Program-made: the position numbers and the translations under genes | Shown here: in pieces, positions 1 through 49,005 of the stretch | How the letters are laid out: the number at the start of each line of letters is the position of its first letter | Position numbering within the stretch: position 1 is the stretch's first letter | Notes under the pieces: generated by a model | Seen by the model: only the letters and a program-made list of their open reading frames with translations | What the model was told of the DNA's origin: nothing | The model's database searches: none | Assembly: GCA_903843305.1 (NCBI GenBank) | Contig: CAIMPI010000029.1 | Location: 1 to 49,005 of the forward strand | DNA from: an uncultured Chlorobiaceae bacterium | Lineage (GTDB): Bacteria > Bacteroidota > Chlorobiia > Chlorobiales > Chlorobiaceae | Reading direction: 5' to 3' | Length of the DNA: 49,005 bases

Positions 1-57
1 AGTTTTTTACAAAGCAAACAAAAAGAAAGCAATATTAATGCAAATAATTCTTAAATA

Positions 58-423
58 TCAGTATAGAAAAATATTTCCATATTGTGTATTATTTAGATAT
101 TTTCGAATTTCTAATGGCTTAATAACAATTTTACCACCATATTTAATATAAACAATTGGCCAGCTCCCCTCCTCACATACTAAACACAATTCTTTTATAC
201 TACTTTTCCATGCAACACCAATAATATATGTCCCCCATGAGCACTCAATGACATGATTTTTAAGATCGTTAATTTTATCTGAAGAGGGTATTTTATCAAG
301 TTTATCAATTATTAATTTCTTAATTTCTTCCGAAAAATCAATCTCAACCAACTCCGAATTTTTCTGATCTTTACTCAGATATTCCAATAACTCAACCAAA
401 AATTCAGTCAATATTTTTTCCAT
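58..423 (-). CDS. Hypothetical protein, 121 aa
   Basis: I do not recognise this protein. It is a complete small acidic ORF. The N-terminal half is helical and charged (MEKILTEFLVELLEYL...), and the C-terminal half looks like beta strands with a tryptophan-containing stretch (CSWGTYIIGVAW, then EEGSWPIVYIKYGG). There is no signal peptide or membrane segment. The base composition is more AT-rich than that of the nearby cobalamin genes, which suggests an accessory or transferred gene. The size and fold pattern would suit an immunity or antitoxin-like protein, but that is only a guess. Confidence 0.5.
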   Translation of the reverse strand: MEKILTEFLVELLEYLSKDQKNSELVEIDFSEEIKKLIIDKLDKIPSSDKINDLKNHVIECSWGTYIIGVAWKSSIKELCLVCEEGSWPIVYIKYGGKIVIKPLEIRKYLNNTQYGNIFLY

Positions 424-491
424 TTTTAGTAATTATTGATTACGATCTCAATGCCATTGCTTAATAATACTTTCAATACACCACCGCCGTC

Positions 492-528
492 GGTCACTGA
501 GTAGCGCTAAGCGCGTATCGAAGTGACC
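492..528. repeat. Dispersed palindromic repeat, copy 1
   Basis: The outer arms GGTCACT and AGTGACC enclose a core with GCGC-TAA-GCGC, so the element can fold as a nested hairpin. Related copies lie at about 11173-11220 and 30768-30815, all containing a variant of TCGATACGCGC..GCGCTACTC. It sits between two minus-strand genes and may act as a transcription terminator for the BRO-N gene. Confidence 0.7.
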
Positions 529-582
529 ATCTCGCAAAACCCGCACTTCGGACTCCGTACCCGGCATTTAAGATGAGCATAT

Positions 583-1419
583 TCACTCTTTTCTTTGAGG
601 CAAATTCCCTTCTTCCGAAGGAGGCAGAAAATTCTCACCCGTTATAACCGATTTTCCGGTTTTTGCTTCCAATTCATTCCTTGCATTCTTGGCTACAGTC
701 CCACCTTTTTTACTTGCATTTGCATTCTCGGTCAAACCTTTTGCCTTTCCACTATCTGCAATTTGACGTGTCGAAAGTTCTGCCAATGCCATAAAAATCA
801 ATTCTGCTTCACTCATGTGGTCACGAAGATTCTGACTTTCCAACCCTTTTAATTGTTTATGTTGCTTTACTGTTAAATCAGTCCATTCTTTATGGATGAT
901 GTTGGTAAGCATGGCAAATTCATCCTGTTCTTTTATGCCCGTCTCCTTCCAGTAATCGGTGAGTTTGTTTCGGGTTTCCTGCCCGGTCATTCGTTGCTGA
1001 ATCCATTTTTCGCTTCTGCCTGACTTTTGCCAGTTTTCTCGGGCTTTATCCACACCAAGAGCTGGATTATTCATTTCCTGGATGCGTTCATAACCTACCT
1101 TTGCTAACCATTGCTTGAATGGCTCCGCTTTGGGCGATGGAATGGATTGTATGATTCTGAAAATATCTTTTACGTTACCACCCAATGTCTTACGCTTCTT
1201 GCCATTAGTAAGCATTTCTACCTGGGGACAATTTGTCCCTATGTAGGCGCCTAACTCTGTATCACGCCTTCTCAACTTTTTTAAATAATCTGTAGGATTT
1301 ACTGAATCCGTCAATGCCTCAATAATATCAACAACCGAAAAATACCAGGTTTCAGTGTCTTCATCATAAAAACGTCGTATTTGCTTATTCTCAAATACTG
1401 CTAATGACTTATTTTCCAT
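583..1419 (-). CDS. BRO-N domain protein (phage antirepressor / DinD-like)
   Basis: The N-terminal ~110 residues match the Bro-N fold: FENKQIRRFYDEDTETWYFS, then VVDIIEALTDSVNPTDYLKKLRRRD. This DNA-binding domain is typical of prophage antirepressors. The C-terminal half (GIKEQDEFAMLTNIIHKEW..., then KGGTVAKNARNELEAKTGK) resembles the tail of DinD-type DNA-damage-inducible proteins. The length of 278 aa is usual for the family. No other phage genes are nearby, so it is either a lone mobile remnant or a domesticated regulator. A perfect 8+1+8 bp palindrome lies about 95 bp upstream and could be its operator. Family assignment is fairly secure; the cellular role is unknown. Confidence 0.75.
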   Translation of the reverse strand: MENKSLAVFENKQIRRFYDEDTETWYFSVVDIIEALTDSVNPTDYLKKLRRRDTELGAYIGTNCPQVEMLTNGKKRKTLGGNVKDIFRIIQSIPSPKAEPFKQWLAKVGYERIQEMNNPALGVDKARENWQKSGRSEKWIQQRMTGQETRNKLTDYWKETGIKEQDEFAMLTNIIHKEWTDLTVKQHKQLKGLESQNLRDHMSEAELIFMALAELSTRQIADSGKAKGLTENANASKKGGTVAKNARNELEAKTGKSVITGENFLPPSEEGNLPQRKE

Positions 1420-1513
1420 CGCGATAGATTCAATAATGAATGAAATATTGCACGGCAGTAAGATACATATTTATCACATCATTCGATGTATTTATTCTTC
1501 TCATTATTTTAAT

Positions 1514-1530
1514 GGTTACAGACTGTAACC
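1514..1530. promoter_or_regulatory. Palindrome upstream of the BRO-N gene (possible operator)
   Basis: GGTTACAG-A-CTGTAACC is a perfect inverted repeat of 8-bp arms around one central base. It lies about 95 bp upstream of the minus-strand BRO-N start at 1419 and just downstream of cbiB. It could be an operator or part of a hairpin; the sequence alone does not decide. Confidence 0.35.
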
Positions 1531-1595
1531 GATTCAACCATTGTAATTTTCAGTAAACCACTTGTAGTGGCGCCGTTCTCTTATCTATTGTATTT

Positions 1596-2552
1596 TCATA
1601 TTATTGGTTGCAGAAGCAACCTGCCACCCACCCCAAGAGCAAGAAACAACACTGCCGTCATCCGCATCAGCCTTACACTCTGCTGGATCGTAAGCGACGA
1701 ACACTCCCCCGCTCTGACACCAAGCAAGGGGGAATTATGGAACTCCCCACCGTAACTTCTGCCACCGCCAAAGGTGACTCCAAGCGCACCGGCATAAGCG
1801 CATTCGGGATATCCGGCGTTGGGACTTGCGTGAAGTCTTGCGCCCTGACGAATGGCTCGAAAGATATCATAAACCCGGAGTTTACTGATCGCCGCCGCCA
1901 GTGCGATTACGAGAACCGTCACTCTTGCTGGCAGATAGTTGGCAAGATCGTCAAGCTTGGCCGCAGCCCAGCCAAACTCAAGATAGCGTTCATTTTTATA
2001 GCCGAAGGTTGAGTCAAGGGTATTGATCGCCTTGTAGGCAAAGGCGCCGACCGGGCCGAAGAGCAGCGCATAGAAGAGAGGTGCAGTGACACCATCAACG
2101 CTGTTCTCTGCAACACTTTCGGTGGCGGCAAGTGCGATGCCGCTGGCAGTCAAGGCCGCAGTATCGCGACCAACAATAAAGGAGACCTTCTGGCGCGCCA
2201 GCTCAATATCGTCGGCATCAAGGGCTTTCCTTACCGCTTCGGCATGATCGCCAAGATCCTTAACGGCAAAGCAACTGTACATAATATAGATAGCCACGGC
2301 CATGCCTGCCACAGGATGCACTGTCGTCGCCAATGCAACGAGCAACCCGGCAATCCCCGCAGAGCCTCCGACAACAACCAGAACGGCCAGAATACCTGCC
2401 AGCCGAAGAGGTAGAGCAGTACGCCTCAGCAACGACTCGGTCTGCAACGCAAACCATCCAATGCTCCTGACCGGATGGGGCATCCAGCGTGGATCGCCGA
2501 AGATGAGGTCAAGCACAAATGAGGCAAGAAGAAGAAACTCAGGAGTAAGCAT
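1596..2552 (-). CDS. cbiB: Adenosylcobinamide-phosphate synthase CbiB (CobD of aerobic nomenclature)
   Basis: Integral membrane enzyme that joins aminopropanol phosphate (or aminopropanol) to adenosylcobyric acid to give adenosylcobinamide (phosphate). The family signature is clear: LDLIFGDPRWMPHPVRSIG near the N terminus, a central DGVTAPLFYALLFGPVGAFAYKAINTLDS block, and NAGYPECAYAGALGVTFGGG near the C terminus. The length of 318 aa is normal, with several hydrophobic segments. It is the last minus-strand gene of the cobalamin set but is cut off from cobD, cobQ and bluB by the Rpn-flanked carboxyltransferase island. The Rpn stop codon lies only 27 bp upstream of its ATG, and I see no good ribosome binding site there, so its native promoter may be lost or replaced. 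Confidence 0.93.
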   Translation of the reverse strand: MLTPEFLLLASFVLDLIFGDPRWMPHPVRSIGWFALQTESLLRRTALPLRLAGILAVLVVVGGSAGIAGLLVALATTVHPVAGMAVAIYIMYSCFAVKDLGDHAEAVRKALDADDIELARQKVSFIVGRDTAALTASGIALAATESVAENSVDGVTAPLFYALLFGPVGAFAYKAINTLDSTFGYKNERYLEFGWAAAKLDDLANYLPARVTVLVIALAAAISKLRVYDIFRAIRQGARLHASPNAGYPECAYAGALGVTFGGGRSYGGEFHNSPLLGVRAGECSSLTIQQSVRLMRMTAVLFLALGVGGRLLLQPII

Positions 2553-2575
2553 AAATCAGAGGATATAAAAACATG

Positions 2576-3548
2576 CCATTCACAGGCCTTCTACAACCGC
2601 AAACGACAAACCAGTACAATTTGAAATTGTTTCGATGTCAAAACCTGCATCTTCAAGCCTTTTTGCAACATCCAATGCTTTTTGCTGAATACCCTCTGCC
2701 TTTCCTTCAGCTTTACCATCCGCTTTACCCTCATCATAAGCGGTATCAACAACATTCTTCAGGTCTCGATAAATCTTGAGACTCTCTTCATAAGCCTCTG
2801 CCTCAACACTCGAATACCGGGCAATTTCAGCAAGCTCAAATACTTTGAGGAAAACCTTCTCCTGAAGACGATCCGGACGATTGGTGAGTTCCGGTAAATG
2901 CCGAAGGAGAAAGCACCATTTGTCGAAGTCTGTTGAAAGCTCATCAATCGTTTTAGTGAACTTGGGAAGCTCAAGGTAAATAAACGTCAGCTTATCATAG
3001 AACACGGCGCCCGTTGAACGATCTATCAACTTTACCTCGTGGTGAACAACGTTGTTGTCGACTTTATCCTCATCAAACACGAAATCAAGAATTCCGACCA
3101 TATACACCGCCTTCAGGCAGAAATTCCATGAACCGCTCTGAGCCTGCTGTTGAATCGGAAACGTGGCATAGAATATCGAGCGGTCTTTGAAATAGTTCTG
3201 CTTCGCCCGCTGCATCTCAACAATAAATTTTTCGCCTTTCTCGTTTTCGCAGTAAAGATCGAAAATTGCCCGGCGATCGTACTCACTGCGCCCAACCTGT
3301 TCATTGGGCAAAAATGAAAGATCTGCAACTATTCCCGCCTCGGCAGGCAGCAGAGTGTTCAGAAACGCTATCAGCAGGTCTTTGTTTACCTCTGAACCAA
3401 AGATCTTCTTGAAACCAAAGTCAGTGAAAGGGTTTATGTATCGATCTTTTAAAAGCATGCTTGGCAGATAAAATGAATTATCACTCTTTTTTTGCATTTG
3501 TATGTAAAATAAAACTTTCTGACTGAAATACATACAGGCTTCAGCATT
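2576..3548. repeat. Direct repeat A (Rpn gene plus flank), copy 1
   Basis: This stretch is closely similar to 7772-8735 in the same orientation. Similarity covers the whole Rpn-like gene and also about 70 bp upstream of its start (AAACTTTCTGACTGAAATAC in both), so the duplicated unit is larger than the coding sequence. The two copies bracket the carboxyltransferase operon. Confidence 0.85.
2580..3458 (-). CDS. Rpn family recombination-promoting nuclease / PD-(D/E)XK transposase-like, copy 1
   Basis: Predicted PD-(D/E)XK DNA endonuclease of the Rpn/transposase_31-like families. The start is set at MLLKDRYINPFTDFGFKKIF because both other copies in the window begin there; an upstream in-frame ATG would add 25 unlikely residues. 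The conserved N-terminal FTDFGFKKIFG box is present, and the putative active site is D67 (AIFDLYC) with E81-x-Q83 (IVEMQ). The C terminus carries a low-complexity GKADGKAEGKAEG linker followed by a short helical region. The gene lies immediately upstream of cbiB on the same strand. Homologues promote recA-independent recombination in E. coli; whether this one moves DNA is unknown. Confidence 0.88.
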   Translation of the reverse strand: MLLKDRYINPFTDFGFKKIFGSEVNKDLLIAFLNTLLPAEAGIVADLSFLPNEQVGRSEYDRRAIFDLYCENEKGEKFIVEMQRAKQNYFKDRSIFYATFPIQQQAQSGSWNFCLKAVYMVGILDFVFDEDKVDNNVVHHEVKLIDRSTGAVFYDKLTFIYLELPKFTKTIDELSTDFDKWCFLLRHLPELTNRPDRLQEKVFLKVFELAEIARYSSVEAEAYEESLKIYRDLKNVVDTAYDEGKADGKAEGKAEGIQQKALDVAKRLEDAGFDIETISNCTGLSFAVVEGL

Positions 3549-3574
3549 CTCAAAACCATTTTCTATCGGAGGAT

Positions 3575-3892
3575 ATGAAAAACATGTCTTGGTATTTACC
3601 TACTGGGAAACAGAGCCGAAAGATAAACAGGAAATCCCTGAACCGTTATCTTTATAAGCCGATAAACGGGATAAGATTTGAGCACAGCCCAACATCAGCC
3701 ATGCGTGAAATCGCGGAAAAAAATAAAATAGAATACATTATTCTCATCCTGATTCATTAAATTCGCAAATTAAATGACCTTGATTTGTCAGCGCCTGAAA
3801 AATCAGGAGTTACCGGTAAAGTTAACGTCGATTTTACAGAATTTTTAAATAAACTCCTGAATACGCAATGGTTGGATCTATCTGATTTATAA
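3575..3892 (+). pseudogene. Possible gene remnant with an in-frame stop
   Basis: A plus-strand frame runs from an ATG at 3575 to a TAA at 3758-3760, then continues in the same frame with protein-like sequence (IRKLNDLDLSAPEKSG..., ending NTQWLDLSDL) to a TAA at 3890. It looks like the broken C-terminal part of a gene that stood here before the Rpn copy arrived. I do not recognise the family. It may equally be chance ORFs in an otherwise empty 490-bp gap between the Rpn gene and the carboxyltransferase operon. Confidence 0.25.
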
Positions 3893-3953
3893 GGTAGAGC
3901 CACCTTGTTTCCGGCACAAAGAAATTATTGAACATCTAACATCATAAAATAGA

Positions 3954-5459
3954 GTGACCACAAATAGAATTATTGATATTACCGAGCTTGCCCTCCGGGA
4001 TGCTCACCAGAGCCTGATTGCCACCAGGCTTGGAATAGAAGATATGACCGGAGCATGCAGAGACCTCGACGAGGCTGGCTACTGGTCAATTGAGTGCTGG
4101 GGTGGCGCTACTTACGACGCATGCATCCGCTTTCTGAACGAGGATCCGTGGGAGCGGTTACGCACATTCAAGAGGCTTATGCCAAAAACCCCGCTGCAGA
4201 TGCTGTTGCGCGGCCAGAATCTTCTGGGGTATCGCCACTACCAGGATGAGGTGGTGGAGCGCTTCTGCAACAAATCGGCAGAAAACGGCATGGACGTCTT
4301 CCGTATTTTTGATGCACTCAATGATCTGCGAAATATAGAGACCTCAGTTCGAGCGGTCAAAAAGGCGGGTGGGCACGCTCAGGGCACGATCTGCTACACC
4401 GTCAGCCCCATTCACACTACGGCTCTCTTTGTTGACCAGGCGAAAAGATTGCAGGATATGGGTGTAGATTCACTCTGCATCAAGGACATGGCGGCTCTCA
4501 TCAAGCCTCAGGCCGCTTATGATATCGTAAAAGGGATAAAAGAGGCCTGCGGCAATGATCTGCGGGTTCATATCCATGCCCATGCCACAACAGGTGTGAC
4601 GCTGGTAAGCCTGATGAAGGCTGTTGAAGCTGGTGTGGATTGCGTCGATACCGCAATCAGTTCCATGAGTCTGGGGCCGGGACACAACCCGACGGAAAGC
4701 TTCATCGAAATGCTGGAAGGCACAGGTTACACCACCCGTGTCGATCTTGAAAAAGTTTATAAGGTTAAGAATCACTTCATGAAGATGCTTGGCCGATACA
4801 GCGAGTTCCTCTCCCAGGTTACCGGCGTAGAGACTGAGATCTTCAAGAGCCAGATTCCAGGCGGCATGCTCTCGAACATGGAGAGCCAGCTCAAGCAACA
4901 GGGCGCTGGCGATCGTATGAAAGAGGTACTGGAAGAGATCCCCCGTGTTCGCAAGGATACCGGTTATGTCCCCCTTGTCACACCAAGCAGCCAGATTGTA
5001 GGTACTCAGGCAGTTCTGAATGTGCTCATGGGAAGATACAAGGTTCTGACCGGCGAATTCGCTGACCTCATGCTTGGATACTACGGTTCCGTATCAGGTG
5101 AGAAAAATCCCGATGTGGTGAAAATGGCACAAGAACATGCCCACAAGAAACCGATCCATTGCCGACCGGCAAATCTCCTGAAACCTGAATGGGACAAACT
5201 CCGCCGGGAGGCCCTTGCCCTGACCGGATGCAACGGTACTGATGAAGATGTACTGACTTATGCCATGTTCCCGCAGGTTGCGCCCAAGTTTTTTGCTGAA
5301 CGTCATGAAGGGCCTCGCAACCTTGGACGGAACCCTGAGACTGGAGAGTCGGAAACTCAACCTGCAGAAGGCCATCAGGGTGCGATCACTGGCCCCATCA
5401 CCTACTCCGTGACCCTGAGCGGTCGGCAGCATAAGGTGACGGTAACGCCATACCAGTAA
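3954..5459 (+). CDS. Carboxyltransferase subunit, OadA / transcarboxylase 5S type
   Basis: Moves CO2 between carboxybiotin and pyruvate/oxaloacetate in a TIM barrel with a metal centre. The active-site set is intact: D16 in ALRDAHQS, the carbamylatable lysine K177 in CIKDMA, and H208 and H210 in HIHAHATTG. These sit at a constant offset of 7 from the D23/K184/H215/H217 numbering I recall for Propionibacterium 5S. The length of 501 aa covers barrel plus C-terminal domain but no biotin domain; that is a separate gene (7273-7668). Translation starts at GTG. It is the first gene of a four-gene operon. With the 12S-like neighbour it suggests a methylmalonyl-CoA carboxyltransferase (methylmalonyl-CoA + pyruvate to propionyl-CoA + oxaloacetate). 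Oxaloacetate decarboxylase is the alternative, but no OadB membrane subunit is present. Confidence 0.92.
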   Translation: MTTNRIIDITELALRDAHQSLIATRLGIEDMTGACRDLDEAGYWSIECWGGATYDACIRFLNEDPWERLRTFKRLMPKTPLQMLLRGQNLLGYRHYQDEVVERFCNKSAENGMDVFRIFDALNDLRNIETSVRAVKKAGGHAQGTICYTVSPIHTTALFVDQAKRLQDMGVDSLCIKDMAALIKPQAAYDIVKGIKEACGNDLRVHIHAHATTGVTLVSLMKAVEAGVDCVDTAISSMSLGPGHNPTESFIEMLEGTGYTTRVDLEKVYKVKNHFMKMLGRYSEFLSQVTGVETEIFKSQIPGGMLSNMESQLKQQGAGDRMKEVLEEIPRVRKDTGYVPLVTPSSQIVGTQAVLNVLMGRYKVLTGEFADLMLGYYGSVSGEKNPDVVKMAQEHAHKKPIHCRPANLLKPEWDKLRREALALTGCNGTDEDVLTYAMFPQVAPKFFAERHEGPRNLGRNPETGESETQPAEGHQGAITGPITYSVTLSGRQHKVTVTPYQ

Positions 5460-5496
5460 TTATAAATATTGATAATAAGTGCATAGTCAGGATACC

Positions 5497-7041
5497 ATGA
5501 ATATTGATGAGATAATACAGGATCTTAACCAACGAAAAGAGACGCTACAATTGGGTGGCGGGCAGGAGAGGCTCGACCGCCAGCACGAGGCAGGCAGTCT
5601 CAGCGCACGTGAACGCATCAGCGCCCTCCTCGATCAGGACAGTTTTCAGGAAACGGGACTTTTTGCTAAACACCGCTGCACCAACTTTGGCATGACGGAC
5701 AAGGAAATGCCTGCCGATGGCGTTGTCACCGGAGCTGGAAGCATCAACGGCAGGCTGGTGCATGTCGCCAGCCAGGACTTCACCGTGGTCGGTGGATCGG
5801 CCGGTGAAGCCCACTGCACCAAAATCGTGCAGATGATGCAATCATCGCTGAAGACCGGCTCACCCTTTGTCATGATCAACGACTCCGGCGGCGCTCGTAT
5901 TCAGGAAGGTATCGACAGCCTCTCCGGCTACGGAAAGGTCTTCTACAACAACGTCATGCTCTCTGGAGTTGTTCCGCAGGTCTCCATCATCTGCGGCCCT
6001 TGTGCCGGTGGCGCTGCCTACAGTCCGGCTTTGACCGATTTCATCATCCAGACCAGAGCGGCACGGATGTTCATAACCGGCCCATCGGTTATCAAGGCCG
6101 TAACCGGCGAAGTGGTTACCGCCGAAGATCTGGGAGGGCCGATAGCACAGATGAATAACTCCGGGGTCGTTCACTTCATCGCTGAGGATGATCTGGACGC
6201 TATCGCCATCTGCAAACGCCTGCTCTCATTTCTCCCTTCCAACAATCTGGAAGACTCACCCCAGGGAGAGGCGGAAGAGGTTATCATTCCTAACAAACGT
6301 CTGAACTCAATCATCCCTCTGGACCCGAAACAACGATACGATATTCGAGAGGTGATCGGCAATATCATTGACAACGCCGATTTCATGGAGGTGCAATCCT
6401 CCTTTGCCCCCAACATTGTCATAGGGTTTGCCCGGCTTCAGGGACGCGCAGTAGGGATCGTTGCCAACCAGCCCAATGTTCTGGCTGGCGTGCTTGATAT
6501 CAACGCATCGGACAAGGCCGCCCGCTTTATCCGATTCTGCAATGCCTTCAACATACCGCTGATCACCTTTGTCGATGTTCCAGGTTTTCTGCCCGGCGTC
6601 GAGCAGGAGTATGGCGGAATTATCCGGCATGGCGCCAAGATGCTCTTCGCTTACGCCGCCGCTACGGTACCAAAAATCACGGTGGTTCTCCGCAAAGCTT
6701 ATGGCGGCGCCTATCTGGCCATGTGCAGCAAGGATCTTGATGCCGACAGAGTCGTCTCCTGGCCTTCTGCAGAAATCGCCGTCATGGGCGCTGATGGAGC
6801 CGTAGACGTTATTTTCAGGAACGAAATCAAGAATGCAGACGATCCCTTAGAGCGGCGCCAGGAACTGGTCAAAGAGTACCGCGAAACCTTTGCGACCCCT
6901 TATGCTGCAGCAGCACACTTTCAGGTGGATGACATCATCGAACCCGCTGAAACGCGCCGCTATCTTGCCATGTCACTCGATTTTCTCCATTCCAAACGCG
7001 AATTCAGGCCCCAGAAGAAACATGGCCTGATTCCACTTTAA
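5497..7041 (+). CDS. mmdA: Acyl-CoA carboxyltransferase subunit, MmdA/PccB / transcarboxylase 12S type
   Basis: Crotonase-fold carboxyltransferase acting on propionyl-CoA/methylmalonyl-CoA. Both halves of the tandem domain are present, with oxyanion-hole motifs NDSGGARIQEG in the N half and KAYGGAYLAMCSKD in the C half. The first part (QERLDRQHEAGSLSARERI) is classical for PccB/MmdA. I prefer the ATG at 5497, with AGGA a few bases before it, over an in-frame GTG at 5479 that would add six residues. The length of 514 aa is usual. It lies 37 bp downstream of the 5S-like gene and is followed 10 bp later by the small-subunit gene. Whether it serves a transcarboxylase, a decarboxylase or a carboxylase depends on partners; no biotin carboxylase gene is in the window. 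Confidence 0.92.
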   Translation: MNIDEIIQDLNQRKETLQLGGGQERLDRQHEAGSLSARERISALLDQDSFQETGLFAKHRCTNFGMTDKEMPADGVVTGAGSINGRLVHVASQDFTVVGGSAGEAHCTKIVQMMQSSLKTGSPFVMINDSGGARIQEGIDSLSGYGKVFYNNVMLSGVVPQVSIICGPCAGGAAYSPALTDFIIQTRAARMFITGPSVIKAVTGEVVTAEDLGGPIAQMNNSGVVHFIAEDDLDAIAICKRLLSFLPSNNLEDSPQGEAEEVIIPNKRLNSIIPLDPKQRYDIREVIGNIIDNADFMEVQSSFAPNIVIGFARLQGRAVGIVANQPNVLAGVLDINASDKAARFIRFCNAFNIPLITFVDVPGFLPGVEQEYGGIIRHGAKMLFAYAAATVPKITVVLRKAYGGAYLAMCSKDLDADRVVSWPSAEIAVMGADGAVDVIFRNEIKNADDPLERRQELVKEYRETFATPYAAAAHFQVDDIIEPAETRRYLAMSLDFLHSKREFRPQKKHGLIPL

Positions 7042-7051
7042 CTCTATTCCA

Positions 7052-7261
7052 ATGGAAGCAACTATCTCCGAGCCCATAAACAGTGAATCGAATATAACAC
7101 CGGAACTGCTGATCATCATGTCGTCCGCCATCGCGGCCTACCTGGGAAAGAACGTCCGGATTCGCAGGGCTCGTTTCATCAGCAACCAGGGGCCAAGCTC
7201 CTGGTCTCAACAGGGGCGTGTCTCCATCCAGTCATCCCATACCTTCAGCACCACTAAATAA
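7052..7261 (+). CDS. Small subunit of acyl-CoA carboxylase/decarboxylase (OadG C-terminal / epsilon-like), 69 aa
   Basis: A short ORF in the operon with the signature of small subunits found beside MmdA/PccB genes: a hydrophobic helix ELLIIMSSAIAAYLGKNV followed by a basic strand RIRRARFI. The same pattern occurs at the C terminus of OadG/MmdD. Such peptides tether the biotin carrier or stabilise the complex. The ATG lies 10 bp after the 12S stop and the stop lies 11 bp before the biotin-carrier GTG, so it is clearly operonic. The C terminus is polar and of no recognised type. Such a short gene is easily missed in annotation. Confidence 0.7.
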   Translation: MEATISEPINSESNITPELLIIMSSAIAAYLGKNVRIRRARFISNQGPSSWSQQGRVSIQSSHTFSTTK

Positions 7262-7272
7262 GGAATACTACC

Positions 7273-7668
7273 GTGCAGTTGATTTTAACCATAGATGGAA
7301 AAAAATATATAGTCGACGTGGATGTTCTCGAAGGGGAAGAGATCCGTACACCGGACTCCTTCCAGGAGCTGACCTCCACCATTCAGTCGAAGCAGGTCAT
7401 CACTCCCTCCCCTCAACCTCTCGCAGTGCAGCCCGTTGCGGACGGTTTGCCAGACGAAAAGGTCTGCCGGAGTCCCATTGCCGGAATTGTACAGCGGGTT
7501 AATGTCCAAGTGGGGCAGAAACTCCAGGTAGACGACCTGCTGGTCGTGCTGGAGGCCATGAAGATGGAGACAAATATTACCGCCCATACGGCCGGTACCG
7601 TGAAAAAGATCATGGCATCACAGGGAGAGGCCGTAAAAAGCGGCCAAGCTCTGATAGAATTCGTGTAA
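7273..7668 (+). CDS. Biotin carboxyl carrier protein (transcarboxylase 1.3S type)
   Basis: Carries the biotin that shuttles CO2 between the 5S- and 12S-like active sites. The C-terminal ~70 residues form a biotinyl/lipoyl domain with the canonical EAMKM motif, lysine K97 being the biotinylation site. The preceding CRSPIAGIVQRVNVQVGQ and following TAGTVKKIMASQGEAVKSG are typical hammerhead strands. The first ~20 residues (MQLILTIDGKKYIVDVDVLE) match the 1.3S/OadA start, followed by a proline-containing linker. The length of 131 aa is close to the 123 aa of Propionibacterium 1.3S. The start is GTG at 7273. It is the last gene of the operon; a stem-loop follows at about 7730. Confidence 0.92.
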   Translation: MQLILTIDGKKYIVDVDVLEGEEIRTPDSFQELTSTIQSKQVITPSPQPLAVQPVADGLPDEKVCRSPIAGIVQRVNVQVGQKLQVDDLLVVLEAMKMETNITAHTAGTVKKIMASQGEAVKSGQALIEFV

Positions 7669-7720
7669 GAAACATTGTGTCGAGCGGATCTGCGCTGTTG
7701 GTTCCATCTGGCAGGAGCAT

Positions 7721-7755
7721 GTACCCGGGAACGCCGAGCCCCAGCTCGGCATGAA
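7721..7755. repeat. Dispersed CCCGGGAACGCC repeat, copy 1, with hairpin
   Basis: Contains CCCGGGAACGCC followed by the stem CCGAGC-CCCA-GCTCGG. An inverted relative occurs at about 45030-45060 (GCCTGGCGTTCCCGGG). It lies downstream of the biotin-carrier gene and may end its transcript; there is no strong T tract. Confidence 0.6.
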
Positions 7756-7771
7756 AGGAGGAGAAGGTGCC

Positions 7772-8735
7772 TCCATTCACAACCCTTCTACAACCGCGAC
7801 TGCCAAACCAGTACAACCTGAAATCGTTTCGATGTCAAAACCGGCATCTTTAAGCCTTTTGGCAACATCCAATGCTTTTTGCTGAATACCCTCTGCCTTC
7901 CCTTCAGCCTTGCCCTCATCATAAGCAGTATCAACAACATTCTTCAGGTCTCGATAAATCTTGAGGCTCTCTTCATAAGCCTCTGCTTCAACACTCGAAT
8001 ACCGGGCAATTTCAGCAAGCTCAAATACTTTGAGGAAAACCTTCTCCTGAAGACGAGTCGGGCGATCGGTGAGTTCCGGCAAATGCCGAAGAAGAAAGCA
8101 CCATTTGTCGAAGTCTGTTGCAAGTTCATCAATCGTTTTAGTGAACTTGGGTAGCTCAAGGTAAATAAACGTCAGTTTATCATAGAATACTGCGCCCGTT
8201 GAACGATCTATCAACTTTACCTCGTGGTGAACAACGTCGTTGTCGGCTTTATCCTCATCAAACACGAAATCAAGAATTCCAACCATATACACCGCCTTCA
8301 GGCAGAAATTCCACGATCCGCTCTGCGCCTGCTGTTGAATCGGAAACGTGGCATAAAATATCGAGCGGTCTTTGAAATAGTTCTGCTTCGCCCGCTGCAT
8401 CTCCACAATAAATTTTTCGCCTTTCTCGTTTTCGCAGTAAAGATCGAAAATTGCCCGGCGATCGTATTCACTCCGCCCAACCTGTTTGTTAGGCAAAAAT
8501 GAAAGGTCTGCAACTATTCCCACCTCGGGAGGCAGCAGAGTGTTCAGAAACGCTATCAACAGGTCTTTGTTTACCTCTGAACCAAAGATCTTCTTGAAAC
8601 CGAAGTCAGTGAAAGGGTTTATGTATCGATCTTTTAAAAGCATGCTTCACAGATAAAATAAATTATCACTCTTTTTTTACATTTAAACGTAATATAAAAC
8701 TTTCTGACTGAAATACATACTCGCTTCAGTATCTC
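7772..8735. repeat. Direct repeat A (Rpn gene plus flank), copy 2
   Basis: Same orientation as 2576-3548 and closely similar from about 8 bp beyond the Rpn stop to about 90 bp upstream of its start. Together the copies enclose about 4.2 kb that holds the carboxyltransferase operon. Confidence 0.85.
7777..8643 (-). CDS. Rpn family nuclease / PD-(D/E)XK transposase-like, copy 2
   Basis: Nearly the same protein as the copy at 2580-3458, starting directly at MLLKDRYINPFTDFGFKKIF. D67 and the E81-x-Q83 pair are retained and the frame is intact over 288 codons, so both copies could be functional. It differs from copy 1 by one fewer 4-residue GKAEG-type unit in the linker (DEGKAEGKAEGIQQK) and by scattered substitutions, so the duplication is not brand new. 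It lies convergent to the carboxyltransferase operon, about 110 bp past the biotin-carrier stop. Confidence 0.88.
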   Translation of the reverse strand: MLLKDRYINPFTDFGFKKIFGSEVNKDLLIAFLNTLLPPEVGIVADLSFLPNKQVGRSEYDRRAIFDLYCENEKGEKFIVEMQRAKQNYFKDRSIFYATFPIQQQAQSGSWNFCLKAVYMVGILDFVFDEDKADNDVVHHEVKLIDRSTGAVFYDKLTFIYLELPKFTKTIDELATDFDKWCFLLRHLPELTDRPTRLQEKVFLKVFELAEIARYSSVEAEAYEESLKIYRDLKNVVDTAYDEGKAEGKAEGIQQKALDVAKRLKDAGFDIETISGCTGLAVAVVEGL

Positions 8736-9112
8736 AAACAGCCCAAAAAAGCTCCCTCTCTTCGTTAGGAATGAAAGGCGCACATCATGAAAAGATCCTG
8801 TCGAGCATGACAAAAAGCGATTCCTTCTTTCAAATGCCCATTGAAACTCCAGAGCTTCTATGTTAAAAAAATGAAGTGATTTATTGAATTGATTCTAATC
8901 AACTATTTGATGGAAGAAATTTGTCATCCCCCGCCATACGGAGCCAATTATACGCAAGGGAAGTCGCCAGAGTACGTCGTAAAGAATTGTGCCGAAAAAA
9001 TGTCCCCAAGCCTCATTGCCAATCATTGACTTGAAAAGAAAGCCGATAACAAACAGCAAACAAGGATAGCTATGTTAAGTGACTGCATGAAGGAGGGTTA
9101 TACTTGCTGTCG
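8736..9112. other. Intergenic stretch without a recognisable gene
   Basis: From the end of repeat A to the hairpin before the toxin-antitoxin pair I see no convincing coding sequence on either strand. A 32-codon ORF starts at 8771 (MKGAHHEKILSSM...) but has no supporting feature. The stretch may hold decayed sequence from the insertion that separated cobD and cbiB. Confidence 0.4.
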
Positions 9113-9144
9113 TGTGATGGAGTAAAAAAATTTACGCCATCACA
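9113..9144 (-). terminator. Stem-loop downstream of the BrnT-type operon
   Basis: TGTGATGG..GTAAA and TTTAC..CCATCACA form an inverted repeat with 14-bp arms (one mismatch) around an A/T loop. It starts 27 bp beyond the antitoxin stop codon. The position fits a transcription terminator for the minus-strand pair, although the T tract lies in the loop rather than after the stem. Confidence 0.5.
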
Positions 9145-9170
9145 TTAATTATGTATGAAAAGCCGAAATG

Positions 9171-9482
9171 TTAGAGCGATTTATTTTGCTTTTTTACCTT
9201 TGCTTTTTGCCTTTGTGACAAGATTGGAATTAAGCAACGCAACGTCGTATTAACAGATTCTGAATCTGGAAAACAGGCTTTAACATCTGGTTCCAGAATA
9301 ACAGTGCTCTCTTTGGGCATCACATCCTTAACGACCGTTGTACCATCAGCTTCATGGATCGTCATTGTATATCCAGCCTGCATAGCTCTATAATGTTTTC
9401 CACGAACTCCATCAGTGAAATCATACTCAGCTCGCATATCATTATCCTCCATCGGTATCATTTTATTTTCACCCATCCCCAT
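9171..9482 (-). CDS. Antitoxin partner of the BrnT-type toxin
   Basis: The 103-residue reading starts at the ATG at 9480-9482, which overlaps the end of the toxin gene and has GGAG a few bases upstream; longer in-frame readings run backwards through the toxin gene and are unlikely. The core (MRAEYDFTDGVRGKHYRAM, TMTIHEADGTTVVKDV, then ILEPDVKACFPDSESVN) resembles small antitoxins ending in a 'FPDSESVN.aLR.LI' segment. It is not the classical ribbon-helix-helix BrnA, so the family is uncertain; the antitoxin role is inferred from overlap with a recognisable toxin gene. The tail is lysine-rich (KAKVKKQNKSL). Confidence 0.7.
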   Translation of the reverse strand: MGMGENKMIPMEDNDMRAEYDFTDGVRGKHYRAMQAGYTMTIHEADGTTVVKDVMPKESTVILEPDVKACFPDSESVNTTLRCLIPILSQRQKAKVKKQNKSL

Positions 9483-9747
9483 AACGTCTCCGTTCCGACT
9501 GAGTTGCCTTACGACAACTGATAAGACGAATGTTTGCGCCTCGTTCAGCATAAACCACCACCAGCACACGACCCTTTTCAGAACGCCCGACATCAATATA
9601 TCGAAACTCATTCACGGAGTGATCAGTGTCAGAAACAGTCATTGCCAAGGGATCAACAAAAACCGTCATAGCCTCTTCAAAACTGACTCTATGTTTTTTG
9701 AGGTTCGCTTGCGCCTTTTCTTCATCCCATTCAAAATTCAGTTTCAT
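9469..9747 (-). CDS. brnT: BrnT family toxin
   Basis: RelE-fold ribonuclease toxin. Family hallmarks are FEWDEEKAQANLKKHRVSFEEA at the N terminus, then TVFVDPLAMTVSDTDHS, RGRVLVVVYAERG-type strands, and a terminal RLISCRKATQSERRRYG. The ATG at 9745-9747 has AGAGGA six bases upstream and is preferred to a TTG five codons earlier. It is 92 aa, the usual size. The downstream antitoxin gene overlaps by 14 bp, in the toxin-first order usual for brnTA. The pair lies in the stretch that separates cobD from cbiB, consistent with an insertion hot spot. Confidence 0.88.
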   Translation of the reverse strand: MKLNFEWDEEKAQANLKKHRVSFEEAMTVFVDPLAMTVSDTDHSVNEFRYIDVGRSEKGRVLVVVYAERGANIRLISCRKATQSERRRYGDG

Positions 9748-9950
9748 AACGAGTCCTCTCAATAAACGAGAGTAGCAATCATCTTATTTTTCTACTGCTT
9801 GCTTCAGATCAAAATAATACTACGCCGCAATATAATAAAACAATTTCAAGCCATCAAAAAACATTCACAAAAAGACGACAAAAGTACGCCATCATATAAG
9901 TTATCTTCGATGAGATCCAGGTTGCCTGATTTTAGGTGAAAATTTTGTAG

Positions 9951-10097
9951 ATGAAACGATTCATAGTGTATGGGCATTTATCCGAAGAATCAAATGCATA
10001 CTGGCATCAGTATCTTAAACAGGCATACCCTGATTCAATGATAAGGCTCCCGCCTGAAATTTCTCGAAAACGGCGGCGTTCTCAATGCCCCGCCTGA
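9951..10097 (+). pseudogene. Possible short gene remnant
   Basis: A 48-codon plus-strand ORF begins MKRFIVYGHLSEESNAYWHQ, which reads like the N terminus of a real globular protein. It then runs convergently into the 3' end of cobD, where its sequence becomes arginine-rich and ends. It could be a truncated gene cut off during the rearrangement between cobD and cbiB. The family was not recognised and it may be a chance ORF. Confidence 0.2.
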
Positions 10098-11162
10098 CGA
10101 CAGCGTCGCCGACCGCAGCGCATCCAAAAGACGGTCATTCTCCACCGGCCGCTTGATGGCAAAGCGAAAATAGTTCTCTTCAAGACCGGAGAAGTTCCGG
10201 CAATCACGAACATGAAGTTGACGTTCGGCAAGCCATGAGAGCAAGGCATCAAGTGCACAACCTCCATTCCATTGTGCGAGAAAAAAGTTGGCAGCGCCAC
10301 CGGCAAGGCGAATGCCCTCAATCCCTGAAAAGAGAGCTGTTATGCGCTCTCGTTCCGAAAGGATCATGTCGCGCAGCTCATCCTCGTAGGCGCCGCAGTT
10401 GAGCAGCAGAGTGGCCACTGACTCGGCAATGGCGTTCACTGTCCATGGCTCCTTGTAGTAAAGCAGACGGCCAATAACATCTGGATGTGCAATCACCGCC
10501 CCAAGCCGGAGGCCCGGAAGCGCATAGAATTTGGTAAGCGAGTGCACTACAATCACGTTTTTCAGCGCCATCACCTTGTGCATCAGTGAGTTATCAGGAA
10601 AGCCAGGGGTAAACTGAATAAAGGCCTCATCGAGAATAAACCACTTATCAGGAAAACGGCTGGCAAGCGCCAAGATCACCTCGGGAGGCACCTCCGTTCC
10701 TGTCGGGTTATTGGGATTCGCCACAAATAAAGCATCGGCATGAAGCAGTGCTTCGGCAAGCTGCTCTATACCCGGCAACTGGAAGCCGTTTTCAGCCGTC
10801 AGTGGAAGAAAACTAACCTCGGCGCCGGCAATCCTCGCTGCCCGCTCATACTCATAAAAAGAGGGGGAGAGCGCCAGGATATGACGGAGCCCGAGAGCAC
10901 GCGGAAGCAGGTAAATCCCTTCTATCGCGCCGTTAAGCGGCAACACCATGGCGTTATCGAGCCCGAACCTTGCCTTGTAAAAATCCTTTATCCCCTTTCC
11001 GTCAATTGATGGATAGGCCTGAAGCGAAAAATCATTGAGCGACAAAGTGCCGATGGGTGGAAAAATTGGACTGATATTAACGCTGAAATCAAGCGTCTCC
11101 GTGCCGGAATTGATGCCCACGCCACCATGCTGGTGATAAAAAAGAGAGTCCATAAGGCTCAA
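10035..11162 (-). CDS. cobD: Threonine-phosphate decarboxylase CobD (PLP-dependent)
   Basis: Makes (R)-1-amino-2-propanol O-2-phosphate from L-threonine phosphate, the side-chain precursor used by CbiB. It is a class I/II aminotransferase-fold protein: HGGVG..., FSVNISP near the start, NPNNPTG at 149-155, DEAFIQF at 178, and the PLP lysine K211 in HSLTKFYALPGLRLG. The length of 375 aa is normal; the last ~20 residues (arginine- and proline-rich) look like a replaced tail. It starts 36 bp after the cobQ stop on the same strand. A palindromic repeat lies in that gap and could lower readthrough into this gene. Confidence 0.92.
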   Translation of the reverse strand: MSLMDSLFYHQHGGVGINSGTETLDFSVNISPIFPPIGTLSLNDFSLQAYPSIDGKGIKDFYKARFGLDNAMVLPLNGAIEGIYLLPRALGLRHILALSPSFYEYERAARIAGAEVSFLPLTAENGFQLPGIEQLAEALLHADALFVANPNNPTGTEVPPEVILALASRFPDKWFILDEAFIQFTPGFPDNSLMHKVMALKNVIVVHSLTKFYALPGLRLGAVIAHPDVIGRLLYYKEPWTVNAIAESVATLLLNCGAYEDELRDMILSERERITALFSGIEGIRLAGGAANFFLAQWNGGCALDALLSWLAERQLHVRDCRNFSGLEENYFRFAIKRPVENDRLLDALRSATLSSGGALRTPPFSRNFRREPYH

Positions 11163-11172
11163 TAAGGAAAAT

Positions 11173-11220
11173 GGTTACGCTTCGATACGCGCTTCGCGCT
11201 ACTCAGCGTCCGTAAGCGAA
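11173..11220. repeat. Dispersed palindromic repeat, copy 2, overlapping the cobQ stop
   Basis: Same family as 492-528: GGTTACGCTTCGATACGCGC, then TTCGCGCTACTC, with outer arms that still roughly pair (GGTTACGCTT against AAGCGAACC). The cobQ TAG stop codon (11199-11201) and its last five or so codons are part of this repeat, so the insertion or expansion reshaped the C terminus of CobQ. Confidence 0.7.
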
Positions 11221-12716
11221 CCAACAAGTTTAAAAAGGTTCTTGAGATTGAGGTGCTGACGGAAGTGGTCGGCAAGCAGTTCATAGCTCTCCTGACGCCC
11301 CTTCTCTGCCCTTTGCGGCCTCCAGGATGGCTCCAGAAGAGTGAGAAACCACTCTTTGACGGCAGGCTCATCGAAAATGCCGTGAAAGTAGGTGCCAATC
11401 ACCTTTCCATCGCTGCTCACCACCCCATCCGCGTCACACTCGGCGCGATTGTTCCGGGCGGAAACCCTGATAAAGGGATGGCAATCAGCGCCGACGCTGC
11501 TTTGCCCGTTATGAATTTCGTAGCCATAAGCCTCAACAGTTGTGCCATTAATGGTGCCCACGGTATTGGCAAGGCACTTCTCCAGCTCCAGCACCGTCTC
11601 AATCTCAAGCATCCCAAGCGTCTCGGTAACTCCCGCGTCGCCCTCGATGCCATGCGGGTCGGCAATGGAACGCCCCAGCATCTGATAGCCTCCGCAGATG
11701 CCCATGATGACCCCTCCCTGCTCTCTGAAGGCCCGTATTTCATCCTCCCAGCCAAGCTTTTGCAGCCACTCGAAATCACCCCGCACATTTTTGGAGCCAG
11801 GCAGAATGAGGGCTTTGTACCCTTTTAGCGACTTTGGATGGTGGAGATAGTGCAGCACAACCGAGGGGTCATGCTCAAGCGGCGAAAGATCGGTAAAATT
11901 TGCAATATGGGGATAATAGATAACTGCGACTCCAATCTTTCCCGCTTCTGGTTCACCGGCAGGGTCAACCTTCGCCGAAAGCGGCACCGCATCTTCCGCA
12001 TCAATAGTGAAATCCCTGAAATAAGGAATAACCCCAAGCACCGGCACGCCGGTCATTGATTCAAGCATGGTGACGCCGTCACGGAAGAGGTCGATATCGC
12101 CGCGAAAACGGTTGACGATGACGCCTTTCACCAGCGCCCTATCTTCGGGTGGCAGCACGGCAAGCGTGCCAACCACCTGCGCAAACACGCCGCCGCGATC
12201 AATATCAGCCACCAGAATCACCGCAGCATCAGCAGCTTTGGCGGTTCGCATGTTGACAAAATCTCGATCGTAGAGGTTCATCTCGGCACAGGAGCCCGCC
12301 CCTTCGATAACGACAAGCTCGTGGCGCTGCATGAGCCGGTAGAGACTCTCGCGGGCAGCCTCAGCCCAGAGGGTAGTATCCCTGAAATAGCCTTTGGCTG
12401 TCTCGGTGCTGCACACCTTTCCCTGAAGCACGACCTGCGCTCCTGTGTCGGAGTTGGGCTTGAGGAGCACAGGATTCATGTCGGCGTTGGGCATCACCCG
12501 CGCCGCCTCGGCCTGTGCAATCTGCGCCCTGCCGATTTCAAGGCCATCAGGAGTGACGCCGGAATTGTTCGACATGTTCTGCGCCTTATAGGGGGCAACA
12601 TCAATCCCTGCATTGCTGAATATCCGGCAGAGCGCCGTGGCGACAATGCTTTTGCCAACGTCGGAGGCTGTGCCGAATACCGCAAGCGAACGATACTTTT
12701 TAGCTGGCTCTACCAT
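11199..12716 (-). CDS. cobQ: Cobyric acid synthase CobQ/CbiP
   Basis: ATP- and glutamine-dependent amidation of four side chains of adenosylcobyrinic acid a,c-diamide. The N-terminal dethiobiotin-synthetase-like ATPase begins [20 protein letters not shown] (P-loop variant), followed by [18 protein letters not shown], a family signature, and [13 protein letters not shown]. The C-terminal glutamine amidotransferase has the nucleophile C341 in [12 protein letters not shown], and a later HGIFD. The length of 505 aa is typical. Its ATG overlaps the bluB stop by 7 bp, so the two are translationally coupled. The final residues (VGSLTDAE) are encoded inside a dispersed palindromic repeat. Confidence 0.95.
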
Positions 12717-13354
12717 GTTTCGTGGTGGACAAGGGTTTCAAGCTCCATTCTCGGCAGCCAGCCAGCCTGCTCAAGCTCCGGCGTTGCATGAAAAAAGCTG
12801 ACATAGCCAACACACAAGTAAGCAACCGGCACAATGTGGTCAGGAATACCAAGTGCTTTGCGGATATGGTCGTGATGAATAATGCTGACCCACCCTACGC
12901 CAAGGTTCTCGGCCCTTGCGGCAAGCCAGAGATTCTGCACCGCACAGACCGAGCTGTAGAGATCCATCTCGTGATTTGCCGTGCGGCCAATCACTACCTC
13001 TCCGCTGCGCGAGCGGTCGCAGGTGACACAGATGCCGAGCGGTGACTCCATAATCCCCTCAAGCTTGAAGGTGCGGTAAGCATCCTGCTTTGCACCGCTG
13101 AACATTGCAGACGCCTCGGCATGAGCAATCTCAAAACCCTCCTTCACCTTTTGGCGTACCTCCGGCTCCTTCACCACAATAAAATCCCAGGGCTGCATAA
13201 ACCCGACACTGGGCGCATGGTGCGCAGCATCAAGCAGGCGGCTGATCACCTCATCCGGCACAGGATCGGGCAGAAACTGCCCTCGAACATCGCGGCGGCT
13301 GTAGATGACTTTATAGAGAGCTTCGCGCTCAACTTCAGAAATAGTTGTGTTCAT
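12710..13354 (-). CDS. bluB: 5,6-dimethylbenzimidazole synthase BluB
   Basis: Oxygen-dependent flavin-destructase that cuts reduced FMN to give 5,6-dimethylbenzimidazole, the lower ligand of B12. It is a nitroreductase-fold protein with the BluB pattern: [17 protein letters not shown], then [20 protein letters not shown], and [20 protein letters not shown] near the C terminus. The length of 214 aa is normal. It stands directly after the BtuB-like receptor gene and overlaps cobQ, so it probably belongs to the riboswitch-controlled unit. In an anaerobic phototroph an O2-requiring enzyme is noteworthy, since anaerobes more often use the bza pathway. A related nitroreductase activity is the alternative. 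Confidence 0.88.
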
Positions 13355-13475
13355 TATTACTATTCTCGTTTACTTCACTGTTATGTCAAACAGACAGCAA
13401 GAGTAACTCACGCAATCACCCTTACTGCCACAACAATTGATTAAATAATTACATGAAATGCAGTACCTAAGGCTC

Positions 13476-15431
13476 TCAAATATCAGCTCTTAATCCGAAG
13501 ACAATAGCTCTCCCCGGCATCGTGTACCCTTTTACATACTGGTACTGGCGATCGAACAGGTTGTCGATATCAACTTTCATAGTGATACCCCTGCCGTTGT
13601 TTTTCTCATGATCAAACAAAATTTTCTTTGACGCAGACACATTAGCCACAGCAAATCCACCTTTGGTAACAATGGGACCAGACCAACTATTCTCATAATC
13701 CTGGATCATGCTCTTTCCCGTGCAGGCTATGTTTACGACGCCACAGAACCCGTTCATATCATGAACTCTCAGACCTGTGCTTGCATTCCAGTCCGGTGTA
13801 TAGAGAAGATCTTTGCCGGTATCGTTATCTTTGTGATCGATAAGATAGGTGTAATTAATGTATGGCTCGAATACCAATGCGGAGTTGGAGTGATTCATTT
13901 TCCATGAAAGCTCCGATTCTATTCCCGAAATCTTTGCACTTCCTATATTATTATAAGTAAAGGTATTTGCTGCAGTCGCCTTCGTCTCGATCATACCGGT
14001 ATAATCGGTGGTAAACCAAGTAAATGCTGAATTAAGGCCTTTCCATACCACATCAAATCCTGTCTCCCAAGTATCGCTAACTTCAGGGTTCAGATCGGGA
14101 TTGCCGATATACGTTTGTCCGTAGGTGATTATTTGGCCTGCAATTTCCCTGGCAGAGGGCATCCTGAACCCTTCCGCATAAGAGCCCCTGAGTTTAAGTA
14201 TATCATTGACATGCCAGGCAAGACCTGCCTGCTGCGAAAAATTATCAGTACTTCTTGAGGTTCCCTCGCCAACGCCCATATCGACCTTGTAATCATCATA
14301 ACGAATACCAGCCGTCACAATCAACTGGTCATCGAAAAAGCCATATTTACCAAGAAAAAAAAGGGCAGGGTTATCGTACGTGCTCCATTTCGGAACAAGG
14401 GTTGATTCCAGTTCATATTTAAGCCAGTCAACCCCGGCGGTTATTCTCAGCGACTTACGGGAGAAGGTCAACTGGACCTGTGCCCCTCGCTGGTCAACAT
14501 CACTCCTGCTATTATAGGAAGTAGATGGATCAACATACTGATATTCATCCATCCCGGTAAAATAACGGGCCATCCATGAAAAACGCCTGTCAGACAATGC
14601 GCCTTCATACATAAAATCGGTCGAATGATTGTTATTAACCGTATAACTAAGAGGATCATTCTGGCTCAGATAGGAGGGAGAGCCTGCTTTGTCAACATCG
14701 AAGGAATGATAGATAACGCCAATCCTGTGATTTGGAGCGAGCTCATAACCGAGGTTAAAACTCGCAAGAGTCTGGTCACGATAGCCGGTGTTCAGGTATT
14801 TTTCACCTGAACCTGTCGAATAATCGCCAGCATCAGAGTGAGAGAAACTGCCCGAAAAATCAAATTTACCTGATGTTCCATGAGTACCTAACGCTGTTTT
14901 GGAGTAGTCGTATGTACCGTTTTTCTGCTCAAAAAATATGGAGGGCTGACCATTGCCCTTTACTGTAATCACATTGACAACTCCTCCAATTGCCGCAGAA
15001 CCATACTGTACCGCTGCGGGCCCGCGAATGATTTCAATGCGCTCGACATTATCAGTCATGATTTTCGCAAGATTGCCAGTACCGGCACGACGGCCATCAA
15101 CCAGTACAAGCACCTTGCCCATCAAATCGTTGCCATGGGTTTCGCTCCTGAACCCCCTGATGCCAACTGAAGTTAATGTTCCGGGATATTTCTGGATTTG
15201 GCCGATGTTCTTTTCAGCAAGCAGTTCGCCAAGATCCTGCGCTGAAGATTGTGCAATCTCATCCCGGCCGATAATGGTAATGTTTGAGGTCACATTTTTT
15301 TTCGGCTCTTCAACACGGCTTGAAGTCACAACCATCTCCTCCCCAAGAAAACTCCTTGGCTGCTCTTCAGCCAGAAGCCCTTTGCTGCACAGCAGAGCTG
15401 CCATGACAACAAGAAATACTTTTTTGTTCAT
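13476..15431 (-). CDS. btuB: TonB-dependent outer-membrane receptor, BtuB-like (cobalamin/corrinoid)
   Basis: Outer-membrane beta barrel importing corrinoids with TonB energy. A Sec signal peptide covers about residues 1-21 (MNKKVFLVVMAALLCSKGLLA). A TonB-box-like EEMVVTSSR follows, then the plug domain with DLGELLAEKNIGQIQKYPG, VGIRGFRSETHG, GKVLVLVDGRRAG, VERIEIIRGPAAVQYGSAAIGG and VVNVITVKG. The barrel ends in an aromatic-rich C terminus closing IVFGLRADI. The length of 651 aa is close to BtuB. Corrinoid specificity is inferred from the cobalamin riboswitch directly upstream and the B12 genes downstream on the same strand. Confidence 0.9.
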   Translation of the reverse strand: MNKKVFLVVMAALLCSKGLLAEEQPRSFLGEEMVVTSSRVEEPKKNVTSNITIIGRDEIAQSSAQDLGELLAEKNIGQIQKYPGTLTSVGIRGFRSETHGNDLMGKVLVLVDGRRAGTGNLAKIMTDNVERIEIIRGPAAVQYGSAAIGGVVNVITVKGNGQPSIFFEQKNGTYDYSKTALGTHGTSGKFDFSGSFSHSDAGDYSTGSGEKYLNTGYRDQTLASFNLGYELAPNHRIGVIYHSFDVDKAGSPSYLSQNDPLSYTVNNNHSTDFMYEGALSDRRFSWMARYFTGMDEYQYVDPSTSYNSRSDVDQRGAQVQLTFSRKSLRITAGVDWLKYELESTLVPKWSTYDNPALFFLGKYGFFDDQLIVTAGIRYDDYKVDMGVGEGTSRSTDNFSQQAGLAWHVNDILKLRGSYAEGFRMPSAREIAGQIITYGQTYIGNPDLNPEVSDTWETGFDVVWKGLNSAFTWFTTDYTGMIETKATAANTFTYNNIGSAKISGIESELSWKMNHSNSALVFEPYINYTYLIDHKDNDTGKDLLYTPDWNASTGLRVHDMNGFCGVVNIACTGKSMIQDYENSWSGPIVTKGGFAVANVSASKKILFDHEKNNGRGITMKVDIDNLFDRQYQYVKGYTMPGRAIVFGLRADI

Positions 15432-15586
15432 TTGAAAGTAACCTGTTTTCAGTTTTAGAAATAGATCAACTGACAGGGGTTAGCAAAAGGCATGCGTAAC
15501 AGTATGAGCATCAGAAAACAATGCAAAAAGAGGTACAACTTTGCCCCGACTATATCCCGTAGTCCGATTTTATCATGCAAAAATAA

Positions 15587-15790
15587 CTGGCAGGTCTCCT
15601 GACTATAACGGCTTGCTTCCGATTCGGCCTTCCCACAGTTTTCCAGGGAGGAAAACATTGCAGTGACCTGAAACGACCGGCAAAATCAATGCATTATAGC
15701 AATGCAAAGCTTTTGTGGTTCACCGTTGTACAGTTGCGGGTACAGTGTACGATTCTCACGTACTTCCCTATTCTCCGGCTTTTAAGCCGG
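15587..15790 (-). promoter_or_regulatory. Cobalamin riboswitch (minus strand)
   Basis: Read on the minus strand, the element shows the expected order: GGGAAGTACGTGAGAATC, then a CCCGCAACTGTA core, a B12-box-like GGTCACTG, a GGGAAGGC stem, and the closing AGTCAGGAGACCTGCC. It lies about 155 bp upstream of the BtuB-like receptor ATG, leaving room for an expression platform. Known class behaviour is to shut off downstream genes when adenosylcobalamin binds. It probably governs the receptor and, through readthrough, bluB-cobQ-cobD. Confidence 0.93.
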
Positions 15791-16023
15791 CACCAGCTAC
15801 AACAACAAAAGAACAATTATGGTGCATTAAATAACAAATTCTCAGCAAAGAAGCAAACAGTAAACCGTTGTTATCCTTCATTCTTGCCACTTCAGCCTTT
15901 ACATAACTGAGGGCAAGAAGAGGAGTGGAAAGAGCGGAATCCTTCAAAAAGACGAAAGTTCAAGATGTTTTTTTGCATTCCTTGAACATCTGCCTTACTT
16001 TGCCTGAAATCTTGAACTACATT

Positions 16024-16434
16024 ATGCCAAAAGCTACAGTTGCCGCAATTATTACGCCAGATGATGACAAACCTGCTATCATCCTGCTGACAAAACGGAA
16101 TGTTCCTCCTTTTCAGGGATACTGGTGCCTGCCGGGTGGGCACATCGATGACTATGAGACTGCTGAAAAGGCTGTTGTCAGAGAAGTCATGGAAGAAACT
16201 GGCCTCCACTTTACCGCACCGGTTTTTCTCTATTTCTTTAACGAAGTTTTCCCTCAGAATAACTTTCATGCTGTGGCGCTCGCCTTCTACGGGAAAGGAA
16301 CAGGCGCTGCCCGGTTGATGCCTGACGAGGTAGAAGAGATAGCCTGGTTTCCTCTTGAAGAGGCCCTTGCACTACCACTTGCCTTCAATCATTTGGAGAT
16401 ACTCCATCGATATGCACAACATCTTGCGTTGTAA
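16024..16434 (+). CDS. NUDIX hydrolase
   Basis: Hydrolyses a nucleoside diphosphate linked to another moiety. The complete Nudix box GX5EX7REVXEEXG is present (GGHIDDYETAEKAVVREVMEETG), preceded by LLTKRNVPPFQGYWCLPGG. I chose the ATG at 16024 (MPKATVAAIIT, 136 aa) because it begins at the first strand of the fold; an in-frame GTG at 15925 would add 33 residues of unlike character. The gene overlaps the start of the downstream lipoprotein gene by 23 bp, indicating coupling. The substrate cannot be told from sequence. Confidence 0.85.
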   Translation: MPKATVAAIITPDDDKPAIILLTKRNVPPFQGYWCLPGGHIDDYETAEKAVVREVMEETGLHFTAPVFLYFFNEVFPQNNFHAVALAFYGKGTGAARLMPDEVEEIAWFPLEEALALPLAFNHLEILHRYAQHLAL

Positions 16435-17305
16435 AACCATTGCACCTCTTTTGCTCTCTGTACTGCTGCTTCTGGTGTCAGGATGTAGTCAAAAACAGCT
16501 CAATAGCACAAAAAACACGTCAGCCAAACCGCGTATTGTAAGTCTTGCTCCAAGCCTGACTGAGATGATTTTTGCCATCGGGGCTGGTGACCAGCTTGTT
16601 GGCAGAACCACCGCTTGCGACTGGCCGGCTGCGGCTGCGCGCGTGCCGGTCATCGGAGCATTCGGACGGCCTTCGCTTGAACTGCTTGCGGCCATCCATC
16701 CTGACCTTGTCATCGATGTCGATCTGGCTGATGAAGAGATGGGTAAAAAAATATCAGCGCTTGGTATTAAAAGAGAGACCGTCTCCTGCAAGTCTCCCGA
16801 CGATATCCCTGAAGTCTTGAGAAAACTCGGAAAGCTGACTGCTCACACCAGAGAAGCCGATAGTCTGGCCCTTTCAATAAGCAACGGTCTTGCGACTTTT
16901 AAACAAAAGGCACAGAATCTGAAGAAGAAAAAAACAGTCTATCTTGAAATCTGGAACGACCCTTTCTGGACAGGAGGAAAAGGCAGCTATACTTCAGCGC
17001 TGATAGCCTACGCCGGCGGTCAGAATATCGGTGACGTGGTACAAAAAGATTATTTCGAGATATCGCAGGAATGGGTTATCAAGAAAAACCCTGATGTCAT
17101 AGCCTGCATGTACATGGCGAAAGAGTCCACTGCCGCCGATAACGTAATCAACCGTCCAGGCTGGAGCTCCATTACTGCCGTGAAAAGCCATCAGGTGTAC
17201 GACCGGTTCGACAACAGTCTTTTTCTGCGGCCCGGACCGAGAGTGCTTGAAGGCATAGCTCATTTATACCGAACGATTTATCCTGACGAGAAGCCTGTTC
17301 AATGA
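16412..17305 (+). CDS. btuF: BtuF-like ABC-transporter substrate-binding lipoprotein
   Basis: Periplasmic metal-chelate/cobalamin-binding protein. The start is placed at MHNILRCKTIAPLLLSVLLL, giving a lipoprotein signal that ends in the lipobox LVSGC; a longer reading adds 19 residues. The body matches the BtuF/FecB fold: RIVSLAPSLTEMIFAIGAGDQLVG, then VPVIGAFGRPSLELLAAIHPDLVI, WNDPFWTGGKGSYTSALIAYAGGQNI and NPDVIACM. The length of 297 aa is usual. No permease or ATPase (BtuCD) gene is beside it. The corrinoid role is inferred from family and from the nearby riboswitch-controlled receptor; a siderophore role remains possible. Its 3' end overlaps the convergent SRPBCC gene by 7 bp. Confidence 0.82.
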   Translation: MHNILRCKTIAPLLLSVLLLLVSGCSQKQLNSTKNTSAKPRIVSLAPSLTEMIFAIGAGDQLVGRTTACDWPAAAARVPVIGAFGRPSLELLAAIHPDLVIDVDLADEEMGKKISALGIKRETVSCKSPDDIPEVLRKLGKLTAHTREADSLALSISNGLATFKQKAQNLKKKKTVYLEIWNDPFWTGGKGSYTSALIAYAGGQNIGDVVQKDYFEISQEWVIKKNPDVIACMYMAKESTAADNVINRPGWSSITAVKSHQVYDRFDNSLFLRPGPRVLEGIAHLYRTIYPDEKPVQ

Positions 17306-17778
17306 TTTTTATCCTCTTTGAAAGAGCCTAAAATTGCTTCTACCCTTTTTCGCCTGTAGGTAAAAACTTCCTCAAGGCGCCGACAGACGATCAGGGCGTT
17401 GACAAGCTCTCCAAAAAAATCCATTGGAAGACGGTATTGCAGAAAATCCGTCATTTCAACACCACCGTCAATCTCCCTGAAAATATGCCGGTGATGCCAA
17501 TCCTCGTAAGGGCCCGATTTCTGACAATCTTCGAAGTAAAAAGGTTTTTGGACAACTGTAATTTCTGTTTCCCATCTTATCGGCAACATCATGAAGGGAT
17601 ACAGCGTGTAACAGATGATCATGCCCGGATAGATTTCCTCATCTACTATACCACCGTTTATTCTGAACATCATTTCCGGAGGAGTAATACGGGCAAGATT
17701 AGCCGGTGACGAAAAAAAGCTCCATGCTGTATCAATTTGGACGGGAATTTTCTGAACATAGGTAAGTTTATGATGCAT
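17299..17778 (-). CDS. SRPBCC (START-like) family protein
   Basis: A ligand-binding-fold protein of 159 aa. Family marks are VQKIPVQIDTAWSFFSSPANLARITPPEM at the N terminus and WHHRHIFREIDGGVEMTDFLQYRLP in the second half, as in polyketide cyclase/CoxG-related proteins annotated as cell-division inhibitor or ligand-binding SRPBCC. There is no signal peptide. It is convergent with, and overlaps, the 3' end of the BtuF-like gene, which limits terminator space between them. The ligand is unknown. Confidence 0.8.
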   Translation of the reverse strand: MHHKLTYVQKIPVQIDTAWSFFSSPANLARITPPEMMFRINGGIVDEEIYPGMIICYTLYPFMMLPIRWETEITVVQKPFYFEDCQKSGPYEDWHHRHIFREIDGGVEMTDFLQYRLPMDFFGELVNALIVCRRLEEVFTYRRKRVEAILGSFKEDKNH

Positions 17779-17932
17779 TTTTTAACACTATTTAAGAATC
17801 TCTTAATGATGGTTTAAGGTGCTGTTTATTAAGATTAAGCTGTCATTGATGACTTGGCATTTTTGCTGAAGCTTGTCAGATGGCCTATTTAAATCTTATG
17901 ACAATTATCTAACAAAAGAGAGAGGGTATGCT

Positions 17933-18448
17933 ATGAAAAAATTCTCCAGGTTTTTTTTACCGTTAGTCGTGTTATTGCTGGCTGGCACTGCCGCTTATGC
18001 TGGTAATCATGAAGCGAAATACTTTTTATCAAACGGGGAGGCAAAGCTCAAAGCAGGAAATTATAAGGAAGCCATAGCCGATTTTACCAAAGCTATTGAA
18101 TATGAACCGAAACTCTCACGAGGCTACCTTTCAGAGGTGTATTTCAAACGGGGATTTGCAAAATCAGCCCTTGGAGATAACGAAGGTGCAAAAGTTGACT
18201 ATAGAATATCCATAGAACTTGACCGTACACCAAAAGATGCCGGGGCATCCTATAATCGAGGAACGGCAAGATCATTTACTGGAGATAACAACGGCGCCTT
18301 AGCCGACTATACAAAAGCAATTGATCTTAACCCTGAATATGGTGAAGCCTACGCTCATAGAGGAAAAATAAAAGAAGCCATGGGTGATAAACATGGAGCC
18401 AAATTGGACTATAAACATGCCGAAAAATTTCATGGTACTTTACCGTAA
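17933..18448 (+). CDS. Secreted tetratricopeptide-repeat protein
   Basis: A 171-aa exported TPR protein. The start at MKKFSRFFLPLVVLLL is favoured by a GAGAGGG ribosome binding site and gives a Sec signal peptide cut near TAAYA-GN; an earlier ATG would add 20 charged residues. About three TPR units follow (EAKLKAGNYKEAIADFTKAIEYEP, FKRGFAKSALGDNEGAKVDY, NRGTARSFTGDNNGALADY, AHRGKIKEAMGDKHGAKLDY). It is probably a periplasmic interaction scaffold; the partner is unknown. Confidence 0.85.
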   Translation: MKKFSRFFLPLVVLLLAGTAAYAGNHEAKYFLSNGEAKLKAGNYKEAIADFTKAIEYEPKLSRGYLSEVYFKRGFAKSALGDNEGAKVDYRISIELDRTPKDAGASYNRGTARSFTGDNNGALADYTKAIDLNPEYGEAYAHRGKIKEAMGDKHGAKLDYKHAEKFHGTLP

Positions 18449-18481
18449 ACAATAAAATCTTATCACGGGCAATCACAGGAG

Positions 18482-18545
18482 AAAAAATACTCTTGAAAAT
18501 TTCAAAGAAAATCAGCCATTTTGATCTTTTTTAAGAGTATTTTTT
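18482..18545. terminator. Long stem-loop terminator
   Basis: AAAAAATACTCTT and AAGAGTATTTTTT are perfect 13-bp arms separated by about 38 bases, followed by a run of T. It lies 34 bp after the TPR gene and before the MFS gene, and fits an intrinsic terminator for the TPR transcript. Confidence 0.65.
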
Positions 18546-18684
18546 TTCTTGCACCAACCCTTGATGAAATCTTCATTTATTCCTTATAAGAAGCCTTCCA
18601 CCTCATTTTTTAGTCAATCCCTATCAGAATCGGCGTTAATTTTTTTATCTTTGTGGCTTTAGCAGAACAAAACGGTTTGCTGGC

Positions 18685-19956
18685 ATGAAACGCTCTCCTC
18701 TGGTCATTTTACTTCTGACGGTTTTACTGGATCTGATCGGATTCGGCATTGTGCTTCCTCTCCTGCCAACATACGCCAAGGATCTCGGTGCAAGTCCGTT
18801 CATGATCGGACTGATTGCAGCGATTTTTTCCATCATGCAGTTTATTTTCTCTCCTCTTTGGGGCAAACTGAGCGACAAAATCGGCAGACGACCGGTTATG
18901 CTCATCAGCATTTTTATCACAGCACTTTCTTATCTGTTTTTTGCAAAAGCAGTCACGATTCCTCTTCTCATTTTTGCCCGTGGATTATCAGGCATAGGAT
19001 CGGCCAACATTGCCGCGGCCCAAGCCTATATTACCGATGTTACCGACAGTAAAAGCCGTTCTGGTGCAATGGGCATGATTGGTGCCGCTTTCGGCATCGG
19101 CTTTATCATCGGCCCACTCATCGGAGGACTTCTCAAACACAACTACGGCATTGAGATGGTGGGCTATGTCTCCGCAGCACTGATCACTGTCGATTTTATT
19201 CTTGCCATTTTCCTGCTTCCAGAGTCAAACAAAAATGCACAGAAAATAGCATTCGGCTTTTTGAAAAAACAGTCAGCTAACAATGAACCAAGACAATCAG
19301 TTTTCGTATTTCTTGGTCAAAAAACAAGGGAGTACAGCGAAGGGCTGAAGCTGGTGTTCAGTTCACGCCCTCTTGCACTACTTATGATTGCAAACTACAT
19401 TTATACTTTTGCAATTGTCAATATGCAGGTTGCATCCATTCTACTCTGGAAAGAATATTTCAGAGCCACTGACGAGCAGATAGGCTACCTCTTTGCTTAT
19501 GTCGGTATATGGTCAGTGGTTGTTCAGGGTGGACTTATCGGAAAGCTTATCAAAAAACTGGGTGAGCACAAGCTCTTCTTCTGGGGACACCTTTTCACCT
19601 TTATCGGTGTCTTCTTTGTCCCGTTTGCTCCACAGAGTTCGCTCTTTTCGATCGGTCTTGCTATCCTCTTCTTTTTTGCGATTGGCACAAGCCTGGTTGC
19701 TCCGATAAACCTTTCCATGATTTCACTGTACAGCTATAAACAAAAGCAGGGCCAGATTCTTGGACTCTCACAGTCGGTAAATTCTTTTGCCCGTATCATG
19801 GGGCCATTCAGCGGAAGTATCCTTTACGGCATGAATTTTCATGCTCCCTATATTTTCGCGGGAACGCTGACGATAATAGGCGCTATTATTGCACTCAGCC
19901 TGTTCAAATACAGAATTGAAGCGCTTGATCCTTCAACCGAACCAGCAAATGCCTGA
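18685..19956 (+). CDS. MFS transporter, TetA/multidrug-efflux type
   Basis: A 12-helix major facilitator protein of 423 aa. Motif A is present after helix 2 ([14 protein letters not shown]), with [23 protein letters not shown] in helix 1 and [10 protein letters not shown] in helix 5 (motif C, typical of proton-coupled exporters). It resembles the TetA/DHA1 group, which exports drugs or metabolites; the substrate cannot be told. It starts the plus-strand run that continues into the dehydrogenase, tRNA nucleotidyltransferase and purB, with small gaps (about 42, 25 and 64 bp). Confidence 0.88.
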
Positions 19957-19998
19957 AAAAATCGACGCTGCTGCGTTGTCAATACAGGAGAGAAATCT

Positions 19999-21033
19999 AT
20001 GAATATTGGGGTTATTGGAGTAGGCAAGCTCGGAGAGTTTCACACAAAGCTTCTCACAGAAATCGCACAGGAATCGCGTGATCTTCAGTTCGCAGGTATT
20101 TATGATCTCGACAACGTTCGGGCCAAAGAGATGGCCAGAAAATACAATGTCAACAACTTTGATTCGCTTGAGCTTTTGGCAAAAACGTGTGATGCCGCAG
20201 TACTTGCCACCACAACAAGCTCACACTACAACATTGCCTGTACCCTTCTTAACGCAGGGCTGCATCTCTTCATTGAAAAACCAATAACCACAACTGTTGA
20301 AGAAGCCGATGAACTTATACGGCTTGAAGCGGAAAACAAGGTACGCATCCAGGTCGGCCATATCGAACGATTCAATCCGGCACTGCGGGCTGTTGAAACC
20401 TATATTGGAAAACCAATGTACATCCAGGCTGAACGATTGACTGGTTTTTCTAAACGGGTTACCGATGTTTCCGTGGTGCTTGACCTCATGATCCACGACA
20501 TCGACCTGGTACTTTCCCTTATACCTTCAAACATCAAGCATATTGCGGCTTCAGGAGTCAGGGTCTTCTCTAATGAGCTCGACATGGCAACAGCCAGAAT
20601 TGATTTCGTCAACGGCGCAACTGCAAATGTTACCGCAAGCCGGCTCAGCCGCAGCAGGATGCGCAAGCTCCGCTTTTTTTGTAATTATCCGAAAAGCTAC
20701 GCATCACTTGACCTGACAACCGGGAAATCAGAGGTCTACAGGCTGGTCAAGCCGGAAGATGCTTCATCGAAAAACCCGCTAAAATCCTTTGCTGCACGGA
20801 AAATACTTGAGCAATTTGGTGAAATTCAAGAAACCATGCAGGGAATGGTGCTGGATTATATCCACCCGGAAGTTCCGAAAATAAATGCACTGCGGGATGA
20901 ACTTGAGCATTTTATCAATGCAATCAGAGATAATAAACCAATGGCCGTCAGCTCATCTGACGGACGAAGAGCAATAATGGTTGCAGGTCAAATCACTGAC
21001 GAAATTACCGCCAACGCAGCTTTGCTTGAATGA
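19999..21033 (+). CDS. Gfo/Idh/MocA family NAD(P)-dependent oxidoreductase
   Basis: An N-terminal Rossmann domain (GVIGVGKLGEFHTKLL) and the family's EKP motif (HLFIEKPITTTVEEADELI) precede the C-terminal alpha/beta domain. It is 344 aa with AGGAGAG upstream of the ATG. Such enzymes oxidise or reduce sugars or sugar nucleotides; relatives of this type include UDP-GlcNAc 3-dehydrogenase of lipid A synthesis (GnnA), but no partner transaminase is beside it, so the substrate is open. Confidence 0.85.
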   Translation: MNIGVIGVGKLGEFHTKLLTEIAQESRDLQFAGIYDLDNVRAKEMARKYNVNNFDSLELLAKTCDAAVLATTTSSHYNIACTLLNAGLHLFIEKPITTTVEEADELIRLEAENKVRIQVGHIERFNPALRAVETYIGKPMYIQAERLTGFSKRVTDVSVVLDLMIHDIDLVLSLIPSNIKHIAASGVRVFSNELDMATARIDFVNGATANVTASRLSRSRMRKLRFFCNYPKSYASLDLTTGKSEVYRLVKPEDASSKNPLKSFAARKILEQFGEIQETMQGMVLDYIHPEVPKINALRDELEHFINAIRDNKPMAVSSSDGRRAIMVAGQITDEITANAALLE

Positions 21034-21058
21034 TTGACCATCGCATGGTGCAAAAGTA

Positions 21059-22483
21059 ATGACAACACTCTCAAATTCCATACCCGAGATTATTTATCAA
21101 ATCGGCGACCTTGCCGATAAAGCTGGTATTGGGTGTTACCTTGTAGGCGGCTATGTTCGAGACATGCTTATGCAGCGAACCTGCACGGATATAGATATTA
21201 TGATCATCGGTGATCCCGTCCCTTTTGCAAAAACTGTCTACGATGAACTGAACGGCAAAAATTTTGTCCTTTTCGAACGATTCCGCACCGCACAGCTTGA
21301 ACTTTCCGATCCGCTCCAAGGCACTTTCAAAGTTGAACTTGTCGGCGCCCGCAAAGAGTCTTATAACACAGATTCAAGAAAACCGGTAACTCTTATCGGG
21401 ACTATTGAGGACGATCTTTCTCGCAGGGATTTCACCATCAACGCGCTGGCCCTCGTACTCAACAGGAAAGGACGAAACCAGATCATTGACCTCTTTAACG
21501 GAGTTAAGGATATCGAGGCTGGCCTCCTGAAAACACCGCTTGATCCGGAACAGACCTTCTCCGATGACCCTCTGCGCATGATGCGTGCTGCACGGTTTGC
21601 AGCCCAGCTTGACTTCAAACTACTCCCTGAAGTTATTGATGCAATGAAAGCCATACACGAAAGGATTCATATTGTTTCAATGGAGAGAGTCAGCCATGAG
21701 TTTTTCAAAATCATGCTTGCTTCCCGTCCTTCAAAAGGGCTGATTATTCTCTATGAAACAGGGCTGCTGAAAGACATTTTGCCCGAAGTTGCAGCCATGG
21801 CAGGTATAGAACAGGTTGACGGCATGGGACACAAGGATACTCTTTTCCACACTTTCCAGGTCATCGATAATGTTGCAGCACACTCCGACAACCTCTGGCT
21901 CAGAGTTGCCGCGCTTCTGCACGATATTGGCAAACCGGCAACAAAGCGCTTTACCAAAAGCACAGGTTGGACATTCCATGGTCACGATGCTGTCGGCATA
22001 AAATTTGTCTCAAAAATTTTCAGATCCATGCGCTGGCCGCTCGATCCGCTCGACTATGTCCAGAAAATGGTACGCCTTCACCACCGCCCCATCCCCCTTT
22101 CAAAAGAAGAGATCAGCGATTCGGCCATCCGTCGGCTGATGTTTGATGCCGGAGAGAATCTTCAGGATCTCATGAATCTCTGCAAAGCCGACGTAACCAG
22201 TAAAAATCCGCGAAAAGTTTCCCGGATCATGAGCAATTTCAACCTTGTTGAGACAAAAATCGCCGAGGTTGACGAAAAAGATCAGCTTGCCAGATGGCGC
22301 CCCCCTATCAGCGGGGAAGATATCATGCTTGCCTTGGACCTACCGGAAGGAAAAGCGGTTGGAGTGATCAAAAAAAGAATGGAAAATGCCGTTATCGACG
22401 GCTTAATACCCTACGACAGTGATGCTGCTCTTGACTTCATCCGGCAGATTTATGAAGAGATGACAAATTCCGAAAAACCATGA
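21059..22483 (+). CDS. cca: CCA-adding tRNA nucleotidyltransferase / poly(A) polymerase with HD domain
   Basis: Class II nucleotidyltransferase that adds or repairs the 3' CCA of tRNA. The N-terminal catalytic domain has YLVGGYVRDMLMQRTCTDIDIMI (G-G loop and DxD), then RRDFTINALAL and DPLRMMRAARFAAQLDF in the neck. A C-terminal HD phosphohydrolase domain follows (RVAALLHDIGKPATKRF, FHGHDAVGIK). The length of 474 aa is usual for HD-containing versions. No second cca is in the window; the choice between CCA-adding, A-adding or poly(A) polymerase activity cannot be made from motifs alone. Confidence 0.88.
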   Translation: MTTLSNSIPEIIYQIGDLADKAGIGCYLVGGYVRDMLMQRTCTDIDIMIIGDPVPFAKTVYDELNGKNFVLFERFRTAQLELSDPLQGTFKVELVGARKESYNTDSRKPVTLIGTIEDDLSRRDFTINALALVLNRKGRNQIIDLFNGVKDIEAGLLKTPLDPEQTFSDDPLRMMRAARFAAQLDFKLLPEVIDAMKAIHERIHIVSMERVSHEFFKIMLASRPSKGLIILYETGLLKDILPEVAAMAGIEQVDGMGHKDTLFHTFQVIDNVAAHSDNLWLRVAALLHDIGKPATKRFTKSTGWTFHGHDAVGIKFVSKIFRSMRWPLDPLDYVQKMVRLHHRPIPLSKEEISDSAIRRLMFDAGENLQDLMNLCKADVTSKNPRKVSRIMSNFNLVETKIAEVDEKDQLARWRPPISGEDIMLALDLPEGKAVGVIKKRMENAVIDGLIPYDSDAALDFIRQIYEEMTNSEKP

Positions 22484-22547
22484 ATTATCATAATTCCGGT
22501 CGTTATATTAAACAAACTTTTGACAACACATTAAACAGAGCCATCAA

Positions 22548-23852
22548 GTGATTCCACGTTATTCACCCAAAGACATTTCCGCAATCTGGACAGAAGAAGC
22601 CAAATTCCAGCGTTGGCTTCAGCTTGAAATAGCTGCTGTTGAAGCACGTATGGAGGCCGGAATTGTCCCCGCAGAGGCACTCGCCGTAATCAAACAGAAG
22701 GCCACTTTTAACGTTGCTGAAATTCTTGAGATTGAGAAAGAAACAAAACACGACGTCATTGCCTTTTTGACCAATGTGGCTAATTATGTAGGCCCTGACT
22801 CCCGCTATATTCATGAAGGACTCACCTCGTCGGATGTTGTCGATACATCGCTTGCCATGCAAATGCGCGATGCTGGCAAAATCCTTGTTGCCGATATTGA
22901 ACAACTTCTTGCAGTTCTGGCAAGGCGGGCGGTAGAGTTTAAATACACGCTTGAAATGGGCAGAACCCATGGGATTCATGCTGAGCCAACCACCTTCGGT
23001 CTGAAATTGCTCTTATGGCATCAGGAGATGCTCAGAAATCTCGAACGGATGAAAAAAGCCGTCGCCACTATCTCGGTAGGAAAGATTTCCGGTGCAGTCG
23101 GCACCTATCAACATCTCGCGCCAGACATCGAAGCCGCAGTATGCCTGAAACTTGGCCTGGAACCATCAACCATATCGACACAGATTCTCCAGCGCGACCG
23201 GCATGCAGAATATGCCACGACGCTCGCGATAATCGCATCATCCATCGAAAAATTCTCTGTTGAACTGCGCCACCTGCAACGGACAGAAGTGCGTGAAGCT
23301 GAAGAGTTTTTCAGCAAAGGACAGAAAGGAAGCTCTGCGATGCCGCACAAGCGCAACCCGATAACCTTCGAGCGCCTTACCGGCCTTGCACGCGTCGTCC
23401 GCTCCAACTCTCTGGCCGCCATGGAAAATGTAGCGCTCTGGCATGAGCGGGATATCTCCCACTCATCGGTTGAGCGCATCATTATGCCCGACTCAACTAC
23501 AGCACTGTGCTACATGCTGCGCACCTTCAGCGAAGCACTTGACACCCTGCTTGTCTATCCCGAAAGGATGGAAGAGAACTTTAACTCCTCTTATGGACTG
23601 ACCACTTCCCAGACAATTCTTCTCGCCCTCACTGCCAAAGGGCTGACACGGGAGGAAGCCTACAGGCTGGTGCAGCGCAATGCCATGGAGAGCTGGTCAA
23701 CCAAAGTACATTTACGCGATCTGCTGCTGAGGGATGAAGAACTGCTGAATCATCTTAACGCTGACGATATCTCCCAGCTCTTCAGTGCCGACACAATTCT
23801 CGGCAAACTAAAAAACAGTGTTGATATCATCTTCCAGCGTAACGGACTATAA
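22548..23852 (+). CDS. purB: Adenylosuccinate lyase PurB
   Basis: Cleaves SAICAR and adenylosuccinate in purine synthesis. Superfamily signature [11 protein letters not shown] lies at 261-271 in the mobile catalytic loop; the general acid region is [14 protein letters not shown] (H141), and [17 protein letters not shown] is at about 90. The length of 434 aa is standard. Translation starts at GTG ([20 protein letters not shown]). It lies 64 bp downstream of the CCA enzyme gene and is followed 11 bp later by a DoxX gene. Confidence 0.96.
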
Positions 23853-23863
23853 ATGGAGTGGGG

Positions 23864-24334
23864 ATGAACAGTCATCTTTTCAAAAAAATCGGGATAGTCT
23901 TTTTTCTGCTTGGACGCTATATCTTTGCCGCATTCTTTCTTTATGGCTTCTGGCACAAGCTGGTAAAAGGGTGGTTATGGAGTGACCTGATGCAGGGATT
24001 TTTCATTAAACGACTTGGTGAACTCCCTGCTAACTCCTTTCAGGCATACTATCTTGAACACTTTGCCATACCTTTGGCATTGCCGATCGCATGGATCGTT
24101 ACCGTCGGAGAACTCATTATCGCTCTGGGACTGTTTGCTGGTTTTGCTGTCAGGGCTAATGCCGCATTGGCTCTCTTCCTGGTGGTTAATTTTGCTGCTG
24201 GGGGCTATTATAACCTTTCCCTGCCTCCATTTATGGCCTTTTCCGTGCTGATGATGGTACTTCCATCAGGGCATTGGCTGGGGTTGGACAAACAACTCCA
24301 TCTTAAATACCCGGACGCTATCTGGTTCAAATAA
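23864..24334 (+). CDS. DoxX family membrane protein
   Basis: A four-helix membrane protein of 156 aa. ATGGAG just upstream supports the ATG at 23864 over a GTG two codons earlier. The sequence has GRYIFAAFFLYGFWHKL, then ALPIAWIVTVGELIIALGLFAGF, as in DoxX/DoxD relatives. Members take part in thiosulfate or quinone redox chemistry in some organisms; here no specific function can be given. It is tightly coupled to purB upstream and to a TPR gene 4 bp downstream. Confidence 0.82.
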   Translation: MNSHLFKKIGIVFFLLGRYIFAAFFLYGFWHKLVKGWLWSDLMQGFFIKRLGELPANSFQAYYLEHFAIPLALPIAWIVTVGELIIALGLFAGFAVRANAALALFLVVNFAAGGYYNLSLPPFMAFSVLMMVLPSGHWLGLDKQLHLKYPDAIWFK

Positions 24335-24338
24335 AAAA

Positions 24339-25160
24339 ATGGCTATAACTCCAAATTCCTGCAACTACCGCTATCTCTTGATTTACCTTTTTCTGGCTTT
24401 TTCACTGACCGCTTTTTGCCCCCCTACACTTATAAAAGCCGCTGAAAAAAAACAGACCCATACCCTGATCAACCTTGCTGACCAGGAGTTATTGAAAATG
24501 AACTACCCTAAAGCCGATTCAATCTACACTCAGCTCCTTCGAAAAAGTCCTGATAACCCGGAGCTATACTGGAAACTGGCACGTTTGCAGATAAGCCTTG
24601 GTGAATCAATCCCTTCTGAAAAAAACGATATCCGACAGCAACATTACCGCAAAGCAGAGGAGTATGCCCGCACCACCATAAGCCTCGACAGCACCAATGG
24701 AAAAGGGCACACCTGGCTTGCCGCGTCACTCGGAATGATGGCCGATAATGCCGGAACCAAGGAGAAGCTGAAACGTGCAGCATCAATAAAACGGGAACTC
24801 GACATTGCCCTGCAATTGAACCCGAATGACGAAACCGCTCTCTCCATGCTCGGCTCTTATTATCGTGAAGCCGCCAATATTGGATGGTTCAGAAGAATAG
24901 TCGGCAATGCCTTCATCGGCGAGGTGCCAAAGGGGAATTATGAACTCGCTGAAAAAGCGTTCCGAAAAGCAATCAGTATTGATCCAGAAATTATCAGGAA
25001 CTACCATGAGCTCGCCCTGATTTATATTAAAACCGACAAGCTGCCGGAAGCCATCACGCTGATGAAAACCGCTCTCAATCAACCCATTCTTATTGCAAGT
25101 GACAGAAAACGTCTGGAGGAGATGCGAAAGCTGCTGAAGCAATACTCTGAGGAGCAATAA
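24339..25160 (+). CDS. Exported TPR protein
   Basis: 273 aa with an N-terminal hydrophobic segment (LLIYLFLAFSLTAFCPPTLIKAA) that acts as signal peptide or anchor, then TPR-like helical pairs: ADQELLKMNYPKADSIYTQLL, ARTTISLDSTNGKGHTWLAASLGM, LDIALQLNPNDETALSMLGSYYREA and YELAEKAFRKAISIDPEIIRNYHELALIY. The layout resembles periplasmic TPR proteins related to the eukaryotic regulators of microtubule dynamics. It is the last gene of this plus-strand run and converges on the giant minus-strand gene 32 bp later. The role is unknown. Confidence 0.8.
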   Translation: MAITPNSCNYRYLLIYLFLAFSLTAFCPPTLIKAAEKKQTHTLINLADQELLKMNYPKADSIYTQLLRKSPDNPELYWKLARLQISLGESIPSEKNDIRQQHYRKAEEYARTTISLDSTNGKGHTWLAASLGMMADNAGTKEKLKRAASIKRELDIALQLNPNDETALSMLGSYYREAANIGWFRRIVGNAFIGEVPKGNYELAEKAFRKAISIDPEIIRNYHELALIYIKTDKLPEAITLMKTALNQPILIASDRKRLEEMRKLLKQYSEEQ

Positions 25161-25192
25161 AGAATACTGCAGAAATCGCCGTTCAAAGGAAA

Positions 25193-28100
25193 TCATCCCA
25201 GCCAACTGCCATTAACATCTCCTTTGACAATACCGATCAGGTGCAACTCCTGATCCATATCAAGCGTCACTGGTATCGGGTTGTCCGGCCAGACAACATT
25301 GGTTCGCGACATGGCTTCACTGCCAACACTTTCTGGCACAAACAACCACTCCTTTTCTGGAGCGGTGCTGAGTTTGACAGCCATTTTCAGGATATTGAGT
25401 GCATCGGCAGCTTTGACCTGACCGTCGTGGTTGACATCTGCTGCAAGGTACTGGTATGGCGACACTGCGCTGCCGTCAGCGTTGGGGTTCATGCCTACTG
25501 CTATTTTTAAAGCAGCCAGAGCGTCATTGGCTTTGATCGCGTTGCTTTCTGAAGTTCCCGAAGATTTGGTACTGGTCAGGGTGTATGCACCAACTACCAT
25601 ATCGAGGTGCTGATAGAGGCCATCAGTGCCGGTGGTCATGCTGTCCGAAGCAAAAGTGCTCGATACATCTGCAATGGCTGCGCCGGTTTTCCAGAAGGTC
25701 ACTGAGCCGCAGATGTCGAGAGCTGTGGCTACAGACACTGCTTTTGTTGTAAAATCGTAAGCTGTCGTTCCAACCCAACTGTTGCCTGCAAGATCGGCAA
25801 TAGCTCCAGCTCCGATGGTCACCGTATACTCAGTATCGAAAGCAAAGTTGACTGACGGATTGAGAGTAAGAGTTGAAGCGTTGAAACTGACCTGTGCCGT
25901 ATCCGTTATGTCAATCGTCATCACGGTCACTCCTCCTTTCTGCAACAGGACGCTTCCTGTTCCCGCCTTTACCGGTTCAGTGAAGGTGAAAACAATATCG
26001 GCTCCAACGGCGACATTGGTTGAGTATGCCGACGGACTTATGGCTTGCAGGTAAGGTGGAGCAATGTCGATCAGATCTGCCACTGGGTGGACACCGTCGG
26101 CAAACTGGAAGAATTCAGCACCGATGACAAGATCGCTTCCATCGCGGCCAGAGACCGAGTCGGTTACCGTATAAGTTTTATTATTGAAATCATAGCTGAT
26201 TGAGTATTCAGCAAGGTTGCCACTAAAGACAACGGTATCGTCGTCGAAGCCGCCATTGAGGGTATCATTACCTGCTCCGCCCTGAAGGGTATCGTCGCCA
26301 TCGCCACCAGAGAGATTGTTGGCCATCGCATCGCCAATGAAGGTGTCGTTACCGGAACCACCGATCAGGTTCTCGATATTGCGGATAGTGTCTTCTGCGA
26401 CTCCGCCGACTGTTACAAGAGCGTCAACGGAACCATGCAGGGTTACTGATACTGCCTCTGTTTTATCAGAATAATCTGCCGTATCCAGTCCAATACTGCC
26501 ATCAAGCGTATCGTTACCGGCACCTCCCCTGAAGAGATTGTCGGCACTATCGCCAGTGAAGGTATCGTTGCCGGAACCGCCGATCAGGTTTTCGATGTTG
26601 CGGATGGAGTCTTCAGCAACACCTCCGACCATAACTGTGGCATCAACGGCACCGTTCAGCGTCACCATAAGTGCAACACCTTTTTCGGAATAGTCTACGG
26701 TATCTGAGCCAGGGCCACCATCAAGCGTGTCAGCTCCTTTACCACCCCGAAACCAGTCGTCACCTGCGCCGCCTTCAAGGGAGTTGGCAAAAGCATTCCC
26801 AATCAGAATATCATTGAAGTTACCAGCTATGACATTTTCTATATCAATAAGAACGTCGTTTCCAATGGCAGCGACATTATTGCCATCGGTGGAATAGGCC
26901 GTTCCCTCGGCAAGATCAACCGTAATCCCTGCAAGAGCGCTGGTGTACTTGACACTATCAACGCCTTCACCGCCAACATAGGTGTCGTCCCCTTCGCCTT
27001 CGCCGCCAATGAAAAGGTCATTACCAGTGCCACCGAAGGCGAGGTCGTTGCCACCCATTGCTGCAAGAATATCGTTGCCGCCATTGCCCCACAGAATATC
27101 ACTGGCATAGCTGCCGGTCAGGTTGTCATTACTATCGGTGCCGTTCCTCTCTTGTGAACCGTTGGAATAGATATCCGAGATAGCCACGACATCGTGCAGT
27201 TTATCTGCTACTGCACTACTGTCACCACCATAATCACTATACCCCCATGTCACCACTGAACCGTCTTCGCGCAACGCCGCAAAGGCTGCCTCCGTCGAGA
27301 ACACCTGCACCACATCAATATCACCATTCAGTTTGTCCGCAACCGCACTGCTGTTGCTACCATTTCCCCATGTCACGATAGAGCCATCTTCACGCAAAGC
27401 AGCAAAAGCTGCGCCTGTCGAGAAAACCTGCACCACATCAATATTGCCGTTCAACTTCTCCGCCACACTGCTACTGCCACCACCAAAGTCACTCCACCCC
27501 CACGTCACTACTGATCCATCTTTGCGCAATGCTGCAAAGGCACCAGAGGATGAAAAGACTTGCACCACATCCACGTCACCATTCAGCTCGTCCGTCACTG
27601 CACTGCTGTTGCCACCAAACAAACTATCTCCCCACGTCACAACCGAACCATCTTTGCGCAATGCTGCAAAGGCACCAGACCGCGTCGAGAAGACCTGCAC
27701 CACATCCACGTCGCCATTCAGCTTGTCCGCCACTTCAAGGCTGTTGCCGCCATACCTACTATCACCCCACGTCACTACCGAACCATCTTCACGCAATCCA
27801 GCAAAGGCACCATTCCACGTCGAGAACACCTGCACCACATTAACGTCACCATTCAGCTTGTTTGCCACTGTACTGCTGTCCCCACCCTCCATATCATAAC
27901 CCCATGTTACCACCGAACCATCTGCACGCAATGCAGCAAATGAATATGCCGTCGAGAAAACCTGCATCACATCAACATTGCCGTCCAACTTGCTCGCCAC
28001 CGCACTGCTGTTACCGCCCATATAACTTAGCCCCCCCCACGTCACGACCGAACCATCCTCGCGCAACGCAGCAAATGAAGAGGTTGTCGAAAACACTTGC

Positions 28101-30598
28101 ACCACATCAATAGTGCCGTCCAGCTTCTCCGCCACGCTGCTACTATCGCCACCGCTGGAACTATCACCCCACGTCACTACCGAACCATCTGCACGCAATG
28201 CCGCAAAAGCTGTGATTGTAGAGAACACCTGCACCACGTCAATATTACCGTTCAACTTGTCCACCACCACACTGCTGTCACCGCCATTCAAACTACTCCC
28301 CCACGTCACCACCGAACCATCTGCACGCAAAGCCGCAAAGGATAATCTCGCTGAGAACACCTCCATTACGTCAATATTTCCGCTCAACTTCTCCGCCACA
28401 CTCCTACTATCGCCACCACTGGAACTATCACCCCACGTCACTACCGAACCATCTGCACGCAAAGCCGCAAAGGCACTATAGTTTAGCCATTCGCCAAGCG
28501 TATGTTCGGGAAACATCATAGTGCTTGAACTCACCCTGTTAGCAAAAGCCGTTGTACCTCCACCACCTGGTACTGTTCCGCCCCCTCCACCATCAATCAG
28601 ATGGGCCGCATCACGCACATCATCATAAGCAAAACGATACTGTTCTACCCCGCTCACCAGATCAGTTCCGTCTCCTCCTGCAATCTTATCCGTTATGGTA
28701 AAACTTGTCTGATCGGCATTTTGAGTAATGACGTACTCGGCATAAGGCCCGGTAAAGATCACGGTATCAAAGCCACTACCCCCGTCAATGGTGTCGTTGC
28801 CCCTTTTGCCTTCGAGCACATCGTCGCCCCCTCCTCCAAGCAGGCGGTTATCCAGATCATTGCCATACAGATACTCATTACGGTAACTGCCATTGACAAC
28901 CGTACAGGCATCGCCCGCATTCAATGTTTTATCTTCAAATGCAAAGGATTCAACATGGGTCAACTGGTCAGTGCCGTCCCGCCCCGTTACGGTAAACACC
29001 AGACTATTCTTATCCAGACTGATCGAGTATTCCGCAAAGTTACCGCTGAGCACGGCCGTGTCGTTACCGCTTCCACCATCGATGGTGTCATTTCCGCCGT
29101 TGCCGCTGATGGTGTCGTTGCCATCAGAGCCATCGATGACATTCGAAGAGTTATTTGCAGAAATAGTATTTGCTGTTGAGGTACCAGAATAACTGATTCT
29201 ATCATCTTCTCCTTTTTGACGCATGAATTCGAGAATACCGAGCATAGCGTGTGAATAGAACACATAATCAATCCCCTTCAAGGCTGCAAGCGTTAACCCG
29301 GTATCCATGATTCCAAGCAATGCTTTTACCGGGTGATTTTCCGCATAGTGATCAAGAAAATCTCTCAGTTCACCCTCTTTTAAGGGTTCCGTAGCGCCAA
29401 GATGGTCTTTAGTCAATAATGGAATCCCTGATATCGGTGATGCTTCTACAAGATAGTTGGTGAAATCTGCTGGCACCCCTTTGCCGTCTGGATCAATCCC
29501 TATATTTTTTGCTGTTTTTTCAAACGCCCAAGAATCCGCTATATTTTTAGACCCTCCAGGATCAAAGGTTGCTCCTGACCATCCAAACATTTTTGACACC
29601 ACTTGCGCCAACCCTCCACCCAGCGAATGCCCGGTGACCTGTATATCCGCATTCGGATTTGCCTTAAATATATTGTTAGCGACTTCAACAGCATAGGTGA
29701 ATTGCTGATCCCAAGATGGCCCAATAAATGCCAGTGCCTCATCTGCTCCCACGAAATCATTCGCAGCATTCGTCCCTCTATAAGCTATAACAACGTTGTT
29801 ATTTTTGACGAATACCGTAGCAGAAAACCCTGAATTAACCCCCCCCCAAGATGCATCTTGATATGTAGAATGCGTTGGAGAAGTAGTTAAAACCCATTGG
29901 TCATCTTTATTCTCAAGTATCTTCCATCCATCAGCCTTCAATTCTTCCCATGCGTTGATAGCAAGTTGCTTCGATGGCTCTTTTTCTTTTGGAGCTGAGG
30001 GATCATCGTAATAAGCAACGAGTGACATTTTTGCCAAGATGTAATCATCAACCGAACCAAGGGTATGCTCGTACTGCTGCAAGTCCTCTTCTGCTACAGG
30101 CACTAACGACTCAATCACCCCACTCTCCACCTCCAGCACCCAATCCCCACCAAGCGCCGCACTCCCCGTAACATCATCCGAAGCAGCCACATCCGCCTGC
30201 GTCAACCTCGCAACCGACTCAACAAATGCACGCCCTTCATCTCCCGCACCGACATTGCACCCATAAAATAAAATGTCGCCTGATGGCGACAACGATGAAC
30301 CAATCTGCGACAGCGTTTCCGCGTAACTATTTATATTGTAACTGGAAAGCGTTGTTGATCCAAGCAGAAGCTCTCCCGCGCTGCCGTGGCTGAAAATATG
30401 GATGGCATCAATACCGCTCTCACCCTGAAGCCCCCGAAGCTCCAACGCAATCTGTTCCAAACCATCCTGCGTTGCATCAATAAAATGAATTTCAGCGTTG
30501 GCTGGTAATGCAGAGGTCAGGGTAAAAAGGTCGGGAAGCAAGGCGTCAATGAAGAAAACGTCACGACCCAACGACGTGCGTGGAGAGATATTTGCCAT
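25193..30598 (-). CDS. Giant mosaic exoprotein: DUF4347, class 3 lipase, RTX, ten RCC1-like repeats, Ig-like, dockerin-like
   Basis: 1801 aa in one intact frame. Domains in order: DUF4347 (~13-180); alpha/beta-hydrolase of lipase class 3 (~185-460) with nucleophile elbow GHSLG (S325); first RTX calcium-binding nonapeptides (~485-512 and 585-612, GGxGNDTI type); ten 41-45-residue RCC1/BNR-like repeats (708-1146, FAALRxDGSVVTWG); second RTX block (1147-1511); SbsA/Big_5 Ig-like domain (~1512-1620); a dockerin-like pair of F-hands (~1686-1743, DVNHDGQVKAADAL); and a final GDVNGSW motif. There is no Sec signal, and RTX repeats imply type I secretion, but no HlyB/D/TolC genes are adjacent. Lipase activity is likely from the motif; substrate and attachment partner are unknown. 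Confidence 0.9.
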   Translation of the reverse strand: MANISPRTSLGRDVFFIDALLPDLFTLTSALPANAEIHFIDATQDGLEQIALELRGLQGESGIDAIHIFSHGSAGELLLGSTTLSSYNINSYAETLSQIGSSLSPSGDILFYGCNVGAGDEGRAFVESVARLTQADVAASDDVTGSAALGGDWVLEVESGVIESLVPVAEEDLQQYEHTLGSVDDYILAKMSLVAYYDDPSAPKEKEPSKQLAINAWEELKADGWKILENKDDQWVLTTSPTHSTYQDASWGGVNSGFSATVFVKNNNVVIAYRGTNAANDFVGADEALAFIGPSWDQQFTYAVEVANNIFKANPNADIQVTGHSLGGGLAQVVSKMFGWSGATFDPGGSKNIADSWAFEKTAKNIGIDPDGKGVPADFTNYLVEASPISGIPLLTKDHLGATEPLKEGELRDFLDHYAENHPVKALLGIMDTGLTLAALKGIDYVFYSHAMLGILEFMRQKGEDDRISYSGTSTANTISANNSSNVIDGSDGNDTISGNGGNDTIDGGSGNDTAVLSGNFAEYSISLDKNSLVFTVTGRDGTDQLTHVESFAFEDKTLNAGDACTVVNGSYRNEYLYGNDLDNRLLGGGGDDVLEGKRGNDTIDGGSGFDTVIFTGPYAEYVITQNADQTSFTITDKIAGGDGTDLVSGVEQYRFAYDDVRDAAHLIDGGGGGTVPGGGGTTAFANRVSSSTMMFPEHTLGEWLNYSAFAALRADGSVVTWGDSSSGGDSRSVAEKLSGNIDVMEVFSARLSFAALRADGSVVTWGSSLNGGDSSVVVDKLNGNIDVVQVFSTITAFAALRADGSVVTWGDSSSGGDSSSVAEKLDGTIDVVQVFSTTSSFAALREDGSVVTWGGLSYMGGNSSAVASKLDGNVDVMQVFSTAYSFAALRADGSVVTWGYDMEGGDSSTVANKLNGDVNVVQVFSTWNGAFAGLREDGSVVTWGDSRYGGNSLEVADKLNGDVDVVQVFSTRSGAFAALRKDGSVVTWGDSLFGGNSSAVTDELNGDVDVVQVFSSSGAFAALRKDGSVVTWGWSDFGGGSSSVAEKLNGNIDVVQVFSTGAAFAALREDGSIVTWGNGSNSSAVADKLNGDIDVVQVFSTEAAFAALREDGSVVTWGYSDYGGDSSAVADKLHDVVAISDIYSNGSQERNGTDSNDNLTGSYASDILWGNGGNDILAAMGGNDLAFGGTGNDLFIGGEGEGDDTYVGGEGVDSVKYTSALAGITVDLAEGTAYSTDGNNVAAIGNDVLIDIENVIAGNFNDILIGNAFANSLEGGAGDDWFRGGKGADTLDGGPGSDTVDYSEKGVALMVTLNGAVDATVMVGGVAEDSIRNIENLIGGSGNDTFTGDSADNLFRGGAGNDTLDGSIGLDTADYSDKTEAVSVTLHGSVDALVTVGGVAEDTIRNIENLIGGSGNDTFIGDAMANNLSGGDGDDTLQGGAGNDTLNGGFDDDTVVFSGNLAEYSISYDFNNKTYTVTDSVSGRDGSDLVIGAEFFQFADGVHPVADLIDIAPPYLQAISPSAYSTNVAVGADIVFTFTEPVKAGTGSVLLQKGGVTVMTIDITDTAQVSFNASTLTLNPSVNFAFDTEYTVTIGAGAIADLAGNSWVGTTAYDFTTKAVSVATALDICGSVTFWKTGAAIADVSSTFASDSMTTGTDGLYQHLDMVVGAYTLTSTKSSGTSESNAIKANDALAALKIAVGMNPNADGSAVSPYQYLAADVNHDGQVKAADALNILKMAVKLSTAPEKEWLFVPESVGSEAMSRTNVVWPDNPIPVTLDMDQELHLIGIVKGDVNGSWLG
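27161..28477 (-). repeat. Ten tandem ~132-bp coding repeats (RCC1-like)
   Basis: Within the giant gene, residues 708-1146 form ten units starting AFAALR(A/E/K)DGSVVTWG and ending (D/N)VVQVFST. Unit lengths are 44, 44, 44, 45, 45, 45, 44, 44, 41 and 43 residues. Units 1 and 3 share the same GDSSSGGDS loop. The loop after TWG varies in sequence and length while the frame is kept, as expected for expansion and loop diversification on a propeller-like surface. Confidence 0.9.
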
Positions 30599-30767
30599 AG
30601 CAGGGGGTGATTATACGTGAAGGAAATATGAGATTTTCTGAATGTTTGCTGTAAAATCAAAATATAATTTCGATGAAGCAAAACCAATTCCGAGTGGTAT
30701 TCAGTGGGGAAAATTATTCGTCCAGCGGTGGATGTGATGGGCAGGGAGGGATGACATCGGTGCTTGA

Positions 30768-30815
30768 GCACGCCTCGATACGCGCTTTGCGCTACTCGGC
30801 GTCCGGCGTATTGAA
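30768..30815. repeat. Dispersed palindromic repeat, copy 3
   Basis: CCTCGATACGCGCTTTGCGC, then TACTCGGCGTCCG, related to copies at 492-528 and 11173-11220. It lies in the 275-bp gap between the giant gene and the third Rpn gene. Apart from this repeat and the AATC-type motif that follows, I see nothing else in the gap. Confidence 0.65.
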
Positions 30816-30835
30816 GCTCAGCAGCTCTTCAATCA

Positions 30836-30878
30836 AAAAAATCAAGGAATCACGCTAATCCAACGAATCAAGGTTCAA
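30836..30878. repeat. AATC-periodic motif flanking the third Rpn gene, copy 1
   Basis: ATCAAGGAATCACGCTAATC followed by CAACGAATCAAGGTTCA: ATC recurs about every 9-10 bases. A related motif in the same orientation lies at 31941-31984, beyond the other end of the Rpn gene. Confidence 0.5.
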
Positions 30879-31789
30879 GACAATTGCAGCAACGCAACCG
30901 GCACGCCAGCAATCCCTGCAGCTTGTTCAGCACTCATCCCACTCGCCACCAACCGCCGCGCGACTTCAAGTTTGCCTTCTTGAATACCTTCAACTTTTCC
31001 CTCAAGCTTGCCTTGCATTATACCCTCCTCAATCCCCTCGGCTTTTCCTTCAGCTTTTCCCTCATCATAGGCCGTATCAATAACATTTTTCAAGTCACGA
31101 TATATCTTGAGGCTATCCTCGTAAGCCGCAGCTTCAGCAGGAGAGTATTTTGCTATCTCTGCTATTTCAAAAACTTTGCTGAATACTTTTTCCTGCAATC
31201 GTTGTGGGCGATCCGTGAGTTCTGGAAGGTTCCGAAGCAGATAGCACCATTTATCAAAATCTGTAACCAGTTCGTCAACACTTTTGCGAAACTTTGGCAG
31301 TTCAAGGTAAATGAAAGTGAGTTTATTGTAAAACACTTGGCCTGTTGAACGATCCAAAAGCTTCACTTCGTGATGAACAACATCACACGATGCTTGATCC
31401 TCATCAAAGATAAAGTCAAGAATACCAACCATATAGACTGGTTTCAACCGAAAATCCCATGACCCTTTTTGGGCTTGCTGCTGAATGGGAAATGAGGCGT
31501 AAAACACTGAACGATCTTTGAAATAGTTCTGCTTTGCCCGCTGCATCTCAACAATAAACGTGTCGCCATGCTTATTCGTGCAGTGCAGGTCAAAAATAGC
31601 ACGTCGATCATATTCGCTGCGACCTGTCTGTTCTGTGGGCAAAAATGAGAGATCCGCAATAATACCCGCATCATCAGGCAGTAACGAGTTCAGAAAAGCG
31701 ATCAAAAGATCTTTGTTCACCTCCGAGCCGAAAATCTTCTTGAAGCCGAAATCGGTGAAGGGGTTGATGTAGCGATCTTTCAACGTCAT
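30875..31789 (-). CDS. Rpn family nuclease / PD-(D/E)XK transposase-like, copy 3 (divergent)
   Basis: 304 aa from MTLKDRYINPFTDFGFKKIF; the start is set by alignment with the other two copies. It keeps the D of IFDLHC and the E-x-Q of IVEMQ. It is clearly more diverged than copies 1 and 2, and its linker is much longer (GKAEGKAEGIEEG..., GKLEGKVEGIQEGKLE), so the GK-EG repeat has expanded. The last part (AGIAGVPVALLQL) looks like a small helical motif. It lies upstream of the giant gene on the same strand and is bracketed by AATC-type motifs. Confidence 0.87.
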   Translation of the reverse strand: MTLKDRYINPFTDFGFKKIFGSEVNKDLLIAFLNSLLPDDAGIIADLSFLPTEQTGRSEYDRRAIFDLHCTNKHGDTFIVEMQRAKQNYFKDRSVFYASFPIQQQAQKGSWDFRLKPVYMVGILDFIFDEDQASCDVVHHEVKLLDRSTGQVFYNKLTFIYLELPKFRKSVDELVTDFDKWCYLLRNLPELTDRPQRLQEKVFSKVFEIAEIAKYSPAEAAAYEDSLKIYRDLKNVIDTAYDEGKAEGKAEGIEEGIMQGKLEGKVEGIQEGKLEVARRLVASGMSAEQAAGIAGVPVALLQLS

Positions 31790-31828
31790 AGTGTAATGGC
31801 CAAATTGTGATGATAAACATAAGATACA

Positions 31829-31852
31829 CAGCAAAAAAGTGCGTTTGCTGTA
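31829..31852. promoter_or_regulatory. Inverted repeat upstream of Rpn copy 3
   Basis: ACAGCAAA and TTTGCTGT form 8-bp arms around AAAGTGCG, about 40 bp upstream of the minus-strand ATG at 31789. It could be an operator or a hairpin in the leader; function unknown. Confidence 0.3.
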
Positions 31853-31909
31853 ATAATACGATTTTTATGGGAATTGTCGAGAACCGTGATTCAATAATGC
31901 AATTGTAGT

Positions 31910-31927
31910 GGCTGTTCGCAAACAGCC
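31910..31927. terminator. Short hairpin between aroQ and Rpn copy 3
   Basis: GGCTGTT-CGCA-AACAGCC is a perfect 7-bp stem with a 4-base loop, about 90 bp beyond the aroQ stop on the minus strand. A factor-assisted terminator is possible; no T tract follows. Confidence 0.35.
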
Positions 31928-31940
31928 CTTCGGTCAGAAA

Positions 31941-31984
31941 CACGATCAAGGAATCAGACCGATCAAAAGAATCATGGATCAGAC
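31941..31984. repeat. AATC-periodic motif, copy 2
   Basis: GATCAAGGAATCAGACCGAT, then CAAAAGAATCATGGATCAGA, related to 30836-30878 in the same orientation. The two motifs enclose the third Rpn gene. Confidence 0.45.
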
Positions 31985-32017
31985 CGTAAGGCAGATCCGA
32001 TTAGAGCACAAAGTGCA

Positions 32018-32473
32018 TTATGCGTGACCTGTAGAGGCAATCCCCATGAGAGCCCTGACACCAAGATGATAGCTGTTGGATCCGAAACCACTGATAACAC
32101 CGACACATACTTCTGAAATCACCGATGTGCGGCGAAACTCCTCTCGGGCATAGATGTTGGAAAGATGAACCTCCACAACAGGAATGGTGACGGCACTGAT
32201 AGCATCGCGCAGGGCAATAGAGTAGTGAGTAAGCGCTCCGGCGTTCAATACAACACCGGTGTAACCACCCTTATCCTCGATATGAAAAAGTTTTTCCAGC
32301 AATGCACCTTCATCTTCAGACTGAAAAAACTCAAGGGAGAGTTCAGGAAAACTCTCCATCAGTTCAAGGTTGATATCATCAAGAGTTCGATAGCCGTACA
32401 CTTCAGGCTCACGCTTTCCAAGCCGGGAAAGGTTCGGGCCATTAAGAACAAGTATCAACATTCCGCTCATCAT
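32018..32473 (-). CDS. aroQ: Type II 3-dehydroquinate dehydratase AroQ
   Basis: Third step of the shikimate pathway: 3-dehydroquinate to 3-dehydroshikimate. Signatures are [20 protein letters not shown] with the catalytic lid (Arg/Tyr), [18 protein letters not shown], and [19 protein letters not shown] with the catalytic His. The length of about 150 aa is typical for the dodecameric type II enzyme. The first four residues (MMSG) may be extra, the likely start being [10 protein letters not shown] at 32461. It lies 130 bp downstream of hslU on the same strand, separated by two hairpin repeats, so it probably has its own promoter. Confidence 0.95.
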
Positions 32474-32503
32474 CTATTCGTTTATGGCAAGAATTCGTTA
32501 AGC

Positions 32504-32530
32504 CTACCAATATGCCGCCCCTACGGAGCT
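32504..32530. repeat. Dispersed ACCAATATG-CGCCCC repeat, copy 1
   Basis: CTACCAATATGCCGCCCCTA, then CGGAGCT, with an imperfect GCCCC-TAC-GGAGC hairpin. Relatives are at 32574-32600 and 43360-43386. Confidence 0.6.
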
Positions 32531-32573
32531 ATCAATAACCACTCAACAATTTCAATAACCCGATTTGTTGACG

Positions 32574-32600
32574 CCACCAATATGTCGCCCCTGCGGGGCT
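32574..32600. repeat. Dispersed ACCAATATG-CGCCCC repeat, copy 2 (hslU terminator)
   Basis: Contains GCCCC-TGC-GGGGC (32587-32599), a perfect 5-bp GC stem, three bases beyond the hslU stop codon on the minus strand. It probably protects or ends the hslU message. Confidence 0.65.
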
Positions 32601-32602
32601 TA

Positions 32603-34033
32603 TTAAAGAATATACTGACTGAGGTCGCGGTCTGCCACCACATGATTCAGTTTCTCCTTCACCATGGTTTCATCAATTTCCACGCTTTCATCAGAAAAGT
32701 TCTCAGGAATGTTGAACATCAACTCCTCCAGAAGGTTTGTCATGATGGTATGCAGTCTCCTTGCTCCTATATTTTCAACACTTTCGTTGACACGGGCTGC
32801 AATTCTGGCAATTTCGCAAATAGCACCATCACTGAAGGTCAAGTCAACCCCTTCAGTGGCTAAAAGCGCTGAATACTGCTTGATAAGCGCATTATCAGGC
32901 TGCGTAAGAATCAGGTAAAAATCCTCTTCTGTCAGGCTTTTCAGCTCAACCCTGATAGGAAAACGGCCCTGTAACTCGGGAATGAGATCGGAAGGCTTTG
33001 CAACATGGAACGCACCGGAAGCGATAAAAAGCACATGGTCGGTTTTCACCATACCATGTTTGGTTGCAACATTGGAACCCTCAACAATCGGTAGAAGATC
33101 ACGCTGCACCCCCTCACGACTGACATCCGGCCCCTTGCCACCAGCCCCCGTAGAAGGCGAGGCAATTTTATCAATCTCATCAATAAAGACAATTCCTGAC
33201 TGCTCGACCTTGTTGATCGCTTCCTTGACAACACTCTCCATATCAATAAGCTTCTGTACCTCTTCCTGCTCAAGAAGCTTTCGGGCTTCGGCAATGGAAA
33301 CCCTTCTTTTCTTGCGTTTGCGTGGCAATCCGTTCATCAGATCCTGCATGATTCCCCCGATCTCCTCCATCTGACCGAGGGGACCAAAAACCTGCATCAT
33401 ACCACCTTGTGAATCACTGGAAATATCCAGCTCAATCTGACGATCCTCAAGCTTGCCATTGCGGAGACGTTCCAGCATCTTTTTGCGACTGCGTCGATTC
33501 ACCTCCAGCAATTTATCAGTCTCGCCTCGAGATGGCTTCTCACTACCCTCTTCATCAACGCTCTCCTCATCACCGGAACCATGCGATGAAGCAACAGGAG
33601 GAAGAAGAATATCAAGCAGACGTTCTTCAACAAGCAGCGCCGCCTTTTCACGAACCTCTTCAGAGCGCTCACTTCTCACCATAGCCACCGACTGATCGAC
33701 AAGGTCACGGATCATCGACTCCACATCACGCCCGACATAGCCTACTTCAGTAAATTTTGAGGCCTCAACCTTGACAAAAGGAGCTCTCGCAAGCTTGGCA
33801 AGTCTGCGGGCAATTTCGGTTTTGCCAACACCGGTAGGCCCAATCATGATGATGTTATTGGGCATGATCTCATCGCGAAGATCATCATTCACATTCTGAC
33901 GGCGAAGCCTGTTACGCAAAGCAATGGCTACAGATTTTTTAGCATCCTTCTGGCCAATAATATATTTATCAAGCTGCGAGACAATCTGGTTCGGAGTCAG
34001 ATTACTCTCTGCGATAGAACTTTTAATACTCAT
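32603..34033 (-). CDS. hslU: ATP-dependent protease ATPase subunit HslU
   Basis: AAA+ unfoldase of the HslUV (ClpYQ) protease; hexamers cap the HslV peptidase. Walker A GPTGVGKT is at 65-72, the pore-loop region reads [23 protein letters not shown], Walker B is [11 protein letters not shown], and [27 protein letters not shown] is family-specific. An I-domain insert with an acidic stretch ([14 protein letters not shown]) lies between. The C terminus DLSQYIL is the tail that docks into HslV. The length of 476 aa is slightly above the E. coli 443, mainly through the I-domain. It is the last gene of the operon. Confidence 0.96.
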
Positions 34034-34117
34034 ATCCCTGCAATGAATTGTAGATTACAAAAACTGCTCAAGACCTGCAACCATGCAGATCCAGAACGCT
34101 AAGGGCCGATGCCTCGT

Positions 34118-34666
34118 TCAAACCTCTTCAACAATAATATGGTCGTTGGTGTAAATACAGATATCGGCGGCGATCTTCAAACTCTCAAGCACAATCTCCT
34201 TTGCAGAAAGTGATGTGTGTTTCATGAGTGATCGGGCGGCTGCCAGCGCATACATACTCCCGCTGCCAATAGCTACAATGCCATCCTCAGGTTCAATGAC
34301 ATCGCCGGTTCCCGAGATAATCAGCGCCTTGTCGTTACTGACAATGGCAAGCATCGCCTCAAGACGTCGGAGATACTTGTCCGTTCTCCAGTCTTTGGCA
34401 AGTTCCACCGCAGCACGGTCAAGTTTGCCATTATAGGCTTCAAGCTTCGTATCAAAGCGATCAAGCAGTGTCAAGGCATCCGCCGTTGCTCCCGCAAATC
34501 CAGCAACAAGCTTTCCCTGATATAATCTCCTGATCTTCTTGGTTGAATGCTTTACAACCGTATTTCCCAGTGTCATCTGGCCATCGCTTCCGAGCGCAGC
34601 CTTGCCATCACGTATCACACCAATAACCGTTGTTGAACGGATTTGAGGTCTCTCTTGATTCTTCAT
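34118..34666 (-). CDS. hslV: ATP-dependent protease peptidase subunit HslV
   Basis: Threonine peptidase of the HslUV complex. The mature N terminus should be the Thr-Thr of [19 protein letters not shown] after removal of a short propeptide ([11 protein letters not shown]). G-S-D-G-Q and [24 protein letters not shown] are diagnostic. The ATG at 34666 is used; the TTG immediately before it, adjoining the rpoN stop, would add one residue. It is coupled to rpoN upstream (stop to start 3 bp) and is followed by hslU after 84 bp. The length of 182 aa is standard. Confidence 0.96.
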
Positions 34667-34669
34667 CAA

Positions 34670-36121
34670 TTAAAATATTTTTTTTCTTAATCTTGCCACT
34701 GGAATTTGCATTTGTTCACGATATTTTGCAACCGTTCTTCGGGCAATATGTACCCCTCGTTTCACCAACATCTCAGCAAGACGATCATCACTCAATGGAT
34801 GATCAGGATCTTCCTCCCTCACCATGTCAGCAATATACTGACGGATAATCTTGCTCGACAGATCATCGCCCTCCTCGGTTGACAGCCCGACACTGAAAAA
34901 ATATTTCAACTCGAACAAACCAAAACGGGTCTGCACATATTTGCCATTGACCGCGCGACTGATAGTCGAGATATCAAGACCGGTTTCGGCTGCAATGGTT
35001 TTCATGCCAAGCGGAACTAAATGCTCTGCTCCAGAAACAAAAAAAGCGTACTGATGTTTCATCAACGCCTCAATAACCTTCAGAAGTGTCTGGCGCCTCG
35101 TTTGGATTGCATTGGTAAAATCATTCGCGCGCTGAATGTTCTGCCGTATAAACTGTTTTTCCTCTTTCGGAGCTTTCCTGTTTTTGAGAAGCTCATGATA
35201 GCGGTCAGTCACCTTGACTGAAAGAGCACTTCGGTCATTGAGCGCTGCGGTCAGCTCACCATTTTCATAAGTGACCACAAAATCGGGAGTGATGTAGTGA
35301 CCACCTTCATCATAAAAAATCCCGGGATGAGGATCGAGGGCTATAATGGCCGAAACAGCCGCTTCAACCCTCTCCTTCGCTACTCCCAGCTTTTTAATCA
35401 GCAGTTCAAAGCGCCGGTGGAGAAAATCATCAAAATAGTTATCGAGAATTTTTGCCGCAAGCTCACAGGTTCTTGAGTCATAACGATCTGCCGCGACCTG
35501 CAACTGCACAAGAAGCCGTTCACGCAAATCACAGGCTGCAACACCCGGTGGATCAAGAAAAAGGATTTTGCGCCGAACCGCCTCCAGATCGCTTTCAGAA
35601 AGTTCAAGACCCTGAAGGTGCATACTGTCAATAATAATAGTATGCCCTTCAGTAAAGTAACCATCACCATCAAGATTACCGAGAATCTCAATGGCTATCT
35701 TCACTTCACGCTCTTTGACATCTTCATGCAACGCCAGTTGCTTGAGAAGCGTATCATGAAAACTGTCATGATGTACAGCCTGGAAAAACCTCTCTTTTGA
35801 AGGGCTTTCATGAGTAAAATTAATCCGTCCTTCCGAAGTTTCACCCGAAGGAGAAACATCAGACCGCTCCTTGAGAGAGCTTTTACTGAACCGCTCAAGA
35901 GAATCAAACATATCGTCACCGGCTGACCGGTCAATCTCCCCGGCACCATCGCCAACACTCTCTTTTTGTTCCTCAACAAGTTCCAGAAACGGATTTTCCT
36001 GCAACTCCTCATAAATCCGCTCTTCAAGATTCTGCATCGGGAGTTGGAGAAGCTGACTACTGAGTATCTGCTGGGCAGAGAACTGTAATGCTTGCTTCTG
36101 TTGAAGCCTGATATCAGCCAT
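34670..36121 (-). CDS. rpoN: RNA polymerase sigma-54 factor RpoN
   Basis: Alternative sigma factor that needs an AAA+ activator. Region I is glutamine/leucine-rich (QKQALQFSAQQILSSQLLQL), an acidic linker follows, then the core-binding domain (LDPPGVAACDLRERLLVQL), the HTH region (DISTISRAVNGKYVQT) and the C-terminal RpoN box ARRTVAKYRE. The length of 483 aa is typical. Its ATG shares a base with the stop of the DUF3109 gene (TAATG), and it is coupled to hslV, tying sigma-54 to a heat-shock protease in one transcript. No sigma-54 activator is in the window. Confidence 0.96.
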   Translation of the reverse strand: MADIRLQQKQALQFSAQQILSSQLLQLPMQNLEERIYEELQENPFLELVEEQKESVGDGAGEIDRSAGDDMFDSLERFSKSSLKERSDVSPSGETSEGRINFTHESPSKERFFQAVHHDSFHDTLLKQLALHEDVKEREVKIAIEILGNLDGDGYFTEGHTIIIDSMHLQGLELSESDLEAVRRKILFLDPPGVAACDLRERLLVQLQVAADRYDSRTCELAAKILDNYFDDFLHRRFELLIKKLGVAKERVEAAVSAIIALDPHPGIFYDEGGHYITPDFVVTYENGELTAALNDRSALSVKVTDRYHELLKNRKAPKEEKQFIRQNIQRANDFTNAIQTRRQTLLKVIEALMKHQYAFFVSGAEHLVPLGMKTIAAETGLDISTISRAVNGKYVQTRFGLFELKYFFSVGLSTEEGDDLSSKIIRQYIADMVREEDPDHPLSDDRLAEMLVKRGVHIARRTVAKYREQMQIPVARLRKKIF

Positions 36122-36693
36122 TATGTAGCGGAAGATGCATCGACATACGCTTTCAGATCCAGTACCCAGTCACCACCATATAATGACTCAAGAGCAGAAG
36201 AAACATAATCAATAAGTTGTACCTTGCACTCCCTGCCCGACTTTCTGGCGGTACGACACATGGAATGCTGTTCGTAGACAAGATAATCCAAACCAAACTT
36301 TTTTCTTACCCTTATCGGAAACAATCGGCAGGATATCGGCTTGTCGAACCCCAGAATGCCCTCGCGATGGGCAATCTCAATGGCACAGAAGGTTATCCCG
36401 TCACGAATACAGGAAAAGATACACTCCCTGTTCTCAACTGTTCTCGTGTACTGAACCCCTTGATAGACTTCAACAGGGCCGTGACGCCGGAAATAACGCA
36501 ACCCTTTTTCAGGAAGCGTCCTGAGCAGCTCCTCCGGCAACTCCTGAAGCTGCAATGCCTCCGCAGGCGATAACGGAGCGCCAAGCTCCCCCTCAACACA
36601 GCACGCTCCACGGCATTCATGAAGATCGCACGAAAAAAAAGCCTTTAACACATCTTTCTCAACCAGAACACTACCTATAGAAACCAGCGACAT
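36121..36693 (-). CDS. DUF3109 family cysteine-rich protein
   Basis: 190 aa with cysteines in the DUF3109 pattern: FFSCDLHECRGACCVEGE near the N terminus, then CIFSCIRDGITFCAIE, KPISCRLFPIRV and SMCRTARKSGRECKV. This suggests a bound metal or Fe-S cluster, as in the related YkgJ zinc/iron chelating group. Such genes are common in Bacteroidetes and Chlorobi. It is the first gene of the rpoN-hslV-hslU operon. The biochemical role is unknown. Confidence 0.82.
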   Translation of the reverse strand: MSLVSIGSVLVEKDVLKAFFSCDLHECRGACCVEGELGAPLSPAEALQLQELPEELLRTLPEKGLRYFRRHGPVEVYQGVQYTRTVENRECIFSCIRDGITFCAIEIAHREGILGFDKPISCRLFPIRVRKKFGLDYLVYEQHSMCRTARKSGRECKVQLIDYVSSALESLYGGDWVLDLKAYVDASSAT

Positions 36694-36892
36694 AAAAGTA
36701 TCTATCCTTTAATCACAACATTCATGAATAACACTTTTTACGCTGCGAAGAGCTTATTTTCTTTACTTCAGTACTATCCACGGATGTCCTCCTTTATTAA
36801 CGATAGCTGAAAATAACGATATATACCTTTTTCAAGCCAATATTCTTGAAGGGAGTGCGAAATCCTGTTCCGTTGGTCTTATCGATTATATC

Positions 36893-36923
36893 TGTATATT
36901 TCGGTAAACTGCCGTACAATATA
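36893..36923. promoter_or_regulatory. Imperfect inverted repeat upstream of the TacA-type gene (possible autoregulatory operator)
   Basis: TGTATATTTCGG and CCGTACAATATA are loosely inverted halves around TAAACTG, ending 12 bp before the antitoxin ATG. TacA-type antitoxins usually repress their own promoter at such sites; here this is inference. Confidence 0.35.
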
Positions 36924-36935
36924 AACGAGTTATTC

Positions 36936-37304
36936 ATGAGCACAAATCTCAAGCGAAAAGGTGTGAAAGAGCCAGCAGGGATAAACAATAAACTCAATCC
37001 TGCGACAAGTGTCTCTTCGAAACGGGTAACAGAGGGAAAGGCGCGCCTGGAGGCACGGATAAGCCGGAATGTTCACGCACAAATAAAACGAGCCGCTGAA
37101 ATTCAAGGCCGAACGGTGACAGATTTTGTTGTCTATGCAGCTCTTGATGCTGCAAACAAAGCGATTGAGGAAAATTCCGTTATCCAGTTGTCAATCGAAG
37201 GCCAGCATGCTTTTGCCGAGGCTTTGCTGAATCCGCCAGAGCCTAATGCCACTTTGCGACGGGCTTTCGAAAGTCATGCTGAATTGTTTGGGAAGGGTAA
37301 ATAA
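36936..37304 (+). CDS. tacA: DUF1778 antitoxin, TacA type
   Basis: Ribbon-helix-helix antitoxin and autorepressor. The RHH segment is KARLEARISRNVHAQIKRAAEIQGRTVTDFVV, followed by the toxin-neutralising tail IQLSIEGQHAFAEALLNPPEPNATLRRAFESHAELF, a classic DUF1778 C terminus. I start at MSTNLKRKGVK (122 aa); an upstream in-frame ATG at 36846 would add 30 hydrophobic residues that overlap the likely promoter. It lies 11 bp ahead of the GNAT toxin gene. Confidence 0.9.
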   Translation: MSTNLKRKGVKEPAGINNKLNPATSVSSKRVTEGKARLEARISRNVHAQIKRAAEIQGRTVTDFVVYAALDAANKAIEENSVIQLSIEGQHAFAEALLNPPEPNATLRRAFESHAELFGKGK

Positions 37305-37315
37305 CCTTTGCTTTT

Positions 37316-37816
37316 ATGAAGCCTCCCCTATTTTCATTAGTTCCACTGAGCAAAAGCCATGTACGAGAGGGCTTTTGCTCTGGATCTGAAGCCCTGGATC
37401 ACTATTTTTCAGCTCAAGTCGGTCAGGATATCAAGAGGAATATCACCAAATGCTTTGTTGCAATTGATAATGACGATCAAAAAATAGCTGGCTACTACAC
37501 ACTTTCGGCTGCCCAAATTCCGTTACCGGGACTACCCGGAGAGATCGCCCGGAAAATGCCCCGCTATGATGCAGTTCCAGCTTCAAGAATAGGACGTCTC
37601 GCCGTAGACCGACACTATCAGGGAAAACGGATCGGTAGCGCCCTTCTCGCTGACGCCCTTCTCAGGTCATCAAATTCATCAATGGCAGTCTACGCTCTGC
37701 TCGTCGATGCAAAAGATGAACAAGCGGAAGCGTTTTATCTGCACCACGGCTTTATACCCTGCATCGGCGCCCTTCACACCCTGTTTTTACCGCTGAAAAC
37801 TATAAGTAAAATTTGA
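37316..37816 (+). CDS. tacT: GNAT acetyltransferase toxin, TacT type
   Basis: Acetyltransferase toxin that acetylates the amino group of charged aminoacyl-tRNA and blocks translation. It has the TacT pattern: SHVREGFCSGSEALDHYFSAQVGQDIKRNITKCFVA, then AGYYTLSAAQIPL, and the acetyl-CoA-binding segment RLAVDRHYQGKRIGSALLADAL (Q/RxxGxG/A), ending FYLHHGFIP with the expected late Tyr. It is 166 aa, paired with the TacA-type gene. Confidence 0.92.
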   Translation: MKPPLFSLVPLSKSHVREGFCSGSEALDHYFSAQVGQDIKRNITKCFVAIDNDDQKIAGYYTLSAAQIPLPGLPGEIARKMPRYDAVPASRIGRLAVDRHYQGKRIGSALLADALLRSSNSSMAVYALLVDAKDEQAEAFYLHHGFIPCIGALHTLFLPLKTISKI

Positions 37817-37920
37817 GTGCCCGCAGCATTTTTCCGATATGAACACATTTTTGATAGCTATATTGCAGATATGATATTCATCCCCAACACGGAAACATTA
37901 CACTACAAAGCCACACGACC

Positions 37921-38808
37921 ATGCTTATCATCGACGGAAAAAAGGTCTCTCTTGATTTAAAAAACGAACTCAAAGAGAGCGTTGACAACTACAGAGCCAA
38001 AACCGGCAAAGTACCCGGACTGACGGTTATCATTGTCGGCCAGGATCCCGCATCGCAGGTTTATGTACGCAATAAAGCCAAAACATGCAAAGAGATCGGC
38101 ATGATTTCAACGGTTATCGAAATGCCCGCCGACACCACCCAGGAACATCTGCTCAAGACCATCCAGGAGCTGAACAACGATCCTGCTGTCCACGGCATTC
38201 TGGTGCAGCAGCCACTGCCAAGGCAGATTGATGAATTTGCCGTCACCATCGCCATCGATCCATCGAAGGATGTTGACGGATTTCATCCCGAAAACCTTGG
38301 TCGCCTTGTAATGGGGCATCTCGACAAATGTTTTGTCAGTTGCACCCCTTACGGCATTCTTGAGCTGCTTGGCCGCTACAACATTGAGACAAAAGGCAAA
38401 CACTGCGTGGTGGTCGGGCGCAGCAATATTGTCGGCAAACCGATGGCCAACCTGATGCTCCAGAAACTTGAAGCTACCAACTGCACCGTCACCATCTGCC
38501 ACTCCGCCACCAAAAACATTCCGTTCTACACTCAGCAGGCCGATATTCTCATTGCCGCCATTGGCAAAGCGGGATTTATCACTGCCGACATGGTAAAACC
38601 GGGCGCTGTGGTTATTGATGTCGGCATCAACCGCATTGAGGATGCATCAACAAAGAGCGGCTACCGTCTGGTCGGCGACGTGGATTACGAAGGCGTTTCG
38701 GCGGTTGCCTCGGCCATGACTCCGGTTCCCGGTGGCGTCGGCCCCATGACCATTGCCATGCTCCTGAAAAATACGCTTCAGTCGTTCCAGCGTACGAACA
38801 GACTGTAA
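37921..38808 (+). CDS. folD: Methylenetetrahydrofolate dehydrogenase / cyclohydrolase FolD
   Basis: Bifunctional one-carbon enzyme interconverting 5,10-methylene-, methenyl- and 10-formyl-THF. The catalytic Tyr/Lys lie in PASQVYVRNKAKTCKEIG (Y48, K52), GILVQQPLP and DPSKDVDGFHPEN match the substrate site, VVGRSNIVGKPMANLML is the NADP site, and PVPGGVGPMTIAMLL closes the signature. The length of 295 aa is standard. The stop is 6 bp before radA, so the two are co-transcribed. Confidence 0.97.
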   Translation: MLIIDGKKVSLDLKNELKESVDNYRAKTGKVPGLTVIIVGQDPASQVYVRNKAKTCKEIGMISTVIEMPADTTQEHLLKTIQELNNDPAVHGILVQQPLPRQIDEFAVTIAIDPSKDVDGFHPENLGRLVMGHLDKCFVSCTPYGILELLGRYNIETKGKHCVVVGRSNIVGKPMANLMLQKLEATNCTVTICHSATKNIPFYTQQADILIAAIGKAGFITADMVKPGAVVIDVGINRIEDASTKSGYRLVGDVDYEGVSAVASAMTPVPGGVGPMTIAMLLKNTLQSFQRTNRL

Positions 38809-38814
38809 GGCATA

Positions 38815-40185
38815 ATGGCCAAAACTGTCACGAAATATATCTGCTCAAACTGCGGAGCGGTCTCCCTGAAATATCAGGGAAAATGTTTTGAATGCCAGAG
38901 CTGGGGAACCCTTCTGGAAACACACATCGACCCTGAGCCGAAAAAACAGCGATCGGGTTCGGCAGCAGGAGGCGTTACCGTTGTGCAGAACCTGCATGAT
39001 GCCGTTCCCTCAGAGTTCAAGCGGATCATGACCGGCATGGGTGAGCTCGACCGGGTACTTGGAGGAGGGCTCATGCAGGCATCAGCCGTTCTTGTTGGAG
39101 GAGAGCCCGGTATCGGCAAATCAACCCTCATGCTGCAACTTGCTCCCCGCCTAGCTCCGGCAAAAGTGCTCTATATCTCCGGCGAAGAGTCCCCGAACCA
39201 GATACGCGAACGAGCCCAGCGGCTCTCTATCAAGGCAGAAAACCTCTGGCTCGTCCCCGAAGTGAACCTTGAACGCATTCTGGCGCTCATTGAACGGGAA
39301 AAACCGGCACTGGTCATTATCGACTCCATCCAGACCGTTCATTCGGACGAATACCAGAGCTCTGCTGGCACCATTACTCAAATCAGGGAGTGCGCCGCCT
39401 CGCTTATACGGGCTGCCAAGCAGCAGAATGTCATATTGATGATTATCGGCCATATCACTAAAGAAGGAGCGCTTGCCGGTCCAAAAGCGCTTGAGCACAT
39501 GGTCGATACCGTCCTGCAGTTTGAGGGGGAGGGGTACCAGCGCTACCGGATAATCCGCTCAGTCAAAAACCGCTTCGGTTCCACCAATGAAATCGGCGTC
39601 TTCCGGATGGATGAGACCGGCCTTGAAGAGGTAAGCAACCCTTCCGAATTCTTTATCTCCGGAAGGAGAACCGATGTACCCGGCAACTCCATCCTTGCCG
39701 CCATTGAGGGGACAAGGGCACTTCTGGTGGAGGTTCAGGCGCTGGTCTCCAAAACAAACTACTCCATGCCGCAGCGCATCAGCACAGGGTTCGACCTGAA
39801 ACGCATGTCGATTATTCTTGCTGTGCTCGAAAACAGGCTGCACATCGAAACCTGGGGACAGGATGTTTTTGTCAAAATAGCCGGAGGGCTCAAACTGGCC
39901 GAGCCTGCGGCAGACCTTGCCATAGCGGCGGCAATTGCTTCAGGACTCATGAACAGGCCGGTCGATCCTGCAACCGTCTGCTGCGGAGAAATAGGGCTTG
40001 CCGGTGAACTCAGGGCCATCAGCGACAGCGAACGGCGCATCAGGGAGGCGACACATCTCGGCTTCAAACGCATCGTACTGCCCGAAGCCAATACCCGGGA
40101 GCTGAAGCCCTCGCTGAAAAAACTGCCGATAACCATTGCCGGATGTTCAACACTGCGTGACGCCCTTGAGGAACTGAATATCTGA
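38815..40185 (+). CDS. radA: DNA repair protein RadA/Sms
   Basis: RecA-like ATPase that aids branch migration and recombination repair. The N-terminal C4 zinc finger is C10-x2-C13...C24-x2-C27. Walker A GGEPGIGKST is at 95-104, the RadA-specific KNRFG motif follows in RSVKNRFGSTNE, and the C-terminal Lon-protease-like domain includes GGLKLAEPAADLAIAAAIASG. The length of 456 aa is standard. Confidence 0.97.
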   Translation: MAKTVTKYICSNCGAVSLKYQGKCFECQSWGTLLETHIDPEPKKQRSGSAAGGVTVVQNLHDAVPSEFKRIMTGMGELDRVLGGGLMQASAVLVGGEPGIGKSTLMLQLAPRLAPAKVLYISGEESPNQIRERAQRLSIKAENLWLVPEVNLERILALIEREKPALVIIDSIQTVHSDEYQSSAGTITQIRECAASLIRAAKQQNVILMIIGHITKEGALAGPKALEHMVDTVLQFEGEGYQRYRIIRSVKNRFGSTNEIGVFRMDETGLEEVSNPSEFFISGRRTDVPGNSILAAIEGTRALLVEVQALVSKTNYSMPQRISTGFDLKRMSIILAVLENRLHIETWGQDVFVKIAGGLKLAEPAADLAIAAAIASGLMNRPVDPATVCCGEIGLAGELRAISDSERRIREATHLGFKRIVLPEANTRELKPSLKKLPITIAGCSTLRDALEELNI

Positions 40186-40267
40186 TGAGAGAGTTGACTT
40201 GTGCATTCAAGCAACTTTCTTACCTTTCAAGGGTGAGATTCAATGCAAAGCTAACAGAGAAAAGACG

Positions 40268-40609
40268 ATGATGCACATCCTGATTCAATGGCTGATTAAC
40301 GCCCTCGCTGTCTATGCTACCGCCCATATCCTTGACGGCATTCACATCAAAAGCTTCGGCGCTGCAATTGCCGTGGCACTTGTGCTTGGCCTGATTAACA
40401 CCCTTGTACGGCCCGTACTGTTCTTTTTCTCCATCCCCTTTATCATTCTCACCCTGGGGCTTTTTCTCCTGGTCATCAACGCCCTTCTGCTGCAGTTCGC
40501 TGCGGTACTCGTCAGTGGATTCACCATTGACGGCTTCTGGTGGGCTGTCGCCGGATCAGTAGTCATCAGCGCTATTTCTTGGTTGTTGGGATCGCTGTTC
40601 AATCTTTGA
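40268..40609 (+). CDS. Phage holin family 4 / YvlD-type membrane protein
   Basis: 113 aa, almost entirely four hydrophobic helices: HILIQWLINALAVYATAHIL, then IAVALVLGLINTLVRPVLFFF, IPFIILTLGLFLLVINALLL and FWWAVAGSVVISAISWLLGSLF. The NTLVRPVL and LTLGLFLLVINALLL motifs mark the YvlD/holin-4 family, found in many bacteria without phages. The start is at the double ATG 40268/40271; a longer frame from 40199 adds an unlikely hydrophilic tail. Function not established. Confidence 0.82.
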   Translation: MMHILIQWLINALAVYATAHILDGIHIKSFGAAIAVALVLGLINTLVRPVLFFFSIPFIILTLGLFLLVINALLLQFAAVLVSGFTIDGFWWAVAGSVVISAISWLLGSLFNL

Positions 40610-40654
40610 AGCCGCCGTTCCACCAGGATTTTCATAAGCTCCGCAACCAGTTAT

Positions 40655-41464
40655 TCAGTCATGCTGCTCCAATGGCAGATGCTGATGAACATGCTCCTTG
40701 CCGTCATGGTGATGTTGATGAATATGTATCAGGTTATTCGACTCAAGGAGTGCCCGGTCATTCAAGACAGATTCAGAAGAGCCGCCCCTGACAATCCTCT
40801 TGTTCCGACCAAACACATAAACCGTATCGGCTATCTCCCCGATAATATGCAAGTCATGCGTCGCGGTAATAATGGTCTTTCCACGCCGGTTGGCATTGAC
40901 CATAAAATCAATAATGTGCCGGACGGTTAAAGGATCGAGCCCTGCTGTAGGTTCATCGAATAAATAGACATCAGGATCAATAGCAAGAACAGAAGCGATT
41001 GCAACCCGCTTTTTCTCTCCGATACTTAATTGATGGGGAACCCTGTCCAATAAATGGTGAATATCCAAAACCTGGGCAACATCCATGATACGCCGGTTAA
41101 CCTCTTCCTCTTCAACACCAAACTGCAGCGGCCCAAAGGCAATATCCTCTCTCACTGAAGGGCAAAACAACTGGATATCGGCATTCTGAAAAACAAGACC
41201 AACCCTTCGTCTAAAGTGGTGTGCAGCCTTTTCATCAAACAGCGAATTTTCAAGTAACCTCTCCCCGAAGGCTGTCACTTGACCTTGATGAGGAAATATC
41301 AGTCCATCCAGGAGATGCAATAACGTCGACTTTCCTGTTCCGTTAGCACCAATAACCGCAATCTTTTCACCCGACCGAATGGTCATATCAACACCGCACA
41401 GCGCAGGGAATTTGCCCGGATACGAATATTGCACATCCTTTACTTCAAAAATAATAGCACTCAT
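40655..41464 (-). CDS. cbiO: ECF transporter ATP-binding protein CbiO
   Basis: Energises cobalt (or nickel) uptake. Walker A is GANGTGKST, the Q-loop region VGLVFQNADIQLF, the ABC signature LSIGEKKR, Walker B VYLFDEPTAGLDP, then THD. It ends in a histidine-rich tail (HIHQHHHDGKEHVHQHLPLE) that could bind transition metal and act as store or sensor. The length of 269 aa is normal. Its ATG overlaps the cbiQ stop (ATGA). It is the last gene of the transporter operon. Confidence 0.95.
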   Translation of the reverse strand: MSAIIFEVKDVQYSYPGKFPALCGVDMTIRSGEKIAVIGANGTGKSTLLHLLDGLIFPHQGQVTAFGERLLENSLFDEKAAHHFRRRVGLVFQNADIQLFCPSVREDIAFGPLQFGVEEEEVNRRIMDVAQVLDIHHLLDRVPHQLSIGEKKRVAIASVLAIDPDVYLFDEPTAGLDPLTVRHIIDFMVNANRRGKTIITATHDLHIIGEIADTVYVFGRNKRIVRGGSSESVLNDRALLESNNLIHIHQHHHDGKEHVHQHLPLEQHD

Positions 41465-42312
41465 AGGGTATGTCCTCTATAGAATAGGCCTGCACAGATA
41501 ATCAGGGCACACAACAGCCAGAACCAGTCTTTCAGCGTCGCATGAAATTCAGACAAGAGCTGAGGTTCACCGGTATAGCCCCTCGAAAGCATCGCCATAT
41601 AAACCTCTTCACTCATTTGTGTCGTTCTGTTCCATGTGTTGGCAATATTCCAGGCCACAATATTCTGCCCATGCTGATGACGAGACACCATTCCGACACG
41701 ACTTTTAAGTGCGGTAAAAATATTCTCGACCATCGTCGCAAAGAGATAGAGATACCGGTAACACATCGATACGGTCAATACAAAGAGCTGAGGCACACCA
41801 AATAGCCTTAAAACCTTCAGTAACTCCGAGTGCCGGGTCGTCAAAGACAATAAAACTACCAGCGATACCGAGGTGGCAATCCTGACCACAAACAAGAGAG
41901 CTCCATCCACACCAGGACGAGTAATGATAGCATTAATCCCCAAAACATGGAAAGACCAAACCGGCTCTCCTGGAGTAACCATGCTGAACAAAGTTGGAAG
42001 CACGATACAGAGAGAGAACAAAGGAATGAAGAGCAATGTTCTTGTCAAAAAGTAATTGAGAGGAATTCTGGAAAAAAAGACAAGAAGTAAACATAAGCCA
42101 TAAAGTGAGCCGATCAATACGGCGCTTTTCAATGAGACCGCCGTAACAAGAAAAGCCAAAAACGATATCGTTTTGAAACGGGGATCCAGCGACTGCAGAA
42201 AACCTTTCCGATTGGCACACTCTTCAGAAAGTGTTGCATCTTTTAAAAAAGCAAGAGCGCTCAACATTGAACGCTCGATAAAATCACGTTTCTTGTGTAA
42301 TGCGTTACTCAT
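41461..42312 (-). CDS. cbiQ: ECF transporter transmembrane protein CbiQ
   Basis: T-component with about five to six membrane helices. The N-terminal LDPRFKTISFLAFLV and coupling motif ALKSRVGMVSRH match CbiQ; AMLSRGYTGEP near the C terminus is the second diagnostic (A-x-x-x-RG-x). The length of 283 aa is usual. It overlaps the upstream PDGLE gene by 8 bp and the downstream cbiO by 4 bp. Confidence 0.93.
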   Translation of the reverse strand: MSNALHKKRDFIERSMLSALAFLKDATLSEECANRKGFLQSLDPRFKTISFLAFLVTAVSLKSAVLIGSLYGLCLLLVFFSRIPLNYFLTRTLLFIPLFSLCIVLPTLFSMVTPGEPVWSFHVLGINAIITRPGVDGALLFVVRIATSVSLVVLLSLTTRHSELLKVLRLFGVPQLFVLTVSMCYRYLYLFATMVENIFTALKSRVGMVSRHQHGQNIVAWNIANTWNRTTQMSEEVYMAMLSRGYTGEPQLLSEFHATLKDWFWLLCALIICAGLFYRGHTL

Positions 42313-42640
42313 GCTCTTTCACCAGCACTTTACCTATAAACAATGCCACTACCGCTATGATCGCAATGCCAACAACCGCAGAGATGAAATAAGCAAAACT
42401 CGAATGACAGAGATCTTTTCCCTCCCATCCCTGAAAAGCATAATCAGGCAGTGGAGCTTTCCACAAGTCGGAAAGTTTCTGAATACCCTGCGGGACAGAA
42501 CCTCTCATTTTCTGAATCTCATCAACCCCCCATTCACCCCAAGCCGTTCCCGCCTTAAAACGATCCGGCAAAATCAATCCCAGTGGCGATAGTACAATTA
42601 AAGCGCCAATTCCTGCCCAGAGTTTTTTGGCAAGCATCAT
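42305..42640 (-). CDS. PDGLE-domain protein (CbiN/NikN-like accessory subunit)
   Basis: 111 aa with a hydrophobic N-terminal helix (LWAGIGALIVLSPLGLILP), an extracytoplasmic segment (AWGEWGVDEIQ..., LPDYAFQGWEG) and a C-terminal helix (FISAVVGIAIIAVVALFIG). This is the PDGLE organisation that replaces CbiN in many Co/Ni ECF systems and links to the CbiM S-component. Its ATG overlaps the cbiM stop as ATGA, with GGAGG just upstream inside cbiM. Confidence 0.85.
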   Translation of the reverse strand: MMLAKKLWAGIGALIVLSPLGLILPDRFKAGTAWGEWGVDEIQKMRGSVPQGIQKLSDLWKAPLPDYAFQGWEGKDLCHSSFAYFISAVVGIAIIAVVALFIGKVLVKEHE

Positions 42641-43317
42641 GATCTGCCTCCTTCGAAAAAAACAGCATCCTGCTTCTGTAAATATTTTACGACCAATGCG
42701 GTCACCAGAACTTCAACCCATCCAATAACGACAAGATGTCCCAAAACCATTGAGGGTACCGCAACATTCAGACCATAAGGAGAGTACAACGCCTGACCAT
42801 TTGCCGTATGATACAGAAGGGGTTGAAGTCCAAATTCTATGCCGGCACAGAGTGCAGCAACACAAATGCCCACATACGCACCAGCACCAGCCGCAATTAC
42901 ACGTCTCCTGGAACCCGCCGGGCTGTTCGAACTGATCAATCTGTAAACATAATACCCTGTAAAAGGAAGCACAAACGCCATGTTGAAACAATTCGCTCCA
43001 ATGGCCGTTATACCGCCATCGCCAAACAACAATGCCTGAATTACCAAGGCAACGGTAAGGGCAATACAAGCCGCCCACGGCCCTAAAAGAATAGCAACAA
43101 GAACACCCCCAACCGCATGACCTGTCGATCCACCAGGAATGGGCACATTGAACATCATGATGACAAAGCTGAACGCTGCACCAATCGCCAGATAGGGAAC
43201 CTGCCTGACACTCAATGTTTTTTTTACCTTCCTGGAAGCAGCCGACCATATCGGGATCATCGCGGCACCAAATACCCCGCAAGTCGCAGGGCTTAAATAT
43301 CCATCCGGTATGTGCAT
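42637..43317 (-). CDS. cbiM: Cobalt/nickel ECF substrate-binding membrane protein CbiM
   Basis: S-component that binds the ion through its free N terminus; MHIPDGYLSP is the hallmark, His2 being a ligand. Further marks are FNVPIPGGSTGHAVGG and FGDGGITAIGANCFNMAF. The length of 226 aa is usual. It is the first gene of cbiM-PDGLE-cbiQ-cbiO. MHIPDG occurs in both NikM and CbiM; cobalt is favoured here because of the B12 genes in the window. I see no cobalamin riboswitch upstream, unlike the receptor operon. Confidence 0.93.
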   Translation of the reverse strand: MHIPDGYLSPATCGVFGAAMIPIWSAASRKVKKTLSVRQVPYLAIGAAFSFVIMMFNVPIPGGSTGHAVGGVLVAILLGPWAACIALTVALVIQALLFGDGGITAIGANCFNMAFVLPFTGYYVYRLISSNSPAGSRRRVIAAGAGAYVGICVAALCAGIEFGLQPLLYHTANGQALYSPYGLNVAVPSMVLGHLVVIGWVEVLVTALVVKYLQKQDAVFFEGGRS

Positions 43318-43359
43318 GGCTTTTGCTTCTTAATTTGCAAACATCGAACAGTTCTTTGC

Positions 43360-43386
43360 TACCAACATGCCGCCTCTCAGGGGCTT
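43360..43386. repeat. Dispersed ACCAATATG-CGCCCC repeat, copy 3
   Basis: TACCAACATGCCGCCTCTCA, then GGGGCTT, related to 32504-32530 and 32574-32600. It lies 43 bp upstream of cbiM, between divergently oriented genes. The rest of the 43318-43565 gap shows no other feature I can name. Confidence 0.5.
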
Positions 43387-43565
43387 GAAAACAATGAGCA
43401 TTTTCTTCAATGCCGTAGGCATTGCATATTATTAGAAATAAGCATAACCCGTCCCCCTTTTTTCTTTCTTTTAAACATGGGAGAACAACAAATCGCTATA
43501 TTCAGCGCATATCAAAGGGCGCACAATGCCTTTTTTCATAATAACCATAAACAAAATAAACAATT

Positions 43566-43754
43566 ATGGCACATAAAATTATTGATACCTGTATCCTGTG
43601 TGGAGCCTGCGAGCCAGAATGTCCGGTAAGTGCTATTTCAGTTGGAGATGACATGTATATCATCAACGAAGCGGTCTGTGTTGACTGTGTTGGATATAAT
43701 GATGCTCCTGCATGTGTCGCGATATGCCCAACTGACAGTATTATAAAAGCTTGA
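43566..43754 (+). CDS. 2[4Fe-4S] ferredoxin, Chlorobium type
   Basis: A 62-aa low-potential electron carrier. Cluster I ligands are C9-x2-C12-x2-C15-x3-C19 (CILCGACEPECP); cluster II is C38-x2-C41-x8-C50-x3-C54, the widened CX8C spacing known from green sulfur bacterial ferredoxins that accept electrons from the type I reaction centre and drive the reverse TCA cycle. It is a single-gene transcript ending in a long perfect inverted repeat. Confidence 0.95.
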   Translation: MAHKIIDTCILCGACEPECPVSAISVGDDMYIINEAVCVDCVGYNDAPACVAICPTDSIIKA

Positions 43755-43810
43755 AGATAGCTTGTTCAATTCTCCCCCCGAGGGGTAGAGAATTGAACAA
43801 GCTATCTTCA
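43752..43810. terminator. 23-bp perfect inverted repeat (bidirectional terminator)
   Basis: Arms 43752-43774 (TGAAGATAGCTTGTTCAATT followed by CTC) and 43788-43810 are perfectly complementary, with a 13-base loop that itself holds CCCC-CGA-GGGG. The left arm overlaps the ferredoxin stop region, and the convergent OYE gene ends 43 bp beyond the right arm. The length is unusual for a simple terminator. Confidence 0.8.
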
Positions 43811-43852
43811 GCACTGCGTTCAAACGTCAAAAGTTCAATTGTTGTTGCGACA

Positions 43853-44932
43853 CTACTCTTGCAAAACAGGATAGTCCGTATATCCCTTCGGCCCCGGGGT
43901 ATACAACGTATCCATATCGGGGGCGTTCAGGGCGGCTCCGGTTTTCCATCGTTTGACAAGGTCAGGATTGGCAAGAAAAGCCATTCCAATGGCAATGAGG
44001 TCACCTTTCCCCTCTGTCAGATCGCTTTCGGCTCGCCTGGGATCGTAACCTCCCGAAAGAATCAATGTCCCCTTGAATGTATTGCGGAATGTCGCCTTCA
44101 TGCTGTCAGGCACGATCGGCGCCCCCATTGACGAGTGATCCACAAGATGAATATACGCCGGAGCTGAAAGATTGAGCTGTTTGGCAAGCCAGGTGTAATC
44201 CTCCTCCATGCTGTCGTACAGCGGCATGTCATTGAAGACGCCGAACGGGGAAAGCCGGATGCCGACCCTCTCTTTGCCGATAGCCGCAGTCACCGCATTG
44301 ACCACTTCAAGCACAAAACGCGCACGGTTTTCTATCGAACCGCCATAACTGTCTGTGCGGAGGTTCGAATTCGGACGAATGAACTGTTCAAGCAGATAGC
44401 CATTTGCACCGTGCAGCTCAATGCCGTCGAACCCGGCTGCAACGGCATTTTCAGCTCCCTGAACATACTCGGCAACGGTGGCTTTGATATCCTCCAGGGT
44501 CATCGCCTGCGGAACAGGAAAAGGCTTCATACCCTCGCCATCCGTGTACATTTCACCGGAAGCAGCAACGGCTGAAGGAGCAATTACGCGAGCACCCGCA
44601 GGCATATTCAGGGGATGAGAAATTCGCCCGCTGTGCATGATCTGCAGAAATATCTTTGCGCCCTTCTTATGCACCGCTTCAGTAACGGCTTTCCATCCCT
44701 CGACCTGGGCCGTGGAGAATATGCCCGGTATGCGCGGATAACCCAAACCATTCGGTGAGGGCGATACCCCCTCGGTAATGATGAGCCCGGCCGTTCCGCG
44801 TTGTGTGTAATAATCGACCATAAGCGCATTGGGAATGTTGCCAGGGGCACGGCTGCGCGTCATCGGTGCCATTACCATACGGTTCTGTAACACGAGCGAG
44901 CCAAGAGTGGCTGAGGTGTAGAGTATTGACAT
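43853..44932 (-). CDS. Old Yellow Enzyme family alkene reductase (NemA-like)
   Basis: FMN-dependent NAD(P)H:alkene/nitro reductase. Signatures are LGSLVLQNRMVMAPMTRSRA at the N terminus, LQIMHSGRISHPLNMPAG, GFDGIELHGANGYLLEQFIRP and the NxRTDxYGGSIENRARF box. The catalytic region is intact over 359 aa, the usual length. It is a detoxification or ene-reduction enzyme of unknown natural substrate. Convergent with the ferredoxin gene. Confidence 0.93.
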   Translation of the reverse strand: MSILYTSATLGSLVLQNRMVMAPMTRSRAPGNIPNALMVDYYTQRGTAGLIITEGVSPSPNGLGYPRIPGIFSTAQVEGWKAVTEAVHKKGAKIFLQIMHSGRISHPLNMPAGARVIAPSAVAASGEMYTDGEGMKPFPVPQAMTLEDIKATVAEYVQGAENAVAAGFDGIELHGANGYLLEQFIRPNSNLRTDSYGGSIENRARFVLEVVNAVTAAIGKERVGIRLSPFGVFNDMPLYDSMEEDYTWLAKQLNLSAPAYIHLVDHSSMGAPIVPDSMKATFRNTFKGTLILSGGYDPRRAESDLTEGKGDLIAIGMAFLANPDLVKRWKTGAALNAPDMDTLYTPGPKGYTDYPVLQE

Positions 44933-44984
44933 GATAAAATTCTTTAAAATGTTTCAACAAAAAAGTCTCTGTTGTTACGTTAGT

Positions 44985-45065
44985 TGCCCGCCTGGGGGGC
45001 GCGGAGCACCAGATACTCATTTAACTGCCGGGCTGAAGCCTGGCGTTCCCGGGACGCTTCCGCAA
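44985..45065. repeat. Dispersed CCCGGGAACGCC repeat, copy 2 (inverted), with a GC-rich flank
   Basis: GCCGGGCTGAAGCCTGGCGT, then TCCCGGGACGC, forms stems (GCCGGGCT..AGCCTGGC). It matches, in inverted orientation, the element near 7721-7755. It lies in the 323-bp gap between the OYE gene and the PLD nuclease gene; I see no gene in the rest of the gap. Confidence 0.55.
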
Positions 45066-45255
45066 TGAAAGATAATAATATATTTCACACCAATTCAAGG
45101 CGTAAAACACAGACATGAGAACAGTATTATAAGCTTGAGAGTTCACAAGCAGGTCTGCTGGCCGCTCTTCAGCACTCAGCTTTCTGTCAGTTCTCGTTTC
45201 CGCACTATTTCACGATAGTCTGAAGCTTCAAATTTCCCCCTGTCACGAACTGGAA

Positions 45256-45792
45256 TTACTTGCCCTTGTACACTTCCGAGTGACCTTTATGCTGCTCAAG
45301 ATTGAGAATATATCGGGCTACTAACGCCTTGTTGCCTTTCAATATCAGCAAGTTCTCAGCATTATTTTCTTCGGCCGCATAGGTGAAGTTAAAAGACCCG
45401 GTTATCAATGTGCTTTGATCAATAATGATGATCTTGTTATGGGCAATGGCGTGCGCCGCATCGATATAGGTCGGTATTCCTGAATTAACAAGAAAGTCTG
45501 CTTCGGAGTACTTCTCGATCCGCTGGCTCTGGTCCAGTATCGCCTCGATCTTTACCCCCCGCTTCCAAGCGTTGACCAGTGCTTTTGCGATTGGCAATGA
45601 CGTAAAAGAGTAAGCCTGCAACAGGATAACCTTCTTCGCTGCATTGATCTCGCTGACAACTGCACCTGTCGTTCCTCCTTTGGGAGAAAAGTACACATCC
45701 GTGGTACCGATAGATTTGAAGTGCTCAGCAGAGACAACCAAGGGCAGAAGCAACAGGCACATTGCAACAATGCTGGCGATCAGCTTTTTCAT
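45256..45792 (-). CDS. Secreted PLD-type nuclease (Nuc-like, single HKD)
   Basis: 178 aa with a Sec signal (MKKLIASIVAMCLLLLPLVV, cut near VSA-EH). It carries one complete HKD motif: H118-x-K120-x4-D125-x6-GS(F)N at 132-135, as in bacterial endonuclease Nuc/BfiI-type phospholipase D proteins that act as dimers. The upstream VILLQAYSFTS is the usual partner strand. A periplasmic DNA/RNA nuclease is likely; phospholipase activity is the alternative. Confidence 0.9.
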   Translation of the reverse strand: MKKLIASIVAMCLLLLPLVVSAEHFKSIGTTDVYFSPKGGTTGAVVSEINAAKKVILLQAYSFTSLPIAKALVNAWKRGVKIEAILDQSQRIEKYSEADFLVNSGIPTYIDAAHAIAHNKIIIIDQSTLITGSFNFTYAAEENNAENLLILKGNKALVARYILNLEQHKGHSEVYKGK

Positions 45793-45984
45793 AAGGGGTA
45801 ATTTTAATTTTATGACAAGGTAACCTCAATTCAGTATAAAGATTATACTTCAGTTTTAATATTTGTTTCCACACACACACACCGCCAGGCCATCAGCAGC
45901 GCGGCCTTGCGCTTTATTGCTGCTCTTGCTTTCTGTCGCTGTCCTGCTGTGGGGTTCTTTTACTCAAGTGCGCCATGGTGGGTG

Positions 45985-46081
45985 GTGCCAAAATCCAGCT
46001 CTGGATATGGCATTGATGCACCCGAGACCAGATCGAGGAGTAGTTATTCACTCGGACCAGGGTCCACTTCACAGTGGATGA
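45985..46081 (+). pseudogene. IS3-family transposase fragment
   Basis: A plus-strand frame reads LDMALMHPRPDRGVVIHSDQ, then GPLHSG and stop. This is the DDE integrase-core segment 'HSDxGxQY(T/S)S' of IS3-type OrfB, truncated on both sides. Upstream in the same frame lies sequence without transposase character. It is a scrap about 100 bp long, evidence of past insertion. Confidence 0.5.
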
Positions 46082-46120
46082 AATCGAAATCCATTTTTAA
46101 AGCCGGGAATGGCTGAAATA

Positions 46121-46687
46121 TTAAAATCCAAGCCAGGCAAACAGTCCAAAACCAACGCCACAAACAGCACAAGTCATACTTGCATAAACCAGCCATTTGC
46201 GGCGCGTCAGAAGAGCCATTGCTGCCAGTGAAATACCAATCTGCATCGTTGTCATTCCTGTAGCCCAACGATGATGTGCTTGCATATATTTCTCAGAACG
46301 CACATTGGCTTCATAAGCCGTTCTATCTATAGCCTCAGCTTTTTTTTGTAGCTCTGTTTTTTCTGAGCCATATTTCATGAAATTACTTTTACTCTTTTCT
46401 TGATCGTTGCCTTTAGTAAGCATGATGGCAAGGTCGGCGATGCTCTGCTTATAACTTTTTGCCTGAAAATAATTCCACTGATCAGCAGCTTCCGTTTTCT
46501 TGATTGAAGCTTCACTTTTCAAAATAATAGCTTCACCCAATGAAACGCTGGATTCGTATGAGAGAAAGGCAGCCAGAGTAGCCATGATTGCAGTCATAAC
46601 CGCAAGTTTGTTATTGAATCCTCGGCTTGCTTTCTCACCTTCCAATAATTCTTCGTGAGGTCCTTTCACTTCGAATTCTTCAATCAT
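46121..46687 (-). CDS. DUF4337 domain membrane protein
   Basis: 188 aa with an N-terminal EEFEVKGPHEELLEGEKASR typical of DUF4337, one membrane segment at about 29-45 (LAVMTAIMATLAAFLSYESS), a long charged helical region (EASIKKTEAADQWNYFQAKSY), and two C-terminal helices (GISLAAMALLTRRKWLVYAS, then CAVCGVGFGLFAWLGF). Family function is unknown. A stand-alone gene. Confidence 0.85.
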   Translation of the reverse strand: MIEEFEVKGPHEELLEGEKASRGFNNKLAVMTAIMATLAAFLSYESSVSLGEAIILKSEASIKKTEAADQWNYFQAKSYKQSIADLAIMLTKGNDQEKSKSNFMKYGSEKTELQKKAEAIDRTAYEANVRSEKYMQAHHRWATGMTTMQIGISLAAMALLTRRKWLVYASMTCAVCGVGFGLFAWLGF

Positions 46688-46964
46688 AGGTTTAAACTAT
46701 TCTGTTGGTCATTGAACAAGTGCAAAGAATCACAGCCTTATTGATGTTCCTACTCCAAATCCGCCCGCTGTCCTCTATAATTTGTTATCAGGGGTCGCTT
46801 CAGAAAAAGGATTTTAAAACACAGAAAGCATTTTTTATCGATATAAATTCTTTTAACCTGAATTATTCATGAATGAACAAAAAAAGAGTGCAAAAGATAT
46901 CGCAATTGATTATATAATCGGTAGTTAAATTCAATAAATATGACACAATATCGATCCACCCATT
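46688..46964. other. AT-rich intergenic stretch
   Basis: About 280 bp upstream of the DUF4337 gene. It must hold that gene's promoter, but I see no clear boxes and no gene. It ends where IS1380-like coding remains begin. Confidence 0.4.
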
Positions 46965-47250
46965 GAGCAGAATATAGTCATACCAGAGAGTACCCAACAA
47001 ACATTATTTTCATACGATTCTGCCTCATCCATTGTGCTGATCAAGGGTAAAAAAGTTGCACTTGATTTCTAAGGAGGCAGCATAACCAGCGATGCTGGGG
47101 TGTTGCTCTTGAGCTGGATGGTCTCGAAAAAGCGCTTGCAGAAGTATTTCCGCAGGCTCGAAATAAAAGACTGAATATGTACATGGAACGTACCGACAAA
47201 CTCCAACGCACCACTGGATCGGGCGCAGAAATCCAGAAATGTCTCCATTG
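46965..47250 (+). pseudogene. Decayed IS1380-type transposase N-terminal region
   Basis: A plus-strand frame reads SSIVLIKGKKVALDF, then stop (TAA), then GGSITSDAGVLLL. This is the IS1380 start 'k.v..DFdGG.iTSDAGvLLLre' with one codon turned into a stop. A +1 shift then gives ELDGLEKALAEVFPQARNKR, similar to what follows in that family, and later MYMERTDKLQRTTGSG. There is no intact ORF. The assignment rests on my recall of the family pattern, so it is tentative. Confidence 0.5.
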
Positions 47251-47390
47251 AATCCGCCTTGACGGTTCACAAACTGCGGACGCAGGGTCTTTTAAATCTC
47301 TATGGGATATATTCCCCTAAGCTCTGCTTCGAGGAGGAATTCCTAAACATGAACTCATACCCCATAGCTCTGCTGCGGGGTCGTTGATAA

Positions 47391-48639
47391 GAAACACCCC
47401 CCACGCCTGTGGGGAAGACCACACCCGAAAAAGGTCTGGACGGCTGAAGATGGAAACACCCCCACGCCTGTGGGGAAGACATCCCCATAGTATCGTTATC
47501 CAGATACCCTCTGGAAACACCCCCACGCCTGTGGGGAAGACTCCCACGCAACGCATTTGCCACGGCAACAGTCGGAAACACCCCCACGCCTGTGGGGAAG
47601 ACCTGAAAGGGACTGAAGCAGAGAGAGACCCGCGCGAAACACCCCCACGCCTGTGGGGAAGACTACGATTCCTGCATGTATGCTAACAATCTTCCAGAAA
47701 CACCCCCACGCCTGTGGGGAAGACGAATTGATCAAATTCTCATCGCGAAACCAATGAGAAACACCCCCACGCCTGTGGGGAAGACATCTCTATCAAGGCA
47801 GAAACATCACGATAGAGGGAAACACCCCCACGCCTGTGGGGAAGACTCATCCAAAAATGCAAGTAACTGCCCGGGGTCGGAAACACCCCCACGCCTGTGG
47901 GGAAGACTCAAGATCCTTAACCTCGCGCTGATGCGCGGTAGAAACACCCCCACGCCTGTGGGGAAGACGCGGTAGCTGTAGATAGATCAGCGTACAGAGT
48001 GGAAACACCCCCACGCCTGTGGGGAAGACGAGCGCGGGAATAAACCTCCCGTGCAGGATCAAGAAACACCCCCACGCCTGTGGGGAAGACTTGTGATCAA
48101 GCACCTTACCCTCCTTACGAGCAGAAACACCCCCACGCCTGTGGGGAAGACTCTATGCTCAGGGTACTACTGCCGATGCCGATGGAAACACCCCCACGCC
48201 TGTGGGGAAGACCGTCAGCGTTAGTACGATAATTGATCATAACTAGAAACACCCCCACGCCTGTGGGGAAGACTCGTTGAAATCCCACACCGTATTTATC
48301 GCCCTGGAAACACCCCCACGCCTGTGGGGAAGACTACGCAGGGATGGAAAAGGATGCCGCTGAGAAAGAAACACCCCCACGCCTGTGGGGAAGACCGGCA
48401 CCGGTTGGGTCACAATGCTGGCTTACTAGAAACACCCCCACGCCTGTGGGGAAGACTCGGAGATTGTTACAATGACGCTGTGGGTTTTGGAAACACCCCC
48501 ACGCCTGTGGGGAAGACTTCTCCCGACTGCTAACTCAGCTAAACAATTTAGAAACACCCCCACGCCTGTGGGGAAGACGCGGGAGAAGCTTTTCCATCTT
48601 TACCGGGGATGGAAACACCCCCACGCCTGTGGGGAAGAC
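47391..48639 (-). CRISPR. Type I-E-like CRISPR array, 21 repeats, 20 spacers
   Basis: A 28-nt repeat beginning GAAACACC and ending GGGGAAGAC on the plus strand, with the stem CCCCAC/GTGGGG. From 47453 repeats recur at an exact 61-bp period to 48612; all 20 spacers are 33 nt and differ from one another. Read on the minus strand the repeat starts GTCTTCCCC and ends GGGGGTGTTTC, like type I-E repeats. The first repeat (47391-47419) has one extra C, as expected for the leader-distal end, which puts the leader on the right and transcription on the minus strand. No cas gene is in the window. Confidence 0.97.
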
Positions 48640-48672
48640 TTGTAATGCTATCCGCAGATATGCCCGTGATTG
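48640..48672. other. 33-nt segment after the last repeat: leader stub or 21st spacer
   Basis: Exactly 33 nt lie between the last intact repeat and the point (48673) where the next repeat would fall. IS21-like sequence begins at about 48671. The segment is not especially AT-rich, so a 21st spacer whose following repeat has been displaced is as likely as a leader fragment. Confidence 0.4.
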
Positions 48673-48833
48673 AGCACACCGGAGTATAGTGTACCACCTC
48701 TACCGGAGCATAGTGTACCAATGATTCCGGAACAATATGTACCACCCGTACCGGAGCAAAGTGTGCCACCCCATCAGGCCGGATTTGTAACATCATAAAC
48801 AGTACCTTCGGTCTCATAAACTGGAGGTATACA

Positions 48834-48947
48834 ATGGCAAACAAAGCCTTGACTATGTTACAAGTTCGACGTATTCTTAAACTCTTTATGGAGGAGTCTT
48901 CCCAACGGGAAATCCATCGCAGTACGGGTATTCACCGCGTCACATGA
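48834..48947 (+). pseudogene. istA: IstA-type IS21 transposase, truncated after 35 codons
   Basis: MANKALTMLQVRRILKLFME, then ESSQREIHRSTGIHR, is the N-terminal HTH of IS21 IstA, with a strong GGAGGT ribosome binding site 5 bp before the ATG. Right after GIHR, where the HTH should continue NTV(R/K)KYL, the sequence switches to a 19-bp tandem repeat and a TGA stop. The gene is therefore broken, probably by a second element. Confidence 0.75.
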
Positions 48948-49005
48948 GCGGTATGGCGTCACATGAGCGGTATGGTGGCACATGAGCGGTATGGCAGCAC
49001 ATGAG
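48941..49005. repeat. 19-bp tandem repeat (3.4 copies to the window edge)
   Basis: CACATGAGCGGTATGG plus three variable bases repeats at 48941, 48960, 48979 and 48998. Even spacing and one variable tip resemble the binding-site arrays of IS21-type ends, distinct in sequence from the 24-bp array at 48678-48769. Confidence 0.85.

Follow-up and report, generated by a model that had tools for sequence, protein, structure and literature searches.

Repeat-spacer junctions of a type I-E CRISPR array from a Chlorobium-type green sulfur bacterium very probably copy the third base of an AAY PAM

Results

Architecture of the array and the junction base

What lies at the right-hand end of the window, the whole 49,005-nucleotide stretch of DNA analyzed here (contig C29), is a segment of a type I-E CRISPR array and an IS21-like element that cuts it (Table 1). 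None of the ten window ORFs scanned, eight of which lie within 8 kb to the left of the array, is a cas gene. All start-to-start spacings in the array are 61 nt, and in a 28-nt register the spacers are 33 nt long, that is, Y plus 32 nt. On the minus strand the repeat forms a CCCCAC-loop-GTGGGG hairpin, with the pairing read directly from the sequence, followed by GTGTTTC and Y. An earlier note, made from the sequence alone, had called a 28+1 repeat with 32-nt spacers, and this register holds: the hairpin GTGGGG leads into an 8-nt 5' handle made up of GTGTTTC and the variable Y. The array thus displays the palindromic hairpin repeat, the 8-nt 5' handle, and the 61-nt period of type I-E. The one-base-longer repeat that the earlier note placed at 47391 is likewise present.

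Table 1. Features of the window, with strand and description.
Feature	Position	Strand	Description
Cobalamin riboswitch	15572..15812	-	80.7 bits
CRISPR array segment, type I-E	47391..48639	-	21 repeats (GTCTTCCCCACAGGCGTGGGGGTGTTTC on minus), 20 complete spacers
Distal (oldest) repeat	47391..47419	-	29 nt, one extra G on minus (C on plus); no further repeat beyond
Putative PAM-derived position, example	48611..48611	-	base directly before each plus-strand repeat
Putative PAM-derived positions, full set	47452 + 61n, n = 0-19	-	purine on plus, C/T on minus in 19/20
Sole exception to the junction pyrimidine	47635..47635	-	G on minus, C on plus; first base of spacer W17 (47603-47635)
Spacer W15	47725..47757	-	Microviridae major capsid gene; AA directly upstream in 29/29 matches, then C/T
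Spacer W13	47847..47879	-	microvirus internal scaffolding gene
Spacer W12	47908..47940	-	Microviridae DNA pilot protein (VP2) gene, conserved TAHQREVKDL motif
Spacer W8	48152..48184	-	microvirus major capsid gene, 29/33; flank ...GAAGA, then C
Spacer W0	48640..48670	-	31 nt left, interrupted by IS element
IS21-like element	48671..49005	+	terminal TGAGCACACC, 24-bp repeats, start of istA-like ORF

The base preceding the plus-strand repeat is G in 10 spacers, A in 9, and C in 1, exactly the purine bias that had been read by eye; read on the minus strand, the repeat is accordingly followed by C in 10, T in 9, and G in 1. By chance a 19/20 bias has P = 2e-5, or 0.002 when 66 positions are allowed for. 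The junction is unique among the 33 positions of the window spacers, none other coming close, and the overall pyrimidine content of the spacers is 50%. Since Y stands for two letters, the junction base looks like spacer rather than repeat. The opposite spacer edge had been described as free of such bias. That edge is indeed far weaker than the near one, but a mild excess of purine in its last base is present: 14/20 in the window (p 0.06), 33/46 when the array on contig C47 of the same genome is included (p 0.002), and 232/368 in the family Chlorobiaceae (p 3e-7), as against 97-98% pyrimidine at the near edge. This excess perhaps reflects a preference at the leader-side integration end.

The junction pyrimidine recurs in other arrays. 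The C47 array has it in 26/26 spacers, so that window and C47 pooled give C or T in 45/46 (p about 6e-13). Thirteen Chlorobiaceae genomes, the source genome included, give 357/368 spacers, and the repeat core GTCTTCCCCACNNNNGTGGGGGTGTTTC across GTDB genomes, a set that spans several phyla (Chlorobi, Gamma- and Betaproteobacteria, sulfate reducers, Lentisphaerae, and others), gives 1133/1162; non-Y junctions amount to about 2-3%. C and T vary freely between neighboring identical repeats. In the Chlorobiaceae set, spacers of 32, 34, or 35 nt still keep the pyrimidine at the near end, which indicates that it is anchored to the leader-side repeat.

Orientation and the cas operon

Contig C47 (locus L010) opens in the middle of a repeat, in an array (1-1605) that has the identical repeat on the same strand. 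Its cas genes are ordered cas3-cas8e-cas11e-cas6e-cas7e-cas5e-cas1-cas2; all eight type I-E genes are present and the operon is complete. The cas2 stop codon is separated from the first repeat by 27 nt (L010 1606-1632), so that cas2 abuts the leader end of the array and leaves room only for a very short C47 leader, unless that leader is contained in cas2. Because the two arrays share repeat and strand, the position of cas2 fixes the leader end, and with it the minus-strand crRNA sense and the distal position of 47391. The minus strand is therefore supported as the predicted crRNA sense of the window array, and both the orientation and the old end proposed in the earlier note agree with the polarity of C47.

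The IS21-like element interrupts a spacer: it starts at about 48671, 31 nt away from the repeat 48612-48639. A 97% identical copy is found on contig C45. The window contig ends inside the element, in a further set of direct repeats, unrelated and 19 bp long (CACATGAGCGGTATGGC), which begins at 48941 and suggests a nested IS. On the simplest reading, C29 and C47 are one array split by the IS; the alternative is two separate arrays. A search for a C29-C47 junction via the IS found no contig with the other side. With the array cut at about 48671, expression of the window array is uncertain, and if there is one IS-split array, the 20 window spacers are separated from the leader and may not be expressed. 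A same-repeat array in the relative G030 (L035, C5:20800-25154; taken as Chlorobium sp. N1) is also interrupted, by a 3.1-kb insert.

Protospacers and the PAM

The 46 spacers of the window and C47, together with the IS-cut spacer, were compared with phage records by BLAST, which returned 38 weak matches, 37 of them to Microviridae. At least six spacers (W8, W12, W13, W15, K6, and K20; possibly also K21 and W11) have matches in Microviridae genes for capsid, pilot, or scaffolding proteins. W12 begins with a T that, in about half of the homologues, falls on the third position of an Asn codon AAY preceding TAHQREVKDL. An independent spacer in the relative G014 targets the VP2 motif that W12 matches, and W13 and the C47 spacer K20 (L010 385-417) correspond to overlapping sites on opposite strands of one microvirus scaffolding gene. 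Three other searches yielded little: 86 Chlorobiaceae genomes contain no protospacer or self-target of the 46 spacers and the IS-cut spacer (at limited sensitivity), degenerate scans of viral contigs for K6 and K21 gave no match, and the 4.3 kb searched of 13.6 kb of relatives' spacers gave a single weak phage match.

Against a comparison set of 116 microvirus contigs and regions, at a threshold of 25/33 or better, 15 Chlorobiaceae spacers match, whereas the reversed spacers used as control give 0. Averaged per spacer, A occupies position −2 in 10.8/15 and position −1 in 10.3/15, and this AA enrichment is confined to the 5' flank in the minus sense and does not appear downstream. The first spacer position is a pyrimidine in every microvirus match; since the matched phage has a pyrimidine there too, the junction base appears to derive from the protospacer. 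Examples of flanks are ATAA (W15, in the capsid gene), CCAA (W12), TGAA (K6), and GCAA (G014_52), each followed by T. These protospacers are relatives of the true targets (25-30/33 identical), which makes any single flank unreliable; GA, AG, or AC occurs in several and was counted against AAY.

Closer targets, and with them stronger evidence, came from I-E arrays on Klebsiella and Enterobacter plasmids, which have the same repeat and a closely related Cas1. Their spacers, with those of a same-clade Serratia, were searched with AA added at both ends. For the seven spacers with near-perfect plasmid or phage targets, 5/7 alignments enter the 5' AA, 1 enters a single A, and 1 neither, while the 3' AA is entered by 1/7; the plasmid-array spacer L335_6, with perfect targets that lack an upstream A, was counted against AAY. 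From the microvirus flanks and from the near-perfect protospacers of the plasmid arrays, most of which extend into the 5' AA, the predicted PAM is 5'-AAY-3', with Y retained at the junction. The spacer search and flank inspection that the earlier note had called for thus place AA on the 5' side and a pyrimidine as third base, in line with the pyrimidine-ended PAM that it had foreseen. The plasmid-borne type I-E loci themselves (L320, Klebsiella NZ_CP079158; L335, Enterobacter NZ_CP074179) are complete or IS-broken, and their spacers match other plasmids (traG, methyltransferase) and large Salmonella and E. coli phages.

Cas1e and the third PAM base

Simulations on crystal structures of E. coli Cas1 show Lys211 and Ile291 contacting C28, the complement of the PAM G, and Gln287 contacting the next T (PMC6395717); alanine replacement of His208, Lys211, and Gln287 is cited in the same paper as lowering acquisition. 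The Cas1e of C47 (L010 1944-2828) has Ser at position 211 and ends three residues after E. coli position 272, without the E. coli C-terminal tail. At the 45 clade loci with a readable cas1 stop codon (a few genomes being represented twice), every Cas1e ends within 7 residues of that of C47, and most or all of the E. coli tail, including Gln287 and Ile291, is therefore absent. An alignment of 37 clade Cas1e proteins has Ser211 in all and Met138 in 36; E141, H208, D218, and D221, the catalytic residues, are retained.

In a wider set of type I-E systems, all 14 with Lys211 (E. coli, Thermus, Deinococcus, Photobacterium, Acetobacter, Roseomonas, Synechococcus, and others) carry G as the junction base (86-100%), whereas 25 systems with Ser, His, or Asn lack a fixed G. 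A second Ser211 group (Salinibacter with relatives in the wider phylum, and Sphingomonas) has C or T and some G; S. angustmyceticus (His211) has 98% C; S. rochei and B. longum (Asn211) have a mixed junction base, which in B. longum is 60% G. Lys or non-Lys at residue 211 is thus perfectly associated with the junction base in 39 I-E systems, but in the Cas1 tree (G110, with a split Cas1, was left out) the residue-211 pattern needs two changes only, and supported branches force one; with at most two independent changes, the association is beyond statistical test and is suggestive only.

Discussion

What is the origin of the junction pyrimidine? We consider it very probable that the window array is the older portion of a type I-E array from a green sulfur bacterium of Chlorobium type, and that each junction in it copies the third base of an AAY PAM. 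During adaptation, Cas1-Cas2 would select DNA adjoining a 5'-AAY-3' PAM, and the PAM end would be trimmed so that the third PAM base remains on the prespacer. On integration at the first repeat's spacer side, this base would then become the 29th base of the new repeat, and every repeat-spacer junction would come to carry a copy of it, C or T. That trimming and integration by Cas1-Cas2 are the source of the base here is drawn by analogy from E. coli biochemistry.

Three other accounts were weighed. The pyrimidine could be a degenerate last repeat base under selection for crRNA processing or Cascade assembly, with no PAM copied. It would stand eighth in the presumed 5' handle, and genomes differ very little in the bias, as such selection would have it. 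Yet the matched phage sequences have a pyrimidine at the same place with AA before it, C and T interchange freely between adjacent identical repeats, and Lys211 systems of the same subtype have G there; we hold this account to be very improbable. Slightly less probable still is that the array is read on the plus strand, the purine being the last spacer base or the first repeat base. The window alone has neither leader nor cas genes to set the direction, but C47, with the same repeat and strand, has its leader end beside cas2; the repeat read on the minus strand fits known I-E repeats in the position of its hairpin and in its 8-nt handle; and AA occurs only 5' of minus-sense protospacers.

That the bias mirrors the base composition of the targeted phages, or chance, might be entertained for the window by itself, with its 19 pyrimidines in only 20 spacers (p 2e-5). 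No other spacer position is biased, though, at an overall Y of 50%, and the bias recurs in more than 50 loci with unrelated spacers; this replication refutes composition and chance, to which we attach a negligible probability.

With copying of the third PAM base as the preferred reading, we infer that this Cas1e would read AAY and not AAG because Ser replaces Lys at residue 211 and the C-terminal tail, which in E. coli contacts the PAM complement, is missing. The suggestive clade-wide coincidence of a tail-less Ser211 Cas1e with an AAY junction record is a testable lead. Tentatively, and leaning somewhat towards doubt, we extend it to a single Cas1 pocket that might set the third PAM base throughout type I-E: Lys211 with the tail would read C (PAM G), tail loss with Ser211 (or His or Asn211) would give a pyrimidine or relaxed choice, and the PAM class would be predictable from Cas1 alone. 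If this is true, array junctions give a record of the PAM without protospacers.

For annotation, one array read by eye gave the strand, the repeat register, and the PAM end, all in agreement with the tests; PAMs can be typed and arrays oriented from the junction base, with no need of a protospacer. As regards mechanism, type I-E systems with AAY and with AAG PAMs form a natural series for how Cas1-Cas2 picks the third PAM base, with a named residue and a tail to test. Furthermore, Chlorobium spacers against Microviridae add host evidence for these mostly uncultured ssDNA phages. Microvirus matches of Chlorobium spacers were also reported in a single-cell virome study of Chlorobium clathratiforme (PMC8226683), there from an array assigned to type I-C and here from type I-E arrays.

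Finally, the phenomenon itself is already known, since earlier work describes both a repeat base derived from the PAM (E. coli) and PAMs of AAY type (Gardnerella, Lactobacillus). In E. coli type I-E, the prespacer brings along the third base of AAG, which ends up as the last base of the repeat (Swarts et al. 2012, PMC3338789; review PMC10011333). The Chlorobiaceae arrays share with it the 28+1 repeat, the 61-nt period, and the apparent conversion of the third PAM base into the last repeat base. In E. coli, however, the PAM is AAG, so the near-constant G is annotated as repeat, while window and C47 have C or T at repeat position 29 in all but one of their junctions; and E. coli Cas1 has Lys211 and a 33-residue C-terminal PAM tail, both absent from the C47 Cas1e. 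Vink et al. 2021 (PMC8482600) used the PAM to orient arrays and noted for I-E a possible match between the PAM and the repeat base at −1, but that match concerns AAG only, and in Y systems the base would be counted as spacer. With protospacers preceded by AA and Y as third base, the present arrays fit the AAY type, which is on record for the I-E systems of Gardnerella vaginalis and Lactobacillus casei (listed in PMC4246573), with AAT for Ligilactobacillus salivarius (PMC11288051). These differ in phyla and repeats, and their PAMs came from protospacers or reporter assays and not from the junction base; the likeness is one of PAM, with Cas1 outside the comparison. What is new here is the trait in a new host lineage, clade-wide over several phyla, and going with a tail-less Ser211 Cas1e.
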